A DNA stretch of 64,000 nt from Candidatus Methanomethylicaceae archaeon. GTDB taxonomy: Archaea > Thermoproteota > Methanomethylicia > Methanomethylicales > Methanomethylicaceae. The DNA is taken from positions 1 through 64,000 of the forward strand of contig JACTUC010000006.1 of NCBI GenBank assembly GCA_015660995.1. Direction: 5' to 3'. Shown here piece by piece: positions 1 to 64,000 of this stretch. The position numbers and the translations under genes are program-made. The notes below the pieces were generated by a model that did no database searches, was not told the DNA's origin, and saw only the letters and a program-made list of their open reading frames with translations. Numbering within the stretch: the stretch's first letter is position 1; every line of letters begins with the position of its first letter.

Positions 1-185
1 AGCCAAAAAGGACCACCCCAAGCCACCACTACTTTTCTTAGAGACTCCATCAAAGCTTCGTCGCGCGATCCGGCGATATAAATTCCTTCAGCTCCGAAGG
101 CTCTCGCTACCAAGCAAACGTGCGTAGTGATCCTCTTGTCCCTTATTGGGCGGTGACCAAGTCTCAAGACCACTATTTTCCTCAC
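1..185 (-). CDS. trm56: tRNA ribose 2'-O-methyltransferase aTrm56 (5' part, runs off window)
   Basis: This is the amino-terminal 61 codons of a gene that continues past base 1. The translation begins [13 protein letters not shown] and continues through [20 protein letters not shown], which matches the archaeal aTrm56 family (SPOUT-type methyltransferase that methylates the ribose of C56 in the tRNA T loop). The GTG start at 185 overlaps the hflX TGA stop by four bases, so the two are translationally coupled. The gene is the last visible member of an mbf1-hflX-trm56 operon. The catalytic SPOUT knot lies outside the window, so the assignment rests on the amino terminus and the strongly conserved LGHRP segment. 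Confidence 0.8.
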
Positions 186-1462
186 TGTTTTTCCCCAATG
201 TTGGATTGCATTTCTGCTCCGCCCATACCTTCCGCCATACGCTTAAACCTCTGCAGGGAAGAGGGATCACCTTCGATCTCCAAATCAACATAATTACCGC
301 TGTAATTGATATAAGTAACATTTGCGAATTGAAAAGCCCACGATACTAAGGAATTGACATTTTTACCAAGTGGGATTTTCAGTTTCATTTGCTCGTATCT
401 GGGGAGAACATTTGCTAACTCTTCCAACAAGGCAGGAATGCCTTCGCCAGTCTTCGCCGAGATCTTGATTGGTTTAACACCAAAAGCCTTGAAGACCTGA
501 TCTTCGAGGGGACGAGTATTGGAAGCCATATCAGCTTTGTTCATTACAGGAATAACTGAGCTGTTGAATACCCCAATCTCATTGAGAGTGGAGAGGCAAG
601 TTCGGAGCTTCTTGGTGAACTCTGGAGCAGAGTCGGACGAATCTAATACCAGAATTACCTTGTCCGCAAGCGTTACCTCCTCCAGCGTGGAGTAAAAAGA
701 TTCAACCAGGAGATGTGGAAGGTTGTCAATGAACCCGACAGTGTCAGATAGCAAGATCTTCCTATTCGAGAGAGCTAAGGCGCGCGTTGTTGTTGAGAGT
801 GTGGTGAATAGGTTTTCCCCAACTGGAAGAGATTCTTTGGCGAGGTAATTGAATAGTGTCGTTTTTCCAGCAAATGTATAGCCGCTCAAAGCGATGGTAA
901 AGAGAGCAGCCTTTTTCCTTCTTCGGCGGTTTGTAGACTTTAGCTTGCTTATTTCCTCGAGTTTCCTTCTTAGGTATGATATTCGCTTCTTTATCATCAA
1001 TGAGTAGACATCTGCTTGATATTTTCCTAGACCGTGAAAACCAGGTAATTCTCCTAGCTTTGCCATTTTCACATTTTCTTTAGCCATGGGAAGTTCATAT
1101 TGCAGTTTGGCGAGTTCTATTTGATATTTCGCTTCTTTTGTTCCAGCGCGTTTGGTGAATATCTCCAAAATAAGCTGGAAACGGTCTATTACTTCCGTTC
1201 TAAACAGTTTAGTAAGATTGTACCTTTGAATCGGTTTGAGCCTATTGTTGAAAATTATTTTTAAGGGCATTAGAGAAGCTGTTGCTTCTGCGATCTCCTC
1301 AGCTTTGCCTCTTCCAAGGCAATAGGAAGAGTCGTATTCCCTGATTTGCCGAAACGTGTTTAGCACAGAGTAACCGGCAGCTTCAGCAAGTTGCTGCAGT
1401 TCAGGGAGACCGCTCTTGCCCGCACTGGGTCTGACCTCGATAAGAACTGCATTGTTTTCCAA
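182..1462 (-). CDS. hflX: GTPase HflX
   Basis: This is a ribosome-associated translational GTPase of 426 residues, the usual family length. The amino-terminal HflX domain carries the glycine-rich GRGKAEEI segment near residue 50. A basic coiled-coil linker ([20 protein letters not shown]) precedes the G domain. The G1 motif is GYTFAGKTT, near residue 195; many HflX proteins have GYTNAGKST here. G3 is [10 protein letters not shown] and G4 is NKAD. In bacteria HflX splits stalled 70S ribosomes, and a similar role is inferred here. It sits 4 bases downstream of mbf1 and overlaps trm56 by 4 bases, in a translation-themed operon. Confidence 0.93.
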
Positions 1463-1466
1463 CTTG

Positions 1467-1970
1467 CTAATCTGTTCGACCCTCCTTTAGGATGGCCACA
1501 TCACCCAAAGTCAAGTTGCTGGGCGTTGGAGTTGATCCTTTAATAGAGCTGTCGACCAGTGCTTTGAGCGAAATCTTTAGCAGGTGTTCGATCTTCAACG
1601 TGAGCTCGGAGGTTGGGTACATTTCTCCCGATTCAATCCTGCGGATTACCGAGTCCTTCTCCCCCAACTTCCTAGCTAAATCTTCTCTTGTCATCCTAGC
1701 ACCTTCGCGAGCCCTACGGATTACATCTCCAAAACCATTAACAAGAACGAACTCTTCGAAACGGTCCCTTTTTCGTGGCTTGGGCGGGACTATCTTTATT
1801 GGACCAGGCTTTGGAATTGCCCTTTCTATCTTGGACGCAGTTCTACGATCCACTGCAACCCCGAATCTTGAACACTCCTCACATACTATAAGCAGGGAAC
1901 GCTCAATCGAAATCTGAGAAGGCCTACCTACAATCTTCTTGCCACAAATCTCACAATTCATAAAAGCCAC
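1467..1970 (-). CDS. mbf1: Archaeal multiprotein bridging factor 1 (MBF1), Zn ribbon plus HTH
   Basis: This 167-residue protein has an amino-terminal zinc ribbon (CEICGK near residue 6 and CEEC near residue 30) followed by a Cro/CI-type helix-turn-helix at about residues 85-140 (VIRRAREGARMTREDLARKLG, then VIRRIESGEMYP). This is the archaeal MBF1 layout; eukaryotic MBF1 is a transcription coactivator, and archaeal MBF1 has been linked to the ribosome and translation. It is divergent from pan and heads an operon with hflX and trm56. The start is the ATG at 1970, just upstream of MNCEICGK; a second in-frame Met lies three codons in. Confidence 0.88.
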   Translation of the reverse strand: MAFMNCEICGKKIVGRPSQISIERSLLIVCEECSRFGVAVDRRTASKIERAIPKPGPIKIVPPKPRKRDRFEEFVLVNGFGDVIRRAREGARMTREDLARKLGEKDSVIRRIESGEMYPTSELTLKIEHLLKISLKALVDSSIKGSTPTPSNLTLGDVAILKEGRTD

Positions 1971-1984
1971 CGTTCTGATTGTAA

Positions 1985-1990
1985 TTTAAA
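1985..1990 (+). promoter_or_regulatory. Putative TATA element for pan
   Basis: A TTTAAA stretch lies about 27-32 bases upstream of the pan GTG start in the short mbf1/pan divergent region. This is the right spacing for a leaderless archaeal transcript. No Shine-Dalgarno sequence precedes the GTG. Confidence 0.4.
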
Positions 1991-2016
1991 GCAGGTTAGT
2001 CTAAAATATATCTCTG

Positions 2017-3213
2017 GTGACCCACTTGGCTACCAATAGCGAAGTGAAGGATGACGGGATAGCAATTCCGATGCAGCTCAGAAAGCTTGAGCAGCGCATT
2101 TTAGAGCTAGAGGCAGAGCGAAGAGATTGGTACTTCGAAAGGGACAGGCTTCAGAGGGAGACTCAGATACTGCGTAGTGAGATTGAGAAACTAACTGTTC
2201 CGCCTCATATCGAGGGAAATGTCACGGATATACTTGAAGACGGGAGGGCTGTTGTGAAAAGCTCAACAGGTCCTTCGCTCGTGGTCAACGTCATGAAATC
2301 AGTGGATATGAGCAAGCTTATTCCTGGAAAAAGAGTTGCCCTCAGTCAAAGAAATTTTGCGGTATTGGAGGTTTTACCGGATTCCCTTGATATGTACATA
2401 AAGGCTATGGAGGTTGTCGAGACCCCAAAGGTTTCTTATTCAGATATTGGCGGGCTCGACTACCAGATCATGGAGATAAGGGAGCTTGTTGAGCTGCCAT
2501 TGTTAAGGCCCGAGGTCTTTGAAAAAGTAGGTATAGACCCTCAGAAAGGTGTGCTTCTACATGGCCCACCAGGTTGCGGTAAGACACTGCTTGCAAAGGC
2601 TGTCGCCAGCGAGACCAAAGCCACCTTCATTAAGGTCGTTGCGTCGGAGCTCGTGCAGAAGTACATTGGAGAGGGAGCCAGGATGGTCAGGGAACTGTTC
2701 CAGATGGCCAGAACAAGGGCGCCCAGCATAGTATTCATCGATGAGATAGACGCTGTTGGGGGAAGACGAGCGGACATAAGCATAAGCGGTGAGAGGGAAG
2801 TTCAAAGGACACTCCTGCAGCTGCTGAGTGAGATGGACGGTTTTAGCGTTAGGGGGGATGTAAAGATCATAGGAGCGACCAACAGGATAGACCTCCTTGA
2901 TCCAGCACTGCTGAGGCCGGGCAGGTTCGACAGAGTGATAGAGATACCCTCACCAGACCAGGTTGGAAGAGAGGTAATATTCAAGATTCATGCAGCCAAG
3001 ATGAATGTTGCGCCAGATGTGAAGGTGAGCGAGCTTGCTAGGATGACAGAGGGGGCCACCGGAGCAGACATAAAAGCAGTGTGTACGGAGGCAGGAATGT
3101 TTGCCATCCGTGGAGAGAGGGACACAATAACCAAGGGTGATTTCGTCAAAGCTATAGAGAAGACCTTAAAGAAGGGGGAGCCAAAGGGTGGCGCCAGCGG
3201 CACCTACTTGTAG
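2017..3213 (+). CDS. pan: Proteasome-activating nucleotidase (PAN)
   Basis: This 398-residue AAA ATPase is homologous to the 26S proteasome Rpt subunits; it unfolds substrates and feeds them to the 20S core. An amino-terminal coiled coil (about residues 18-62) is followed by an OB domain and the AAA module: Walker A GPPGCGKT near residue 184, Walker B IVFIDEID near residue 238, sensor and Arg-finger region LLRPGRFDR near residue 295. The carboxyl end is TYL, close to the HbYX docking motif although the first position is Thr rather than a large hydrophobic residue. The start is GTG. The gene is followed closely by a PUA gene and NAC, a common archaeal neighbourhood. Confidence 0.95.
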
Positions 3214-3232
3214 AGAAATAATCGGCGAGGAT

Positions 3233-3682
3233 TTGACTAGGATAAGGGCTGTAGCGGACTACCAGTTCAGAGAAGGGGCAGGCGTAGCGCTCTTCCCAAA
3301 AGGTGTAAAGGCGATAAAATCGAGAAAGACCGGAAAAGTCAAGGCAATATATTACAATAACGAACTATTAGCCACGTTGAAACCGTCAGATGGTTTTCTG
3401 GCTCTCAGCTTGGATGGAGGACGCAGGCTTTGCGCGGAGATCTGCCCACCTAGGTACAGAGTCGTGGTCCAAGAAGAGGTCGCAGAATTCATAAGAAGTG
3501 GAAGGAACCTGTTCGCAAAGCACGTTGTTGAAGCTGACCCACAAATAAGACCAGGAGAAGAGATTCTAATAACAGACTCGAAGGATAATATTTTGGCAGT
3601 TGGAAGAGCCGTTCTCGCAGGATTTGAGATGAAACGTTTTAAAATAGGGTTGGCCGCAAGAGTAAGGAAGGGAATAGATTAG
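3233..3682 (+). CDS. PUA domain RNA-binding protein
   Basis: This small archaeal protein of about 149 residues has a carboxyl-terminal PUA domain (RYRVVVQEEVAEFIRSGRN, then IRPGEEILITDSKDNILAVGRA). PUA domains bind structured RNA, so a role in tRNA or rRNA modification or ribosome quality control is plausible, but the substrate is unknown. I prefer the TTG at 3233, preceded by a GGCGAGGA ribosome binding site, because family members begin just before the RxxADYQF segment. A GTG at 3188 would add 15 residues and overlap pan. The gene lies between pan and nac in an apparent operon. Confidence 0.8.
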   Translation: MTRIRAVADYQFREGAGVALFPKGVKAIKSRKTGKVKAIYYNNELLATLKPSDGFLALSLDGGRRLCAEICPPRYRVVVQEEVAEFIRSGRNLFAKHVVEADPQIRPGEEILITDSKDNILAVGRAVLAGFEMKRFKIGLAARVRKGID

Positions 3683-3698
3683 GCAGGAGCATCAGCAT

Positions 3699-4043
3699 AT
3701 GAAGAGAATCAACCCAAGAGAAGCGAAAAGGATGATGCAGAAAATGGGGATGAATATGGAGGAACTGGCAGGCGTTCTGAAAGTGACAATAAGCCTCAGA
3801 GGGAAAGACCTAATCATTCCCGATCCTCAAGTCACAGTCATGAGGGTCAGCGGCGAGACAATCTACCAGATCATGGGTGAGGCGATCGAGGAAAAGGTAG
3901 GGACCCAAGTAAAGATAGAGATATCGGACGAAGATGCTCAATTGGTTTCAGCTCAGACAGGTGTCAGTATTGAAGTGGCTAAGAAAGCTCTTGAGAGTGC
4001 AAATGGGGATCTGGCGCAGGCGATAATGCTTCTAAAAGGGTAG
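3699..4043 (+). CDS. nac: Nascent polypeptide-associated complex protein (NAC)
   Basis: This 114-residue protein is the archaeal homodimeric NAC, a ribosome-bound chaperone. It has the NAC beta-domain (residues about 12-70, LKVTISLRGKDLIIPDPQVTVM) and a carboxyl-terminal UBA domain (residues about 75-114, DEDAQLVSAQTGVSIEVAKKALESANGD). It starts 16 bases after the PUA gene and closes the pan-PUA-nac operon. The next gene is convergent, one base away, leaving no room for a separate terminator. Confidence 0.93.
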   Translation: MKRINPREAKRMMQKMGMNMEELAGVLKVTISLRGKDLIIPDPQVTVMRVSGETIYQIMGEAIEEKVGTQVKIEISDEDAQLVSAQTGVSIEVAKKALESANGDLAQAIMLLKG

Positions 4044-4044
4044 C

Positions 4045-6330
4045 CTAGATAGTGAAACGTTGGTTATTTATTGCGAAGTCCCTCTCTTCACTGCTCCAAG
4101 CTCTAGAGGATTTGTACCTTCCGAAGGCCTTTGTATAATAAACAGAACGGTTCCCATCGTAACCGCACCTTGGGCACTTGTTTCGAAAGCCATAGGCGAT
4201 TGACTTGCACTGGAAACAGTAAGTATAGTCTCTTGTGAATGTAAGGAGACCTATGCCTGTCGTTTCGATCATTCTTTTCGTGTAGTTAGCAAGGACATCT
4301 TCTGTTGGGAATGGTTCATCGAGACGGATGTCGAACAGATGGCCGCCCTTTGTCAGCTGCTGGAAGATCTCTTCCATTTTAAGACGTGTCTTCAATGGAA
4401 CAGCAGTAGTTAGTGGGAGATTTGAGTGTTCGGTGTACGGAGTTGCTGTTTTTGCCTTGAGATAACCTGCTGCCACATCCAAATTCGTAAGACGCGATGC
4501 AGCAGGCTCGAAGGTAATGCTAGATGAAAGAATACGCTGGGATGGCTGGCACTGGGTGGCGTATTCATCCATTAGGCTGACAATTTTTATTGCCAACTTG
4601 AGGGCGTCTTCGCTGTCCTCCAGGTCGGAGCCGGTGTGGTACTTTACTGCTTCAGGCAGACCAACGTAGCTCACGATCCCGGGGGAATCCTTGAGCCTGA
4701 AGTATGGATTGCCATCGATGGTCTCTTTGTACAGGGGCAGAAGATTGTCTGACTGTATGCGGTCTTCGAGTATTTGCCTCTTTATTGAAAGAGCTTCTTT
4801 GCAAAGGTCAAGCATTTCACGCAGGTGTTCCATAAGCTTATCGTCGTCGCCTTTCGATTCATAGGAGATCCTTGGCAAGTTTATTGTAATGTTGTCCAAG
4901 GATCCGACTCTCATGGTTCCACTCTCCCAGTCCTTCCAGCCAGAATCGACGCGCGAGAGGGTGGAGTTGTAGAAGACATTTTCCTGTTGCCAAGGAAGGG
5001 TGTTATTGATAAAATACACCGTGCCCCATTTCTTCGATAGCTCGTATGCCTGCACCAAGCATTCTCTAGCATCATTGGTCAACAGAGCCTTTTTCCTCAT
5101 TTTGACAAATATCGCAGGGTTCAGCAATGGTTTTGACGCGCCATCTGGCTCTTCTAAGACCTCTAGAAGGATCTCGAGTAACTTGAGAGCCTGCTCGTGG
5201 TAATCGGCATAGAGACCTGAATCCTTGTCAGGACCGACAGCTTTCACTTTTTCAAGGAATTGCGGTATTTCCAGTTCCACGTTGAAGGCAATGGTCGATC
5301 CAGCGATGCCATTGAATTTCGCGTTTAGGGCGTAAAGGAACTCTCTAAGCCCCAAACGAATCTCCGCATCCTTGAGATTCTTGAGATATGGTGCGAGAAA
5401 GATGTTGAAAAATCCAACGGATTGGGAGTTGGAAACCAAGGAAGACGATGAGGAGAGAAGAGAATTTACAGTGTAGAGTGCCCCAGTAAAGGTCTTTGGG
5501 GCAAAGTGGACTGGTTCCGACAGGCCAGTACCATCTGCGGGTATCTTGCCCTCTAGGATTGGACGAAGATCATGTTGGAGATCAGCGGGCCTGAGGACCC
5601 AGTAGTTGGCATTATTGATGTGAATGGCACCACTCAGGTGGGCATCAGCAATAGTTCTCGGGAGAACCTTAAGAAGCATGTACTCCTCAAGAACGGCATC
5701 ACCGGCTCGGGCGTGAACCCTCTCTGGTGAAGGGTAATCCTTGAATGCCGAACTCTTGATTGTAGTTGTAACGTCATAGACTGGCTGCCCTAAGCGAGTA
5801 AGCGAGTGGCGGTATTCTTCCAGACCCTTCTCCAGAAGTATGGCATTAACAAATTCCCTGATCAGTGCAGCCGTGAGGTACCTCACCTGGGGTTTCTTTA
5901 GACGGTCCTCGGCTTCTTTGGAGATCGATTCCGCGAGCTTTCTGGGCACATTTGCCTCCCGCATCAAAGCATCAACAATCTTCTTCCTGTCAAATGGTTC
6001 TATGGTTAGACTGGAGGTTCGGACTAGCATGTCGCCCTTCTTTCGTCTAAGGGCGTCCTCGACCCCGTAGATGAAGTTGGCGACATCCACCCCGAATAGA
6101 GTTAGGTAATATTTACCCGAAGATTCGTCGGCAACAATAAGTTCTGCATCAGTTAGCATTCTGAGATGATAGCCAAACTTACCTGCGTCGGTCTTTGGGT
6201 TCATGTTCAGCTTTTCCATAATCTCAGTAAAGGAAAGGGGACCCTCTCTGCTTATCAGCTTCAAAACTTCTGCCCTTACCTCATTGGACAGAGCCGAGAG
6301 TATAGACTCCAACAGATTTTTTGATGACAA
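4045..6330 (-). CDS. HTH / ATP-cone / NrdD-like fusion protein (probable ribonucleotide reductase paralogue)
   Basis: This 761-residue protein has three parts: an amino-terminal ArsR-like winged helix (about residues 8-70, VRAEVLKLISREGPLSFTEI); an ATP-cone (about 100-185); and a long anaerobic ribonucleotide reductase (NrdD)-like domain containing GTMRVGSLDNITINLPRI. A zinc site (CFQC...CPRC) lies near the end. Aligned by eye with NrdD, the thiyl-radical cysteine position reads TLSRV with Ser459, and the glycyl-radical region reads KAFGRY with Gly737, not the usual RVxGY. It may therefore be a pseudoenzyme or nucleotide-sensing regulator rather than an active reductase. No nrdG is adjacent. 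A TATAAA on the minus strand (6374-6379) suggests its own promoter. Confidence 0.75.
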   Translation of the reverse strand: MSSKNLLESILSALSNEVRAEVLKLISREGPLSFTEIMEKLNMNPKTDAGKFGYHLRMLTDAELIVADESSGKYYLTLFGVDVANFIYGVEDALRRKKGDMLVRTSSLTIEPFDRKKIVDALMREANVPRKLAESISKEAEDRLKKPQVRYLTAALIREFVNAILLEKGLEEYRHSLTRLGQPVYDVTTTIKSSAFKDYPSPERVHARAGDAVLEEYMLLKVLPRTIADAHLSGAIHINNANYWVLRPADLQHDLRPILEGKIPADGTGLSEPVHFAPKTFTGALYTVNSLLSSSSSLVSNSQSVGFFNIFLAPYLKNLKDAEIRLGLREFLYALNAKFNGIAGSTIAFNVELEIPQFLEKVKAVGPDKDSGLYADYHEQALKLLEILLEVLEEPDGASKPLLNPAIFVKMRKKALLTNDARECLVQAYELSKKWGTVYFINNTLPWQQENVFYNSTLSRVDSGWKDWESGTMRVGSLDNITINLPRISYESKGDDDKLMEHLREMLDLCKEALSIKRQILEDRIQSDNLLPLYKETIDGNPYFRLKDSPGIVSYVGLPEAVKYHTGSDLEDSEDALKLAIKIVSLMDEYATQCQPSQRILSSSITFEPAASRLTNLDVAAGYLKAKTATPYTEHSNLPLTTAVPLKTRLKMEEIFQQLTKGGHLFDIRLDEPFPTEDVLANYTKRMIETTGIGLLTFTRDYTYCFQCKSIAYGFRNKCPRCGYDGNRSVYYTKAFGRYKSSRAWSSEERDFAINNQRFTI

Positions 6331-6384
6331 ACCCCAGCACCAAAGCTTAGATTGGAGGGTTGTATCTAAAAAGTTTATAGATGG

Positions 6385-6780
6385 CTACCTGAAGGCAGGC
6401 CTGAATTTCATGGCGTATTGGATGATACCAGAATCGCCGTCCTCCGATATCTTTCGGAACACAGCTTCCAGGGACATCCCGATACTCACGTCGTTGACAG
6501 GTATGTCAGTTATTTGCGTTGTGATCCTGGTACCATCCTCGAGTTCCACAATTCCTAGTACGAACGGCGCCATTTTTACAAAATTGGATGGAGGGCTGCG
6601 AACAATGCTGAAGGTAAGTAGCTTGCCCTTCTCAGGAAGGGTGTAAGGCTCGAGTAAAACCCCTCCGCACTTATCGCACCTTAATCTCTCAGGGTAGATA
6701 ACGTGCCCACACTTTGAGCATTTTTGCGCTTCTAGCCGAGTTCTTCCGGGAATCTCTCTCCAATATCTTGGAACCGACAT
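6385..6780 (-). CDS. DUF35 OB-fold/Zn-ribbon protein of the thiolase-HMG-CoA synthase complex
   Basis: This 131-residue protein has a rubredoxin-like zinc ribbon (CSKCGHVIYPERLRCDKCG, about residues 21-39) followed by an OB fold (LLTFSIVRSPP...). It belongs to the DUF35 family that, in methanogens, bridges acetoacetyl-CoA thiolase and HMG-CoA synthase so that the endergonic thiolase product is channelled. The gene overlaps the thiolase by one base and lies in the same operon as HMG-CoA synthase, which supports the same role here. Confidence 0.9.
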   Translation of the reverse strand: MSVPRYWREIPGRTRLEAQKCSKCGHVIYPERLRCDKCGGVLLEPYTLPEKGKLLTFSIVRSPPSNFVKMAPFVLGIVELEDGTRITTQITDIPVNDVSIGMSLEAVFRKISEDGDSGIIQYAMKFRPAFR

Positions 6781-7937
6781 TATCGAGACCTTCTTAAGAT
6801 TGTCACAAAAGTGCTTGATCCCGAGCCACCAATGTTCTGGGCCAGACCGATCTCGGCGTCCGGGACCTGTGTTTTCCCAGCATCGCCCATTAGTTGCATT
6901 GCCACTTCGACAATCTGATATGCTCCAGTGGCTCCAACTGGATGCCCCCTTGACTTCAGCCCGCCACTTGGGTTGACAGCAACAATGCCACCTGGCTCAA
7001 AAGCCCCTTCGGCCAGCAATTTGTTAAACTTTCCCTTCTCAGAGAACCCAAGATCCTCAAGAGATATAGCGCCTGTTATTGTGAAGGTGTCATGAATTTC
7101 TGCAACATCTACGTCGCGAGGAGTGATCTTTGCCATTTTGTATGCCCTATCGGCTGCGATTACTGTGGAATTAAATGACAGAAGATCGGATCTGGAGGAA
7201 ACGTTTATTGTGTCTGTTGCCCCAGCTAACCCGCTTATCTCGACATAATTATCCGAATACTTGGATGCCTCTTCTAGAGGACATAGGATCAATGCAGCGG
7301 CTCCGTCACCGACAGGGGCACAGTCGTACAGCGTTATTGGGTCAGCGATCTTGTCAGAGCGAAGGACCATTTCCCTAGTGATCTCAAATGGCAGTTGGGC
7401 GTATGGGTTCTTGGATCCGTTTTTATGCATGAGTACAGCAAAGTCAGCAAATGCATCTCTTGGAGTGTGATGGATGTGCATGTAGTGGTTCATTAGAAGA
7501 GCGTTAAGGCTAACAAAGCTTGAGCCATAGAATAGCTCGTATTCTGCATCAGCAGCCTTGCCCAGCGAGAGGGTTGTGTCCCTGCCCACGCCGTCAGAAA
7601 GTTTCTCAATTCCACCAGTCATTACAACATCGTACATTCCTGACGCGACAGCTGTATAGGCTGCGAGTACTGCAGCTGCGCCAGAGCCACATGCTGCCTC
7701 CACACGGAAAGCAGTTGCAGGGGTAATGCAGAGGTAATCAGCTAGTAAAGCGCCGATATTATTTTGATCTGAGAGATCTGAGGCGCACATGTTGCCTATT
7801 ATTAAAGCGTCCAGATTGGTGACCTTGGAGTTATTTAAGGCGGCCTTAGCAGCGTCACCGAATAGTCCCCTAAGGGACTTCTTCCAATGCTTATCAACTT
7901 TCGTTAGTCCGTAGTTAATGATGGCTACTCTTCTCAT
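6780..7937 (-). CDS. Acetyl-CoA C-acetyltransferase (archaeal thiolase, mevalonate pathway)
   Basis: This 385-residue archaeal thiolase condenses two acetyl-CoA to acetoacetyl-CoA. The nucleophilic cysteine lies in VEAACGSGAAAV near residue 83, the HDTFT segment (AEIHDTFTITG) is present, and the carboxyl catalytic motif is NPSGGLKSRGHPVGATG near residue 325. It lies 11 bases downstream of HMG-CoA synthase and overlaps the DUF35 gene by one base. The three products probably form a single complex. The SCP2-thiolase-like family also has members acting on other acyl-CoAs; the operon decides the assignment. Confidence 0.92.
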   Translation of the reverse strand: MRRVAIINYGLTKVDKHWKKSLRGLFGDAAKAALNNSKVTNLDALIIGNMCASDLSDQNNIGALLADYLCITPATAFRVEAACGSGAAAVLAAYTAVASGMYDVVMTGGIEKLSDGVGRDTTLSLGKAADAEYELFYGSSFVSLNALLMNHYMHIHHTPRDAFADFAVLMHKNGSKNPYAQLPFEITREMVLRSDKIADPITLYDCAPVGDGAAALILCPLEEASKYSDNYVEISGLAGATDTINVSSRSDLLSFNSTVIAADRAYKMAKITPRDVDVAEIHDTFTITGAISLEDLGFSEKGKFNKLLAEGAFEPGGIVAVNPSGGLKSRGHPVGATGAYQIVEVAMQLMGDAGKTQVPDAEIGLAQNIGGSGSSTFVTILRRSR

Positions 7938-7948
7938 AATAATCCACC

Positions 7949-9022
7949 TTAAAAGACAATCTTCTTCCTGAATTTTGTGTAAATGGCATAGTCAATGTTC
8001 TGCTTTCTCTTGATGTAGTCCATAACTGTCGGAGCGACATCGCGCTTCGACATTACACCATCATCTACCAAAAAGCTGAATGCGTCGCTCCCTGCGCCTG
8101 AACCAAAACTCGCTACCAGCACTCTGTCTCCTGGTGACGCTATGTCTAGAACGGCGGAGAAGCCTGTTACTGATGAGCCCGCGTACAGGTTTCCGATATA
8201 TGGAACCAGCAAGCCGGCTTCCACCTGTTCTTTCTTGAAACCAAGAGATCGCGCTGCTCTTATGGGGAATTTTCCATTTGGCTGATGGAAGACAGCGTAC
8301 TTGAAGTCGCTTGGCTTCAAGGATAGCTCGTCGAGCAACATCTTTGTTGAAGAGATTATGTGGGCAAAATATGCTGGCTCCCCAGTGAATGCTTCAGCGT
8401 GAGACGGGTAATCCTGCTTTGGCCTTCTCCAGAAGTCGGGAGTGTCAGTTACGTAGGACACAGAACCTTCCAGAAGTGCAACCGGCTCCTTCACCTTTTC
8501 CTTTTGCCCTACTATCAAAGCAGTCCCTCCGCAACCCGCAGAGAATTCTAGCGGATCTGCAGGTGCTCCTTGTGCTGTGTCGGCGCCTATTGCTAATCCA
8601 TAATTGATCATGCCAGAGCCGACGAGACCGATACTACATTGGAGGCATTCAGTCCCAGCCTTGCAAGCAAATTCCATATCTGCCGATAGCACCCTTGGCG
8701 TTGCGCCTATTGCCTCAGCTACAATTGAACCCGTGGGCTTAACTGCGTAGGGCTTTGATTCTGATCCAACAAAAACTGCTCCGAGTTCCTTTGGGCTTAT
8801 CTTGGCACGGCTTAGTGCATTCTTCGATGCCTCTACAGCTATTGTGGCTACGTCCTCGTCCATTCCAGCAACGGCTTTTTCGTCGATCAATAAGTCGTCC
8901 CGGAAGTGGCGAGATGATTTTCCCCAGATCCTAGCAATCTCCTCTACGGTTATACGATAAAGCGGAATATAGGATCCCCATCCAGAGATCACTACATCGC
9001 TCGTCGGTTTCATCGAACTCAC
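7949..9022 (-). CDS. mvaS: Hydroxymethylglutaryl-CoA synthase
   Basis: This 357-residue archaeal HMG-CoA synthase condenses acetoacetyl-CoA with acetyl-CoA, the second step of the mevalonate pathway that feeds archaeal lipid isoprenoids. The acyl-accepting cysteine lies in [11 protein letters not shown], near residue 115. Other conserved parts are FHQPNGKFP near residue 247 (catalytic His) and the GSGAGSDAF carboxyl segment. It is the first gene of the HMGS-thiolase-DUF35 operon and follows the COG1709-type regulator on the same strand. Confidence 0.93.
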
Positions 9023-9094
9023 TCTTCCCAGTAGTCAAAAAACATCTATATTAGGTCTTCGATCTTTGACTTATTATAGTTCGACTATTGACGA

Positions 9095-9808
9095 TTATCC
9101 CCTTAGCGAGTGTAGCGATTTTATCAGATCAGTGACAGACGGTTTTTTGGCAAGAATCAAGGGAAGACGTTCAGACTTAGCTAACTCAACGGCTATCTTG
9201 TCCAAGTTCGTAACACCGTGTATTATGACTGCAGCAGGTTTAAGGGGCGTAACCCGGATTGCAACCATTGGTGATCTTCCAGTGGAAACTTTTGTGAAGA
9301 TGAGAGCGCGTTCGGATGTTGTGCCAAGGAGTTGCATGAAGTCTGAGCCCGACATGGTCAAGATTGCTTTAATGCTGTCTACTACGGTGTAGCCAAGTAT
9401 CTTCTTGTTCGCCAGATAATCACAGGCGAGAAAATCGCCATCAACGGCCTTTGCTATTTCTGTGAGGGATATGGGTGATGGAAACTCATAGAGGTCAAGT
9501 ATGGCATCTGAAGAAGCCCTTACTAACGAAGAGAACTGCTTCAAAACTCTACCTTCATTAGCGCTATCTATCTCGATGAGCGACTGGACAAAGCGTCTTA
9601 CGAATGTGGCTCCGGGGTTCTTTCTCCGCCCACCCTCATAATCGCTAATTACGGACGGAGAGATTTCCAGCTTGCCAGAGATCTCAAGCTGAGTAATTCC
9701 AAAGACCTCCCTCCAGCGCCTCATTATCTCACCATGGTTGTTGGAGACTATAATCTCGCCACTTATCCTTTTCATAAGAAGCTCGCTTACCGTCTCCACC
9801 ATTGCCAC
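9095..9808 (-). CDS. HTH transcriptional regulator upstream of mevalonate genes (COG1709-like)
   Basis: This 237-residue protein has a Cro/CI-type helix-turn-helix (about residues 28-65, RRWREVFGITQLEISGKLEISPSVISDYEGGRR) and a carboxyl domain of about 130 residues (from GYTVVDSIKAIL) that probably binds a ligand. Family members occur beside HMG-CoA synthase in several archaea. Here it lies 72 bases upstream of HMG-CoA synthase on the same strand, so it is a candidate regulator of this operon. The ligand is unknown. Confidence 0.8.
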   Translation of the reverse strand: MAMVETVSELLMKRISGEIIVSNNHGEIMRRWREVFGITQLEISGKLEISPSVISDYEGGRRKNPGATFVRRFVQSLIEIDSANEGRVLKQFSSLVRASSDAILDLYEFPSPISLTEIAKAVDGDFLACDYLANKKILGYTVVDSIKAILTMSGSDFMQLLGTTSERALIFTKVSTGRSPMVAIRVTPLKPAAVIIHGVTNLDKIAVELAKSERLPLILAKKPSVTDLIKSLHSLRG

Positions 9809-9850
9809 CGCCCAATCCTATGGGCAACCTGGTTAAAAACAATTTACCAC

Positions 9851-9863
9851 AAAAAGTATAAAG
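9851..9863 (+). promoter_or_regulatory. TATA box for tRNA-Pro
   Basis: AAAAAGTATAAAG lies about 31-43 bases upstream of the tRNA-Pro 5' end, at the distance expected for an archaeal TATA box with a few bases of leader. Confidence 0.55.
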
Positions 9864-9893
9864 ATGGAGCATTTTCATTCTAATGTGCCTCTA

Positions 9894-9968
9894 GGGGCTG
9901 TAGGCTAGCTTGGTCTAGACTGTCAGGCTCGGGCCCTGGTGACCCCGGTTCAAATCCGGGCAGCCCCA
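9894..9968 (+). tRNA. tRNA-Pro (CGG anticodon)
   Basis: The acceptor stem GGGGCTG pairs with CAGCCCC. The anticodon stem TCAGG/CCTGG encloses the seven-base loop CTCGGGC, giving anticodon CGG. The T arm is CCCGG-TTCAAAT-CCGGG and the discriminator base is A. There is no intron. CC follows the discriminator in the genome. Confidence 0.95.
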
Positions 9969-9989
9969 CCATCATTCATCCTATATCAA

Positions 9990-11384
9990 TTAGACAAGCA
10001 AACCTGCTTTCATCAATATTCCTCTTCCGGCCAGAAGACCATTTGCGGCTGCTATTACGATTCCTCTCGATAAGCCAACGCCGTCCCCTGCGACAAAGAG
10101 GTTCTCCACAGGCGTCTCCAAGTTTTTGTTTACTTGGAATTTGTTCGCTGAGAATTTGATCTCTGGAGCGTAAAGTAAGGTTGAAGAACTTGCTACCCCT
10201 GGAATAATCTCATCCAGTTTTTCAAGTCCTTCCAGGATGTCTGTAACAATCCTGTGCGGCATCGCCATGGCAATGTCCCCTGGCGTGGCGGACCTCAACG
10301 ATGGTAGCACGTTGCTGTGCGCAATTCTGACCCATGTGGAGCGCCTGCCCATCCGCAGGTCGCCGAGCCTTTGAATTAATGGCTCACCCCCGCCTAAGAT
10401 CGTAGATTGCTGAACCACGGATCTTCCATATGCCGTAGTGTCCTCGATGGGTTCCGTTAAGGCAACTCTAACAAGAAAGGCAAAGTTGCTGTTGTCGGAG
10501 GGGTTGTCGGTCATTGAATGGCCATTAACTGCTACTATGCCATCGTATACTTCTTTTACAACAAACCCTTCATGATTGACGCAGAATGTTCTAACAAAAT
10601 CATCATAGGTGTCTGTATAAATGTGGAACTTTGGATCGCGGTTGACTGCAATTACAGGTGCCATTACAAAAGCCGGGACTTCTACCCTAACTCCGATATC
10701 GATAGGCTCATGTCTAGTCGGTATGGCGAGCCTTCGAGCCACCTCAGCAGCCCAGTTAGCCCCAACGCGTCCCGGCGCCATCAGTATGTATTTTGGGCTC
10801 ATAGAAGAATCGTCGTCAAAAATTATTTTACCGGGTCGGATGTCCTTCACATGGGTATCCAGAAGGAATTTGACACCCATCTTCTCGAGATCTTCCTTGA
10901 AGTTTTTTATTACCTTGGGTGCCCCGTCGCTACCCATATGGCGCTGTGTGATAGGGATGAATTTTATCCCTTCAGATGCTGCCCGCCTCTGAAGGTCTAC
11001 AGCATCATCAACATCTCCCCTGCATACTTCCTTAGGAGCCCCATATTTTAGAAAAACAGAGTCAACGTAATTCACTAGATCCCAAGCCTCTTTATCGGAG
11101 GTGCAGAACTCCATTAAATCGCCGCCAATGTCAGGCCGTAGGTTCAAAAGACCATCGGAAAGAGTACCGGCACCACCGACTCCACTCATTATGCTGCATA
11201 TGCGGCAATTAGTGCACATCTTATAATTGTGAACCGGGCATTTCCTGTTGTCAACATCATAACCTTGGTCGATTATCAACGTGGAAAGCTTTCCCTTTCC
11301 CTTGGTGGCTATCTCGTAGGCTGCAAACATGCCCGCGGGTCCAGCGCCAACAATTACTACGTCGTGCTCCAATTGAGACCCCAC
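9990..11384 (-). CDS. FAD-dependent dehydrogenase, COG2509-like
   Basis: This 464-residue flavoprotein has an amino-terminal dinucleotide-binding motif VIVGAGPAGMFAAYE. A cysteine-rich segment follows (CPVHNYKMCTNCRICSIMSGVGG, about residues 49-71), and the carboxyl FAD motif is NLFVAGDGVGLSRGI near residue 430. The layout matches the uncharacterised FAD-dependent dehydrogenases of COG2509. The substrate is unknown. The start is GTG at 11384; the SWIM gene is divergent with 64 bases between them. Confidence 0.8.
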   Translation of the reverse strand: MGSQLEHDVVIVGAGPAGMFAAYEIATKGKGKLSTLIIDQGYDVDNRKCPVHNYKMCTNCRICSIMSGVGGAGTLSDGLLNLRPDIGGDLMEFCTSDKEAWDLVNYVDSVFLKYGAPKEVCRGDVDDAVDLQRRAASEGIKFIPITQRHMGSDGAPKVIKNFKEDLEKMGVKFLLDTHVKDIRPGKIIFDDDSSMSPKYILMAPGRVGANWAAEVARRLAIPTRHEPIDIGVRVEVPAFVMAPVIAVNRDPKFHIYTDTYDDFVRTFCVNHEGFVVKEVYDGIVAVNGHSMTDNPSDNSNFAFLVRVALTEPIEDTTAYGRSVVQQSTILGGGEPLIQRLGDLRMGRRSTWVRIAHSNVLPSLRSATPGDIAMAMPHRIVTDILEGLEKLDEIIPGVASSSTLLYAPEIKFSANKFQVNKNLETPVENLFVAGDGVGLSRGIVIAAANGLLAGRGILMKAGLLV

Positions 11385-11448
11385 GAAGCTTTCAATTGCA
11401 GAGACAGTTATTTATCTTCTTGCCCGTAAATTATTTAGAGGATTTGTA

Positions 11449-11844
11449 ATGGGTGACGATCTTAACGGTGTGCTTGACGAGATCGAGAAACAGGGCAGCA
11501 TGATGGAAGAGACAAGGGAGGCACTCCAGAAAAAATACGGATTAAGATTTGGTCAAGCAGAAAAATTGGTCGCTTCGATGGCAGTAAAGAAGTATGTCTT
11601 CAAGCCAAGTGGCAAGATAGTCTGGATAGTTGTAGGAAGGGAAAAAGAATATTTCGTTATCCCAAAACTATACTGCCAATGCGACGATTTTTACATAAAC
11701 GTAGTCATAAGGAGGAAGATGGATTTTTGTTACCACCTCTTCGCACAGGCTATCGCAGAGAAGCGAGTGAGCTATGAAATCTTTAATGTCCCAGACAGTG
11801 ATTTTAGAAGGCTTAATAATGAGTGGAAGAAACAAAGCGTGTGA
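11449..11844 (+). CDS. SWIM zinc-finger protein (SWS1/ZSWIM7-like)
   Basis: This 131-residue protein contains a SWIM-type zinc finger, CxCx(n)CxH, visible as YCQCDDFY...DFCYHLF at about residues 77-103. It is preceded by a helical segment with EKLVASMAVKKYVFKPSGK. Small archaeal SWIM proteins are related to eukaryotic SWS1, which works with RAD51 paralogues in homologous recombination. The gene directly upstream of RPA on the same strand fits that role, but no recombinase lies in this window, so function is inferred. Confidence 0.75.
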   Translation: MGDDLNGVLDEIEKQGSMMEETREALQKKYGLRFGQAEKLVASMAVKKYVFKPSGKIVWIVVGREKEYFVIPKLYCQCDDFYINVVIRRKMDFCYHLFAQAIAEKRVSYEIFNVPDSDFRRLNNEWKKQSV

Positions 11845-11958
11845 GTTGTTGCTATGGATTTTGTTTTGCTCACGGATATAATTGATGTTATTGCAATTAC
11901 CCTTTTAGGGGTTACAACAACTCATAATCACTTTTGACAGAGAATAGCGGCGACAAAG

Positions 11959-13062
11959 ATGAGCGAGCTCGAAGGGCTTATTTCAATACTCGTTAGAAAA
12001 TCGGGGCTCTCTACTTCTGAAGTCCTCACAAAGATTGAGGAGAAGAAGGAAAGCCTAGGGCACCTAATAAATGACGATGTGGCTGTTCGGCTGGTCGCCA
12101 GGGATCTTGGCATAGCTGTTTCAGAGGGGGGACCTTCAAAACCAATCGTCAAAATTGAAGATCTCGTGGCAAATATCAATAACGTCACCATCAGTCTGAC
12201 CATTGAGCGAAGCGGTACTATAAGGGAATTCGCCAAGAAGGATGGTACGACGGGACGACTTGCCAAGCTGATCGTTTCCGATGATACGGGGAGTGCGGCC
12301 CTTGTGTTATGGGATGACAAGACAGCATATTCGCAGCGCCTGAGAGTTGGCGCAAAGGTTTCCGTCTATTCAGCGTATACAAAAGCAGGGCTGAAAGGCG
12401 ATGTTGAAGTGCACATGGGAAATAGGAGCAGGCTTGAGATCATTGAGGAGGGACCCGCAAATGGATGGGAGGATGAAGGCAACATGCACAGGGGTCGGAT
12501 CTTGAGGGCATATGATCCCATAAGCTTCAAGCGAAAGGATGGAAGCGAGGGGAGGGCAGTTGCTTTTCAAATAAACCACAGTCTGGGAGTGACGAGGGTA
12601 TTGGTTTGGGACCCATCGGACACTTTGATTGCTGAATTGATCGCGGGTGCAGCTATCGAGATTTCAGGCGGGGTAATGAAGACAGACATTAACGGAGCGA
12701 AGGAGCTCCATATCAACGATGAGAGCTCAATTCAGATTAATAGAGAGGATGTTGACCCTCCTCAGATCGAGGCTGTGAGGTTGGCGGACGTTAAGCCTGA
12801 CATGTCAGAGTTGACCGTGGAGGGGATAGTCGAGGGGGAATTTGATCTTTCAACGACTTACAGTGGCAAGACCTATGCGAGACTCCTGTTAAGGGATGGG
12901 GAGGCAGCGCTTCCTGTTATTTTTTGGAATGACAAGGCTTTGATGATCAAGAGGGTTGCGAAGGCGGGCGCTATTCTGAGGATAGAGGGATGCTACGCAA
13001 AGATTGGCCCACAAGGACTTGAGATTAACGTCAATAAATGGAGCAGAACCAAGGCAGAGTAG
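11959..13062 (+). CDS. Single-stranded DNA-binding protein (RPA-like, multiple OB folds)
   Basis: This 367-residue protein has three OB folds after a short helical amino terminus: about residues 75-150 (VTISLTIERSGTIREFAKKDGTTGRLAKLIVSD), 175-250 (RGRILRAYDPISFKRKDGSEG) and 275-360 (LTVEGIVEGEFDLSTTYSGKTYARLLLRD). This is the architecture of archaeal RPA large subunits, which coat single-stranded DNA in replication and repair. No zinc finger is seen. It follows the SWIM gene and precedes Elf1. Confidence 0.88.
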   Translation: MSELEGLISILVRKSGLSTSEVLTKIEEKKESLGHLINDDVAVRLVARDLGIAVSEGGPSKPIVKIEDLVANINNVTISLTIERSGTIREFAKKDGTTGRLAKLIVSDDTGSAALVLWDDKTAYSQRLRVGAKVSVYSAYTKAGLKGDVEVHMGNRSRLEIIEEGPANGWEDEGNMHRGRILRAYDPISFKRKDGSEGRAVAFQINHSLGVTRVLVWDPSDTLIAELIAGAAIEISGGVMKTDINGAKELHINDESSIQINREDVDPPQIEAVRLADVKPDMSELTVEGIVEGEFDLSTTYSGKTYARLLLRDGEAALPVIFWNDKALMIKRVAKAGAILRIEGCYAKIGPQGLEINVNKWSRTKAE

Positions 13063-13131
13063 GTTTTCACAAGCTTCATAGAAAGGTTATTATTGCTAAG
13101 TTTTAGAGAAGTCAGTATCGAGATGATATGA

Positions 13132-13407
13132 ATGGGTGGTAGGAAGAGAAAGAAGGTAGTAAGGCGGATGAGGAAGTCAATCCCCAAGATATTTGCTTGT
13201 CCCAACTGTGGGGAAAAAACCCTAGGCATATCCATCAACCGCGATGAGGGAAAAGCCACCATAAAATGCGGCAGATGCAACATTGAGGATTATGTTCAGG
13301 TTTCACGTATTGAAGAGGGTGTTGACGCTTACGGTAAGTTTGTTGATAAATACTATGGCTCAGAAAAGACGGTGACAGAAAATGAAGAGGGTAGAAAACC
13401 TTCTTAA
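13132..13407 (+). CDS. Transcription elongation factor Elf1-like zinc-ribbon protein
   Basis: This 91-residue protein has a basic amino terminus (GGRKRKKVVRRMRK) and a four-cysteine zinc ribbon (CPNCG near residue 24, CGRC near residue 46) followed by the EDYVQVSRIEEGVDAYGKFVDKYYG segment. This matches archaeal and eukaryotic Elf1, an elongation factor associated with RNA polymerase. The 3' end overlaps the GGGPS start by 26 bases, so it is the first gene of the Elf1-GGGPS-kinase-PolD operon. Confidence 0.87.
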   Translation: MGGRKRKKVVRRMRKSIPKIFACPNCGEKTLGISINRDEGKATIKCGRCNIEDYVQVSRIEEGVDAYGKFVDKYYGSEKTVTENEEGRKPS

Positions 13408-14146
13408 CTCAAAGATAATTGAGAAAGGCTGCATCCATATATCGCTTATAGACCCAGACAAGTGCGACGCCAGCCAGGCCAAGGCTCTGGCGCAAGAAGC
13501 AAAAGAGGCGGGAAGTGCTGCTTTGATGGTCGGAGGCTCGACCAGCATGGGAGGCGACATCTTGGATGAACTTATAAAGGGTCTTAAAGAAGGGTCAGAT
13601 CTGCCAGTGATACTGTTCCCAGGCAACCTCTTCGGTGTTTCTAAGTACGCTGACGCCGTATGGTTCATGTCTGTATTGAATTCTACAAACCCGTTCTATA
13701 TTACCGGTGCCCAAGCCGTTGGTTCGCGGATGGTAAAAGCATTCAACTTAGAAGCTATACCGTTGGGATACATAATCATAAGCCCTGGCGGGACAGCGGG
13801 TTTTATCAGTCAAGCTAACCTCATTCCTTACGAGAAGCCCGAGGCCGCAGCGATATATGCCCTTGCAGCGCAGTTCATGGGCATGCGCTTTGTTTATCTT
13901 GAAAGGGGCTCAGGGGTGGATGCTCCTATATCTCCTTTGATGGTTAAGTTTGTAAAAAAGATCGTAAACGAAGCCCGAATCATTGTTGGAGGTGGAATAA
14001 GGAACAGGGAACAGGCAAAGGAAATTGCGAGAGCGGGAGCAGACGTCATTGTCACCGGTAGTGTGCTTGAAGAGAAGGGGATAACCGGAACCTTAAGGGA
14101 GATTATTGGAGGAATAGAGGAAGGGGTAAATGAAAGAAAGGTTTAA
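13382..14146 (+). CDS. Geranylgeranylglyceryl phosphate synthase
   Basis: This 254-residue TIM-barrel enzyme joins sn-glycerol-1-phosphate to geranylgeranyl diphosphate, the first committed step of archaeal membrane lipid synthesis. Visible motifs are HISLIDPDK near the start, MVGGSTSMGGDIL, VILFPGN, YLERGSGVDAP, and the phosphate-binding VGGGIRNREQAKEIARAGADVIVTGS. The gene starts inside elf1 and overlaps the next gene by 17 bases. The mevalonate genes at 6.4-9.0 kb supply the isoprenoid precursor. Confidence 0.95.
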   Translation: MKRVENLLNSKIIEKGCIHISLIDPDKCDASQAKALAQEAKEAGSAALMVGGSTSMGGDILDELIKGLKEGSDLPVILFPGNLFGVSKYADAVWFMSVLNSTNPFYITGAQAVGSRMVKAFNLEAIPLGYIIISPGGTAGFISQANLIPYEKPEAAAIYALAAQFMGMRFVYLERGSGVDAPISPLMVKFVKKIVNEARIIVGGGIRNREQAKEIARAGADVIVTGSVLEEKGITGTLREIIGGIEEGVNERKV

Positions 14147-14708
14147 GCGCGAACTTGTCCGAAAGACCTTTCATTTAACGGCGATCAGCGTACCCCTCTT
14201 CTACGTTGTTTTTGGCAGAGATATTGTCATCTTTTATACTGCCGCAAGCCTTCTCTTCTTCGTAATATTGGAATTTATACGCGTAAGGGCACATTCGATA
14301 TTTCCTTTGGGTAAGACTGCCGATTTGATTCAGAGGCAAGGCGAGAAGAATTCCATAGCGGCTTCAATATATTTTTGCGTGGCAGCACTAGGGGCACTGT
14401 TTTTTTTGGACGAGAGAGCAGTTGTTGTAGGCTTAAGCGCAGCGTTGATTGGCGACGCTGCGGCTGCCCTGGCAGGCACCGGAATAGGGGAACATAAGAT
14501 AAAGAGCGGGAAGACAGTTGAGGGGACACTTGCTGGCATCTTGGTCGCTACCCTTATTGCATATCTTTTAAATTCTAATTTTGCCACAATATTTGCGGTG
14601 GGAATAGTCTTTTTGGTATTCGATCTAGTGGATTTCAGATTTGATGATAACTTCACGCTACCATTAGCGATAGCCATAGTAGTGCAAGTCTTAGAGGTCC
14701 TACTATGA
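14130..14708 (+). CDS. Dolichol kinase / phytol kinase-like integral membrane protein
   Basis: This 192-residue protein has about six hydrophobic segments and the SEC59/dolichol-kinase-family pattern: KRELVRKTFHLTAI at the amino end, ALIGDAAAALAGTGIG near residue 109 and KSGKTVEGTLAG near residue 128. These enzymes use CTP or a related nucleotide to phosphorylate polyprenols or lipids. Its place between GGGPS and PolD suggests a lipid-related role, but the substrate is unknown. The stop overlaps the PolD start in an ATGA arrangement. Confidence 0.8.
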   Translation: MKERFKRELVRKTFHLTAISVPLFYVVFGRDIVIFYTAASLLFFVILEFIRVRAHSIFPLGKTADLIQRQGEKNSIAASIYFCVAALGALFFLDERAVVVGLSAALIGDAAAALAGTGIGEHKIKSGKTVEGTLAGILVATLIAYLLNSNFATIFAVGIVFLVFDLVDFRFDDNFTLPLAIAIVVQVLEVLL

Positions 14709-17700
14709 TAGCCGATCCCACCATGCAGAAGTACTTTGTCGATCTCGAAGAGAACATTACGAAGCTTTACAAGATAGCGAATGAGGCACGGTCCAAAGGG
14801 TTCGACCCTATTGATGGGGCTGAGATCTATAGGGCGCAGGACTTGGCAGCAAGGGTCGAGGGGCTCATAGGAGTAAAGGGGGTCGCCAGAAGGATACGGG
14901 AATTGAACGAGCTCGTTTCCAGGGAGGAAGTGGCATTCAAGATTATTGAGGAGATTATAAATGGGAAGTTCGGGGTTTTCGATGACAAAATAGGCGCAGA
15001 TTATGCGCTAAGATTGGCTCTTGCGATAGTGACCGAGGGAATAACTGCCGCCCCACTACAGGGAATAGAGAAGGTTGAGATCAAAAAGAACTCCGACGGG
15101 AGCAGATATTTAGCCGTATATTATGCGGGTCCGATGAGGTCAGCAGGCGGCACCGAGCAGGCTCTTACGGTTCTTTTTGCCGATTATATCCGAATTTTAC
15201 TGCACCTTGACAGGTATAAGATCAAAGAAGAAGAGGTTGGGCGGTTCATAGAAGAGCTCAGGCTCTACGAGAGAAAGGTAACGCGGTTCCAATACCATCC
15301 GACTGACGATGACCTCCGGAGGATTCTACACTATATACCTGTCGAAGTAACTGGTCCACCAACGGACGAGTACCAAGTATCGGTTTACAGGAACCTTGAG
15401 AGGATTGATACAAACAGGGTGAGGGGAGGAGCATTAAGGGTAATAAACGATGGTGTTTATGGCAAGGCAGCCAAGCTAAAGAAAATTATCGACAAAGTCG
15501 GAATCTCGGACTGGGACTGGCTTAAGGTCAAAAAAGATGAAAAGGCAGAGGATATCACTGCGAAAGTAGTTCCCGACTCGAAATATCTTGTTGATATTGT
15601 TGGGGGGAGGCCAATCTTCGCACATCCCTCAGTCTTTGGTGGCTTCAGATTGCGTTATGGCAGAGCTAGGAACACTGGCCTTGCCGCTGTTGGCATACAT
15701 CCCGCCACGATGGTAATACTTGAGAGATTCATTGCTGTTGGGACACAATTGAGGGTGGAGCGACCAGGTAAGAGCTCAACCATAACCCCTGTTGACAGGA
15801 TAGAAGGACCAATTGTCAAGCTAAAAAATGGAGACGTGGTGCGAGTAGAGGACGAGATCGAGGCAGAGAAGGTTAGACCCGAGGTGGAGGAGGTCCTCTT
15901 CTTGGGGGACATGGCAATTGCTTTTGGAGAATTCCTAGAGAACAACCAAAGGCTGTTGCCAGCTGGCTATTGTGAAGAGATCTGGGGATCTGAACTAAGA
16001 AAGGTCGTCAATGAAAAATTCGAGGGTCGATATGACATCCTATCTGATCATCTTGGTCTGAAAGCAGAAAGACTTCGTAGTTTTGTTGATGAGCCGTCAA
16101 TAGTCAAGCCCACAGCAGATGAGGCGCTTAATCTCGCAAGCCTGCTATCGATTCCCCTGCATCCAAGGTACACATATTTCTGGGAGAATATTAGTGTCGA
16201 CGAAATACTGATCCTTCGCGATTGGCTGAGCGAGTCTTTGAAGATCTGGAAAAGTGGAGAACTCGCTGTACCGCTTAATGATCCAGTTCCAAAAAAGATA
16301 CTGGAGAAGGTAGCAGTCCCACACAGGATTATCGATGGTAAGGTGCTGTTGCAAGAACCGCTTATAATTAATGCGCTCTTCTCTCATTTCAAATGTCGGA
16401 AAGGTCCACCCGAAGAAGACCCTGTAAAATTCCTGAGCGAACTTTCAGGTATTCAGTTGAGGCAGAAAGGCAGATCCTTTATCGGGGCGCGTATGGGAAG
16501 GCCAGAGAAAGCTAAAGAGAGGGTAATGCGACCTCCGGTCCATGCACTCTTTCCTGTTGGTCTCGCAGGCGGGTCTAAACGCGATCTCACCAAAGCTGTT
16601 AGCAAAGACGGTTTTGAGGTCTCAATGATAATACAGCGATGTGTAGAGTGCAACACGATTACACATGAGAATTTCTGCAACAAGTGTGGAAAGAGAACAG
16701 TAAGGATCTACTCCTGCCCGACCTGTGGTGATTTCTACCAACTGGAAAGCAAGTGCCCAAAATGTGGATCCCAAACGGTTCCGTACAAGAGCCGCATGGT
16801 GTCAATAAAGAATTATGAGCAGATGTTGGGACGCCTAGGCGTACCCAGAGCCCAAATTATAAAGGGAGTAAGGGGGTTGTCGAACCCCTCAAAGGTGCCA
16901 GAGGCTCTTGAGAAAGGGATTCTCAGGAGCAAACATAAGATCTATGTCTACAAGGATGGCACAGTGAGATTCGATCTTACAAATGCGCCCCTTACCCACT
17001 TCAAACCCGCAGAAATAGGGACGAGCGTAGAGAGGCTCAAGCAGCTAGGCTATTCTAAAGACTATAAGGGAAGAGAGCTGGAGAGTCCTGATCAGCTTGT
17101 TGAGCTCAGGGTTCAGGATATAATAGTCCCGCACAGTTGTGGCAAGTATTTATTGAGGGTTTCAAGATATGTAGACGAACTTCTTACAATGCTGTATAAA
17201 GTGGCACCATTCTACAATTTAGAACGTTACGAAGACACAATAGGTCAATTTGTGATTGGATTGGCCCCACACACATCTGCAGGAATCGTGGGGAGGATAA
17301 TCGGCTTCACTAAGGCATCAGTCTGCTATGCTCATCCCTTCTGGCATGCTGCAAAAAGACGGAATTGCGACGGAGATGAGGATGCGGTAATGTTGGTCTT
17401 AGAAGGATTGATCGACTTTTCGAAAGAATATCTCCCTGAGAAGATAGGAGGTTTAATGGATGCCCCGCTAGTGATGACTACAGTAATTGATCCTTCAGAA
17501 GTAGATGATGAATGCCACAATATGGAAACTGTCAGTTCTTTACCATTGCAATTTTACCATATGGCTGAAGAGTACAAAGATCCAAAAGAAGCATTAAAAG
17601 TAATAGAAATTATGAAGGGCAGACTAGGAAAACCAGAACAGTATAGGAATTTTTCGTTCTCTATTTTCACAGAGGGCATAGACAGAGGCCCTCTTATGAC

Positions 17701-18124
17701 GGAATATGATAAGCTGAAAACTATGATGGAAAAAGTTGAGAAACAACTGCAGTTGGCTGATAAGATAAGAGCGGTTGACAGCAGAGACGTAGCGGAGAGA
17801 TTGCTAAAACACCACTTTATTCCTGACCTAGCTGGTAATATGCGGGCTTTTTCAACTCAAACCTTCAGGTGTACAAAATGTGGTGCAAGGTATAGGAGAG
17901 TACCGCTCAAAGGAGAATGTTCACGGTGCAGTGGAAACCTTATTCTCACGGTTCATGAAGGAAACATTAACAAGTATCTAGGTGCAGCCTTTGCCTTGAG
18001 CAGGCAATATGAGCTGGGTATTTTTATTGAGCAACAAATAAGCTTGATCGAAAAAGGTCTCCGCACTCTTATCCCAGAAAGAAAAGAGAAGAATACCGAT
18101 CTGGATCAATTCATCGAACAGTGA
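14705..18124 (+). CDS. polC: DNA polymerase D large subunit (DP2)
   Basis: This 1139-residue protein is the catalytic subunit of PolD, the archaeal replicative polymerase with two-barrel, RNA-polymerase-like architecture. Key parts are GPMRSAGGTEQAL (about residue 140), the zinc-finger region CVECNTITHENFCNKCG and CPTCGDFY...CPKCG (about residues 645-690), the active-site aspartate cluster NCDGDEDAVML near residue 893, and a carboxyl zinc module CTKCGARY...CSRCSG. The length is ordinary and no intein is present. The DP1 exonuclease subunit is not in the window. The end abuts the convergent CBS gene with no gap. Confidence 0.97.
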   Translation: MIADPTMQKYFVDLEENITKLYKIANEARSKGFDPIDGAEIYRAQDLAARVEGLIGVKGVARRIRELNELVSREEVAFKIIEEIINGKFGVFDDKIGADYALRLALAIVTEGITAAPLQGIEKVEIKKNSDGSRYLAVYYAGPMRSAGGTEQALTVLFADYIRILLHLDRYKIKEEEVGRFIEELRLYERKVTRFQYHPTDDDLRRILHYIPVEVTGPPTDEYQVSVYRNLERIDTNRVRGGALRVINDGVYGKAAKLKKIIDKVGISDWDWLKVKKDEKAEDITAKVVPDSKYLVDIVGGRPIFAHPSVFGGFRLRYGRARNTGLAAVGIHPATMVILERFIAVGTQLRVERPGKSSTITPVDRIEGPIVKLKNGDVVRVEDEIEAEKVRPEVEEVLFLGDMAIAFGEFLENNQRLLPAGYCEEIWGSELRKVVNEKFEGRYDILSDHLGLKAERLRSFVDEPSIVKPTADEALNLASLLSIPLHPRYTYFWENISVDEILILRDWLSESLKIWKSGELAVPLNDPVPKKILEKVAVPHRIIDGKVLLQEPLIINALFSHFKCRKGPPEEDPVKFLSELSGIQLRQKGRSFIGARMGRPEKAKERVMRPPVHALFPVGLAGGSKRDLTKAVSKDGFEVSMIIQRCVECNTITHENFCNKCGKRTVRIYSCPTCGDFYQLESKCPKCGSQTVPYKSRMVSIKNYEQMLGRLGVPRAQIIKGVRGLSNPSKVPEALEKGILRSKHKIYVYKDGTVRFDLTNAPLTHFKPAEIGTSVERLKQLGYSKDYKGRELESPDQLVELRVQDIIVPHSCGKYLLRVSRYVDELLTMLYKVAPFYNLERYEDTIGQFVIGLAPHTSAGIVGRIIGFTKASVCYAHPFWHAAKRRNCDGDEDAVMLVLEGLIDFSKEYLPEKIGGLMDAPLVMTTVIDPSEVDDECHNMETVSSLPLQFYHMAEEYKDPKEALKVIEIMKGRLGKPEQYRNFSFSIFTEGIDRGPLMTEYDKLKTMMEKVEKQLQLADKIRAVDSRDVAERLLKHHFIPDLAGNMRAFSTQTFRCTKCGARYRRVPLKGECSRCSGNLILTVHEGNINKYLGAAFALSRQYELGIFIEQQISLIEKGLRTLIPERKEKNTDLDQFIEQ

Positions 18125-18964
18125 TCATAACGATTTCAGAAGATCGATATCAAATATTATTCCGATCACGTCTTCTTTTGCGTTTGTTACAGGAAGTTGA
18201 TCTATATCGAATTTCTGCATTTGGATGGCGCATTCAATTATGCTTGCGTTCTCGTTGATGGTAATGCATGGTGCTGCCATCACTTTATAGATAGGTGTGT
18301 TCGGAAGGGCGATTTTGCCTTTTGTTATATAGAGCACCGAGGAGGTTTCCCAATCCCATTCCTGGCTCTCCGATCCAGATTTGAGGATAGACTTTGTTTC
18401 TTCAATCTTGACCTCACTTATCTTCATTAGATCTGTGTTTGAGACGATGCCCGCAATTTTTAATTCGTTGTCAATAACCAAGGTGACGTATTCATTTGCT
18501 AAATGCATCATTGCGCTTGCGATGTGAACTGGGGTATCCATCCAGCAGCTAAAGACTGATGCCTTCATAAAGTCTTTTACCTTTTGGTTTGAGTTCGACT
18601 TAACTATTACCTTATGCACCACATCGCCGACGGTAATTATGCCTAGCAATTCATCATTTTCTATAACTGGTAGTCTTCTGTAGCGCTTCTCGACCATTAT
18701 CTTTATGCAGTCCTCAAAAGGAACTTCAGGGCCGGTTGTTACAACGTTTGTGTTCATTATGAGGGCAAGTTGATCTTCATCTGGGTGCTTAAAGAGGTCC
18801 TCTCTCGTAATGATCCCGATTAATTTTTTAGTGCCTTTCTTGACTACAGGCATGCCCGAGATTTTCCTCTCCTTAAGCATATTTAGGACCTGCTCTCGAC
18901 TGCCTGGAACCTCTGCGTAGATGACATTTTGGTTCATCACGTCTCTTACTTTCATGTTGACCAC
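18125..18964 (-). CDS. Protein with four CBS domains
   Basis: This 279-residue protein is built of two Bateman modules (CBS pairs): MKVRDVMNQNVIYAEVPGSREQ and IMNTNVVTTGPEVPFED in the first, and VKDFMKASVFSCWMDTP and VMAAPCITINENAS in the second. CBS pairs usually bind adenosyl ligands such as AMP, ATP or SAM and act as energy or metabolite sensors. There is no fused effector domain, so it presumably acts on a partner. It lies between PolD (convergent) and glyA (same strand, 41 bases away). Confidence 0.88.
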   Translation of the reverse strand: MVNMKVRDVMNQNVIYAEVPGSREQVLNMLKERKISGMPVVKKGTKKLIGIITREDLFKHPDEDQLALIMNTNVVTTGPEVPFEDCIKIMVEKRYRRLPVIENDELLGIITVGDVVHKVIVKSNSNQKVKDFMKASVFSCWMDTPVHIASAMMHLANEYVTLVIDNELKIAGIVSNTDLMKISEVKIEETKSILKSGSESQEWDWETSSVLYITKGKIALPNTPIYKVMAAPCITINENASIIECAIQMQKFDIDQLPVTNAKEDVIGIIFDIDLLKSL

Positions 18965-19005
18965 TCATTTATCGCAATTACATGGTGCTCTCTGGCAACA
19001 AGCAA

Positions 19006-20334
19006 CTACCTTATCTTAATGTACTCGTAGGCATCCTTCGTCGAGGAGAAGCAATAATTCACTTTCTGGAAGCCCTTCTTCAATTCTGCGACCTCAAGAG
19101 CCACCTTGGCCGGATCCTTATTGTCACATATTACCTTCTTAAAGAAGTCTGCCACCTCTTCCATTTCGGATTTTTTCATGCCCAAGCGGGTTAGTTCTTG
19201 GGTACCTACCCTTATGCCGCCAGGTGCCTTGTAGTCCCTGCCCATCCGCTTGTCATATGGCAACAAATTCCTATTGACTATAATGTTGGCTTTCTCTAGC
19301 CGTTTCTCTACCTCAAAACCATTGCCATATTTTGTCACATCCATAATCATCATGTGAGATTCTGTGAACCCTTTCTTCTCATACAATACATTTATGCCAC
19401 GCTCAAATAGTGCCTGAGCAAGTGTTTTTGAATTAATCACAATATTCCTCGCGTAGTCGGGATAAAACTCCAAGGCTTCCGCAAAAGCTATGGCAACTCC
19501 TGCAACTGCGTGAAGATGGTGATTGCTCAACAAGCCAGGGAAAATTACGCGTTTTATTGGTTCCGCATACTTGGACCATGAAACGATGGCACCATGCTGT
19601 GGACCGGCTAGTGTCTTATGTGTGCTCATTGTAAAGGCATCCACACCGTCCCCGATGGGATCCTGGAATATGCCTCCAGCTATAAGACCAGCCACATGAG
19701 CACCATCGTAGATCACCTTGGCATCATAGCCTTTAGCAAGCTCAACTATCTCCTTGACGGGGTGCGGGAATAGAAAAACGCTGGCTCCAAGTACAAAGAT
19801 TTTTGGAGGCCTGCCTTGATCCTTTAATTCTCTAACGAATTGAGCCGTTTTATCGATATCAATTGTAAAATTTTCTTCATCAAAAGGATAGTTGACTACG
19901 TCCAACTCCCTTACTGTCCCTGCTGTTCCACCAAGGCTCTTTTTGGAGTGGCTAATGTGTCCTCCAGTTGGGATTGTGCAAGCCAGAAGCACGTCCCCAG
20001 GATTTCCAAATGTTGTGAATGCACACAAATTTGCTAAGACGCCAGATATCGGTCTTACATCAATAAACTCAGCTTTGAATAGCTTTTTGCCAAGCTCTAT
20101 TGCGACGGATTCTACTTCATCAAGATATTTGCATCCAGCATATACCCGTTCCCCCACCCAGCCCTCGGCATACCTGTTTCCAAAATCGCTTGCTAATGCT
20201 TCTCTGACCGCTTGGCTTGGAACGTTTTCGCTTGCAATCATGGGCAGCGATTGTTTGATCATTGCGTGATGGTTTTCCAAACTCCTAAGGACACTCTCGT
20301 AAGCGTCTCTACCGCTGGAGATAGAATTGACCAC
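19006..20334 (-). CDS. glyA: Serine hydroxymethyltransferase
   Basis: This 442-residue PLP enzyme interconverts serine and glycine with transfer of a one-carbon unit to a pterin cofactor. The PLP lysine is in AFTMSTHKTLAGPQHG near residue 230. Other family segments are MIASENVPSQAVREA, GNRYAEGWVGERVYAGC, YDGAHVAGLIAGG and PGGIRVGTQELTRLGM. The GTG start at 20334 is preceded by AAAGGAGGA, a strong ribosome binding site. It is divergent from the Sec61beta gene. Confidence 0.96.
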   Translation of the reverse strand: MVNSISSGRDAYESVLRSLENHHAMIKQSLPMIASENVPSQAVREALASDFGNRYAEGWVGERVYAGCKYLDEVESVAIELGKKLFKAEFIDVRPISGVLANLCAFTTFGNPGDVLLACTIPTGGHISHSKKSLGGTAGTVRELDVVNYPFDEENFTIDIDKTAQFVRELKDQGRPPKIFVLGASVFLFPHPVKEIVELAKGYDAKVIYDGAHVAGLIAGGIFQDPIGDGVDAFTMSTHKTLAGPQHGAIVSWSKYAEPIKRVIFPGLLSNHHLHAVAGVAIAFAEALEFYPDYARNIVINSKTLAQALFERGINVLYEKKGFTESHMMIMDVTKYGNGFEVEKRLEKANIIVNRNLLPYDKRMGRDYKAPGGIRVGTQELTRLGMKKSEMEEVADFFKKVICDNKDPAKVALEVAELKKGFQKVNYCFSSTKDAYEYIKIR

Positions 20335-20445
20335 AAAAGATTCCTCCTTTAGACTAAGTACTTCTAATATGGTGAAAAGAAGGTAATATACATAATGCTT
20401 AAAAGAGAAGGTACTCCATTTTTCTTAAAGCTGAAGGTGAATTAA

Positions 20446-20619
20446 TTGCCTAAGAGCGAAAAAAAGAAAGAAGCGCCAATGCCAATGACCGGCGCAGGGC
20501 TGATACGCTTCTTTGAGGACGAGACTTATGGGATAAAAATCAAGCCCATCTTTATCGTAGGAACCTCGGTAACGCTTATAGTCGTAGTAATCATGGCGCA
20601 TCTCTTAACAGGCCTTTAG
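20446..20619 (+). CDS. Preprotein translocase subunit Sec61beta (SecG-type)
   Basis: This 57-residue protein reads LPKSEKKKEAPMPMTGAG, then LIRFFEDETYGIKIKP, then one membrane span (IFIVGTSVTLIVVVIMAHLL). This is the archaeal Sec61beta pattern: a lysine-rich cytosolic end, the APMPxxGAGLIRFFE signature and a single carboxyl-terminal transmembrane helix. It is the small subunit of the SecYE-beta translocon. The TTG start at 20446 follows a GAAGGTGA ribosome binding site. The gene is short and uses a non-ATG start, so it is easily missed. Confidence 0.93.
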   Translation: MPKSEKKKEAPMPMTGAGLIRFFEDETYGIKIKPIFIVGTSVTLIVVVIMAHLLTGL

Positions 20620-20621
20620 AT

Positions 20622-21605
20622 CTAGCACAGCGGCTGGGCATCTATGCCTTTTTTCCTAAGTTTTGCAGCAAAACTGTCGGCATAGCCATGGACCGTGAAA
20701 ACTTTTTTGGGGGAGCATTCATCAATAAAACACATCAGTTGGGTGTAGTCCGCATGCCCGCTGAGTACGAAAGATACGTCCGCGCTTCTCCGACCATAAG
20801 TTAATGCCCATCCTGTCACCGTTGCAGTCTTCGCATTTGGGTACACCGTGCTCAGATTTCTTGGACCAAGCGATGCTGGGAACAGGCAGACGCAACTCTT
20901 GCTGCGCATAAGATCTTCCCCCTCCTTAGCCATGTCATAGAAGACTAAGTCTTCCCCCATTGAGTTGATCGCAGTGTTTGTTCTAGTTATGGAGGGGTGC
21001 GTTACCACAGGAATCGAGGTGTAAAGATTGAATAGCTTTGTAATCTCCTGAGCTTTTCCAACTGGGTAGACAAGAATAAATGGGAGATCTCCTTCCATAA
21101 TTGTCTTCGCAGCCCAGTCGACAATGGTGTCGTAAACTTCATTTCTAGGCGGAAAAAGGAAGTTCGGTCTTCCAAATGTTGTCTCGATAACCAGAATATC
21201 ACATTCATGCGGCTGCATAGCCTTTTGAGTCAACGTATCCACGAAATTAAAATCCCCTGTATAGAGAAAAGTCACACCATCTTGTTTAAGCAGAAGAGCT
21301 CCTGATCCAAAAACGTGCCCGGAGTTGATGATCCTGAGCTCAGTCTGATGGAGTCTCACTGGTTTATCATAAGCGCATGGTACTGCGTTCCTGACCTTCT
21401 TATTTGATATGGCTTCGAAAAGAGCGATAGTTTCACGCGTAGAATATTTTGGTTTCCTGGCGTCAATGAATGCGCCTGTATGATCCCGGTGGGCATGGGA
21501 GATGAAAGCACAATCTGCTGGACCAATTCGATTCGTGGGATCCAGAACTATCTTGAGGTCATGAGTCTGAACCATGATTCCATTGTGCCAACTTATTTCA
21601 ACCAC
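20622..21605 (-). CDS. MBL-fold exonuclease-like protein (YSH1/SNM1-type)
   Basis: This 327-residue metallo-beta-lactamase-fold protein has metal motif 2 HAHRDHTG near residue 37, further ligands in SGHVFG and YTGDFN, and late motifs LSGHADYTQL and VHGYAD typical of nucleic-acid-processing members. Its size resembles the short YSH1-like exonucleases sometimes paired with DNA ligase or repair genes, rather than the long KH-domain archaeal CPSF proteins. It is probably a nuclease acting on RNA or DNA; which one is not decided by the sequence. It is convergent with Sec61beta. Confidence 0.75.
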   Translation of the reverse strand: MVEISWHNGIMVQTHDLKIVLDPTNRIGPADCAFISHAHRDHTGAFIDARKPKYSTRETIALFEAISNKKVRNAVPCAYDKPVRLHQTELRIINSGHVFGSGALLLKQDGVTFLYTGDFNFVDTLTQKAMQPHECDILVIETTFGRPNFLFPPRNEVYDTIVDWAAKTIMEGDLPFILVYPVGKAQEITKLFNLYTSIPVVTHPSITRTNTAINSMGEDLVFYDMAKEGEDLMRSKSCVCLFPASLGPRNLSTVYPNAKTATVTGWALTYGRRSADVSFVLSGHADYTQLMCFIDECSPKKVFTVHGYADSFAAKLRKKGIDAQPLC

Positions 21606-21706
21606 TCAGTGCACCAGTAACCACTAAATAGCCGAGTCGTTTAAAAAGTTACTACTGAATAAGTTGTTAACTTTTCAAATGACTGATGATACGGGGATGA
21701 AACTTA

Positions 21707-23509
21707 GTGTCGTTTACGGACAGACTTGCCAAGAAATACAGCAATACCTTCAGCCTACCTAGCAGGAAGGTATTGATCGCGGAGCTGTTCATGCTTGGAG
21801 CTCTGGTCGGTACAATTATGTATACGATTGAGCCAAGTTCCAAAGGACCGGTGTTTGGGTTAGCGGACGGGCTAATATCGTTGGCATTTGGAAGCTTTGT
21901 AAGCACGTTTGTTATCCATAAACTGACTAAAAAAGGCATATTAACTTTCAATAGGACCATAGCGATGGCTGACTTTAGTATTGTATTCCTTGCAATTGGG
22001 CTTATCACCGCAGCGGCTTTTTCTCGGGTATTCAATAATCCAGGAAGCTTTGAAAGCATTTATTTTGTTTCATGCGGCATCATTGTTGCATTTATCTTCA
22101 TAATATTATCGATAGCTTCTGATTTTAAACAATATGAACTTTTTATTTTAAGTATATTTCAACCTTTTGTAATATTAATAATACATACAACGTTAATTTA
22201 TTTTATTTATTATGTAAATTTACTCAATATAGTAACAAACTTTGCGAGCTTTTTTTTGATGGCAATAATTGCTTACGTCCTTGGGAGATGGTACTACTTC
22301 TCAATAGGTAAAGTCGGTAAAGAATTGTTGGGATATAGCGGTGTAGTTTTGTTTAAGGCCTTCTTAGAATCATTAATGTTAGATAAGAGCGGACTTATGG
22401 AGCAACTGCTAAAGATCCTAGCGGTTCGGGAAGACGTCGAGGTGAGGAGTATTTATTTCAAGAGTACAAGGCAAAACGGAGTCGTTGTTGCACCTCTCAT
22501 CCACCCAGGGCCATTCAAAGATCTTGGTAGTAGTAAGCTCCCTACCCGGATCGCGGCTTCTTTCTTATCTAAGAATACGCTACCAGTCGTTTTCCATACC
22601 CCAACCACACATGAAAAAGACTTGATATTAGCCAAAGATTGCGATAGAGTGGTTCAGATGCTGCAAGAGCTTGAAGTTATACCAGAAAGAAGCTTATCCA
22701 AACCTATTATTGTGAAGAAGAAAGGGTCTGTCACAGTTAGTTGCCAAGTTTTTGACGATATTCCATTAGCTGTGATTACTCGAGCGCCCATCCCCACAGA
22801 GGATTTGCCTGACTGCATAAACGACCTATGCATGGCAAAAATACAAGAGAATGGGTACTCTGATGGTGTTGTGGTGGATGCCCATAACGTGATGGACCTA
22901 ACTTATTCAGAGCTTAGTAGCGAGGACAAGAAAGATATTGTTGAGGCCCTCGGGGAGGCCCTTGAGGAAACGCATATTATAGAGGAGGGTCCCCTCATCG
23001 CGGGTTTTTCAAATGTTAGATTGGAGAACTATTCACCTAAAGATGGCATTGGAAACGCGGGCATAATGGTTCTTGTTACCGAGGTCAAAGGAAACAAGGC
23101 CGTATATGTTTCCATAGATGCCAATAACATGGTTGTAGGTTTAAGAGAGAAAATTCAAAAAGCTTTGAAAGAGATCGGTTATGAACATTCTGAAGTCACT
23201 ACGACGGATACGCACGTCGTTACTGGGCGTTCAGCAGGCGAGGGGTACTTCCCTCTTGGCAAAACCATACCCGAAGATGTTCTAATTGAAAAGATCATAG
23301 AAGGAGTTGCTGAAGCTGACTCTAAAAAAGCGGAGTGTTCTGTGAAATTCTCTAAAAGAAAGTTGGAAGATGTCTACCTCTTAGGCAACAAAGGATTGGA
23401 GAACCTTTGGAAGGTTACCGACAAATCTCTCAAGGTTGCAAAAAGAAGACTTATGGTGCTCGTCCTCCTGCTACTAGCTAGCGGGATCATCGTTTATAGC
23501 ATATTATGA
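21707..23509 (+). CDS. DUF2070 family membrane protein
   Basis: This 600-residue archaeal protein has an amino-terminal membrane region with about six hydrophobic segments (residues about 25-200), a soluble domain of about 370 residues, and one carboxyl-terminal span (LMVLVLLLLASGIIVYSIL). The soluble part contains HPGPFKDLGSSKLP and DAHNVMD, and TDTHVVTG farther on, the conserved His/Asp-rich motifs of DUF2070. These suggest a metal or phosphate site. The function is unknown. The start is GTG. Confidence 0.88.
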   Translation: MSFTDRLAKKYSNTFSLPSRKVLIAELFMLGALVGTIMYTIEPSSKGPVFGLADGLISLAFGSFVSTFVIHKLTKKGILTFNRTIAMADFSIVFLAIGLITAAAFSRVFNNPGSFESIYFVSCGIIVAFIFIILSIASDFKQYELFILSIFQPFVILIIHTTLIYFIYYVNLLNIVTNFASFFLMAIIAYVLGRWYYFSIGKVGKELLGYSGVVLFKAFLESLMLDKSGLMEQLLKILAVREDVEVRSIYFKSTRQNGVVVAPLIHPGPFKDLGSSKLPTRIAASFLSKNTLPVVFHTPTTHEKDLILAKDCDRVVQMLQELEVIPERSLSKPIIVKKKGSVTVSCQVFDDIPLAVITRAPIPTEDLPDCINDLCMAKIQENGYSDGVVVDAHNVMDLTYSELSSEDKKDIVEALGEALEETHIIEEGPLIAGFSNVRLENYSPKDGIGNAGIMVLVTEVKGNKAVYVSIDANNMVVGLREKIQKALKEIGYEHSEVTTTDTHVVTGRSAGEGYFPLGKTIPEDVLIEKIIEGVAEADSKKAECSVKFSKRKLEDVYLLGNKGLENLWKVTDKSLKVAKRRLMVLVLLLLASGIIVYSIL

Positions 23510-23798
23510 TGTAAGACGAACTTATCTTTACAGCAACGGTCACACTTATTAGAAATATCACGTCGTTTATGGTTTCTAAAGACTTTCTATTGGATTATCA
23601 TCAACTGATGATCTAATATATTTTCATCAATTTCTAATGGTTTTTAGTTATTGTTTTATGGATTAACGTTGTAGAAAAATGATGTTGAACATATCATTAT
23701 ATAATGTAAAATTCCATTATTACGTTTTGAGAAACCTCTTCTATGTCTTTAATTATGCTGATTTTTCTTAAAGTCGATGATTTGGAGGATCATGTGAC
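23510..23798. other. AT-rich intergenic region, no gene seen
   Basis: About 290 bases lie between DUF2070 and hypF, which converge here. The sequence is AT-rich with several short T runs (for example around 23635-23650) that could terminate either transcript. I find no ORF of note and no RNA gene. Confidence 0.6.
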
Positions 23799-23817
23799 TA
23801 TGTGATAAAGTCACATA
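23799..23817. terminator. Inverted repeat at the hypF 3' end
   Basis: TATGTGA and TCACATA are exact inverted arms separated by five bases; the right arm covers the hypF stop codon. This could be a transcript-end hairpin. The TGTGA half-site also appears in other inverted repeats of this region. Confidence 0.35.
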
Positions 23818-26126
23818 TCCTTTTGTAAGGATGCTACAGTAGCCTGCCCCGTTGAAGTTCCCCCATCCCCACAAGGAATGGTCTTATAACATAAGAATTT
23901 TTTATTATTTTTCACAACCTCATCTTTAATATATTTGAACAGCAAGGAATTCACTGCAGATCCACCAGTTAGTCCTATCTCGTGTATACAATTTTCATCA
24001 CAAACCCTACAAGCGAGCTTCCCAAAAGCCCCTCCTAAAGCATGGTGTACTTCGAAAGCGATGTCTTCTCTGTTGTTATGATGTAAATTCTCAACAATTG
24101 ACAGCATGAATTCGGATGTGTCAAGAACATATTTACCATTCTGCTGTGATAGTGATAATTCAAGTGTGACTTTCCCTGGCCGACCTTTCTTGGCTAGGGT
24201 TTCCAAACGCATCGGCGGTTCGCCTTCATACGTTCGTAAGTGACATACATTAAGCAAAGTTGCTATTGAGTCAAGCAGGCGACCAATGCTTGATGTTTTC
24301 AAAACGTTATTTATTTTTGATTGTTTTAATATTGTGTCTAATTCATCTAATCCCTGTTTCAAATGTTTAGCATAATCATTTTCAAAAAGACCATAAATCT
24401 CATTACAGCCGATTGTTGTTGATAGGATTGCAGCTAGCATCCTTGCTGGATGCGTGGCACAAGCATCGCCACCTGGCATTGGTTGATACTTTAGCTGCCC
24501 GACCCTCTCGAACTGCGAATAACCACCAAGCAGAATCTCGCCCCCCCAAGCCATATTATCCGTGCCATAGCCTACTCCGTCAATAGCGATACAAACAATG
24601 GAACTTTCTCGTGGTAGAGAATGGTCTGCCATAAGGGACGCCATATGTGCATGATGGTGTTGGACGGGAATGTCTTTTGCTTGGTATTGATTGGCTAACT
24701 CGCGTGCGTACCTTGTAGTAAGAAAAGATGGGTTTAGATCATGGGCTATTGCCCCAAATTCTTTCTTATCATAGATTGCCGTAATGAAATTCAAGGCCCT
24801 TTTCAAATAGTCTAATGTTTCGAGTTCATTCATGTCTCCAATATGTTGAGTTGTCACAAGACGGTCTTCGACAAATAAAGATCCAGTTACGTTATATTCT
24901 CCTCCAACTGAAATAATTCCCTTAGCCCCTACGTTCCAAGGCATTGGCAAGGTCGATGGAGCATACCCTCGAGACTTTCTTAAGAACAGTGGTTCATTTT
25001 CAACTACTTTCATTACAGAGTCGTCGCAACGATTTATTATGGATCGATTATGTGTTAAGTAATAATCAACAATATTTTTTAATCCTTCTTGTGCTTCACT
25101 GTTTTCAATATAGATTGGTTTGCCGGGATAATTGCCACTTGTCATTACAAGTGCATCTTTTTTGATTTTATTGAGTAAAAGGAGGTGAATGCCAGTGTAG
25201 GGGAGCATAACGCCGATAGTGTCTAAGCCTGGCGAGACTGAGTCAGCTAAACAATAATGCTCAGATTTTTGCAGAGTTATTATCGGATGGTAAATATTGG
25301 CTAGAAGCTCTTCTTCTACCTTGGAAACAATTGCAAAGTTTTTTACTTTTGCGATATTTGAGGAAATGACAGCAAATGGTTGAAATGGCCTAATCCTCCT
25401 TGTTCGTAGTTTGTTTACTGCTTCTTCATTAGTCGCATCAACAGCGATATGAAAGCCACCAATGCCCTTTATTGCAATTATGTAACCTTCATCAAGAAGC
25501 TTGGCAGCTTCACATAGAGGCTCACATGTGATTTGCTTGTTGTCATTATTCAATAAATTCAATTTGGGACCACATAACGGGCAAGTAATTCCTTGAGCAT
25601 CATATCGTCTGTCCATAGGATTATCGTATTCCGCCTTGCAGTAGACACAAAATGGGAAGTCCACCATTGCAGTGTTATCCCTATCATAAGGGAGTTTTCT
25701 TATTATAGTGAATCGAGGTCCACATTGTGCACATGACGTAAACGGATAATTATTCCAACGACTCTTTTTTTGAACATCTGTGATACACACATCACAAATA
25801 CTGAGATCGGTCGGTATCACAGATCTAACTGTTAAACGCCGTTCCTTGCTTTCTGCTATAAAGAATGTATCAAACTCCTTAACTATTCGCTTCCATTCGA
25901 GCTCTATTGCATCAATCTTGGCCACGGATGGTTTCTTTTTTCGTATGTCATCAATAAAGGACTTTATGTCTTGAACTTCGCCTTCGACTAATATTTCAAC
26001 ACCAGCGTCGCCAAGGTTGAGTACATATCCTTTTAGCCGGCGATCTGTCGCGATGGTATAAATAAATGGTCGAAAACCTACACCTTGCACAAGACCACGC
26101 ACAAAGATGTGGGCTCGCTTTTGCAT
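23811..26126 (-). CDS. hypF: Carbamoyltransferase HypF
   Basis: HypF makes the thiocarbamate precursor of the cyanide ligands of [NiFe] hydrogenase. Domains in order are: acylphosphatase (RAHIFVRGLVQGVGFRPFIYTIA, residues 3-90), two zinc fingers (CDVC...CAQCGPRFT and CVYC...CPLCGP, about 110-190), a YrdC-like domain (about 200-380), and a Kae1-like domain with HHHAHMASLMADH. I take the ATG at 26126 (771 residues), because it begins just before the acylphosphatase domain; a longer ORF would run 54 bases into the divergent regulator. No other hyp or hydrogenase gene is in the window. Confidence 0.95.
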   Translation of the reverse strand: MQKRAHIFVRGLVQGVGFRPFIYTIATDRRLKGYVLNLGDAGVEILVEGEVQDIKSFIDDIRKKKPSVAKIDAIELEWKRIVKEFDTFFIAESKERRLTVRSVIPTDLSICDVCITDVQKKSRWNNYPFTSCAQCGPRFTIIRKLPYDRDNTAMVDFPFCVYCKAEYDNPMDRRYDAQGITCPLCGPKLNLLNNDNKQITCEPLCEAAKLLDEGYIIAIKGIGGFHIAVDATNEEAVNKLRTRRIRPFQPFAVISSNIAKVKNFAIVSKVEEELLANIYHPIITLQKSEHYCLADSVSPGLDTIGVMLPYTGIHLLLLNKIKKDALVMTSGNYPGKPIYIENSEAQEGLKNIVDYYLTHNRSIINRCDDSVMKVVENEPLFLRKSRGYAPSTLPMPWNVGAKGIISVGGEYNVTGSLFVEDRLVTTQHIGDMNELETLDYLKRALNFITAIYDKKEFGAIAHDLNPSFLTTRYARELANQYQAKDIPVQHHHAHMASLMADHSLPRESSIVCIAIDGVGYGTDNMAWGGEILLGGYSQFERVGQLKYQPMPGGDACATHPARMLAAILSTTIGCNEIYGLFENDYAKHLKQGLDELDTILKQSKINNVLKTSSIGRLLDSIATLLNVCHLRTYEGEPPMRLETLAKKGRPGKVTLELSLSQQNGKYVLDTSEFMLSIVENLHHNNREDIAFEVHHALGGAFGKLACRVCDENCIHEIGLTGGSAVNSLLFKYIKDEVVKNNKKFLCYKTIPCGDGGTSTGQATVASLQKDM

Positions 26127-26153
26127 TCCTTTAATTCCCCATAAGTTAAATAT

Positions 26154-26166
26154 TATCAAAGTGATA
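26154..26166. promoter_or_regulatory. Operator-like palindrome between hypF and the HTH-CBS gene
   Basis: TATCAAAGTGATA is an exact inverted repeat (TATCA, three-base centre, TGATA) in the short divergent intergenic region. A near-identical TATCACAGTGATT lies at 26777-26789 downstream of the regulator gene. The position makes it a candidate binding site for the HTH-CBS protein. Confidence 0.45.
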
Positions 26167-26188
26167 GATGGTGCGAGGTTTAATATAA

Positions 26189-26755
26189 ATGGTGGGATTA
26201 CCGCCAACGCCTGCTGAGTTAAGAGCTTTGCGCAAGAAGGCAAACCTCACACAGAAAGAACTCGCAAAAAAAGCAGGAATGAGCCAATCATTAATTGCCA
26301 GAATAGAAGCTGGAGATGTTGATCCTCGCGTATCAACTCTTAAAAAGATACTAAAGGTTCTTAATGATGTTTCTGAAATTAGGGTATCTTTAAAGAATGT
26401 GATGCATCAGCCCGTCATTACTGTTGATGCTGACGAAACTATAGGAAAAGCAGTTGATTTGATGTGGAAACGCGGAATCTCACAACTGCCAGTTATGCAA
26501 GAAGATCGCATTATTGGTAGTATAAAAGAAGAAACAATTTTAAAGAAACTCAAAGACGAAAATATCAAAGAATTACTTAATCTTACAATTTCTCATTTAC
26601 TTGAAGAATCTTTTCCTATTGTGAGCATTGAGACGAGCCTTGATGAAGTGTCAAGGTTACTTTCAAGCGGAAGCGCAGCAGTTCTAGTGAGTGAACATGG
26701 GCGCATGATGGGAATAATCACTAAAATCGATCTTATTGCAAAACATATGATGTGA
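26189..26755 (+). CDS. HTH-CBS transcriptional regulator
   Basis: This 188-residue protein has an amino-terminal Cro/CI helix-turn-helix (residues about 8-62, LRALRKKANLTQKELAKKAGMSQSLIARIEAGDVDPR) and a CBS pair (VMHQPVITVDADETIGKAVDLM and ISHLLEESFPIVSIETSLDEVSRLL). The family couples DNA binding to sensing of an adenosyl-type ligand. It is divergent from hypF with 62 bases between, and palindromes lie on both sides, so autoregulation or hypF control is plausible. Confidence 0.87.
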   Translation: MVGLPPTPAELRALRKKANLTQKELAKKAGMSQSLIARIEAGDVDPRVSTLKKILKVLNDVSEIRVSLKNVMHQPVITVDADETIGKAVDLMWKRGISQLPVMQEDRIIGSIKEETILKKLKDENIKELLNLTISHLLEESFPIVSIETSLDEVSRLLSSGSAAVLVSEHGRMMGIITKIDLIAKHMM

Positions 26756-26767
26756 CTTATACTGCGT

Positions 26768-26789
26768 TGTGATATATATCACAGTGATT
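26768..26789. promoter_or_regulatory. Overlapping palindromes, candidate operator
   Basis: TGTGATATATATCACA (26768-26783) is a perfect 16-base palindrome. It overlaps ATCACAGTGAT (26778-26788), also a perfect palindrome. Both lie just after the HTH-CBS stop and upstream of the coiled-coil/winged-helix gene. Related copies occur at 26154, 28139 and 28240. Confidence 0.5.
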
Positions 26790-26905
26790 GTGAGAGAGTA
26801 CAAGATAGTTAGTAAATTTTCGTGATTTATTGTCACTCACAACCAAAAACCTTAAAATATCAAACACATCATATCATATACAAAAATACCAAAAAGGTGC
26901 CTAAT

Positions 26906-27514
26906 TTGGCTTTCTCTGAACGGACAGATAGGACAAATGATGAATTAAGAGGCGAATTGGCACTTATCAGACGCGATTTATTGGAAAGAATGAGAAGGCT
27001 TGAAGATTACATAATGGTTTTAGATTCAGACATACGAAGATTGGGTCTTGAAATACAAAGAATAAATGATAGATTGCAAGATATGCCGTTAGATAGATCA
27101 ACAATACAAATAACAAAGCCAGAGATCATAAGATCTACATTACCTGAACAATCAATGATCAAACCAGAACCTGAAAGCATGCAAGTTTCACAGATAACTC
27201 AAGCATCTTTGACTCCATTGGCTGCACAGGTTGTGAAGAATTTAGAAAAGAAGGAAGGACTCAATCAGACAGAAGTAGCAATTATCAAGTATCTTATTGA
27301 TAATCCTGGCACAAAGAGTGCAACTCCGATCGCTCAAACCGTTGGAAAAGCCAGGGAACACGTCGCGAGAACTTTGAAAAAATTAGCTGATGAAAAGAAG
27401 ATCATCAGAGATGTAACAACATGGCCATATACTTATGTTGTACCTGAAGAAATCAGAAAAATTGTGCAAAGTCAAGCTACAGGAACATTTTCTCCGATGC
27501 CAAGTACTCAATAA
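26906..27514 (+). CDS. Coiled-coil plus winged-helix DNA-binding protein
   Basis: The protein is about 202 residues from the TTG at 26906, which has an AAAGGTG ribosome binding site 6 bases upstream; the 28 in-frame codons upstream look like leader. It starts with a predicted coiled coil (RTNDELRGELALIRRDLLERMRRLEDYI...) and has a Pro/Ser/Gln-rich linker. A winged helix follows (LNQTEVAIIKYLIDNPGTKSATPIAQTVGKAREHVARTLKKLADEKKI). It is likely a dimeric transcription regulator. The target is unknown; it sits immediately downstream of a palindromic candidate operator. Confidence 0.72.
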   Translation: MAFSERTDRTNDELRGELALIRRDLLERMRRLEDYIMVLDSDIRRLGLEIQRINDRLQDMPLDRSTIQITKPEIIRSTLPEQSMIKPEPESMQVSQITQASLTPLAAQVVKNLEKKEGLNQTEVAIIKYLIDNPGTKSATPIAQTVGKAREHVARTLKKLADEKKIIRDVTTWPYTYVVPEEIRKIVQSQATGTFSPMPSTQ

Positions 27515-27535
27515 ACTTAAGCTTTGTGACGTATG

Positions 27536-27561
27536 ATGTGATACAGAATTTACTATCACAT
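27536..27561. terminator. Hairpin with T-rich tail between convergent genes
   Basis: ATGTGATA and TATCACAT are exact inverted arms with a 10-base spacer, followed on the plus strand by TTTTATTT. It lies between the convergent genes ending at 27514 and 27564, so it fits a terminator. The arms also resemble the local TGTGATA operator half-site. Confidence 0.4.
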
Positions 27562-27563
27562 TT

Positions 27564-27977
27564 TTATTTCTTATTTAAATCATTTATGAAGGTTTTAACA
27601 TTGTTGTCGGCTGCAAAATTTATTATTAATTTGTATTGCCAACATGAACGGTTGCCTTTACGTTCTATATAGCCATTATTGTAAAGCCTTGTGAGGTATG
27701 TAGAGATTGTGCTCGATTTAATATTCTCACGATGTTGTTCTTTATATATTAAGGATATATCTTTACTAGTGAACCAAGAGTTGTTTAGCTTGGTTTTTAT
27801 CAGATCAGTGATCTTATCCATTGAAGTCTTTGTGACGGGTATTGATGATTGTTGATATTGATTATTATCGAAAAGGCCAATGATCTGCAATAGCCGTTCC
27901 TTAGAAAATTGCCCACTTACAGCTACTGTGACTTGTTCCCCGTTTCCATCACAGAATTCTATCTTCATCTTCTTCAT
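27564..27977 (-). CDS. Small winged-helix protein
   Basis: This 137-residue protein starts with a beta-rich segment (MKIEFCDGNGEQVTVAVSGQFSKERLLQIIGLF). A winged-helix-like region follows (about residues 55-115, SWFTSKDISLIYKEQHRENIKSSTISTYLTRLYNNGYIERKG). I recognise this layout from many uncharacterised archaeal regulators but cannot name a family. It is convergent with the coiled-coil/winged-helix gene and is followed upstream by 1.1 kb of non-coding DNA. Confidence 0.65.
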   Translation of the reverse strand: MKKMKIEFCDGNGEQVTVAVSGQFSKERLLQIIGLFDNNQYQQSSIPVTKTSMDKITDLIKTKLNNSWFTSKDISLIYKEQHRENIKSSTISTYLTRLYNNGYIERKGNRSCWQYKLIINFAADNNVKTFINDLNKK

Positions 27978-28135
27978 AGACGGATCACTGAGTGAGCAGT
28001 TGTTCTCTCTACCATTTCACCAGTATATGAGCATATTGTGGTTAACATTAGCTTGTAAAAGAAGAGAAATTTCATGGTAATTATGGTTCAAAAAGGGGAA
28101 ATTTCACCGTTTTTAGCTTTTTAAGCTAATATAAG

Positions 28136-28175
28136 GTGAATCACAGTGAATTGATTTATAAAAGGAGTGATTCAC
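28136..28175. repeat. Inverted repeat GTGAATCAC ... GTGATTCAC
   Basis: Nine-base exact inverted arms (28136-28144 and 28167-28175) are separated by 22 bases. The left arm overlaps an AATCACAGTGAAT operator-like copy. It lies about 160 bases upstream of the minus-strand winged-helix gene that ends at 27564. Confidence 0.5.
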
Positions 28176-28239
28176 GCATCTGGAGTGGAAGTGAAGGGGT
28201 GAACTCTGAAATGTTTTAATATAAGATAGTACATGGTAA

Positions 28240-28250
28240 TATCACAGTGG
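28240..28250. promoter_or_regulatory. Fourth copy of the TATCACAGTG motif
   Basis: TATCACAGTGG repeats ten bases of the copy at 26777 exactly (TATCACAGTG). It lies in the gene-free region, with no gene immediately downstream. Confidence 0.35.
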
Positions 28251-29101
28251 GCCTCATAAGCCTTAAAAATACAGTTTGATGTTATTTTATGATGATTCAT
28301 TATCCAATGAACTAAGATAAAGTCACTATTATAAATGCAAAGGAAAATCAGCTAGATTTTTTTAGATAAAAAGCTCTAGGTTTAATGATCTGGAAACACC
28401 ATTAAATGATTAACATCTCCATGATAAACATCTTCGATGATAGTAAAGTTTATATATTAGATTTCATGGTGATTTTGTGAGCACGAAATAGAGCAGTTTA
28501 TAATGAATTATTTTGGAGGTGTTTGATGATAAAGTGTAATACTATATTTACATAACCGTTAAAAAATAGATGTAATTATACAGTCAAAAACTCTGTATTT
28601 GTGCGTATTGATTGTAATATACCTCTTACATAATTCTGAGCCTGATCCTATGTTTTATGACTATTCTGAAGTGTATGTTTGTAGAATATTTTAATAGAGA
28701 TAGGAATTTACACCATATATAATAGGCCAGACTATTGATTTTTATTTATTAGGTCTCTTCCATGAGGATTTCCACTGGAATATTCTTTAAACAACCATAT
28801 AAAAAAAATAGAACAAGCTTTAAATAATGCTTCTAGAAAGCAGCAGAAAATTACTTATCCTTCAGACCCCATAATTTCGTTAGGAAGTTTATATCATTAA
28901 TATGTTATATTCTTTCTTTAGAAAGAAAACAGTGTAAATGTTAATGTTAAGAACTTTATATAAATAGATTACAGTCTAAAAAAATCGAGGTTAGACTCAA
29001 AAAAATGACAATTTATGATTTAACATAGCATTCTAGTTTTTGATAATGTTCAAAGGAAGGCATGGGGTCATGCTCTTATAATAGATGTTTTAAAATTACT
29101 G

Positions 29102-29410
29102 ATGATATTCATGTCCAATAATACTCTCGAAATTATTCAATTAATAGCACAGTATATTCCAAAAGAACAACGAATTCTACTTCTGAAAGATCTTCTCGAA
29201 GTACACGGGTCTATCTACAAGACTTCTAAAGTAACCAAGATCTCTAGGCCGCAGCTCTATAGTTATTTGGCATCAGATAAGAGAAGTTATCCTAACGATC
29301 AAGTAACTGCAAGGATACTTGTTAGCTTAATGGATATAAAGAGGACTCTAATAAAAGATAGACTGCGGCAACTCTCAAAAGATTTTAATGAACTTATAAA
29401 CAAGATATAA
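29102..29410 (+). CDS. Small helix-turn-helix protein
   Basis: This protein has 102 residues, or 99 if the second Met (MSNNTLEII, ATG at 29111) is used. An all-helical sequence includes a probable HTH, HGSIYKTSKVTKISRPQLYSYLASDKR, about residues 38-64. I do not recognise the family. It stands alone between two AT-rich non-coding stretches and is probably a small DNA-binding protein. Confidence 0.6.
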   Translation: MIFMSNNTLEIIQLIAQYIPKEQRILLLKDLLEVHGSIYKTSKVTKISRPQLYSYLASDKRSYPNDQVTARILVSLMDIKRTLIKDRLRQLSKDFNELINKI

Positions 29411-29800
29411 ATAATTTTGTAAAAATAGTCATTATATCTTGATTTTATTAAAACATTTTTCTTAATAACAATTCTTTCCAGTCATTTTTTTAAATATAAA
29501 ATTTCTTTTTGTATTTTTTTTTGTTAAACGATCTGATCGTTTGACGGAAAGCTTGTATGTATTAATATTATATCCTATTAAACTCATAACATCTTAGAAT
29601 CAACAAATTATTCTTGCCCAATACTTTATTATAAGAACATAGAGAATTTAAGATTTTTAAATTAAATATGTCCTGTTGAGAATAAGGAACTATTTTTATC
29701 AATTCTTAATATTTAATTTGAATAAATTTTTTCAAATTCATACAGCAAGTTTATATTTAAGTTCGTAATAAAAACGAAAAACAGTAATAATGGCTCTCAA
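29411..29800. other. AT-rich intergenic region with one small hairpin
   Basis: About 390 bases with no gene seen. AAACGAT-CTG-ATCGTTT at 29526-29542 is an exact hairpin preceded by a long T run. A TTTATATTTAA at 29750-29760 is a plausible TATA box for the decarboxylase gene at 29801. Confidence 0.5.
29750..29760 (+). promoter_or_regulatory. Putative TATA box for the decarboxylase gene
   Basis: TTTATATTTAA lies 41-51 bases upstream of the ATG at 29801. This allows a transcription start with a leader of about 20 bases. Confidence 0.4.
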
Positions 29801-30208
29801 ATGTTTGGGGAGGATCTCGACACAGAAGTGAATCAGTCGTCCTGTCTTCAAGAAGAAAGAGGGATCATAGGCAAACACGTCTATGGAAACCTTTATGGTT
29901 GCGATACCAAGTCGCTAAATGACGAGTCCGCTCTCAAGAATCTTGTTATTGAGGCTGCTAAAATAGCTAAGATGACGATATGGGATACTAAGGTGTGGCG
30001 GTTTGGTGGTTCAAAAGGAGGATTGTCTGCCCTGGCATTGATTCTTGAAAGTCATATAGCTGTTCACACGTGGAATGACTTAGAATATGCAACTGTAGAC
30101 GTGTTTACATGTGGCGAAAAAAGCGAGCCAGCGTTGGCATTTGATTATATAGTCTCAGTATTGAAGCCAAAATCAGTAACCCGGCATTTGGCCAATAGGT
30201 CCTCATGA
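29801..30208 (+). CDS. speD: Pyruvoyl-dependent S-adenosylmethionine (or arginine) decarboxylase proenzyme
   Basis: This 135-residue protein has the class 1B AdoMetDC pattern: GKHVYGNLYGCD near residue 25, FGGSKGGLSALALILESHIAVHTW around residues 67-90, and YATVDVFTCGE. Self-cleavage is expected between Glu and Ser of ESHIAVHTW, giving the pyruvoyl group on the alpha chain. In crenarchaea a close paralogue is an arginine decarboxylase that makes agmatine, so the substrate cannot be fixed by eye; the GKHVYGNLYG segment favours AdoMet. Agmatine is needed by TiaS, encoded at 37.4 kb. Confidence 0.88.
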   Translation: MFGEDLDTEVNQSSCLQEERGIIGKHVYGNLYGCDTKSLNDESALKNLVIEAAKIAKMTIWDTKVWRFGGSKGGLSALALILESHIAVHTWNDLEYATVDVFTCGEKSEPALAFDYIVSVLKPKSVTRHLANRSS

Positions 30209-30292
30209 ATAAATTATTGTTTTTTTATGAAAATTTTCTTATTTAGCAATTATTTCATAAATAGAAATTAGCGCTTTTGAAAATAGAAACAA

Positions 30293-31123
30293 TCACCCAA
30301 AACAAAACTCGCAGTATGGATCGCCATTTTTAATGCATTTTCTCTCAACCGTATTACCCTTCTTATCCATCAATAAGGTTGCTAGACCTGTCAACATTCC
30401 TCTCATAAAACTGCTTTGATAACCTTTCAACTCTTTTGTGTTTAAACATTCAAAATTATCAAAAACTCTTATATTAAAATTTTTATCTTGAGCACTTAAG
30501 ATCTCAAACTTTCCCCAGCCAAGTAACTGAAGCTGTATTAATGCCACGTTGAGCTTATGCTGCGAATTGAGAGGTAATGCTTTTATTGGCCTCATTCCTT
30601 CTGCTGATTCTCGACCCATCATCCAAATTATCGAGAGCCCACCGGCCCCGAAGGTGTCGTATAACGCTCCAAATAAATAACCCCAAAAAGGATGCGTGAA
30701 TGCTGTTACAGGAATCTTACTTCCAACAACTTCTAGCATTAAAGGAAAGCTTTTTGTGTTGCACATTACGCCGGGAATATTGGTATGAATATATTCAAAC
30801 ACAACTAATTTTTGACCAAAAAGGCTACGAATATCCTTCTCTATTGTCTCTCTGGCATCGGTTTTGCCTGTCAGATCCAGTACCGCATAACATGAAACAG
30901 AGGCTTCGGTAGATCGATTTACCACCAATTGGTAAGGAACGCCTTTATCCATTAAAATTTTATCCAAGCCTTCAACATTGCTACTTTGGTCATGTTCATT
31001 GTTGACTGTTATATAGATTCCACAATAGTCCTTTTTTGGTTCATAGAAGATGTTGTCTATGAACGTAGGATAATTCTTCTGTTCCTCAAGATGTTCCTTG
31101 CCTACTGAATCCAACGGTTCCAA
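30293..31123 (-). CDS. V4R (4-vinyl reductase) domain protein, probable sensor
   Basis: This 276-residue protein has a carboxyl-terminal V4R domain (about residues 150-276) ending in SSFMRGMLTGLATLLM...ERKCIKNGDPYCEFCFG, with the usual Cys/His-type ligand region. The amino-terminal half (YCGIYITVNNEH...YAVLDLTGKTDARETI) looks ACT-like in strand order, but I cannot confirm that. V4R domains bind small hydrophobic molecules or act as sensory modules. The start is TTG with an AGGTGG ribosome binding site. It is divergent from the membrane HTH gene at 31385. Confidence 0.7.
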   Translation of the reverse strand: MEPLDSVGKEHLEEQKNYPTFIDNIFYEPKKDYCGIYITVNNEHDQSSNVEGLDKILMDKGVPYQLVVNRSTEASVSCYAVLDLTGKTDARETIEKDIRSLFGQKLVVFEYIHTNIPGVMCNTKSFPLMLEVVGSKIPVTAFTHPFWGYLFGALYDTFGAGGLSIIWMMGRESAEGMRPIKALPLNSQHKLNVALIQLQLLGWGKFEILSAQDKNFNIRVFDNFECLNTKELKGYQSSFMRGMLTGLATLLMDKKGNTVERKCIKNGDPYCEFCFG

Positions 31124-31384
31124 ACCACCTTTTCCTAAACATCTTGGATTTAGTTTAAATTGAATAATCTTGCTGGAGCAGTAAATTCTAACTCTTGCAA
31201 GATTGCTGTATTTAGTTATTGAACAGATACAATTAATCTTTTTGTATTGTCCAGAACGATTTAAAGAGATTTTGTATTAAAAAAAGGGGCGATTGATTAT
31301 ATATTTGATTCAGACATAACCTAATCTGAAACCGAGTTCCGTATGGTTGACAATTAAGTTTGCCTGATTCAAGGTGTTTATGGT

Positions 31385-32320
31385 ATGACCGAAACTGACG
31401 AATGGGTCCACGAGGATGACAAGAAGCAAGCAGAAGGCGAAAAAGATGATTTTGGACTATCTGCTATTAAACTAGCAGATTTATTGAAAGAAGTTACGAA
31501 AGTTGTTGATGTCACTAAGGGAACACTGCAATTACAAATGTTGATCTATCTTAATGATCATGGTCCACAGAGCGCAGAGCAAATATCAAAAGAATTAGGG
31601 AAAAGGAGAAAAGCTGTAACTGATGCCCTACGAAAGTTGAAGCTGAAAGAAGTAGTTAATGAGATCGCTCAAACAAACGAAAGGAGCGAATCAGTCATAA
31701 TGTATCAACTGACTGATAACGGAAAGCATTATGTCGAAAGCTTAAGGGACATCTTTGGAAACAAAGGTGGTTCGTCAATAACCACAAGCAGGGCTACTGG
31801 TTTCAGGCTAATTGAGTTGATTGAGGAGATTCCCCTTCTATTTAATACATATGACGCAATTATCGCAATTGGACTTTCTGGCAGCCAAGGTCTCTCCTCA
31901 AAAAAATTAGCTAATTTATTCAGCCTCAGTGAACAGCGAGCCATAACTTATTTGGACTTGTTTACCGATGCTAAAGGAGCTACTTTGTTCAAGAAGAAGT
32001 TATCAGGTGATGGATCAAAGGAAGAAGTTCGATACACTCTATCAGATAACGGGCAGCGAATCCTAAAATTGCTCCCAATGTATAACCAGCTGAAATCTTC
32101 ATACAGTTTCAAAGTTCTCCGACGCATTACCATGTCTGTACACCCGCGCCAGGTATATCTAAGAACAGCAATCATAGCAATCTTTGGTTCAGTTATATTG
32201 TTGGTTGATAGAGTTGTGTTTCCTAATACGCCAATATTATCTGCAGTCTGGATTGCTTTCCTTGCTTTCCTTGCCGGGGTTTTAATCATTGATCAATTAA
32301 TCGAGCAGCAAAGAGAATAG
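31385..32320 (+). CDS. Membrane-anchored dual winged-helix regulator A
   Basis: This 311-residue protein has a MarR/ArsR-like winged helix at about residues 45-110 (SAEQISKELGKRRKAVTDALRKLKLKEVV), a second HTH-like block near residues 165-215 (LSSKKLANLFSLSEQRAITYL), and two transmembrane segments at the carboxyl end (AIIAIFGSVILLVDRVVF, AVWIAFLAFLAGVLIID). It is a paralogue of the convergent gene ending at 32849. Architecture suggests a DNA-binding protein tethered to the membrane. An AAGGTG ribosome binding site precedes the ATG by 7 bases. I do not know a named family. Confidence 0.7.
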   Translation: MTETDEWVHEDDKKQAEGEKDDFGLSAIKLADLLKEVTKVVDVTKGTLQLQMLIYLNDHGPQSAEQISKELGKRRKAVTDALRKLKLKEVVNEIAQTNERSESVIMYQLTDNGKHYVESLRDIFGNKGGSSITTSRATGFRLIELIEEIPLLFNTYDAIIAIGLSGSQGLSSKKLANLFSLSEQRAITYLDLFTDAKGATLFKKKLSGDGSKEEVRYTLSDNGQRILKLLPMYNQLKSSYSFKVLRRITMSVHPRQVYLRTAIIAIFGSVILLVDRVVFPNTPILSAVWIAFLAFLAGVLIIDQLIEQQRE

Positions 32321-32477
32321 CCCACTCCTGCACATTTTCTATAGAATTTTGCCTTTTATCGTCTGATCTATGAAAAAAAGTTCTTTACCTTGCCCATTTT
32401 TAAGCGACAATCAATCGCCGAAGTTACTCGACCTTATAAAACATTAAGAGAGCTTATGATCTGCGAGGAAAAACGCG

Positions 32478-32804
32478 ATGACATTCCTTGACGTACTCGT
32501 AGACGGCGAGATAGTTATCGAAGCAATGCTTGTGGATCGGGAAGGAAAAGAGGTAATCTACAAAGGTCTGAACTTCTCAAAGCGTTACCAAAACATTGCT
32601 TCTAATCTTATAGATCGCTTGCCTGGCATGAACTATTGTGTTTTAGCAATGCCTAATCGAAAATACCTCATAATTCCCGTGAACGATGCAAAATACCTTT
32701 TACTTGGACTTTCATTAGATGTGAAAGCAGAAGATTTCATTGTTCAAATAACTAGAACATTGAATAGTATAGAAGCAATTGCAAGTAAAAAACAACTTGC
32801 ATAA
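32478..32804 (+). CDS. Roadblock/LC7-like small protein
   Basis: This 108-residue protein follows the roadblock/LC7 secondary-structure order: strand IEAMLVDREGKEVI, helix NIASNLIDRL, strands NYCVLAMPNRKYLIIPV and AKYLLLGLSLDV, and a carboxyl helix. Such proteins regulate small Ras-like GTPases or motors. No GTPase gene is in the window. It lies between two paralogous membrane-anchored HTH genes, so it may be their partner. The fold call is by eye and moderate. Confidence 0.5.
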   Translation: MTFLDVLVDGEIVIEAMLVDREGKEVIYKGLNFSKRYQNIASNLIDRLPGMNYCVLAMPNRKYLIIPVNDAKYLLLGLSLDVKAEDFIVQITRTLNSIEAIASKKQLA

Positions 32805-32848
32805 ACTTATAATCTACTTTATAAAAAATTAGCTAACTACATTTTATT

Positions 32849-33811
32849 TCACATTAATTTGTACATTAGAGCATCTAGTAAGGTTACTGCCGCTACGAAC
32901 GCAATAACAAACACCCAAATACCGGACGTAAAACTGTTGAAAGGGTACTGAAAAAGTGCAATTGCAGTTGCCCCTCCTGCGCATAGTATCATGTTTAAGC
33001 GCTTAAAGATGTTCTTTGGCTGGGACGAGAATGTCATCTTGCTGAAAAATTTGTAGGCAATAGATTGCTTAAGCTTCGCATATGTTGGAAGCCTGTAGAA
33101 GTGCTGCATGCCATCATTTGTAAGCCCGTAAATAGTTTCCATCTTCTTTGTCTTAGATCTTAAACCAAACTTTGACATCAACCTTACCATCTTAGGCGCA
33201 TCAGTGTATTTTCTAAATAGCTTGGTTGGCCCGTTAAGATATACCTCAAGATAGCTCTCGGCTCTCTGTTCACTAAGTCCTACCGCTTTCGCGAGATCCT
33301 TGCGTGACATTATGTTCCCTTTTGCAGTTCCAAGAGTTAGGATCAGTTCCGACACTACCGCTGCCATTGGGAAAGCGTTTGCATCATTCTGCATCCCAAG
33401 AAACGATCTGGGAGAAGATTGGATAGCTGGACCATCGATAGTATTTTCCAAGGTATCACCACTTCGTTGGTAACCGATCTTTTCGCCAATGCAGCCTTTA
33501 TCCGACCCAGTAAACTCTAACAAAGTACTGAGGCAGTTGGACCCAGAGTGGGTAAGTCTGTATCGCGATGATTTCAGATTTTCGTCCTCTTCAACCTCGT
33601 TTACAAGCCCTTTAACCCTGAGCTTTCTCATAGCATCAGTTACGGCTTTCCTTCTCTGGCCTATCTCTTTGGCAATCTCTGCAGATGTTTTATCCCCTTT
33701 GTTAAGGGTGAGCATTATGTCGATCTGAATGGTACTCTTTGAGATATCGACCAACTTGTCTATGCTTCTCAACTGATTGATCCTTTCGTTAAGAACTACA
33801 TAAGTTGACAA
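32849..33811 (-). CDS. Membrane-anchored dual winged-helix regulator B
   Basis: This 320-residue paralogue of the protein at 31385 has a first winged helix (SAEIAKEIGQRRKAVTDAMRKLRVKGLV, about residues 37-65), a variable linker, a second HTH block (MSRKDLAKAVGLSEQRAESYLEVYL, about residues 185-210) and two carboxyl-terminal membrane spans (MILCAGGATAIALFQYPF, GIWVFVIAFVAAVTLLDAL). The shared RRKAVTDA and GLSEQRA/SLSEQRA motifs make the relationship clear. The start is TTG with a GGGGGT ribosome binding site; the upstream leader contains three hairpins. Confidence 0.7.
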   Translation of the reverse strand: MSTYVVLNERINQLRSIDKLVDISKSTIQIDIMLTLNKGDKTSAEIAKEIGQRRKAVTDAMRKLRVKGLVNEVEEDENLKSSRYRLTHSGSNCLSTLLEFTGSDKGCIGEKIGYQRSGDTLENTIDGPAIQSSPRSFLGMQNDANAFPMAAVVSELILTLGTAKGNIMSRKDLAKAVGLSEQRAESYLEVYLNGPTKLFRKYTDAPKMVRLMSKFGLRSKTKKMETIYGLTNDGMQHFYRLPTYAKLKQSIAYKFFSKMTFSSQPKNIFKRLNMILCAGGATAIALFQYPFNSFTSGIWVFVIAFVAAVTLLDALMYKLM

Positions 33812-34298
33812 TACATTACCCCCGAAATTAACTCCGGCAGGAGAACACCTCCTAAAAGGAGTAAAAAAGGGTTAGTTCCAAGGCAGCGCCGCTGCGTCGC
33901 CACAGCGACTATTGTTTAGAGTCCTGAACTGGTGCTCAGTTATGTGTATCTGTTGAAAATACATACAATTCATTATATAAATAATAACAATTTTTTCAAA
34001 ATAAATTCTAAAAATAAGTTCAATTTATTTCTTATTCTTTTTAAATTGTAATTGTTATGTTAGGTCTTTCTAGAGCTTGATGGAAAGCATAGTCTATGAT
34101 TGGTCGCTATTTCTAGTATTATTAAAATATCATATCCCCCATTCTATTTACTGACTAAAAATAAAAGTAAGAAGGCAACCATATGCATGCTTTGATGTCT
34201 TCGCTAGTAGCTGGCTGTGCAATTGCCCATTCCTTTGGACCGTAGTAGAACTAATAAATAACTTGAAATAAACTAAAAAAAGGAAAAGTTGAAGTGCA
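33812..34298. other. Divergent intergenic region with a structured leader
   Basis: About 490 bases lie between regulator B (minus) and the response regulator (plus). The part near regulator B is GC-rich and holds three perfect hairpins; the rest is AT-rich with no ORF of note. It must contain promoters for both genes. Confidence 0.5.
33849..33909 (-). promoter_or_regulatory. Structured leader of membrane HTH regulator B
   Basis: Three perfect hairpins stand in a row: CTCCT-AAA-AGGAG (33849-33861), GCAGC-GCC-GCTGC (33883-33895) and GTCGC-CACA-GCGAC (33896-33909). The nearest to the gene places an AGGAG sequence in a stem. On the minus strand the T run after the GC hairpins could end transcription, so an attenuator or RNA switch is possible. 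This is a structural observation only. Confidence 0.4.
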
Positions 34299-34757
34299 AT
34301 GAGTACTGAGAAAAAAAAGATATTGTTGATTGACGACGACGAGAACATTCTCACTACGCTTAAATCATATTTATTGCGAATTGGCTATGCAACAGAGACT
34401 GCAAAGAACGGCAAGGAGGCCCTCGAAGTATCCGCGAATCAGTACTTTAATGTATCCATCATCGATCTCATCCTGCCCGATATGTTGGGAACCCAATTGC
34501 TCGTCAAAATGGACAGTGGTACTCCTAGGATGCGGAAGATCATACTTACCGGTCATGCTACCTTGGACAACGCCATAGAGGCATTAAACCTTGGCGCCGA
34601 TGCTTACCTCATGAAGCCAGTGAATCCAAAAGAACTACTTAGGGTTATCGAAGAACAATTAGCTAAACAACAGGAAGACACAACTGTTACTCAGGAAAAG
34701 ATGTCCGATTTCGTCAGCACAAAAATAAAACTGCGAGAACAGGAACGCAACGGCTAA
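34299..34757 (+). CDS. Single-domain response regulator (receiver domain)
   Basis: This 152-residue protein has a CheY-like receiver: acidic pocket LLIDDDEN near residue 10, phospho-acceptor Asp in SIIDLILPDM near residue 55, Thr in ILTGHAT and Lys in YLMKPVNP. After the receiver (to about residue 125) there is only a short charged helical tail, so there is no DNA-binding output domain. No histidine kinase is next to it. The output may be through a partner such as the neighbouring membrane HTH or roadblock-like proteins. Confidence 0.9.
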   Translation: MSTEKKKILLIDDDENILTTLKSYLLRIGYATETAKNGKEALEVSANQYFNVSIIDLILPDMLGTQLLVKMDSGTPRMRKIILTGHATLDNAIEALNLGADAYLMKPVNPKELLRVIEEQLAKQQEDTTVTQEKMSDFVSTKIKLREQERNG

Positions 34758-34823
34758 AACAGTACTCAAAATATTTTATTTTTTACAAAATTAAATATTT
34801 AATACTAATTGCCGTTATGAATA

Positions 34824-36050
34824 CTAATTAGTAGTATTTATGTTAGATATTTCTTCTGGCATTTTGGTATTTCTGAAGTAGAACCAGAACAGTGCGATTG
34901 AAATAATATATAATATGCCAGCTAAGAAAAAGGGTGCTGCTAATAATCCCAAACCCATCAGCCAGCCTCCGACTAATACGCTTGCGGCATTTGGTAATCT
35001 CCATAACGCGCCACTGATCCCTGCAGCAGTTCCACGCTCATCCTCCGCCACTAAGCCCATTATCATCGAATTCTGTAATGGCGATGCCATATTCATGAGG
35101 AAACTCCTTATGGTGTATACAATACTGGCTGAGATATACTCAGGGGAGATGGGTGTGGCGAACATGAATATGGTCGAGACTCCTTGGGTCACAACAATGG
35201 CTCTCACTAAGCCAATCTTTCTTGCAAGGGGTGGGGCAGCTAAAGTCGCAATCCCAATCACTATGTTGGAGATCCCTATAATGGGGACACTTATTGCATC
35301 AGTGATGCCATAGCGATAACCGAACCACATGGACATTAATGGAACCACTAGCCCGGCGCCAAAGGCAATTATCGCATTTGCGAATACGTATTTTATTAGA
35401 ACATCTCTCGATTTGCTAGGCAATAAATGCCTCAAACCGCCTTCTGTTTTCTTTAAGCTCTTCGACTCTGTGATTTTAAGCATTATTGCAGTTGATGCCA
35501 GGCTGATCAGAGCCAACATGACATAGAGGAGGACATGCCCTTCCTTACTGGTGAAACCAAAGATCTCGAAAATTATCACAAGTGGTACCATAAAACTGCC
35601 CACTCCCATAGCTATGCCACTTACGAAACCGAAGAAGGCGAAGGCAACTGTTCTTTTTTCATCCCCCGCCTTATCTGCAATCAATGCGCTGCCAGATGCA
35701 GTAAATGCTGCCTCTGAAATCCCTTCCACCACAGCTGCCAATATCAACAGCAATGGGTTCGTAGTGAGAACGAACACCGCAATAATTATACTGGCCAGTA
35801 TATTGCCAATTATCAAGAGTTTTTTCCTGCCGTATTTGTCAGCTGCTATCCCCATGGGGATACTGGCTAAAACCATGGATATGCCCATTATTGAAATCAC
35901 TAAACCTGTGAAAAATTCAGACAATCCCTGTACCTGGCTTAGGAAGTAGGATATATCTGTATAGAACATACCAATAACTAATGACGGGAATATGCTGGCA
36001 AAGACAAGATAATTCACTTCCTTTGGCAAACCCCTATATTCTCCAAGCAA
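34824..36050 (-). CDS. Major facilitator superfamily transporter
   Basis: This 408-residue protein has about 12 predicted transmembrane helices. The MFS loop 2-3 motif appears as GIAADKYGRKKLLIIG near residue 68, and a similar motif after helix 8 as ARKIGLVRAIV. The substrate is unknown; drug or small-solute efflux is usual for this type. The start is TTG with an AAAGGAG ribosome binding site. Confidence 0.88.
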   Translation of the reverse strand: MLGEYRGLPKEVNYLVFASIFPSLVIGMFYTDISYFLSQVQGLSEFFTGLVISIMGISMVLASIPMGIAADKYGRKKLLIIGNILASIIIAVFVLTTNPLLLILAAVVEGISEAAFTASGSALIADKAGDEKRTVAFAFFGFVSGIAMGVGSFMVPLVIIFEIFGFTSKEGHVLLYVMLALISLASTAIMLKITESKSLKKTEGGLRHLLPSKSRDVLIKYVFANAIIAFGAGLVVPLMSMWFGYRYGITDAISVPIIGISNIVIGIATLAAPPLARKIGLVRAIVVTQGVSTIFMFATPISPEYISASIVYTIRSFLMNMASPLQNSMIMGLVAEDERGTAAGISGALWRLPNAASVLVGGWLMGLGLLAAPFFLAGILYIISIALFWFYFRNTKMPEEISNINTTN

Positions 36051-36217
36051 TGCCTATGGCTCCTTTGAACCCAAACAATATTTCCCTGTATTGAGATTTC
36101 TATTTGAGCTAATTGGTGGATTGACCTGATGATATTAGTTGATACGATTCGAATGGGGAGTCAATTAACAAGTTCCAGGAGTAATTGCAATTGAAAAATG
36201 AAAAAAAGAAAATAGAG

Positions 36218-36823
36218 TTAAATGAAATCCTTGAGTCTTTCGTTCACATAGTCCCAGTTGACAATATTCCAGAACGCCTCTACAAACTTTCCCCTAAGGT
36301 TCTTGTAATCAAGGTAATACGCGTGCTCCCAAACATCTAGAACCATCAATATGGCGGAAATTGGCATCACATTGACATTATGCTTCTCAACTTGCATAAG
36401 CATTAGCCGGTCTGTATCGGGCGAATATGTTAAGACGGCCCAGCCAGAACCTTCCACACTTGTAGCGGTTGTAGAGAACAGTTTTTTAAACCTTTCAAGG
36501 CTGCCAAAGCTCTTGTCTATTGCATCGGCAAGTACTCCGCCTGGCTTGTCTCCACCTTTCCCCGGTGGTGCCATATTGTCCCAAAAAATTGAGTGCAGCA
36601 CGTGTCCGCCTATGTTAAAAGACAACTCTTTGGTGAAAGCCTTTAGATCCAGATCGGTTCCTTCTTTATTTGCGGCGTCCAGCTTCTTGAATGCGTTATT
36701 TGCGTTGTCTACGTAAGTCTGATGATGTTTTGTGTGGTGTATCGTCAACTGTAGTTCTGATATGTGGGGTGCAAGTTCACCGTATCCATATCGTATTTTT
36801 GGAAGCTCATAAAATCCACCCAT
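36218..36823 (-). CDS. sod: Superoxide dismutase, Fe/Mn family
   Basis: This 201-residue enzyme converts superoxide to oxygen and hydrogen peroxide. Metal ligands are visible: His in [10 protein letters not shown] near residue 27, His in [13 protein letters not shown] near residue 75, and [13 protein letters not shown] (Asp and His) near residue 160. The ATG at 36823 has a GGAGG site 8 bases upstream and is preferred over the TTG at 36838. Its presence implies exposure to oxygen. Confidence 0.95.
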
Positions 36824-36955
36824 TAATTGTCCCTCCAAGAACTTCTAACCAATATTTATGTTCACTTGCAAATAACTTTAATGTCGCAAATCTAATCTTA
36901 ATCGGTTTGTTTAAAGCTGCAACGGAAGCTGGGTTGACGAAATAGAGTTTAATGG

Positions 36956-37046
36956 TAGCGGGGGGTGGATTTGAACCACCGATCTCGGGGTATCTCAGCG
37001 CGGAGCATATGAGCCCCGCGGGATAACCTGGCTACCCTACCCCGCT
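36956..37046 (-). tRNA. tRNA-Met (CAU), initiator-like, with a 16-base intron
   Basis: The acceptor AGCGGGG pairs with CCCCGCT (A1-U72, as in archaeal initiators), the T arm is GGTGG-TTCAAAT-CCACC and the discriminator is A. The anticodon stem CGGGG/CCCCG is interrupted: CTCATA, then a 16-base intron, then A. The intron lies between positions 37 and 38, at 36992-37007. The precursor folds into a canonical BHB: CTCA/TGAG 4-bp helix with 3-base bulges on each strand. The G-C pairs under the loop also fit an initiator. tRNA-Ile2 (the TiaS substrate) shares the CAU anticodon and is the main alternative. Confidence 0.9.
36992..37007 (-). other. tRNA-Met intron
   Basis: TGCTCCGCGCTGAGAT (minus strand) is bounded by the cut sites expected in two 3-base bulges (TA|T and AT|A) flanking a 4-bp central helix. 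This is the substrate of archaeal splicing endonuclease. Confidence 0.88.
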
Positions 37047-37155
37047 ATGATAAGGTCTGGCTGACCATTCCTATCTTCTGATGGAAGTTTAGCGACCTTA
37101 TAAACTTTTACTGAAACAATAAAAAGCCTCATACAACTTTAAACCATATCGTGGC

Positions 37156-37434
37156 GTGACTAATCTCTTGATAATACTGCTCTCTGGCGATGGTAAGTTC
37201 TTGCTTGAAGGAAAAAGTTTGGACACAGCCCTCGAATCAGGCAGGCAGCTCTTCTCCCTCCTCAGGGAAGACCGGATTCAAGAGTTCTCCGAAGCTCTAG
37301 ACGAGCTTCACTCGTTTGTGAAGCAGAAGGGGCAGCCAGTTGAGATCTATCACAATGCCGACATAATAGTTCCGCCGGTAAAGTGCGATCCAAGGACCAT
37401 CCAGTCGATTATGGGGTTTCAAAAAACACCGTAA
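37156..37434 (+). CDS. Hypothetical protein, 92 residues
   Basis: This small protein has a GTG start. Its sequence begins TNLLIILLSGDGKFLLEGKSLDTALESGRQLFSLL and is predicted to mix strand and helix; it ends with KCDPRTIQSIMGFQKTP. I do not recognise the family. It converges on tiaS and overlaps its 3' end by 16 bases. The composition looks coding, but with no homologue in mind the call is moderate. Confidence 0.55.
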   Translation: MTNLLIILLSGDGKFLLEGKSLDTALESGRQLFSLLREDRIQEFSEALDELHSFVKQKGQPVEIYHNADIIVPPVKCDPRTIQSIMGFQKTP

Positions 37435-38726
37435 AAAGTGCCTACGACACCATCCCAAGACCGCTTCTCCGCCCCATACCTCTTGAATGGTTTGGTAAGG
37501 TGTCTCATCGCCCTTGGCGGAGGGAGATAGGCACCGTTTATCAACTTTCTATCGACTTTCTTCAGAACCGCCAATTCTGTCTTCAAACCGCATTTCTTAC
37601 ACTGATAGCCTTTACCCTTGCCTTCCGACTTCATACTCTTTTTGCAGTTCGGGCAGATCGGATTCGCCGGCGCTTCTGTTACAATGTTAAGAAGCTCAAG
37701 TCTCTCGAGGTTAAATGTCAGCTTACCACTCTCAAGAAGCCTGACTCCGCCGAACGCCCTCACTTTGTCCCCTAGCAGGAGATCCCTGACAATGTTCCTG
37801 AAGCTTCCTGAAGGCTCATAGCCCGCTATATCAATCTCACCCGAACTATCCCTCATTGATGCTATTACGTGACTACCTTTGAGAACATATGGCACTCGCG
37901 ATATTGTTCCCTCAATTATCGCAGCTTGATATGGCTTCAGCTCGGCTATCAATGCCGATCGAATGAGATGCGCTCCTGTCCCTTGGTTGCTGCGACAGAC
38001 CATCCACCTCTCGCCACCAACAAACTTGATCTTGGATAGTGCCTCCATAACCACCGAGGGACTGTCCCCTCTCACCCCGAAGAGTATCGGGTCAGGGCCA
38101 TGAGGTGTTATGAGCACCCGATCTTCCTCAACATCAATGTTATTGAAGGTATGCGACGTGGTATCCCTATCAAACATAAGCACGCTTTCGTGATCTACTT
38201 CCCTCTTTTTTCCCCAAAGGGCACTGCCGCGGTATGCTATCAGCTCGAATGTGTGGTCCCTTTCGAGGGCGTTGCCTATGGATGCGAGAGCGCCTACCAG
38301 GCCCCTGCCTCCTCTTATGAGCTCGTACTTCACGTTTGCCTTCAATGCTACATCCAGTGCTTCAGCAGGTGTTATGACATCCCATAGCGCCCGACGCCCA
38401 AGATCTCTTACGATCTGTGGAACTTGACCCTCAAGAATAGCTATGCCTGGCTGATTCTTACTATCCTTCTTGTCCCTATACTCCTCCACTAAATCTGTTG
38501 CATTGCCGAGTATTCCCATAGCGTCTGTGTCTGATGTGAATCTGAGGCATATTGCCGCGTTTCCGCGGGACTTCCAGGGAACATTTGGGTTTAGCCTAAT
38601 TAGGTTCGGGTAATCGACGAACTTAGAAATCTTAATTAATCTCTCAACAAGCAGGGCACCAATATATGTCGTGCAACCTCGCTTCAGAGAGTCCGTATCA
38701 TCGATGCCGAGATGATACAGCGCCAT
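37419..38726 (-). CDS. tiaS: tRNA(Ile2) 2-agmatinylcytidine synthetase TiaS
   Basis: This 435-residue enzyme attaches agmatine to C34 of tRNA-Ile(CAU) so that it reads AUA. The amino terminus LGIDDTDSLKRGCTTYIG matches the TiaS catalytic domain. A FLD-like central region, an OB fold (IIEGTISRVPYVLKGSHVIA) and a zinc ribbon (CPNCKKSM...CKKCG, about residues 365-385) follow in the expected order. It lies 2 bases downstream of the RAM-domain gene. The decarboxylase at 29.8 kb belongs to a family that can make agmatine. Confidence 0.95.
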   Translation of the reverse strand: MALYHLGIDDTDSLKRGCTTYIGALLVERLIKISKFVDYPNLIRLNPNVPWKSRGNAAICLRFTSDTDAMGILGNATDLVEEYRDKKDSKNQPGIAILEGQVPQIVRDLGRRALWDVITPAEALDVALKANVKYELIRGGRGLVGALASIGNALERDHTFELIAYRGSALWGKKREVDHESVLMFDRDTTSHTFNNIDVEEDRVLITPHGPDPILFGVRGDSPSVVMEALSKIKFVGGERWMVCRSNQGTGAHLIRSALIAELKPYQAAIIEGTISRVPYVLKGSHVIASMRDSSGEIDIAGYEPSGSFRNIVRDLLLGDKVRAFGGVRLLESGKLTFNLERLELLNIVTEAPANPICPNCKKSMKSEGKGKGYQCKKCGLKTELAVLKKVDRKLINGAYLPPPRAMRHLTKPFKRYGAEKRSWDGVVGTFYGVF

Positions 38727-38728
38727 CG

Positions 38729-38986
38729 TTACTTCTCTTCTGCCACGATATGACTATCTGCCACTAGAAGGGTAGTTGTGCACTGGACTTCATTTATCCT
38801 GCGGATCTTCCAGATTAAGTCTTCCTTCAATTTATCTGGTCGATCCTCAATATTTACCTTGACTATTATGTCGTGCATGCCATAAAGGGTATGTACTTCG
38901 ATAATTCCCCTGATCTTGCGCAGTTCCTGGATTACTTTATCCTCTGTGCCAGATTCCGTGTTGATGAGCACAAACGCAAGGGGCAT
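38729..38986 (-). CDS. Stand-alone Lrp/AsnC ligand-binding (RAM) domain protein
   Basis: This 85-residue protein consists only of the RAM domain of Lrp/AsnC regulators (AFVLINTESGTEDKVIQELRKIRGIIEVHTLYGMHDIIVKV). There is no DNA-binding part. Such proteins bind amino acids and can modulate full-length Lrp partners. It is transcribed with tiaS, 2 bases upstream of it, which may hint at amino-acid control of the operon. Confidence 0.88.
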   Translation of the reverse strand: MPLAFVLINTESGTEDKVIQELRKIRGIIEVHTLYGMHDIIVKVNIEDRPDKLKEDLIWKIRRINEVQCTTTLLVADSHIVAEEK

Positions 38987-39030
38987 TATATCACTTCAAG
39001 AGAATCAGTAATATATGCGACTTAAGAAGA

Positions 39031-39600
39031 TTGCCTTTGGGAACAAACATGGCGCAACCAGAGGAAGAAACGGCTGATACTGTTTCACCCTCGATATATA
39101 TCTTCCATATGCGCGAGTGCGATCCTAAAAAGTGCACCGCATTAAAGCTCGGAAGGCTTGGATTAGCCAAGGTGTCATACTCGATAAACCGACTTCCCAC
39201 CAGCTCCATCCTTCTCTACCCCTTTGCTAAAGAGGTTCTCTCTCCTCAGGACAGGCAGATTGCACTTTCGCGGGGAATTTCTGCCATAGATTGCTCATGG
39301 AACAAGATAGAGGAACTGCTTCAATTGCGCCGCTTCAATGCACGGCAGCTCCCATTCATGCTTGCAGGGAACCCAATTAACTATTCAATACCATTCAAGT
39401 TAAGCACCTTGGAAGCATTATCCAGCGCGCTCTACATCACCGGCTTTACTAGGGAGGCGCGCTTTTTACTTTCGAAAGTGAAATGGGGAGAAACTTTCCT
39501 CACTCTAAACAGAGAGCCTTTGGATCTCTACTCTTCAGCAAGGGATCTCGAAGAGGTAAAGAGACTATCTGACGAGTACCAGAAAGTGTACAATATTTAA
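39031..39600 (+). CDS. tsr3: rRNA aminocarboxypropyltransferase Tsr3 (DUF367)
   Basis: This protein has 189 residues from TTG 39031, or 183 from ATG 39049; the latter may be the true start. Tsr3 transfers the 3-amino-3-carboxypropyl group of SAM to a hypermodified uridine in small-subunit rRNA. Visible conserved parts are HMRECDPKKCTALKLGRLGLA, LLYPFAKEVLSPQD, AIDCSWNKIEEL and RQLPFMLAGNPINY. It is divergent from the RAM-tiaS operon and lies just before the RNase P RNA gene on the opposite strand. Confidence 0.93.
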   Translation: MPLGTNMAQPEEETADTVSPSIYIFHMRECDPKKCTALKLGRLGLAKVSYSINRLPTSSILLYPFAKEVLSPQDRQIALSRGISAIDCSWNKIEELLQLRRFNARQLPFMLAGNPINYSIPFKLSTLEALSSALYITGFTREARFLLSKVKWGETFLTLNREPLDLYSSARDLEEVKRLSDEYQKVYNI

Positions 39601-39612
39601 GGCAGAAATAAA

Positions 39613-39914
39613 GGGCGTGTTGGCCATAACCCACCTTCTGTTTTAAGCAGCATTCGACTATGCGGGCTACCCAGGCTTCCTGTAGGCGTCATAAGCCTCT
39701 ATTTGCCCTTTCTCCCCGCGGTTTGGCCGTTTCAACGCAACCAGTGGCATCCTCGGCGAGAAGCACTCGCCCCATCGACGCACGCCACTGGACGTCCCGT
39801 TTCTGTTCCAAGAGCAGGGGTCTCCCCCTGCGCCTCGCGGCGCCGCAGCCCTACATGGAGGGTGGAGTTTCCTCAGACCTCGAAGAGGCCCGTAAGCTGC
39901 TCACCAACTCGCCC
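39613..39914 (-). ncRNA. rnpB: RNase P RNA (archaeal type)
   Basis: Read on the minus strand, the 5' and 3' ends pair as P1: GGGCGAGTTGG with CCAACACGCCC, with a single mismatch. Near the 5' end is CTGAGGAAACTCC, the CR-I region. Near the 3' end is CGAATGCTGCTTAAAACAGA followed by AGGTGGGTTATGG, the CR-V/P4 region with the ACAGAA core. The length of about 300 bases fits archaeal type A RNA. No protein-coding explanation covers this interval. The P1 pairing sets the ends given here. Confidence 0.88.
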
Positions 39915-39979
39915 AATAGATTGGGCTCACGCTGTAAGATAAACCTGATTCTTTTTCTTTCTTGATGATCTCTCTGTGG

Positions 39980-40549
39980 CTATGCAACCAGCAATAGTGC
40001 ATAGAACGTGGGTTTCTCGCTCTCGGTCCTTACGACTTTTATCTTGAAACCTGCATTGCGCACTGTTGCGAACACGTCTACACCGCAGCCTTCCATCGAG
40101 GGTCTGGCCTCGTAGGGGTGCCTGCACCTCTCCAGATTGCATTCGTCCTCGCAGAATGGGCAAGGCCCAGCCACCATCCCAAAAGCCGCATAATAACCTT
40201 TAAGAAATGCCTCCCTCTCGACCTTCACTACGAGGTCAGGGACGCTCTTCTCATATTTCTCGGCATCTTCAGCATTTCCAGCAGGCGCTCCTTCGAACTT
40301 CATGAAAAGTGCCCATTCATATTCCTTAAGAATCCGCCTAGTTTCTTCTGGTGTAGGGCTGTAAGGTGGGCAGGTGAGCCTCTGACCGTAGCCGCCGCAG
40401 CCATACTGGCATTTCCATCTGACCCAATTCCTCACTACAACATCCTCCGGCTTGATTATCTTGGCATCGGTGGCGCCCAGTTTCTTTGCAATATTTACTA
40501 ACTCGCCCAGACTTTCTTTAGTCACAGAAACCATATTATTAATCCCCAC
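39980..40549 (-). CDS. DUF2284 cysteine-rich metal-binding protein
   Basis: This 189-residue protein has cysteine-rich motifs WKCQYGCGGYGQRLTCPPYSPTPEETR near residue 45 and CPFCEDECNLERCRHPYEARPSMEGCGVDVF near residue 130, the DUF2284 signature. It probably binds a metal or Fe-S cluster; the function is unknown. The stop lies about 65 bases from the 5' end of the RNase P RNA, which is on the same strand downstream. Confidence 0.88.
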   Translation of the reverse strand: MGINNMVSVTKESLGELVNIAKKLGATDAKIIKPEDVVVRNWVRWKCQYGCGGYGQRLTCPPYSPTPEETRRILKEYEWALFMKFEGAPAGNAEDAEKYEKSVPDLVVKVEREAFLKGYYAAFGMVAGPCPFCEDECNLERCRHPYEARPSMEGCGVDVFATVRNAGFKIKVVRTESEKPTFYALLLVA

Positions 40550-40675
40550 AATCCAGTGTAATTCATCTTGACCTATTTATCTTTCTTAGGAGCCATCGAA
40601 TCGAGTTGCCATAATCCAAAAATGGACGACTGGCTTACGCTGAACATGGATAATCTCAATAAATATTATCGCACA

Positions 40676-43830
<3,155 letters not shown>

Positions 43831-43912
43831 CGGCGGTAATCGCAAGGCAATCGTCACCCTGCTGCGCCCTTCGCTGGCAGAGTTTCCTCCCCAGCTGCAT
43901 CTGCTGATTTTT

Positions 43913-45521
<1,609 letters not shown>

Positions 45522-45705
45522 TGTAAGACCTGAAGCTGACCCGGCGGCGTTAGCGCCGGCGTTATTCAAGTCCCCATGATTATTACCGCGGCCGGAGAGC
45601 GATCGATCACCCCTCGGGCTAGGGCCCGTCTGGTCACGATCAGCGCCGCCGATAGGCCGCGGCTAGCGTTAATAGCACAGTTCGTGCACCCCCTAACTTG
45701 ACAAG

Positions 45706-45719
45706 CCTAAATATATCTG
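45706..45719 (-). promoter_or_regulatory. Putative TATA box of the rRNA operon
   Basis: On the minus strand CAGATATATTTAGG lies about 245 bases before mature 16S. The leader between holds GC-rich hairpins and the 5' half of the 16S processing stem. Confidence 0.5.
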
Positions 45720-45936
45720 TTATGCCTTGAACTCTTTATGAAAGACTGACGACATTCAGTGAACTGTTCTACACGCCAGAATAAAGTAATGGGGGTCAGT
45801 GGCATCTGGATTGCTGGTCCACCATAAACTTTACCATCAGCGCCTGATTTTTATAATATCCCACTCGACTTTTTCTGAAAATAGTATAATATACTCCCTG
45901 TTGGGCATACTTTATCTCTAGAAGGTATAGAATAAA

Positions 45937-46269
45937 ATGTCTCAGGAACTTAAGGTTCAGAAAGGCAACATTGTGGGCGTCCATTACATCGGCAAATTCC
46001 AGGGTGGCAAGATATTTGACACCTCCATGAGGAAGGTGGCGGAAAATGCCGGCATGTTCAACCCGTCAAGGGACTACAAGCCGCTCCAAGTCCAAGCGGG
46101 AGCAGGCCAGGTAATAAAAGGGTTCGACGACGCCCTTATCGGCATGAAGGTAAACGAGGAGAAGACGGTCGCCATTCCGCCAGCTTTAGCGTACGGCGAG
46201 AAGGGAAAACATCCCCTTGCTGGTAAAACCCTCATATTTACTTTAAGGATCGTCACAATAAAACGCTAA
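45937..46269 (+). CDS. FKBP-type peptidyl-prolyl isomerase
   Basis: This 110-residue protein is a single FKBP domain without the insert-in-flap chaperone domain: VGVHYIGKFQGGKIFDTSMRK near the start, then VIKGFDDALIGMKVNEEKTV and IPPALAYGEKGKHPLAGKTLIFTLRIV. It catalyses proline isomerisation in protein folding. There is no signal peptide, so it is cytosolic. The length is that of a minimal FKBP such as FKBP12. Confidence 0.9.
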   Translation: MSQELKVQKGNIVGVHYIGKFQGGKIFDTSMRKVAENAGMFNPSRDYKPLQVQAGAGQVIKGFDDALIGMKVNEEKTVAIPPALAYGEKGKHPLAGKTLIFTLRIVTIKR

Positions 46270-46286
46270 CTCGAAATATAAGGCTG

Positions 46287-47234
46287 CTAGTAGCACACCT
46301 TTTGATCCTTACCCTTCGTTAGGTAAGCATATGCCGATAGAATTGCAGTTGCGCCCTGCCCAGCGGCAATTATGGCCTGGGCATATGGAAAGTCTGTTAT
46401 GTCTCCAGCTGCGAACATCCCCTCACAGCTGGTGCGGCAGGCTTTGTCAACAACTATCCTGCCCAGCTCATTGGTCTTCACTAAGCCCTTTACGTAATCT
46501 AGCTTTATATCTCTGCCAATATCGATGAAGGTCATTTCCACATCCAGCTCCTTACATTCGCCAGTGCACAGATTTTTCGCTGCGATCTTCTCCAGCCTCT
46601 TCCTCCCCTTCATCTCCTCCACCACCGTGTTAAGGAGAAACTCAACATTGGGGCAGCTCCTAACCTTCTCCACCGTCACCTCATCGGACCTGAACTGGTC
46701 CCTCCTGTGTATCAAATAGACCTTCGCGGCTGTTTTGGATAGTACTTCTGCCCTCTGCAGGGCAGTATTTCCCCCGCCCACTATTGCCACGTTCTTGCCG
46801 ATGGTCAGATCTAGGTTGCAAGTTAGGGATGTGCTTACTCCCTTACCTATTAACTCCTCTTCGCCTGGCACATTCAGCCTCCTGGGCATCCTGCCTCCCG
46901 TAACTATTACCGATCTGCTCATGAAGTCTCCAGCAGAGCTGTGCACCGTGAAAAGGCCGCTTTCCTTCTCGATCCTCTTCACCTCGCCAATGATTATCTC
47001 AGTGCCGTATTTTCTCGCCTGCTTCTCGAAGATTATCGCCAGCCCCGGGCCGCTCTTCTCGGTATAACCAAGGTAGTTTTCAATGTTCTCGGTTAGAACC
47101 ACCTGTCCCCCTATGTCCATGGTCAGTACCAACGTCTTCAGTAGCCTACGCCTGGCATAGATTGCCGCGGTCAGGCCAGCAGGACCCGCTCCGACAATGA
47201 TTACATCATAGGTGTCTTCTGTCATTCCTCGCAT
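46287..47234 (-). CDS. Thioredoxin reductase-like flavoprotein lacking one redox Cys
   Basis: This 315-residue protein has the thioredoxin reductase fold: FAD motif VGAGPAGLTAAIYARR, NAD(P) motif VAIVGGGNTALQRA and carboxyl FAD motif MFAAGDITDFPYAQ. The usual CxxC site (GVSxCATCDG in typical enzymes) reads GVSTSLTCNL here, so the first Cys is Ser. It may not reduce thioredoxin by the normal route and could be a ferredoxin/NAD(P)H reductase-like enzyme. It is the third gene of the acs operon, 3 bases downstream of the acetate transporter. A second in-frame ATG at 47225 has a closer GAGGA site. Confidence 0.85.
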   Translation of the reverse strand: MRGMTEDTYDVIIVGAGPAGLTAAIYARRRLLKTLVLTMDIGGQVVLTENIENYLGYTEKSGPGLAIIFEKQARKYGTEIIIGEVKRIEKESGLFTVHSSAGDFMSRSVIVTGGRMPRRLNVPGEEELIGKGVSTSLTCNLDLTIGKNVAIVGGGNTALQRAEVLSKTAAKVYLIHRRDQFRSDEVTVEKVRSCPNVEFLLNTVVEEMKGRKRLEKIAAKNLCTGECKELDVEMTFIDIGRDIKLDYVKGLVKTNELGRIVVDKACRTSCEGMFAAGDITDFPYAQAIIAAGQGATAILSAYAYLTKGKDQKVCY

Positions 47235-47237
47235 AGG

Positions 47238-47831
47238 TTATGTCCTCTTGATAACTCTCGGTCCGAGTGGTAGGGTGTTTGACCCCATCACCGAGTTTGT
47301 CACGATAGCGAAGCTAGTGTAGGCTGCGAACCCCGCAGTTAGAAAGCCAAGGTATCCACCTACTTGAGTCAGGCTGGAGTTACCTGCGAGATCGCCCCCC
47401 CCCAAGGAGAAGAAGGTCAGCCAGAGGAAGAAGAACGTCATTGTCAGCGTAAGGTTCATGTTAAGTGTGGGTATCCACATGTATAGGCTGAACACTCCCC
47501 ACAGTATTAATGCCATGCCCACGGCACTAGCTGGGGGGTTGATTATACCCGCGAACTTCAGGAAGACCAGCATGGCATAGAAGATCCAAAAGGCGCCATA
47601 GCTTGTGAAGGCTGTAAAGCCAAAGGTATTGCCCTTTCTCATCTCGAAGGCGCCCGTTATCAGTTGAGTAATTCCACCGTAGGTGAAGGCTAGGGGCATG
47701 ACCACTGCTACCGTAGATGCTGGGAGGAGACCTGCGTTGGCGAAGCTTAAGAGGAATGTTGTTATAGCGAACGCTGATAGGCCGAGAGGCGCAGGATCCC
47801 CAAGCATTGCCTTTTCTGAAGTGTTGCTCAT
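47238..47831 (-). CDS. Acetate/succinate transporter (GPR1/FUN34/YaaH, AceTr family)
   Basis: This 197-residue protein has six predicted membrane helices and an NPA-like start reading GDPAPLGLSAFAITTFLLSFANAG, the AceTr hallmark region. These channels or symporters carry acetate. It lies 6 bases downstream of acetyl-CoA synthetase, which strongly supports an acetate uptake role. A run of C at 47396-47403 sits inside the coding region. Confidence 0.92.
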   Translation of the reverse strand: MSNTSEKAMLGDPAPLGLSAFAITTFLLSFANAGLLPASTVAVVMPLAFTYGGITQLITGAFEMRKGNTFGFTAFTSYGAFWIFYAMLVFLKFAGIINPPASAVGMALILWGVFSLYMWIPTLNMNLTLTMTFFFLWLTFFSLGGGDLAGNSSLTQVGGYLGFLTAGFAAYTSFAIVTNSVMGSNTLPLGPRVIKRT

Positions 47832-47837
47832 TGCTCA

Positions 47838-49808
47838 TTACCTGAGATTCTCTTCAACAGAGAGTATTTCTAGCTTAAACTCTTCGTAGGCCTTCTTTGC
47901 CTCCTCCACACTCGTCTCGTCTTCCAATGTCGTTATGTCACCGATGTTCCTCTCCTCAGCTACGGCACCTATCACTCTTCTCATTATCTTGCCGCTTCTG
48001 GTCTTTGGCAACTTATTTACAAAGTATAGGGCCTGAGGAGCAGCTATGGGCCCAATTGCCTGCCTTATTTGATTGATGAGCTCAACTCTCAGCTGTGGAG
48101 AAGGTGTGTATCCAGGTCTGAGGATGACGAAGGCAACGGGTACCTGCATCTTTATTGGATCAGCCTTGCCTATCACCGCAGACTCAGCAACAGCGGGATG
48201 CGATATCAAAACATTCTCCAATTCAATGGTTCCGATTCTGTGGCCAGCCACCTTGAGAACTTCGTCAGCCCTACCCAAAAGCCAGAGATATCCATCGCTA
48301 TCCTTCATGGCAAAATCCCCTGGGTAATAGAAACCTGGGAACTTCGTGAAGTAGGTCTTTTTAAACCTCTCATGGTCTCCCCAGATGGTTATGAATTCGC
48401 CTGGCCACGGTTTTCGTATGACGAGATATCCCTTCTCGTCAGGCTTGGCTATCATTTTATCTTCTGTATAAACATCTGCGTCCACTCCTGGCAAGGGGAA
48501 GGTAGCTGAACCTGGCTTGAGGGGAACTAGGGCGAGGCCAGGCTGTGGAGAAATCATTATCCCCCCTGTTTCAGTCTGCCACCAAGTATCAACTATTGGC
48601 GTTTTTTCTTGGCCGATATACTTGTAATACCAGCTCCATGCCTCAGGATTGATAGGTTCGCCAACGGAACCAAGTATCCTTAGGGTGGATAATTGGTGTT
48701 TTTTTGCCCAGCTCTCCCCATGCTTCATGTGCATCCTTATGGAGGTCGGGGAAGTGTAGAATATGGTTACACCATACCTCTCAATCATATCCCACCACCT
48801 ATCGGGTGTGGGGTAATCCGGTGCACCTTCGTATATTAATGAGGTTACCCCGCTTATCAATGGACCATAGACAATGTAGGTATGGCCGGTAATCCAGCCA
48901 ACATCGGCAGCGCACCAGAAGATGTCTTTGTCGTTCACATCGAAGACAACCTTCTGGGTAAAATATGCCCACACCATATAGCCAGCGGTTCCGTGGGTGG
49001 CTCCTTTTGGTTTGCCCGTCGTTCCAGAGGTATAAAGAATAAAGCTGGGGTGCATCCCGTCAAGCTTCTCAGGCTCAACGTAGGCGTCTGCCGACTCAAC
49101 CAACTCGTGGTACCACACATCCCTGTCCTCAACCATGTTAACAATATTGTGGCCTCTCCGCACCACCAAAACTTTTTCCACGGTGGTTGTATGCTTTAGC
49201 GCCTCGTCCACAACCCCCTTGATCTCAATGGTCTTGCCCCTCCTGTAACTTTCGTCAGCAGTTATGATCACCTTGCTCTGGGAGTCATTCACTCGATCTG
49301 CTATCGCTTGGGCAGCAAACCCGGCGAAGATAACAGAATGAATTGCCCCAATCCTAACCGTAGCAAGCATGCTGATCAGCAGTTCAGGGATCATGGGCAT
49401 GTAGATTGTAACCCTGTCCCCTTTCCTCACTCCTAAACTTCTCAAAACCGACGCAAATTTGTTTACCTCACGGTACAGATCATAGTAAGTCAGGGTACGT
49501 TTCTCCCCATTCTCGCCTTCCCAATAATATGCAACCTTGTTCTTTCTCCAACTCTCAACGTGCCGATCAAGGGCATTATATGAAATGTTGGTCTTCATCG
49601 ACGCAAACCACTTGGCGTATGGAGGTTCTTCCATAGGCTGAAAGGCAAGGCCGTTCTTTTCGTACCAAAATAGTTCATCAGCGAACTTCTGCCAAAACAA
49701 CTCAGGGTTCTCCAAACTGCGTTTATGAACGTCCTTCAGAACGTTCACATCAGGATGGATGGTTTTTGAAGTTGGCAGGGCATTTAAAATTTTTTCCAAT
49801 TCTCCCAC
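47838..49808 (-). CDS. acs: Acetyl-CoA synthetase (AMP-forming)
   Basis: This 656-residue enzyme activates acetate to acetyl-CoA with ATP. Visible motifs are the P-loop-like LYTSGTTGKPKGATHG near residue 263, WWQTETGGIM, the hinge WLLGRADEVLKVAGHRIGT and the acetylatable lysine in PKTRSGKIMRRV near residue 610. The length is typical. It is the first gene of an acetate operon followed by AceTr and a TrxR-like gene. The start is GTG. A minus-strand ATGTATATTAAG around 49900 may be its TATA box. Confidence 0.96.
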   Translation of the reverse strand: MGELEKILNALPTSKTIHPDVNVLKDVHKRSLENPELFWQKFADELFWYEKNGLAFQPMEEPPYAKWFASMKTNISYNALDRHVESWRKNKVAYYWEGENGEKRTLTYYDLYREVNKFASVLRSLGVRKGDRVTIYMPMIPELLISMLATVRIGAIHSVIFAGFAAQAIADRVNDSQSKVIITADESYRRGKTIEIKGVVDEALKHTTTVEKVLVVRRGHNIVNMVEDRDVWYHELVESADAYVEPEKLDGMHPSFILYTSGTTGKPKGATHGTAGYMVWAYFTQKVVFDVNDKDIFWCAADVGWITGHTYIVYGPLISGVTSLIYEGAPDYPTPDRWWDMIERYGVTIFYTSPTSIRMHMKHGESWAKKHQLSTLRILGSVGEPINPEAWSWYYKYIGQEKTPIVDTWWQTETGGIMISPQPGLALVPLKPGSATFPLPGVDADVYTEDKMIAKPDEKGYLVIRKPWPGEFITIWGDHERFKKTYFTKFPGFYYPGDFAMKDSDGYLWLLGRADEVLKVAGHRIGTIELENVLISHPAVAESAVIGKADPIKMQVPVAFVILRPGYTPSPQLRVELINQIRQAIGPIAAPQALYFVNKLPKTRSGKIMRRVIGAVAEERNIGDITTLEDETSVEEAKKAYEEFKLEILSVEENLR

Positions 49809-50006
49809 CTAACCCATTTCCCTATTTACTAGAGTTTATGGTTGCTCTTGACTTATTTGATCTGCGACTTCTGGCAAAGGAGCGATGTTAGGTTTGACTT
49901 AATATACATTTCCTTTGCCATAAGACAAGCGCTTAATTGTCATATTATATAAACGTTCTCAATGATTATAATTATATATAATTACAGATTAAGCTGCCAT
50001 TCCATG

Positions 50007-50753
50007 TCAACTTTTTAGGTAATCTAAGAGGGCATAGGCATCTGTCGGGGAATGACCAGAATAATATTTGTTGCAATAGACAAAGACTTCATTTGAGTCA
50101 TCAATCAACTTCCTGATCTTTCCTGCCCATTCCTTTGTATCTGCGGTTCTATCTCTCTCAACCTTGCCAGTTGTCCCCTTTATTTTCTTGTTGTCCCCTT
50201 CTAGCCTTATGTATGTGAATCCAGCTGTTAAAACATCAATCTTTGGCATGGAAGGATGATCAACAATAGCGAGCGCAATCCCCCTGTCTCTTAGGATTGA
50301 ATATAGTCGGTCTTCAAGCATCTTCCTGTTCTTAACTTCCATAACAAACCGGTGCGCCCTGGGTAGTATGCCAAGGAACTCCCTTAAATTTGGCAAGTCC
50401 TCTGGAGTGAACTCAGGAGAGAGCTGAATGAGCAGAGGACCTTCTTTCTCCTTGAGAAGTGACATCCTGTTCAAGAAAACGCGTGTCTCTTCCTCCACGC
50501 CTAGAAGCTTCTTCTCCTGGGTGACCTTCTTGGGGAACTTTGCGGAAAAGAGAAAACCAGATGGAGTCTGGTCCCTCCAGTTTTCCACCACGGCAATACT
50601 AGGTATTCTGTAAAACGTATTGTCGATCTCGACCGAGCCGAAGTGCTTGGAATATTCAGAGAGGAACTGAGCCGGCTTCAGCCCTTCAGGATAAAAATTC
50701 CCGACCCAAAAATCGTAGCCCCACCCCACAGTGCCTAGATGCAGTTTATCCAA
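50007..50753 (-). CDS. DUF72 family protein
   Basis: This 248-residue protein has the DUF72 TIM-barrel pattern: GTVGWGYDFWVGNFYPEGLK at the start, VEIDNTFYRIPS near residue 40, FSAKFPKKVTQEKK near residue 70 and VYCNKYYSGHSPTDA at the end. The family function is unknown; it is often found with DNA repair or nuclease genes. It overlaps the LigD-type phosphoesterase gene by 8 bases on the same strand. Confidence 0.9.
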   Translation of the reverse strand: MDKLHLGTVGWGYDFWVGNFYPEGLKPAQFLSEYSKHFGSVEIDNTFYRIPSIAVVENWRDQTPSGFLFSAKFPKKVTQEKKLLGVEEETRVFLNRMSLLKEKEGPLLIQLSPEFTPEDLPNLREFLGILPRAHRFVMEVKNRKMLEDRLYSILRDRGIALAIVDHPSMPKIDVLTAGFTYIRLEGDNKKIKGTTGKVERDRTADTKEWAGKIRKLIDDSNEVFVYCNKYYSGHSPTDAYALLDYLKS

Positions 50754-51147
50754 GCTTATCCCTCGTCTTCATCACTAACCATTGCTTCTCCCCCGCCTTT
50801 TTGAACCTCATTAGTGCATACCTTCCATGCAACCTTCTGCCATTGATAATGAACTCGATCATGTCCTCCCCCCATGCTATCGGTTCGTAGGTGCCACTAT
50901 CCCAAATAGACACAGCTCCCGCTCCATACTCGCCCTTGGGTATCTCCCCCTCGAAACTGCCGTACTCCAGTGGGTGATCCTCAACCTCGATAGCAAGATG
51001 TTTCTCGCCAGGGTTCTCCGGCATACCCTTGGGCACGGCCCAGCTCTTGAGGACCCCATCTTTCTCAAGCCTCAGGTCGTAGTGGAGCCTCCTGGCACGG
51101 TGCTCTTGAATGACGTAAGCTCTCCTGCCGCCCCTGGATCCACTCAA
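50746..51147 (-). CDS. Stand-alone LigD 3'-phosphoesterase domain protein
   Basis: This 133-residue protein matches the phosphoesterase (PE) domain of bacterial LigD: YVIQEHRARRLHYDLRLEKDG near residue 11, EVEDHPLEYGSFEGEIPKGEYG near residue 51 and WLVMKTRDKL at the end. Conserved His and Asp residues for Mn-dependent removal of 3'-phosphates or 3'-ribonucleotides are present. There is no ligase or polymerase domain. The start is TTG with a GGTGGAG ribosome binding site. It is coupled to DUF72. Confidence 0.92.
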   Translation of the reverse strand: MSGSRGGRRAYVIQEHRARRLHYDLRLEKDGVLKSWAVPKGMPENPGEKHLAIEVEDHPLEYGSFEGEIPKGEYGAGAVSIWDSGTYEPIAWGEDMIEFIINGRRLHGRYALMRFKKAGEKQWLVMKTRDKLG

Positions 51148-51201
51148 GACTTCTCCACCTGGTATGGTACAATATATCTATGCCCGAGGCATTAAAATGA
51201 G

Positions 51202-51275
51202 TGGGCCCGGAGGGATTTGAACCCTCGACCACTCGATTATCAGTCGAGTGCTCAACCAGGCTGAGCTACGAGCCC
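51202..51275 (-). tRNA. tRNA-Ile (GAT anticodon)
   Basis: The acceptor GGGCTCG pairs with CGGGCCC (one G-U). The anticodon stem CTCGA/TCGAG encloses CTGATAA, giving anticodon GAT. The T arm is GAGGG-TTCAAAT-CCCTC and the discriminator is A. No intron. Confidence 0.95.
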
Positions 51276-51466
51276 TCCCTTCGAAGAAATAAACTCCCTA
51301 CGGATTTATTCTTTTTGCCAGTTCCGTAAAACCTTCATCCGCCTTAGAAGATTTGTCATTGAGAACACTGAGCGTAAGCATTCAGCCTCCGGCCTTCCTC
51401 TCAGGAAGCTTATTGTTCCCCATCCTAAATGCTTAAATCCTCCGTTAAAATCTTCCATTAGTGGAA
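51276..51466. other. Intergenic region between divergent tRNAs
   Basis: About 190 bases between tRNA-Ile and tRNA-Ala. Near the tRNA-Ala end there is a likely TATA box, GCTTAAATCC, at 51431-51440, about 30 bases upstream. I see no gene here. Confidence 0.5.
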
Positions 51467-51538
51467 GGGCCGGTAGATCAGTCGCAGATCACCTGCCTCG
51501 CACGCAGGGGGCCGCGGGTTCAAGTCCCGCCCGGTCCA
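51467..51538 (+). tRNA. tRNA-Ala (CGC anticodon)
   Basis: The acceptor GGGCCGG pairs with CCGGTCC and shows the G3-U70 identity pair of alanine tRNA. The anticodon loop CTCGCAC gives CGC. The T arm is GCGGG-TTCAAGT-CCCGC and the discriminator is A. No intron. Confidence 0.95.
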
Positions 51539-51643
51539 CCATTTTAGATAATAAAGGCAATAACATGAAGATCCCTCCAAAAAATAGAACCAAAGGGTAT
51601 CTCGAAAGCTAAATTAAAACCCAGTACAGTTAACGAAGCAACG

Positions 51644-51657
51644 AAAAAGTATATACC
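51644..51657 (+). promoter_or_regulatory. TATA box of the PH-domain gene
   Basis: AAAAAGTATATACC lies about 27-35 bases upstream of the GTG/ATG start region, which fits a leaderless transcript. Confidence 0.5.
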
Positions 51658-51680
51658 TCATCACGATAACCTTTTCTCGA

Positions 51681-52298
51681 GTGATCAGAATGAAGATTGG
51701 AGAAGAGTTCTACCCAAGTTCGAAGATGATGATGCTTTATGTGACCTACCTTCTAATGGCTATCATCCCGCTCTATGCGCTTGGGATTGGCATATCTTTG
51801 GTTGTAGCATATTATGCCTCAGTTTTTGCAGCCGAAGTATTTGCACTCGCTTACCTCCTGCCCCTGACTGTTATCACACTCTTCGCCCTATTCTGGATCC
51901 CTAAGTACTTCAAATCCATAAAATACCTTTTCACGGAAACCGACGTTAGGGTTGAGATAGGCGTGTGGTGGAAGGAACGCCACGCAATTCCCTACTCAAG
52001 GATAATGAACGTTGACACAATCCAGGGTCCGATTTCAAGGATTTATGGTCTTGGAACTGTAGACATCTATACTGCTGGATATACTGGAGTTGCCGGAGGG
52101 ACAGGCGGGCCAAAAGCCAGGCGCGCCGAGGCTTCATTAATAAACGTTCCAGACTTTCACGATCTGAGAGAGCAGGTGTTAGAAGTTGTCCGAGGAAAGC
52201 CTTTGTTCGGTCTGCCTGCTGCAGCTACCGACAATATTAGCGAGCAGATGCTGAGCGAGCTTAAAGAGATCAGGAAATTGATGGAAACAAAATCCTGA
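51681..52298 (+). CDS. Membrane protein with bacterial PH-like domain
   Basis: This protein of 205 residues (202 if the ATG at 51690 is used) has two transmembrane helices (MLYVTYLLMAIIPLYALGIGISLVVAYY and LAYLLPLTVITLFALFWIP). A bPH2-type domain follows at about residues 85-155 (YLFTETDVRVEIGVWWKERHAIPYSRIMNVDTIQGPISRIYGLGTVDIYTAG). A short helical tail ends the protein. The membrane role is unknown. Confidence 0.82.
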   Translation: MIRMKIGEEFYPSSKMMMLYVTYLLMAIIPLYALGIGISLVVAYYASVFAAEVFALAYLLPLTVITLFALFWIPKYFKSIKYLFTETDVRVEIGVWWKERHAIPYSRIMNVDTIQGPISRIYGLGTVDIYTAGYTGVAGGTGGPKARRAEASLINVPDFHDLREQVLEVVRGKPLFGLPAAATDNISEQMLSELKEIRKLMETKS

Positions 52299-52359
52299 CT
52301 CTCTTTTTCTTTGCTTGTAATCAAAATCTTAAATATCAACAGCATGATTTTATCTTCTA

Positions 52360-53202
52360 GTGATTAATGTTATGGTCATCGGCGGCAGCTCCGGCGGGGA
52401 GCGTGGATGCAGAAAAGAGCTGAGATCGGCAAAGTTGGTAGTCGTCAAGATAGGTGCATCATCACTGTCTGGATCTTCAGGCTCGTTGGATCTTGGCAGA
52501 TTGGGCTCCCTCTGTAAGGAGCTGGTGGCAGTCAAGAATAAAGGGATCAATGTAGTCTTGGTCTCGTCGGGCGCCATAAGGGCGGGCAGGGCCACAATGA
52601 TGGATCTGACCAAGAATGGTGAGATGGCAGGCCTCCAGGCTTTGGCTGCCATTGGACAGGTAGTGCTGATGGAGGCTTATCGTGATATTATGGCGGACAA
52701 AGGTTGCAAAGTCGCCCAGATCCTCCTCACTTGGGACGACTTCAGGAACAAGAGAAGGCTGAGAAACCTGCTTAACACCTTCAACAGCCTCCTTTTACTG
52801 GGCGTTGTCCCCATAATCAACGAGAACGATACCATTGCAGTCGACGAGATAAAGTTTGGCGATAATGACACTCTCTCGGCATTGGTTGCCAAGTACATGC
52901 AGGCAGATCTGCTAGTCCTGCTTTCGGACATCGATGGCCTTTACACTGGAGATCCAGGAAACGTCGGCTCCAAGTTAGTCCCTTGCATCGATTCTATCAC
53001 CCCTGACGTGGAGAAGGTCGTCTCGGAGAAGCACGATGGGTTTGGCGGCATGGAAACTAAGCTCAAAGCCGCCAAGATTGCAACGGGATCGGGCATTCCC
53101 ATGGTGATCGCCAACGGGGGTAGCCCGAAGGTGCTCGAAAGGATAATAAATGGTGAGCGGATAGGCACGCTCTTTTTGCCGGGGGACCAAGATGGGCAGT
53201 AG
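52360..53202 (+). CDS. proB: Glutamate 5-kinase
   Basis: This 280-residue amino acid kinase phosphorylates glutamate, the first step of proline synthesis. Motifs include VVKIGASSLSGSSG, LVSSGAIRAGR near residue 68, INENDTIAVDEIKFGDNDTLSA near residue 153 and LSDIDGLYTGDP near residue 188. It lacks the carboxyl PUA domain found in many bacterial ProB, so it is the short type. The start is GTG with TTAAATAT about 25 bases upstream (leaderless); an in-frame ATG lies at 52372. It overlaps proA. Confidence 0.94.
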   Translation: MINVMVIGGSSGGERGCRKELRSAKLVVVKIGASSLSGSSGSLDLGRLGSLCKELVAVKNKGINVVLVSSGAIRAGRATMMDLTKNGEMAGLQALAAIGQVVLMEAYRDIMADKGCKVAQILLTWDDFRNKRRLRNLLNTFNSLLLLGVVPIINENDTIAVDEIKFGDNDTLSALVAKYMQADLLVLLSDIDGLYTGDPGNVGSKLVPCIDSITPDVEKVVSEKHDGFGGMETKLKAAKIATGSGIPMVIANGGSPKVLERIINGERIGTLFLPGDQDGQ

Positions 53203-54532
53203 CCTGATGGAAAAGGTTGCAAGGGCAAAGAGAGCAGGTCTCCTGCTTTCACAGACACCCCGCAGAACCAGAGACCACGCTCTGAACTCTGCGGCAAAGA
53301 TGTTGCTGGAGAAAAAAGAGGAGATACTAAAAGCCAACTCGAAGGACATCGCTGCGGCCAGGGCGCAGCTAGCTGAGGGAAAGCTCTCCAAGTCCCTGCT
53401 GGATAGGCTTGAGCTTGATCAGGCAAAGCTAACCGAAATATCGAAGATGATCGAGAGCGTGGCGAAGCTCGACGATCCCGTGGGCAAGACTGTTTATGCA
53501 GTAAAGCTGGATAGTGGCTTAGACCTCTTCAAGATAACCGTTCCCTTTGGGCTCATAGCATCTATATTTGAGAGCAGGCCTGATGCTCTGCCCCAGATAG
53601 CCTCGCTTTGCTTGAAATCAGGCAACGCTGTCCTGCTGAAGGGCGGCTCAGAGGCGCAAGAGACTAACCGCTCAATCTTCCAAGTTATGAGCCAGGCTTT
53701 CGCCTCTGCAGGCGTCCCCGATGGAAGCATGGTACTCGTGGAGGGCAGGGCAGCCATTGCTGAAATCTTGAAGATGGAGGGCACTGTGGACCTAATAATT
53801 CCGAGAGGTAGCAATGAGTTCGTGAGGCACATCCAAGAGAGCACCAGGATACCTGTACTAGGACACTCTTCTGGAATATGCCACATATACGTTGAAAGCA
53901 CTGCCGACCACGAAAAAGCAGTTGGGATCTGCCATGACGCAAGGGTGCAGTATCCTGCTGCGTGCAATTCTATGAAAGTCCTGCTTATAGACGACAAGAT
54001 TGCACCGGTGCTTTTGCCGAAAATAGCCAATAAGCTCGTTGGCAGTGGGGTGAAATTGAAGGGGTGCAAAGAAACGATCAAGGTGCTCAGTGCTCGAGGC
54101 ATCCCAGTTGAGCCAGCGCAAGAGTCCGACTACCATCACGAGTACCTTGAACTCACCCTGCCAATTAGGATCGTGAAGGGTGTCGACGAGGCTGTGGCGC
54201 ATATCAACCGCCACGGATCCAAGCACACAGACTCTATCATCTCCGAAGACGCTAAAGCTGTGAAGACTTTTCTGAACGGCGTAGACTCATCTACAGTGAT
54301 CCGTAACGCCTCAACACGCTTCAGCGACGGCTACCGGTATGGTCTGGGTGCAGAAGTCGGTATAAGCACAAACAAGATTCATGCGAGAGGACCAGTGGGG
54401 CTTGAAGGACTGGTGACAACAAAATATGTGCTGTTGGGATCGGGCCAGAGGGTGCTAGATTACGCTGGCAAAGGCGCCAAACCCTTCGTTCATGAAAGGA
54501 TCGATGGCAAATGGGAGGAACGATTGAAATGA
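53192..54532 (+). CDS. proA: Gamma-glutamyl phosphate reductase
   Basis: This 446-residue aldehyde-dehydrogenase-fold enzyme reduces glutamyl phosphate to glutamate semialdehyde with NADPH. The catalytic Cys is in ARVQYPAACNSMKVLL near residue 257. Other conserved parts are PFGLIASIFESRPDALPQIASL and NASTRFSDGYRYGLGAEVGISTNKIHARGPVGLEGL. It overlaps proB and proC by a few bases, so proBAC is one transcription unit. Confidence 0.96.
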   Translation: MGSSLMEKVARAKRAGLLLSQTPRRTRDHALNSAAKMLLEKKEEILKANSKDIAAARAQLAEGKLSKSLLDRLELDQAKLTEISKMIESVAKLDDPVGKTVYAVKLDSGLDLFKITVPFGLIASIFESRPDALPQIASLCLKSGNAVLLKGGSEAQETNRSIFQVMSQAFASAGVPDGSMVLVEGRAAIAEILKMEGTVDLIIPRGSNEFVRHIQESTRIPVLGHSSGICHIYVESTADHEKAVGICHDARVQYPAACNSMKVLLIDDKIAPVLLPKIANKLVGSGVKLKGCKETIKVLSARGIPVEPAQESDYHHEYLELTLPIRIVKGVDEAVAHINRHGSKHTDSIISEDAKAVKTFLNGVDSSTVIRNASTRFSDGYRYGLGAEVGISTNKIHARGPVGLEGLVTTKYVLLGSGQRVLDYAGKGAKPFVHERIDGKWEERLK

Positions 54533-55341
54533 GCAAGATGTCACTCGCCGTAATCGGCTATGGGAAGATGGGGTCATCACTAATTAAAGGCGCACTAAAA
54601 TCAGGTCTCATAATACCAGGAGATACCAAAGTCTTTGACACCGATGGTGAACGGGCGGACCTGGCAAGGAAAGATGGACTCGTGGTCATAGAGAAACTTG
54701 ACAGCGTAGCAGGATCGGACGCGGTGCTACTCTCGGTCAAGCCCAAGGACATGGGAGAGCTGTTGGACAAGCTGAAGCCAATTATCACGGCCAGCAGCAC
54801 CCTCTTCGTATCAATCGCTGCAGGCGTGAAGATCGCATATATTGAATCCAAGCTCGGCGAGGGTTCAAGGGTCGTGCGGGTAATGCCAAACATTGCTGCC
54901 TCGGTCAACGAGGCTGCCAGCGCCTTCACTGCAAATAGGTGGGTCAAGGACGCGGATCTGCTCTTCGTCGGCTCCCTCCTTAAAGGAGTCGGCCTGGCTT
55001 ACTGGCTAGACGGCGAAGACATGATCGATTCAGTCACAGGCATCAGCGGGAGCGGGCCAGCATACTTTTTTAAGCTAATGAAGGCTATGGAGGAAGCTGG
55101 GAAAAAGACTGGTCTCTCGGAGAAGCTTGCGAGATCACTAGTCGCCCAGACCTGCAAAGGCTCCGGTGCTCTTGCGCTGCAGTCTGACCAATCCTTCGAC
55201 CAGCTTATCAATGCTGTCGCCTCGCCTGGCGGTACAACGGAAGAGGCTCTAAAGGTAATGGACTCCAAGGGTTTCTCTGAAACTGTGACAGGCGCTGTCT
55301 TGGCTGCCATTGAAAAGTCGAAAAGGATGAGCCGCAGCTGA
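54529..55341 (+). CDS. proC: Pyrroline-5-carboxylate reductase
   Basis: This protein of about 270 residues makes proline from pyrroline-5-carboxylate. The Rossmann motif is VIGYGKMGSSLIKG, then VSIAAGVKIAYIESKL, VRVMPNIAASVNEAASAF, and GISGSGPAYFFKLMKAMEEAG and ASPGGTTEEALKVMD in the carboxyl part. I choose the ATG at 54529, which overlaps the proA TGA (ATGA) and has GGAGG 11 bases upstream; an ATG at 54511 is less likely. It ends one base before the convergent aRF1 gene. Confidence 0.95.
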   Translation: MSKMSLAVIGYGKMGSSLIKGALKSGLIIPGDTKVFDTDGERADLARKDGLVVIEKLDSVAGSDAVLLSVKPKDMGELLDKLKPIITASSTLFVSIAAGVKIAYIESKLGEGSRVVRVMPNIAASVNEAASAFTANRWVKDADLLFVGSLLKGVGLAYWLDGEDMIDSVTGISGSGPAYFFKLMKAMEEAGKKTGLSEKLARSLVAQTCKGSGALALQSDQSFDQLINAVASPGGTTEEALKVMDSKGFSETVTGAVLAAIEKSKRMSRS

Positions 55342-56592
55342 TTATTCTTGGGATGCATACCTCAGTATCGCAACTATCCCACCGAAGGACCCAAGCAGCA
55401 TCTTACCCTCGTCGGTTTCTGTTGAGATGACCTCTACCTTTGCGTTCGTCTTCTCAGCGAGGGCAGCCAGCTCGTCAACGATGCTCTTTGCCTCCCCCTC
55501 TTCCATCATGCCACCGCATTTGCCGCAGGCCTCCTTACCCCCCTTTGCCAGCAGCGCCTCTTTACTGAGGGTCTCCTCCACGATGTTGCCACATTGCTGG
55601 CACTGGAAGCTGACCCTGTAGGTATCGATCCCAGCAGAGAGGAGAAGGGACTTGACAACACCCTTCTCAAGCTTCTGCCTAACCTCCTTCTCGCCATATG
55701 TAACTTGGTTGGGGCTCTTCGCAAGCAAATACAAAAAGTTCTGGACTATCTTCTTGTCCTTTACATAGTCGACAGTCTTCAGCAGGTCCGCCGCTCTCTC
55801 AAGCAGCTCGTACACGCCCGGCTCCTCCGTGTACCCTAGGTCCTCAACGCCAAGGACCTTCTTCTGCAGCTGGTATTGCAGATACTCCCCACTGTTGAAG
55901 TCGTCCTTGGTAGGTCCGGGGCCGCCTATGATTATACCTTTTAGATTCTCTATAGGCAGGAAGATCTTCTCCGCGTGCTCCGCTACCCTTTTGTTGAAGT
56001 CGTGGGCCATGATCTCGATGAGCCTCTGGAACCTCCTTGCCGACTGGCCACCCGCGTCGTGCTTGCTTGGGACTCCAGATGTTATGGTCTCAACGATCTC
56101 TACCCTGCGCCCCCTCAGAAGGGCGAAGGTAGCGTCGCTCCTGTCCATGACTATGAGCCCATAAGTGTCCTTCTCCGCTAGTATATCCTTTATCGGGTCC
56201 AAGTAGAACTTCGCATCGCAACGGTAATAGTAGATGCTTATGGGCTCCGGCGGCTCGATGACGTAGGTCTCGATCTTCTCAGTGCCAGGCCCGCCGCGCG
56301 GTATCGCTCCGCAGAAGATGATGAGCCCGTTGGGGGGCGGGACTCTGAAGAGCTTCAGCTTCTGCATCAAGCTCTCAATTGCGTCCTGAACGTTCTTCTT
56401 CGTTGCCTTCGATTTTATGTTGGCCGCGGTGCCGTACTCCTCCCTGAGGTTACTCATTGCGTCGGAGATCTGCCTGCCAGGGGGGACGTAAAGGGAGACC
56501 AGTTCCGTAGCCTTTCCTTCCTTGGACTCAAGCTCCTCCACCAGTCTCTTGAGCCTGTATAACTCCAGCGAGCTCCTTTTGGTCTCTGACAA
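55342..56592 (-). CDS. prf1: Peptide chain release factor aRF1
   Basis: This 416-residue archaeal class I release factor reads all three stop codons. The amino domain has ANIKSKATKKNVQDA (NIKS motif) near residue 55 and YYRCDAKFYLDP near residue 122. The catalytic GGQ is in SKHDAGGQSARRFQRL near residue 176. The carboxyl domain has zinc-binding pairs (CQQCG and CGKCG). The start is TTG. Confidence 0.96.
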   Translation of the reverse strand: MSETKRSSLELYRLKRLVEELESKEGKATELVSLYVPPGRQISDAMSNLREEYGTAANIKSKATKKNVQDAIESLMQKLKLFRVPPPNGLIIFCGAIPRGGPGTEKIETYVIEPPEPISIYYYRCDAKFYLDPIKDILAEKDTYGLIVMDRSDATFALLRGRRVEIVETITSGVPSKHDAGGQSARRFQRLIEIMAHDFNKRVAEHAEKIFLPIENLKGIIIGGPGPTKDDFNSGEYLQYQLQKKVLGVEDLGYTEEPGVYELLERAADLLKTVDYVKDKKIVQNFLYLLAKSPNQVTYGEKEVRQKLEKGVVKSLLLSAGIDTYRVSFQCQQCGNIVEETLSKEALLAKGGKEACGKCGGMMEEGEAKSIVDELAALAEKTNAKVEVISTETDEGKMLLGSFGGIVAILRYASQE

Positions 56593-56659
56593 CTAATGCG
56601 ACCTCGGCGTGTTGGTGAACATTCAACCTTTATATAGCTTCCACTATTAAGTTTCTGCG

Positions 56660-57349
56660 GTGGATAGCTTGAACGTTACCATCAAGCTCAGCGGGCATGT
56701 ACTTTTCCCATCACTCGTGGCAAAATCCGACATTAAAAGTTATGTAAGATGCATCAGGGAGGTCAAAGCGCTTAAGCACAACCCCTTCGTTGTCGTGGGG
56801 GGTGGGGAACCCGCCCGCCATTACATCAAGATCGCCAGGGAGAATGGGGCAGACGAGTCGACCTGCGACCAGATAGGTATAGCAATCGCAAACATCAACG
56901 CCAAGATCTTCATCAGGGCAATGGGAGAGGAGGCATGTCAGTTTGTTCCTACGAACGCTGACGAACTTGATAAGGCACTTTCCACAGGGAAGGTGGTCGT
57001 GATGGGTGGCTTGCAGCCAGGGCAGTCCACAAACGCCGTTGCCTGTATCTTGGCTGAGCGGTCGGGCTCCAAGCTTCTGATCAACACGACTACCGTCGAC
57101 GGGGTCTACAGTGGCGATCCGAAGAAGGACAGATCTGCGAAGAAGTACTCGAAGATAACCGTGGCAGAACTAACCAAGATCCTAGTGGGTCTTGGGGGCA
57201 AAGCCGGTGAGTATGACCTCCTCGACCCAGTGGCTTTGAAGATCATCCAGAGGTCCAAGATAATAACCAAGATGATAGATGGGAGCGATCCGAAGAATAT
57301 TTTAAGGGCGATAAAAGGTGAGGATGTCGGAACTACAATAGTGCCGTGA
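56660..57349 (+). CDS. pyrH: Uridylate kinase
   Basis: This 229-residue archaeal-type UMP kinase phosphorylates UMP to UDP. Motifs include IKLSGHVLFPSLV at the start, VVVGGGEPARHYIKIARENGAD near residue 45, VVMGGLQPGQSTNAVA near residue 113 and TTVDGVYSGDPKKD near residue 142. The start is GTG (56660) or the TTG nine bases on. It is divergent from aRF1. Confidence 0.94.
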   Translation: MDSLNVTIKLSGHVLFPSLVAKSDIKSYVRCIREVKALKHNPFVVVGGGEPARHYIKIARENGADESTCDQIGIAIANINAKIFIRAMGEEACQFVPTNADELDKALSTGKVVVMGGLQPGQSTNAVACILAERSGSKLLINTTTVDGVYSGDPKKDRSAKKYSKITVAELTKILVGLGGKAGEYDLLDPVALKIIQRSKIITKMIDGSDPKNILRAIKGEDVGTTIVP

Positions 57350-57362
57350 CGGTGTTTCGATA

Positions 57363-57587
57363 ATGTCCAAAAGAAGAGATGAGGAGAAATGGGGGCCGCA
57401 CGCCCACTGCTTGATATGTGGCAACGCCATAGCCGAGGACCAAAAAACCTGTTCTGAAGCCTGCGCTAAGAAGTACGAGACAGACCTCAAGAAGTATAAA
57501 AGACAGCAGAACATGAGCTGGCTATTCATAGCTGCCATGGCTGTTGTTATTGTTCTCTTCTTCGCCGTGTCCTACTTTTTCAAATAA
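57363..57587 (+). CDS. Small zinc-ribbon membrane protein (DUF2116-like)
   Basis: This 74-residue protein has a treble-clef-like zinc ribbon (HCLICGNAIAEDQKTCSEACAKKYE, about residues 15-39) and a single carboxyl-terminal membrane span (SWLFIAAMAVVIVLFFAVSYFF). Such tail-anchored Zn-ribbon proteins are common in archaea and uncharacterised. It follows pyrH by 13 bases. The stop codon overlaps the promoter region of tRNA-Leu. Confidence 0.85.
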   Translation: MSKRRDEEKWGPHAHCLICGNAIAEDQKTCSEACAKKYETDLKKYKRQQNMSWLFIAAMAVVIVLFFAVSYFFK

Positions 57588-57599
57588 AAGATAAATACC
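57586..57599 (+). promoter_or_regulatory. Putative TATA box of tRNA-Leu
   Basis: AAAAGATAAATACC lies 24-37 bases before the tRNA-Leu 5' end and overlaps the stop codon of the upstream Zn-ribbon gene. Confidence 0.45.
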
Positions 57600-57622
57600 G
57601 CCCGAACCCTTTCTTCATCAAG

Positions 57623-57722
57623 GCGGGGGTTCCCAAGCCAGGCTAAAGGGGAAGGACTCAAGATCTTAAGATGGGTTATCCTTTGTCGAAGGACTTCGAG
57701 GGTTCAAATCCCTCCCCCCGCA
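57623..57722 (+). tRNA. tRNA-Leu (CAA anticodon) with a 15-base intron
   Basis: The acceptor GCGGGGG pairs with CCCCCGC. The anticodon stem AAGGA/TCCTT pairs only if a 15-base intron (57663-57677) is removed, leaving loop CTCAAGA, anticodon CAA. The long variable arm CGAAG-GA-CTTCG and T arm GAGGG-TTCAAAT-CCCTC are intact. The precursor forms a canonical BHB: CTCA with TGGG as the 4-bp helix, bulges AGA and TTA. Confidence 0.93.
57663..57677 (+). other. tRNA-Leu intron
   Basis: ATCTTAAGATGGGTT sits between positions 37 and 38. The cut sites AG|A and TT|A fall at the second base of each 3-base bulge, as the splicing endonuclease requires. Confidence 0.88.
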
Positions 57723-57815
57723 CTCCTATCCAGTCCTCTCTTCCAGGGGTCAAGACCATCTCATCTTTAAAAGTAGCAAGGCCAAAAACGAAGACATCAG
57801 GCAGAGTGGTGCTCG

Positions 57816-58241
57816 TTGCAGCTATCCCGAAACGAAAAATCCGCAGGCTTTGTGATCTTCAGGAGGAATGGCGGGACGAAGTTCCTCTTCCTCACCAACA
57901 AAGGAAGGTATGACGTTCCCAAGGGCCTTAAGCAGAAGGGGGAGGACGATCTGGAATGCGCCCTCAGGGAGCTCAAAGAAGAGACTGGAATAAGCGATGT
58001 TAGCATTATCCCGAACTTCAAAAGGGCAACACACTACTTCTATCGTTGGGAAAACACCCTGATAAGCAAAGATGTTGTCTATTTCCTTGGTGAGGCCAAT
58101 TCAGGCGAGGTTCAGATATCCTCTGAGCACGATGGATATTCTTGGCTTACAAAAGATGAAGTCCTTTCAAAGATAAAATACAAAAATCTAAGGGGCATAA
58201 TCATGGAAGTCGACCAGATGATTTCGACCATGAAAAAGTAG
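57816..58241 (+). CDS. Nudix hydrolase, diadenosine tetraphosphatase-like
   Basis: This 141-residue protein has the Nudix box PKGLKQKGEDDLECALRELKEETGI near residue 37 and begins with SAGFVIFRRNGGTKFLFLTNKGRYDVPKG, the pattern of archaeal bis(5'-nucleosyl)-tetraphosphatases. The start is TTG. It follows tRNA-Leu on the same strand by about 95 bases. The substrate is predicted only. Confidence 0.88.
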   Translation: MQLSRNEKSAGFVIFRRNGGTKFLFLTNKGRYDVPKGLKQKGEDDLECALRELKEETGISDVSIIPNFKRATHYFYRWENTLISKDVVYFLGEANSGEVQISSEHDGYSWLTKDEVLSKIKYKNLRGIIMEVDQMISTMKK

Positions 58242-58263
58242 CCCGTTCAATTTATTAAATCCC

Positions 58264-58884
58264 TTGCCTTTCCCTCATGTGGTGCGAATAGTGAAGGTTC
58301 CTGAGGTTGTAGGTCTACTCATTTCTTGGATCGTAATCAGCATCTGCTTCTCGGTGGCGTACCTCTTTTCTGACCTATCTCTTTTCCCCCTCGCTTTCCT
58401 ATTGGCAGCAGGCTCCGCAGGCGTTGGCTTCCTCTTGCACGAGCTGGCTCATCGGACTGTCGCGAGGAGATACGGTTGCTATGCTGTCTACCAGCTTTGG
58501 ATTTGGGGGCTCGTCCTTGCACTAGCTATGGCAATATTAACCCAGGGGCAGCTAATATTCGCCGCACTTGGTGCAGTTTACATCACCCCCATGGCGATCT
58601 CCCCCTATGTCGACACGAATACCATGAAGCGGGTCTATGGTCTAATCTCTCTGGCGGGACCCTCAATGAACCTGCTGTTAGTAGTCATCTTCTTCTTCCT
58701 TTATCTACAGAATGGGATAGTAGGAGATTTGGGATACATAGGCATGCAGATCAATCTATGGCTAGCCGCATTCAATCTCATTCCAATCCCTCCCTTCGAC
58801 GGCTCGAAAATATTCAGCTGGTCAAAAATAGTATGGGCAATCTTCACCATCCCGGCTTGGCTTCTGTTATTCTTTGTGTTATAA
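58264..58884 (+). CDS. M50-type membrane metalloprotease (site-2 protease-like)
   Basis: This 206-residue protein has about five membrane segments, the metal motif HELAHRTVARRYG (HExxH) near residue 60 and a second conserved part NLIPIPPFDGSKIF (Asp ligand) near residue 177. It belongs to the short archaeal M50 group that may cleave proteins inside the membrane. No PDZ or CBS domain is fused. The start is TTG at 58264 or GTG at 58279. Confidence 0.85.
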   Translation: MPFPHVVRIVKVPEVVGLLISWIVISICFSVAYLFSDLSLFPLAFLLAAGSAGVGFLLHELAHRTVARRYGCYAVYQLWIWGLVLALAMAILTQGQLIFAALGAVYITPMAISPYVDTNTMKRVYGLISLAGPSMNLLLVVIFFFLYLQNGIVGDLGYIGMQINLWLAAFNLIPIPPFDGSKIFSWSKIVWAIFTIPAWLLLFFVL

Positions 58885-58916
58885 GCAGCACACAATAAAT
58901 AAAATCCTTAAATTAA

Positions 58917-60119
58917 ATGTCAGCGCAGTCTGATCTGGTGCTCATAATGGCAGGTTTGGATTACGAACTCTCCTTACTTGGCGAGCTAGTTGAGATTAAC
59001 ACCGACACTGCAAAGAAGACTGGCTATCCGCAATGTGCCTCGCTAATCTCCAAGAGGATGGAGGAACTAGGTTTGCGGGTGGAAGTTGTAGACCCAGAGG
59101 AAAAAGTGGGCGATGGTCTCCCGAGGCCTAGCGTCGTAGGCACCTTGGATGTGGGTGCCCAGGAGACGATCGGTCTGGTGACCCACTATGATGTAGTCCC
59201 TCCTGGCGACAACTGGCAGAGGGATCCTTTCAAGTTCACTGTTGAGGGAGATCGTGCCTATGGGCGGGGGTCTTCCGATGACAAGAGCGCCATCGCTGTC
59301 TGCATGGGCGCCGTGAAAACAGTTGGCAAGGATGCGCGGCACAACGTTAAGATCATAGCCTCTCCAGAAGAGGAGATCGGGGGGACGTGGGGGATAGGTT
59401 ACGTAATGGGCGATTATGGGCTGCGGTTCGACTACGGAGTAATCGTTGATGCCCAACCTAACATGATATCCATAGGAGCTAGCGGCATAATCCAAGGCGA
59501 GACAAGGGTGTTTGGCAAGCAGGGGCACGCCGGTTACCCCCACCACGCCAACAACCCAATACCCAAGCTCGCCCGCCTCCTGACCGCGTTCGAAGAGTTT
59601 GCTAGGTTTAGGGAGCGCAAGCTCTCGTCCATCGATGCCCCGCCGAACTCCCCCAAGAAGAAGCTGTGGGGGAGGATCTCCTTCACAATGATCGGCGGAG
59701 GGGAAAAGGAGAATGTTATCCCTGGCGAGGCATGGGCAAGGTTCGACATGCGCCTCCTCCCGGACGAGAACCCTGCCGAAGCAAAGAATGAGCTGCAGGA
59801 GTTCTTCGACCGAACGAAGGAGAGGCTCGCCATAAATGCCCAGCTCACGTTCACAAAATTCGATGACGCTTACCTCACACCGCCCTCAAGCGAGATCGTA
59901 AAACGCTTTGCCGATGCTACTGCTGCCGTATTCGGAGTTCCGCTCCCATTAGCAGCATCCCTGGGAGGGGACGATGGCAAGTTCCTCTTCGAGAAAGGCA
60001 TACCAGTTGTGAGCTACGGCGCCATTGCGGAGGATTCCAACTTCCATGGAAAAGATGAATTCGTCCGACTGTCCGACCTTCAGAACGTCAGAGATGTATT
60101 GATCCGCCTCATCGGATAG
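58917..60119 (+). CDS. M20 family metallopeptidase (dipeptidase / ArgE-DapE-like)
   Basis: This 400-residue zinc peptidase has metal ligands in VTHYDVVPPGDNWQRDPF near residue 88, GRGSSDDKSA near residue 120 and PEEEIGG near residue 147, a dimerisation domain (about 185-300), and FHGKDEFV near the carboxyl end. Substrates in this family range from dipeptides to acyl-amino acids, so the exact one is unknown. No lysine or arginine biosynthesis genes lie beside it. Confidence 0.9.
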   Translation: MSAQSDLVLIMAGLDYELSLLGELVEINTDTAKKTGYPQCASLISKRMEELGLRVEVVDPEEKVGDGLPRPSVVGTLDVGAQETIGLVTHYDVVPPGDNWQRDPFKFTVEGDRAYGRGSSDDKSAIAVCMGAVKTVGKDARHNVKIIASPEEEIGGTWGIGYVMGDYGLRFDYGVIVDAQPNMISIGASGIIQGETRVFGKQGHAGYPHHANNPIPKLARLLTAFEEFARFRERKLSSIDAPPNSPKKKLWGRISFTMIGGGEKENVIPGEAWARFDMRLLPDENPAEAKNELQEFFDRTKERLAINAQLTFTKFDDAYLTPPSSEIVKRFADATAAVFGVPLPLAASLGGDDGKFLFEKGIPVVSYGAIAEDSNFHGKDEFVRLSDLQNVRDVLIRLIG

Positions 60120-60194
60120 CTGAACTGCAAGTCGAAAAAATGCGCCTTTGGGTGGCTGCCATCGACCCACTATGTGCATACCCGCCTTTCTGGA

Positions 60195-60680
60195 TCAGAA
60201 GAGGTATCCAAAGCCCCAAACGACTGCTGTTACAATTATCGCTGCCCCAAGCACGCCTAGGGCAATCGACGCAAATGCCTTCTTGAAATCCATGCCCAAC
60301 AGGTAAGCCAAGATGCAGCCTGTCCATGCTCCCGTAAATGGTATAGGAACTGCCACGAAAATAGCCAGCCCCCCATAGCCGTATTTGTCAATCTGCGACT
60401 TGTACTTTGACCTGACGTAAACAATGTACTTTACATAATACTTCTTCAGCCGATTAGTGTCCTTCATCCCAAGTATCCAACTATTGACCTTCCCCATTAA
60501 AAGAAGTACGAACGGTATGAAAATAATGTTGCCGAACAATGAGGCAAAGAATACGACCCAGATGTTCATGCCCGCAAGAAATCCGTATATGATGGACCCC
60601 CTGCACTCACTTATGGGCGCCAGTGCGAACAGGACGACATATAGTATCTGCTGAATGGAGTCCATGAAGGTAAAAATCAA
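60195..60680 (-). CDS. Small multidrug export protein family (COG2426) membrane protein
   Basis: This 161-residue protein has four to five membrane segments and the family pattern ALAPISECRGSIIYGFLAGMN near the amino end, VAVPIPFTGAWTGCILAYLLGMDFKKAF and GVLGAAIIVTAVVWG at the carboxyl end. Despite the family name no substrate is established. A second in-frame Met (MDSIQQILY) may be the true start. Confidence 0.85.
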   Translation of the reverse strand: MIFTFMDSIQQILYVVLFALAPISECRGSIIYGFLAGMNIWVVFFASLFGNIIFIPFVLLLMGKVNSWILGMKDTNRLKKYYVKYIVYVRSKYKSQIDKYGYGGLAIFVAVPIPFTGAWTGCILAYLLGMDFKKAFASIALGVLGAAIIVTAVVWGFGYLF

Positions 60681-60736
60681 TTCTGGCTTATAGCCTTATT
60701 TATACAGCGAGTAATGAGAATATTTGATGTGAGAGA

Positions 60737-61480
60737 ATGCGAGCCATAGTTCTGGCCGGGGGCTACGCCAAGAGGCTCTGGCCCCTTACCAAAGACTGCC
60801 CAAAACCCCTGCTGCCCATAGGCGACTCCCACATCTTGGACTACATTGTCTCCAAGATCAACGATGTCAATAGAATCGAAGAGATAATCCTCGCAACGAA
60901 CCAGAGGTTCGAGGGCAATTTCCTCGAATGGGTAAGGGAGAGGGGGTACAGAAACATCACGGTCTTTCCAGAACCTTCTATGCAAGAGGAAGAGAAGCTT
61001 GGCCCCGTAAAGGCGATTGATCTCATAATCAAGGAAACCCCCCGAGACGACTTTCTCATTGCTGCGGGCGACAACCTCTTCTCCCTCGACCTTGCCGAGC
61101 TTGTCACCTTCTACAGAAAGGTAAAGTCACCCGTAATTGCCCTCTATGAGGTCGGAAGTCTTGAACTCGCGAAGAAGTATGCCTCCGTCGAAGTGAATGA
61201 GAAACGGAAGATAGTCAGCTTTGAGGAGAAGCCCGAGTACCCCAAGAGCCAACTCGTCTCTACAGGGATTTACGTCCTGCCGTGGAAGAGCATATCCAAA
61301 ATAGGGGCATACCTCCAAGATGGCAACCTCCCAGATCCCATTGGCAGGTTCATTGGTTGGCTCTCTGAACGTGAAAATGTATACGGTTTCAAGTTTGCTG
61401 GGTACTGGTACGACATAGGATCGTTGGAGTCTTACGCGAGCGCCCAAGAAGATTTCAGGAAGAGGCCATCAAAGCGCTAA
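60737..61480 (+). CDS. Sugar-phosphate nucleotidyltransferase
   Basis: This 247-residue protein has the nucleotidyltransferase signature MRAIVLAGGYAKRLWPLTKDCPKPLLPIGDSHILDY, then DDFLIAAGDNLFSLDL near residue 108 and EEKPEYPKSQLVSTGIYVL. It activates a sugar-1-phosphate to an NDP-sugar; glucose-1-phosphate with dTTP or UTP is the usual reaction for this subtype. No carboxyl hexapeptide repeats are present. A convergent epimerase gene lies 30 bases away. Confidence 0.9.
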   Translation: MRAIVLAGGYAKRLWPLTKDCPKPLLPIGDSHILDYIVSKINDVNRIEEIILATNQRFEGNFLEWVRERGYRNITVFPEPSMQEEEKLGPVKAIDLIIKETPRDDFLIAAGDNLFSLDLAELVTFYRKVKSPVIALYEVGSLELAKKYASVEVNEKRKIVSFEEKPEYPKSQLVSTGIYVLPWKSISKIGAYLQDGNLPDPIGRFIGWLSERENVYGFKFAGYWYDIGSLESYASAQEDFRKRPSKR

Positions 61481-61510
61481 GGCGATATCTACATTAAAGG
61501 GGCAACTGGC

Positions 61511-62476
61511 CTAAAGAAGGGTGCGAGCCCCTTTCACTTGCCCAAGCTCTTTCTCGAACCATGCCAGGGTTCTCCCAAGGCCCTCTCGGATGCCTACCTT
61601 TGCCTTCCATCTCAACTCACGCTCTGCCTTTCCCACATCAGGCCGCGTTAGTTCGACATCGCCGAGCCACGCTACCCCGCCCCTGGCGCTGACTTCCACG
61701 CCCCCCAGACCCAGTATCTCGAGCATCATCTTCACAAGCCCAATGACGCTGCAGGACTCGCCTAGGCCGATGTTGTATGCTTCCCCTGCGCACTTCGACT
61801 TCGGCGCAAGCAGAAAGGCATCGATGGCATCGTCTATGTACAAGTAGTCCTTTGTCTGCTCCCCTGAGCCTAGAACCTCCAGCCTCGCCGAGCCCCTCAG
61901 AAGCTTCCTGTAGAGATCTATCATCACGCCTTTGTTTGTCCCAGGCCCGTAGACGTTGAACAGCCTCAGGGTGACGGTGGGGACATGATATAGCTCGCTG
62001 TAGATCCTGCAGTAGTGCTCAGCCGCCATCTTCGATAGGCCATAGAACGAGTAAGGTATGAGGGCTTCGTCCTCGGGGGTAGGCGTCCTTGCAGCGTTTC
62101 CGTAAACAGTGGACGATGAGGCGAAGACCACCCTGGCGCTGCCCGCTTTTGCTGCCTCAAGTATGTTGAAGGTGCCATCTATATTTATGCTCATGTCTAA
62201 GCGAGGGTCCTTCGTAGAGACAGGAACGCTCGACTGTGCCGCGAGGTGGTAGATCAGGTCGCACCCCTTGGCCACTCCCGCCACCGCCTTCGCGTCCCTT
62301 ATGTCGCCATTGATGAACTCCACTCCGCCGGTCTTGACAAGACCAGATATATTGGAGAGGCTCCCTGTTGAGAGATTGTCAAAGATCCTGAGCATCTCTC
62401 CCTGCCTTATCAGTTGCTCTGCCAGCTTAGGACCAATGAAGCCTGCCCCACCTGTAATAAGGATCAACGTTTCCAC
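61511..62476 (-). CDS. NAD-dependent epimerase (UDP-glucose 4-epimerase-like)
   Basis: This short-chain dehydrogenase-type enzyme has about 321 residues. It begins with LILITGGAGFIGPKLAEQLI, has DLIYHLAAQSSVPVS and FASSSTVYGNA, and the catalytic YSFYGLSKMAAEHY. I take the GTG at 62476, because it falls just before the Rossmann motif. The open frame extends 41 codons upstream, but that segment has no family similarity and overlaps the likely promoter. Together with the neighbouring nucleotidyltransferase it suggests NDP-sugar supply for glycans. Confidence 0.92.
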   Translation of the reverse strand: METLILITGGAGFIGPKLAEQLIRQGEMLRIFDNLSTGSLSNISGLVKTGGVEFINGDIRDAKAVAGVAKGCDLIYHLAAQSSVPVSTKDPRLDMSINIDGTFNILEAAKAGSARVVFASSSTVYGNAARTPTPEDEALIPYSFYGLSKMAAEHYCRIYSELYHVPTVTLRLFNVYGPGTNKGVMIDLYRKLLRGSARLEVLGSGEQTKDYLYIDDAIDAFLLAPKSKCAGEAYNIGLGESCSVIGLVKMMLEILGLGGVEVSARGGVAWLGDVELTRPDVGKAERELRWKAKVGIREGLGRTLAWFEKELGQVKGARTLL

Positions 62477-62636
62477 CTGAGCTAGAAGTTTGGGGGGAGT
62501 GATATTAAAGGTTCTACGTGCGAAGTGCACTGCCGAACCCCCGGCGCCATAAAAACGATATAACTCTGTAATTGGGAAAGTCTTAATTCGATCGAGCATT
62601 AACCTTTCTACAACAACTCACTTACCAGGGTCTAAC

Positions 62637-63806
62637 TTGAGATATTTCACCAGCCCATACAACTTTCTTCACCAGGAATGCAGACAGATAAAGATCTACG
62701 ATACGACCCTCAGGGATGGGGAGCAAACCCCGGGCGTCAAGTTCACGAAAGAGCACAAGGTCCAGATCGCGAGGAAGCTCGACACCTTGGGCGTGCACAC
62801 AATTGAGGCTGGGTTCCCTGTAATATCCGCCTATGACGAGGAGGCAGTCAGGGCCGTCGCAGCCGAGCACCTCAGCGCCGACGTCATATGCCTTTGCAGG
62901 TCAAAGAAGAAGGACATAGATGCCGCGCTGAGGGCAGACGTAGACGGAGTAATAATATTCCTGGCTGTGTCAGATCTACACCTGAAGCACAAGCTGCACA
63001 TTGATCTCACGACCGCCGTGAACATGGCAGCAGAATCAATCTCCTACGCTAAGGAGCACGGCCTCTATGTCCAGCTCTCGGCTGAGGATGCCACACGAAC
63101 CTCGCTTGACTCGCTGACAGCACTCTACAGTGCAGCAGAGGAGAGCGGGGCAGACAGGCTAGGCATTGCGGACACGACAGGTTGCATAAGACCCCAGGGG
63201 ATGCACTACCTCGTGGAATCGCTGCGGAAGGTCTTTGACACAGAGCTCTCGGTCCATTGCCACGACGACTTCGGGCTGGCAGTGGCAAACTCGCTCGCAG
63301 CCTACGAGGCTGGCGTGGATGCGATATCTGTCACAGTCAACGGTCTCGGCGAGAGGTGTGGCAACGCTGCACTGGAGGAGGTCGTTATGGCTCTCTATTC
63401 CCTATACGGGGTAGACCTCAAGTTCAGGATCGATCTGCTCAAGTCACTCTCTGACATGGTCTCGGAGTACTCTGGTATCCCTATCCCGATAAACAAGGCC
63501 GTCGTAGGCCCCAACGCTTTCAGGCATGAATCGGGGATCCACGTGGCTGCCGTGATGAAGTGCCCGTTCACCTATGAATCCTACGAGCCGCAGCTGGTGG
63601 GTCAGGACAGGAAGCTAGTCTTCGGCAGGCACTCCGGGTCCGACGGCGTCAGGGAGAAACTCAAGTCCTTTGGCTTAGCTATCAGCGATGAAGAGCTTGC
63701 TGACATCGTAAGCCAACTGAAGACCCTACCGATGGACGCCTATCTCGATAACGATGGGCTAGCCGATTTCGCCAAGAAGATCCTGGCGAAGAGGGGCAGA
63801 AGTTGA
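62637..63806 (+). CDS. 2-isopropylmalate / homocitrate synthase family enzyme (short form)
   Basis: This 389-residue TIM-barrel acyl-CoA condensing enzyme has DTTLRDGEQTPGVKFTKEHK near the start, LSAEDATRT near residue 138, HCHDDFGLAVANSLAA near residue 203 and GLGERCGNAALEEVV near residue 235. It lacks the LeuA regulatory dimer domain, so homocitrate synthase or a related enzyme is as likely as isopropylmalate synthase. The start is TTG; no better start is seen. It is overlapped by the next gene in a TTGA arrangement. Confidence 0.88.
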   Translation: MRYFTSPYNFLHQECRQIKIYDTTLRDGEQTPGVKFTKEHKVQIARKLDTLGVHTIEAGFPVISAYDEEAVRAVAAEHLSADVICLCRSKKKDIDAALRADVDGVIIFLAVSDLHLKHKLHIDLTTAVNMAAESISYAKEHGLYVQLSAEDATRTSLDSLTALYSAAEESGADRLGIADTTGCIRPQGMHYLVESLRKVFDTELSVHCHDDFGLAVANSLAAYEAGVDAISVTVNGLGERCGNAALEEVVMALYSLYGVDLKFRIDLLKSLSDMVSEYSGIPIPINKAVVGPNAFRHESGIHVAAVMKCPFTYESYEPQLVGQDRKLVFGRHSGSDGVREKLKSFGLAISDEELADIVSQLKTLPMDAYLDNDGLADFAKKILAKRGRS

Positions 63807-64000
63807 GCAAAGGAGTCTATTCACTCGCCACATCCAACAAGGCAAAGGTGGCGGTTGGGCTCAATTCGGACCTCCCGTCAGCGGAGAGGGTGGTGAACTC
63901 GGCCCTCTTCGCCAAGAGGGAAGGTTACGCCGAGCCAATTTTCATCTCTGCGAAGAAACCCGAATCCCCCCTATTCGATGCAGTAGGCAAGGACATGTCT
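63803..64000 (+). CDS. Partial ORF, unknown (possible MtxX/phosphotransacetylase-like)
   Basis: An open frame runs from the TTG at 63803 to the window end, 66 codons. It reads SKGVYSLATSNKAKVAVGLN, then SDLPSAERVVNSALFAKREG. The overlap with the upstream synthase stop shows a single operon. The amino-terminal KVAVGL...A..A...GYAEPIFI pattern loosely recalls phosphotransacetylase-like (MtxX/PTB) proteins, but too little is visible to be sure. Confidence 0.5.
   Translation, partial: MSKGVYSLATSNKAKVAVGLNSDLPSAERVVNSALFAKREGYAEPIFISAKKPESPLFDAVGKDMS

Follow-up and report, generated by a model that had tools for sequence, protein, structure and literature searches.

Introduction

In bacteria, the transcription of ribonucleotide reductase (RNR) genes is controlled by the repressor NrdR, a short protein that joins a DNA-binding zinc ribbon to an ATP-cone and that is found in genomes with different RNR classes (PMC9110341). 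The supply of RNR sets dNTP pools and the mutation rate; however, NrdR is reported to be rare in archaea (PMC9110341), and how archaea control their RNR genes is not described in the papers that we found. ATP-cones are also present in the class III RNR NrdD (TIGR02487, PF13597), which uses a thiyl-radical Cys in the finger loop, a second catalytic Cys and a glycyl-radical loop, and in Prevotella NrdD basic residues at the start and in the last helix of the cone bind the phosphates (PMC11226230).

Here, we analysed an open reading frame from a Candidatus Methanomethylicaceae archaeon, which judged by its relatives belongs with Candidatus Methanomethylicota (Verstraetearchaeota). The gene is located in a 64,000-nucleotide stretch of contig JACTUC010000006.1 (assembly GCA_015660995.1, positions 1 to 64,000), referred to as the window. 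A preliminary description based on the sequence alone had proposed that it encodes a fusion of an ArsR-like winged helix, an ATP-cone and an NrdD-like domain without the thiyl cysteine, and had inferred a dNTP-sensing transcription regulator that evolved from an RNR. Our results strongly support the pseudoenzyme part of this proposal, while the regulator part is supported by genomic context, with DNA binding and dNTP sensing remaining inferences. In the following, we use REG for this protein and its homologues.

Results

Domain architecture and predicted structure of REG

The REG gene of the window (4045-6330, minus strand) has a TTG start and encodes 761 amino acids. Profile searches revealed Pfam matches above the cut-offs for an N-terminal HTH (PF24038, PF12840 and PF01022, residues 9-86), an ATP-cone (PF03477, E=2e-7, residues 100-172) and NRDD (PF13597, E=4e-70, residues 199-746). 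We assign a winged helix-turn-helix domain of the ArsR/HTH_20/DUF7347 type to residues 8-90 (6061-6309, minus strand), the ATP-cone to residues 101-190 (5761-6030, minus strand) and an NrdD-like barrel to residues 196-747 (4090-5745, minus strand), which includes a C-terminal zinc ribbon with Cys705, Cys708, Cys719 and Cys722 (4159-4224, minus strand). An alignment-based AlphaFold2 model had a mean pLDDT of 87 and showed the winged-helix order of helices and strands at the N-terminus, and the best Foldseek hits of the model were all solved NrdD structures (E down to 6e-25). The architecture is not due to chance, since 28 relatives share it, and 44 of 44 scanned homologues contain all three domains. 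The winged helix is present in all of 106 homologues.

Loss of catalytic residues

Next, we compared REG with the NrdD of Candidatus Mnemosynella biddleae, which has all catalytic residues and a downstream NrdG. In this near-gapless alignment (751 aligned residues, 278 identical, 37% identity), the radical Cys461 of the enzyme corresponds to Thr457 of REG (T4 Cys290; 4960-4962, minus strand), Cys251 corresponds to Asp250 (T4 Cys79; 5581-5583, minus strand), and Gly757 corresponds to Gly737, although RITGYY reads KAFGRY (remnant of the glycyl-radical loop, 4108-4137, minus strand). The four zinc cysteines are kept. The preliminary description is thus corrected in three respects: the radical Cys falls on Thr457, two residues before the Ser459 that had been proposed, the second catalytic Cys is lost too, and the glycine of the radical loop is still present in this protein, though not in most of the family. 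The alignment around the finger loop is uncertain by one or two residues between clades, but REG of the window has no Cys at all between residues 424 and 510.

Across the 106 homologues, the T4-Cys79 column is never Cys, compared to 32/32 in NrdD, and the radical Gly is present in 23, compared to 32/32. The T4-Cys290 column is Cys in 13 homologues, all of them Bathyarchaeal; however, this column is variable (S/F/C/L/T and others), only one of the 13 has Gly in the loop, and in no sequence are all three residues present. Many homologues end straight after the zinc ribbon and lack the glycyl loop altogether. REG of the window scores 243.6 bits against TIGR02487, below the equivalog cut-off of 326.35. 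An active RNR with unusual chemistry, in which another residue serves as radical carrier, could be considered because of Gly737 and the 13 Bathyarchaeal cysteines, but appears very unlikely in view of these losses and of the intact enzyme encoded in the same genome.

Indeed, the genome encodes a canonical NrdD (723 aa, with CFQCCAYSF and SRITGYY; TIGR02487 530.8 bits) followed by NrdG (NrdD and NrdG together at 5522-8490, NrdG at 7690-8490, of a separate locus, L031), whereas no NrdG was found among the window ORFs of positions 1-12000. We found no class I or class II RNR in the genome and only two ATP-cones, in REG and in this NrdD, hence no NrdR. So REG is a paralogue beside a probably essential RNR. 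In four relatives (genomes G021, G040, G033 and G023), the canonical NrdD reading frames comprise 1022-1737 codons with split matches, which suggests large in-frame insertions such as inteins.

Phylogeny and distribution

In a FastTree analysis of the NRDD core alone, all 106 HTH-bearing sequences formed one clade apart from NrdD and without an enzyme inside, albeit with modest support (0.67). The nearest enzyme in the tree is the Mnemosynella NrdD, the N-terminus of which is a second ATP-cone and not an HTH; REG may have arisen when a winged helix took the place of the outer of two tandem cones. Members of the clade occur in Methanomethylicia, Bathyarchaeia, Culexarchaeia, Asgard groups and ammonia-oxidising archaea (AOA). 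The latter were identified by Archaeal_AmoA (PF12942) in 5/5 tested, while a search with the AMO family PF02461 gave nothing anywhere. In AOA, the C-terminal half has drifted furthest and some members have lost the zinc ribbon. REG was not detected in six genomes of the family, but the neighbouring mevalonate gene DUF35 is missing from the same MAGs, so the locus was probably not assembled. Some REG genes contain single in-frame stops (TAG in genomes G110, G190 and G135, TGA in G044; see also locus L084); TAG in Bathyarchaeia might be recoded, or the gene is decaying. One genome (G039) contains, in addition to REG and NrdD, a second, very divergent HTH-NrdD-like paralogue (L047:3857-6098, minus strand).

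Conservation has shifted from the catalytic core to the ATP-cone

We then compared the conservation of REG and of the true NrdD in the same six genomes. REG shows identities of 77% in the HTH, 90% in the ATP-cone, 60% in the core and 45% in the tail, while the true NrdD shows 79% in the cone, 83% in the core and 82% in the tail. This crossed pattern is what a loss of catalysis with retained sensing predicts. R104, E111, F113, K117, T153, R174 and R179 of the cone are near-invariant. The K-R pair of bacterial ATP-cones is R-T-S in REG (KRDG reads RTSxL), but we rejected this as a sign of lost nucleotide binding, since active archaeal NrdDs also carry VRTS and R104, R174 and R179 are near-invariant. 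That REG binds ATP or dATP is inferred.

Genomic linkage to RNR genes

In the window, REG is not located beside nrdDG but between mevalonate genes and NAC. Genes for a DUF35-type zinc protein, thiolase and HMG-CoA synthase (6385-9022, minus strand) lie directly upstream on the same strand, and the same block precedes REG in three Jord/Freyarchaeia loci (L066-L068). HflX, MBF1, PUA and NAC genes (window positions 182-4043; loci L158 and L159) flank REG tail-to-tail in Methanomethylicales (with PAN) and, reordered and without PAN, in a further family (f16), which points to old synteny.

Elsewhere, however, REG is repeatedly linked to RNR genes. In 25 of 25 AOA it lies directly upstream of, and on the same strand as, class II nrdJ, and among 94 other loci with REG in view, nrdD lies within 3 kb downstream in 12 and nrdJ in 3, with a small redoxin gene often located between REG and nrdD. 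Linkage to two RNR classes fits a regulator of genes better than a subunit of one enzyme. An alternative, in which the dead NrdD forms a heteromer with the working RNR and controls it allosterically, with the winged helix serving as a protein-protein or dispensable module, would be in line with the retention of the whole NrdD fold including the zinc ribbon and with the adjacency to nrdD in 12 loci. We consider it unlikely, since the neighbour in 28 loci is class II NrdJ, with which an NrdD-type dimer is not expected, since the winged helix is present in all homologues and better conserved than the core, and since a conserved promoter box exists (see below).

In about 30 Bathyarchaeal and Asgard loci, including most Bathyarchaeia without a linked RNR, REG is tail-to-tail with pyrB, usually followed by pyrI; in one locus (L170) it is next to pyrI. 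Together with the position downstream of mevalonate genes in Methanomethylicales and Jord/Freyarchaeia, this could indicate a nucleotide-sensing transcription factor that controls mainly other genes (pyrimidine synthesis, mevalonate, replication), RNR being only a historical neighbour. This also appears improbable, since pyrB is convergent and shares no promoter with REG, which excludes it as an operon partner, and in view of the conserved position beside nrdJ in 25/25 AOA. In addition, the order REG, nrdD and convergent pyrB in four loci (L069, L077, L081 and L164) suggests that the RNR linkage was there first, and nrdD may have been lost or moved in the others.

Candidate operators

To identify potential binding sites, we compared upstream regions. 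The nrdDG promoters of 18 Methanomethylicales species share a 26-bp box (the nrdDG box, TATCTATTTTTTTAAATTACGCACTC), TATCWATTTTTTTAAATnAnTnACTC, a few bases upstream of the TATA region in otherwise diverged DNA. With up to 3 mismatches it occurs once in this genome, upstream of nrdD. With a family-wide pattern it was found in 17 of 22 genomes, nearly always once and at nrdD, compared to one hit of a reversed-pattern control; of the five genomes without a hit, four had no nrdD in our search and one has a more diverged box. A matrix made from these boxes scored above the 99th percentile of control upstream regions in 12 of 77 REG promoters of other clades (p=6e-5), with CTCTAATTTTTTAAACT prominent in Bathyarchaeia. 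However, T-rich core promoters may account for part of this, and related species are not independent. In AOA, the REG-nrdJ intergenic region carries a conserved GTAnCGGTGTYAA element, mostly followed by TTGA. Upstream of the REG gene of the window we noted a promoter-like element, ATCTATAAACTTTTTAGAT (6364-6382, minus strand), an ATCTA/TAGAT inverted repeat around a TATA-like core, with related T-rich elements in orthologues, and the promoter region of redoxin-nrdD in a further REG-bearing genome (locus L048) contains the inverted repeat TTATCTAAA...TTTAGATAA. The box sequences differ between clades, and the nrdDG box could also be read by another factor; since it is T-rich and close to the TATA element, part of its conservation may reflect the core promoter.

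Discussion

From these results we conclude that REG is most likely a nucleotide-sensing transcription regulator of RNR genes made from a dead class III RNR, an interpretation in which we are fairly confident although DNA binding, ligand and sign of regulation are inferred from sequence and context and not from binding or expression data. According to this model, the protein dimerises, the winged helix binds the box upstream of the RNR promoter (and in some lineages its own promoter), and ATP versus dATP in the ATP-cone, perhaps with effector or substrate nucleotides in the retained RNR fold, changes its oligomeric state and DNA affinity. High dATP would then shut RNR transcription off, as NrdR does in bacteria. 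The box lies just upstream of, and next to, the TATA region, so repression by blocking TFB/TBP is the more likely sign, but activation is not excluded. More tentatively, the whole dead RNR could be the sensor, in that the retained specificity and active sites read individual (d)NTPs besides the ATP-cone, so that one protein would measure the size and balance of the nucleotide pool the way RNR itself does and transmit it to RNR promoters of either class II or class III across several archaeal lineages; this is possible, but less likely than not.

The family represents a concrete candidate for the control of RNR genes in archaea and would be a case of an ancient enzyme turned into the regulator of its own pathway. 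We found no earlier description of an HTH-ATP-cone-NrdD protein in the open papers searched, although subscription papers and database notes were not covered and an unnoticed annotation may exist, and two large RNR family analyses contain no mention of helix-turn-helix or winged-helix fusions. Our results also imply that these genes can be miscalled as active class III RNRs, including in genomes of aerobic archaea.

Compared to NrdR, REG likewise joins an ATP-cone to a DNA-binding part and occurs in genomes with different RNR classes, with RNR genes as inferred targets, but its predicted DNA-binding part is a winged helix, its only zinc ribbon is the C-terminal one of NrdD, and it carries a whole dead NrdD; in our reading it is not related to NrdR beyond the ATP-cone. 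Compared to ArsR/HTH_20/DUF7347 winged-helix regulators, it shares the HTH domain, but has no metal- or usual ligand-binding partner domain and is fused to an RNR. The Mnemosynella NrdD, its nearest enzyme, has the catalytic cysteines, RITGYY, a downstream NrdG and two ATP-cones where REG has a winged helix and one cone. REG is clearly descended from NrdD, with which it shares the fold, the ATP-cone and the zinc ribbon, but both catalytic cysteines are lost, the glycyl loop is degraded or deleted, a winged helix has been added, and NrdG is linked to another gene.
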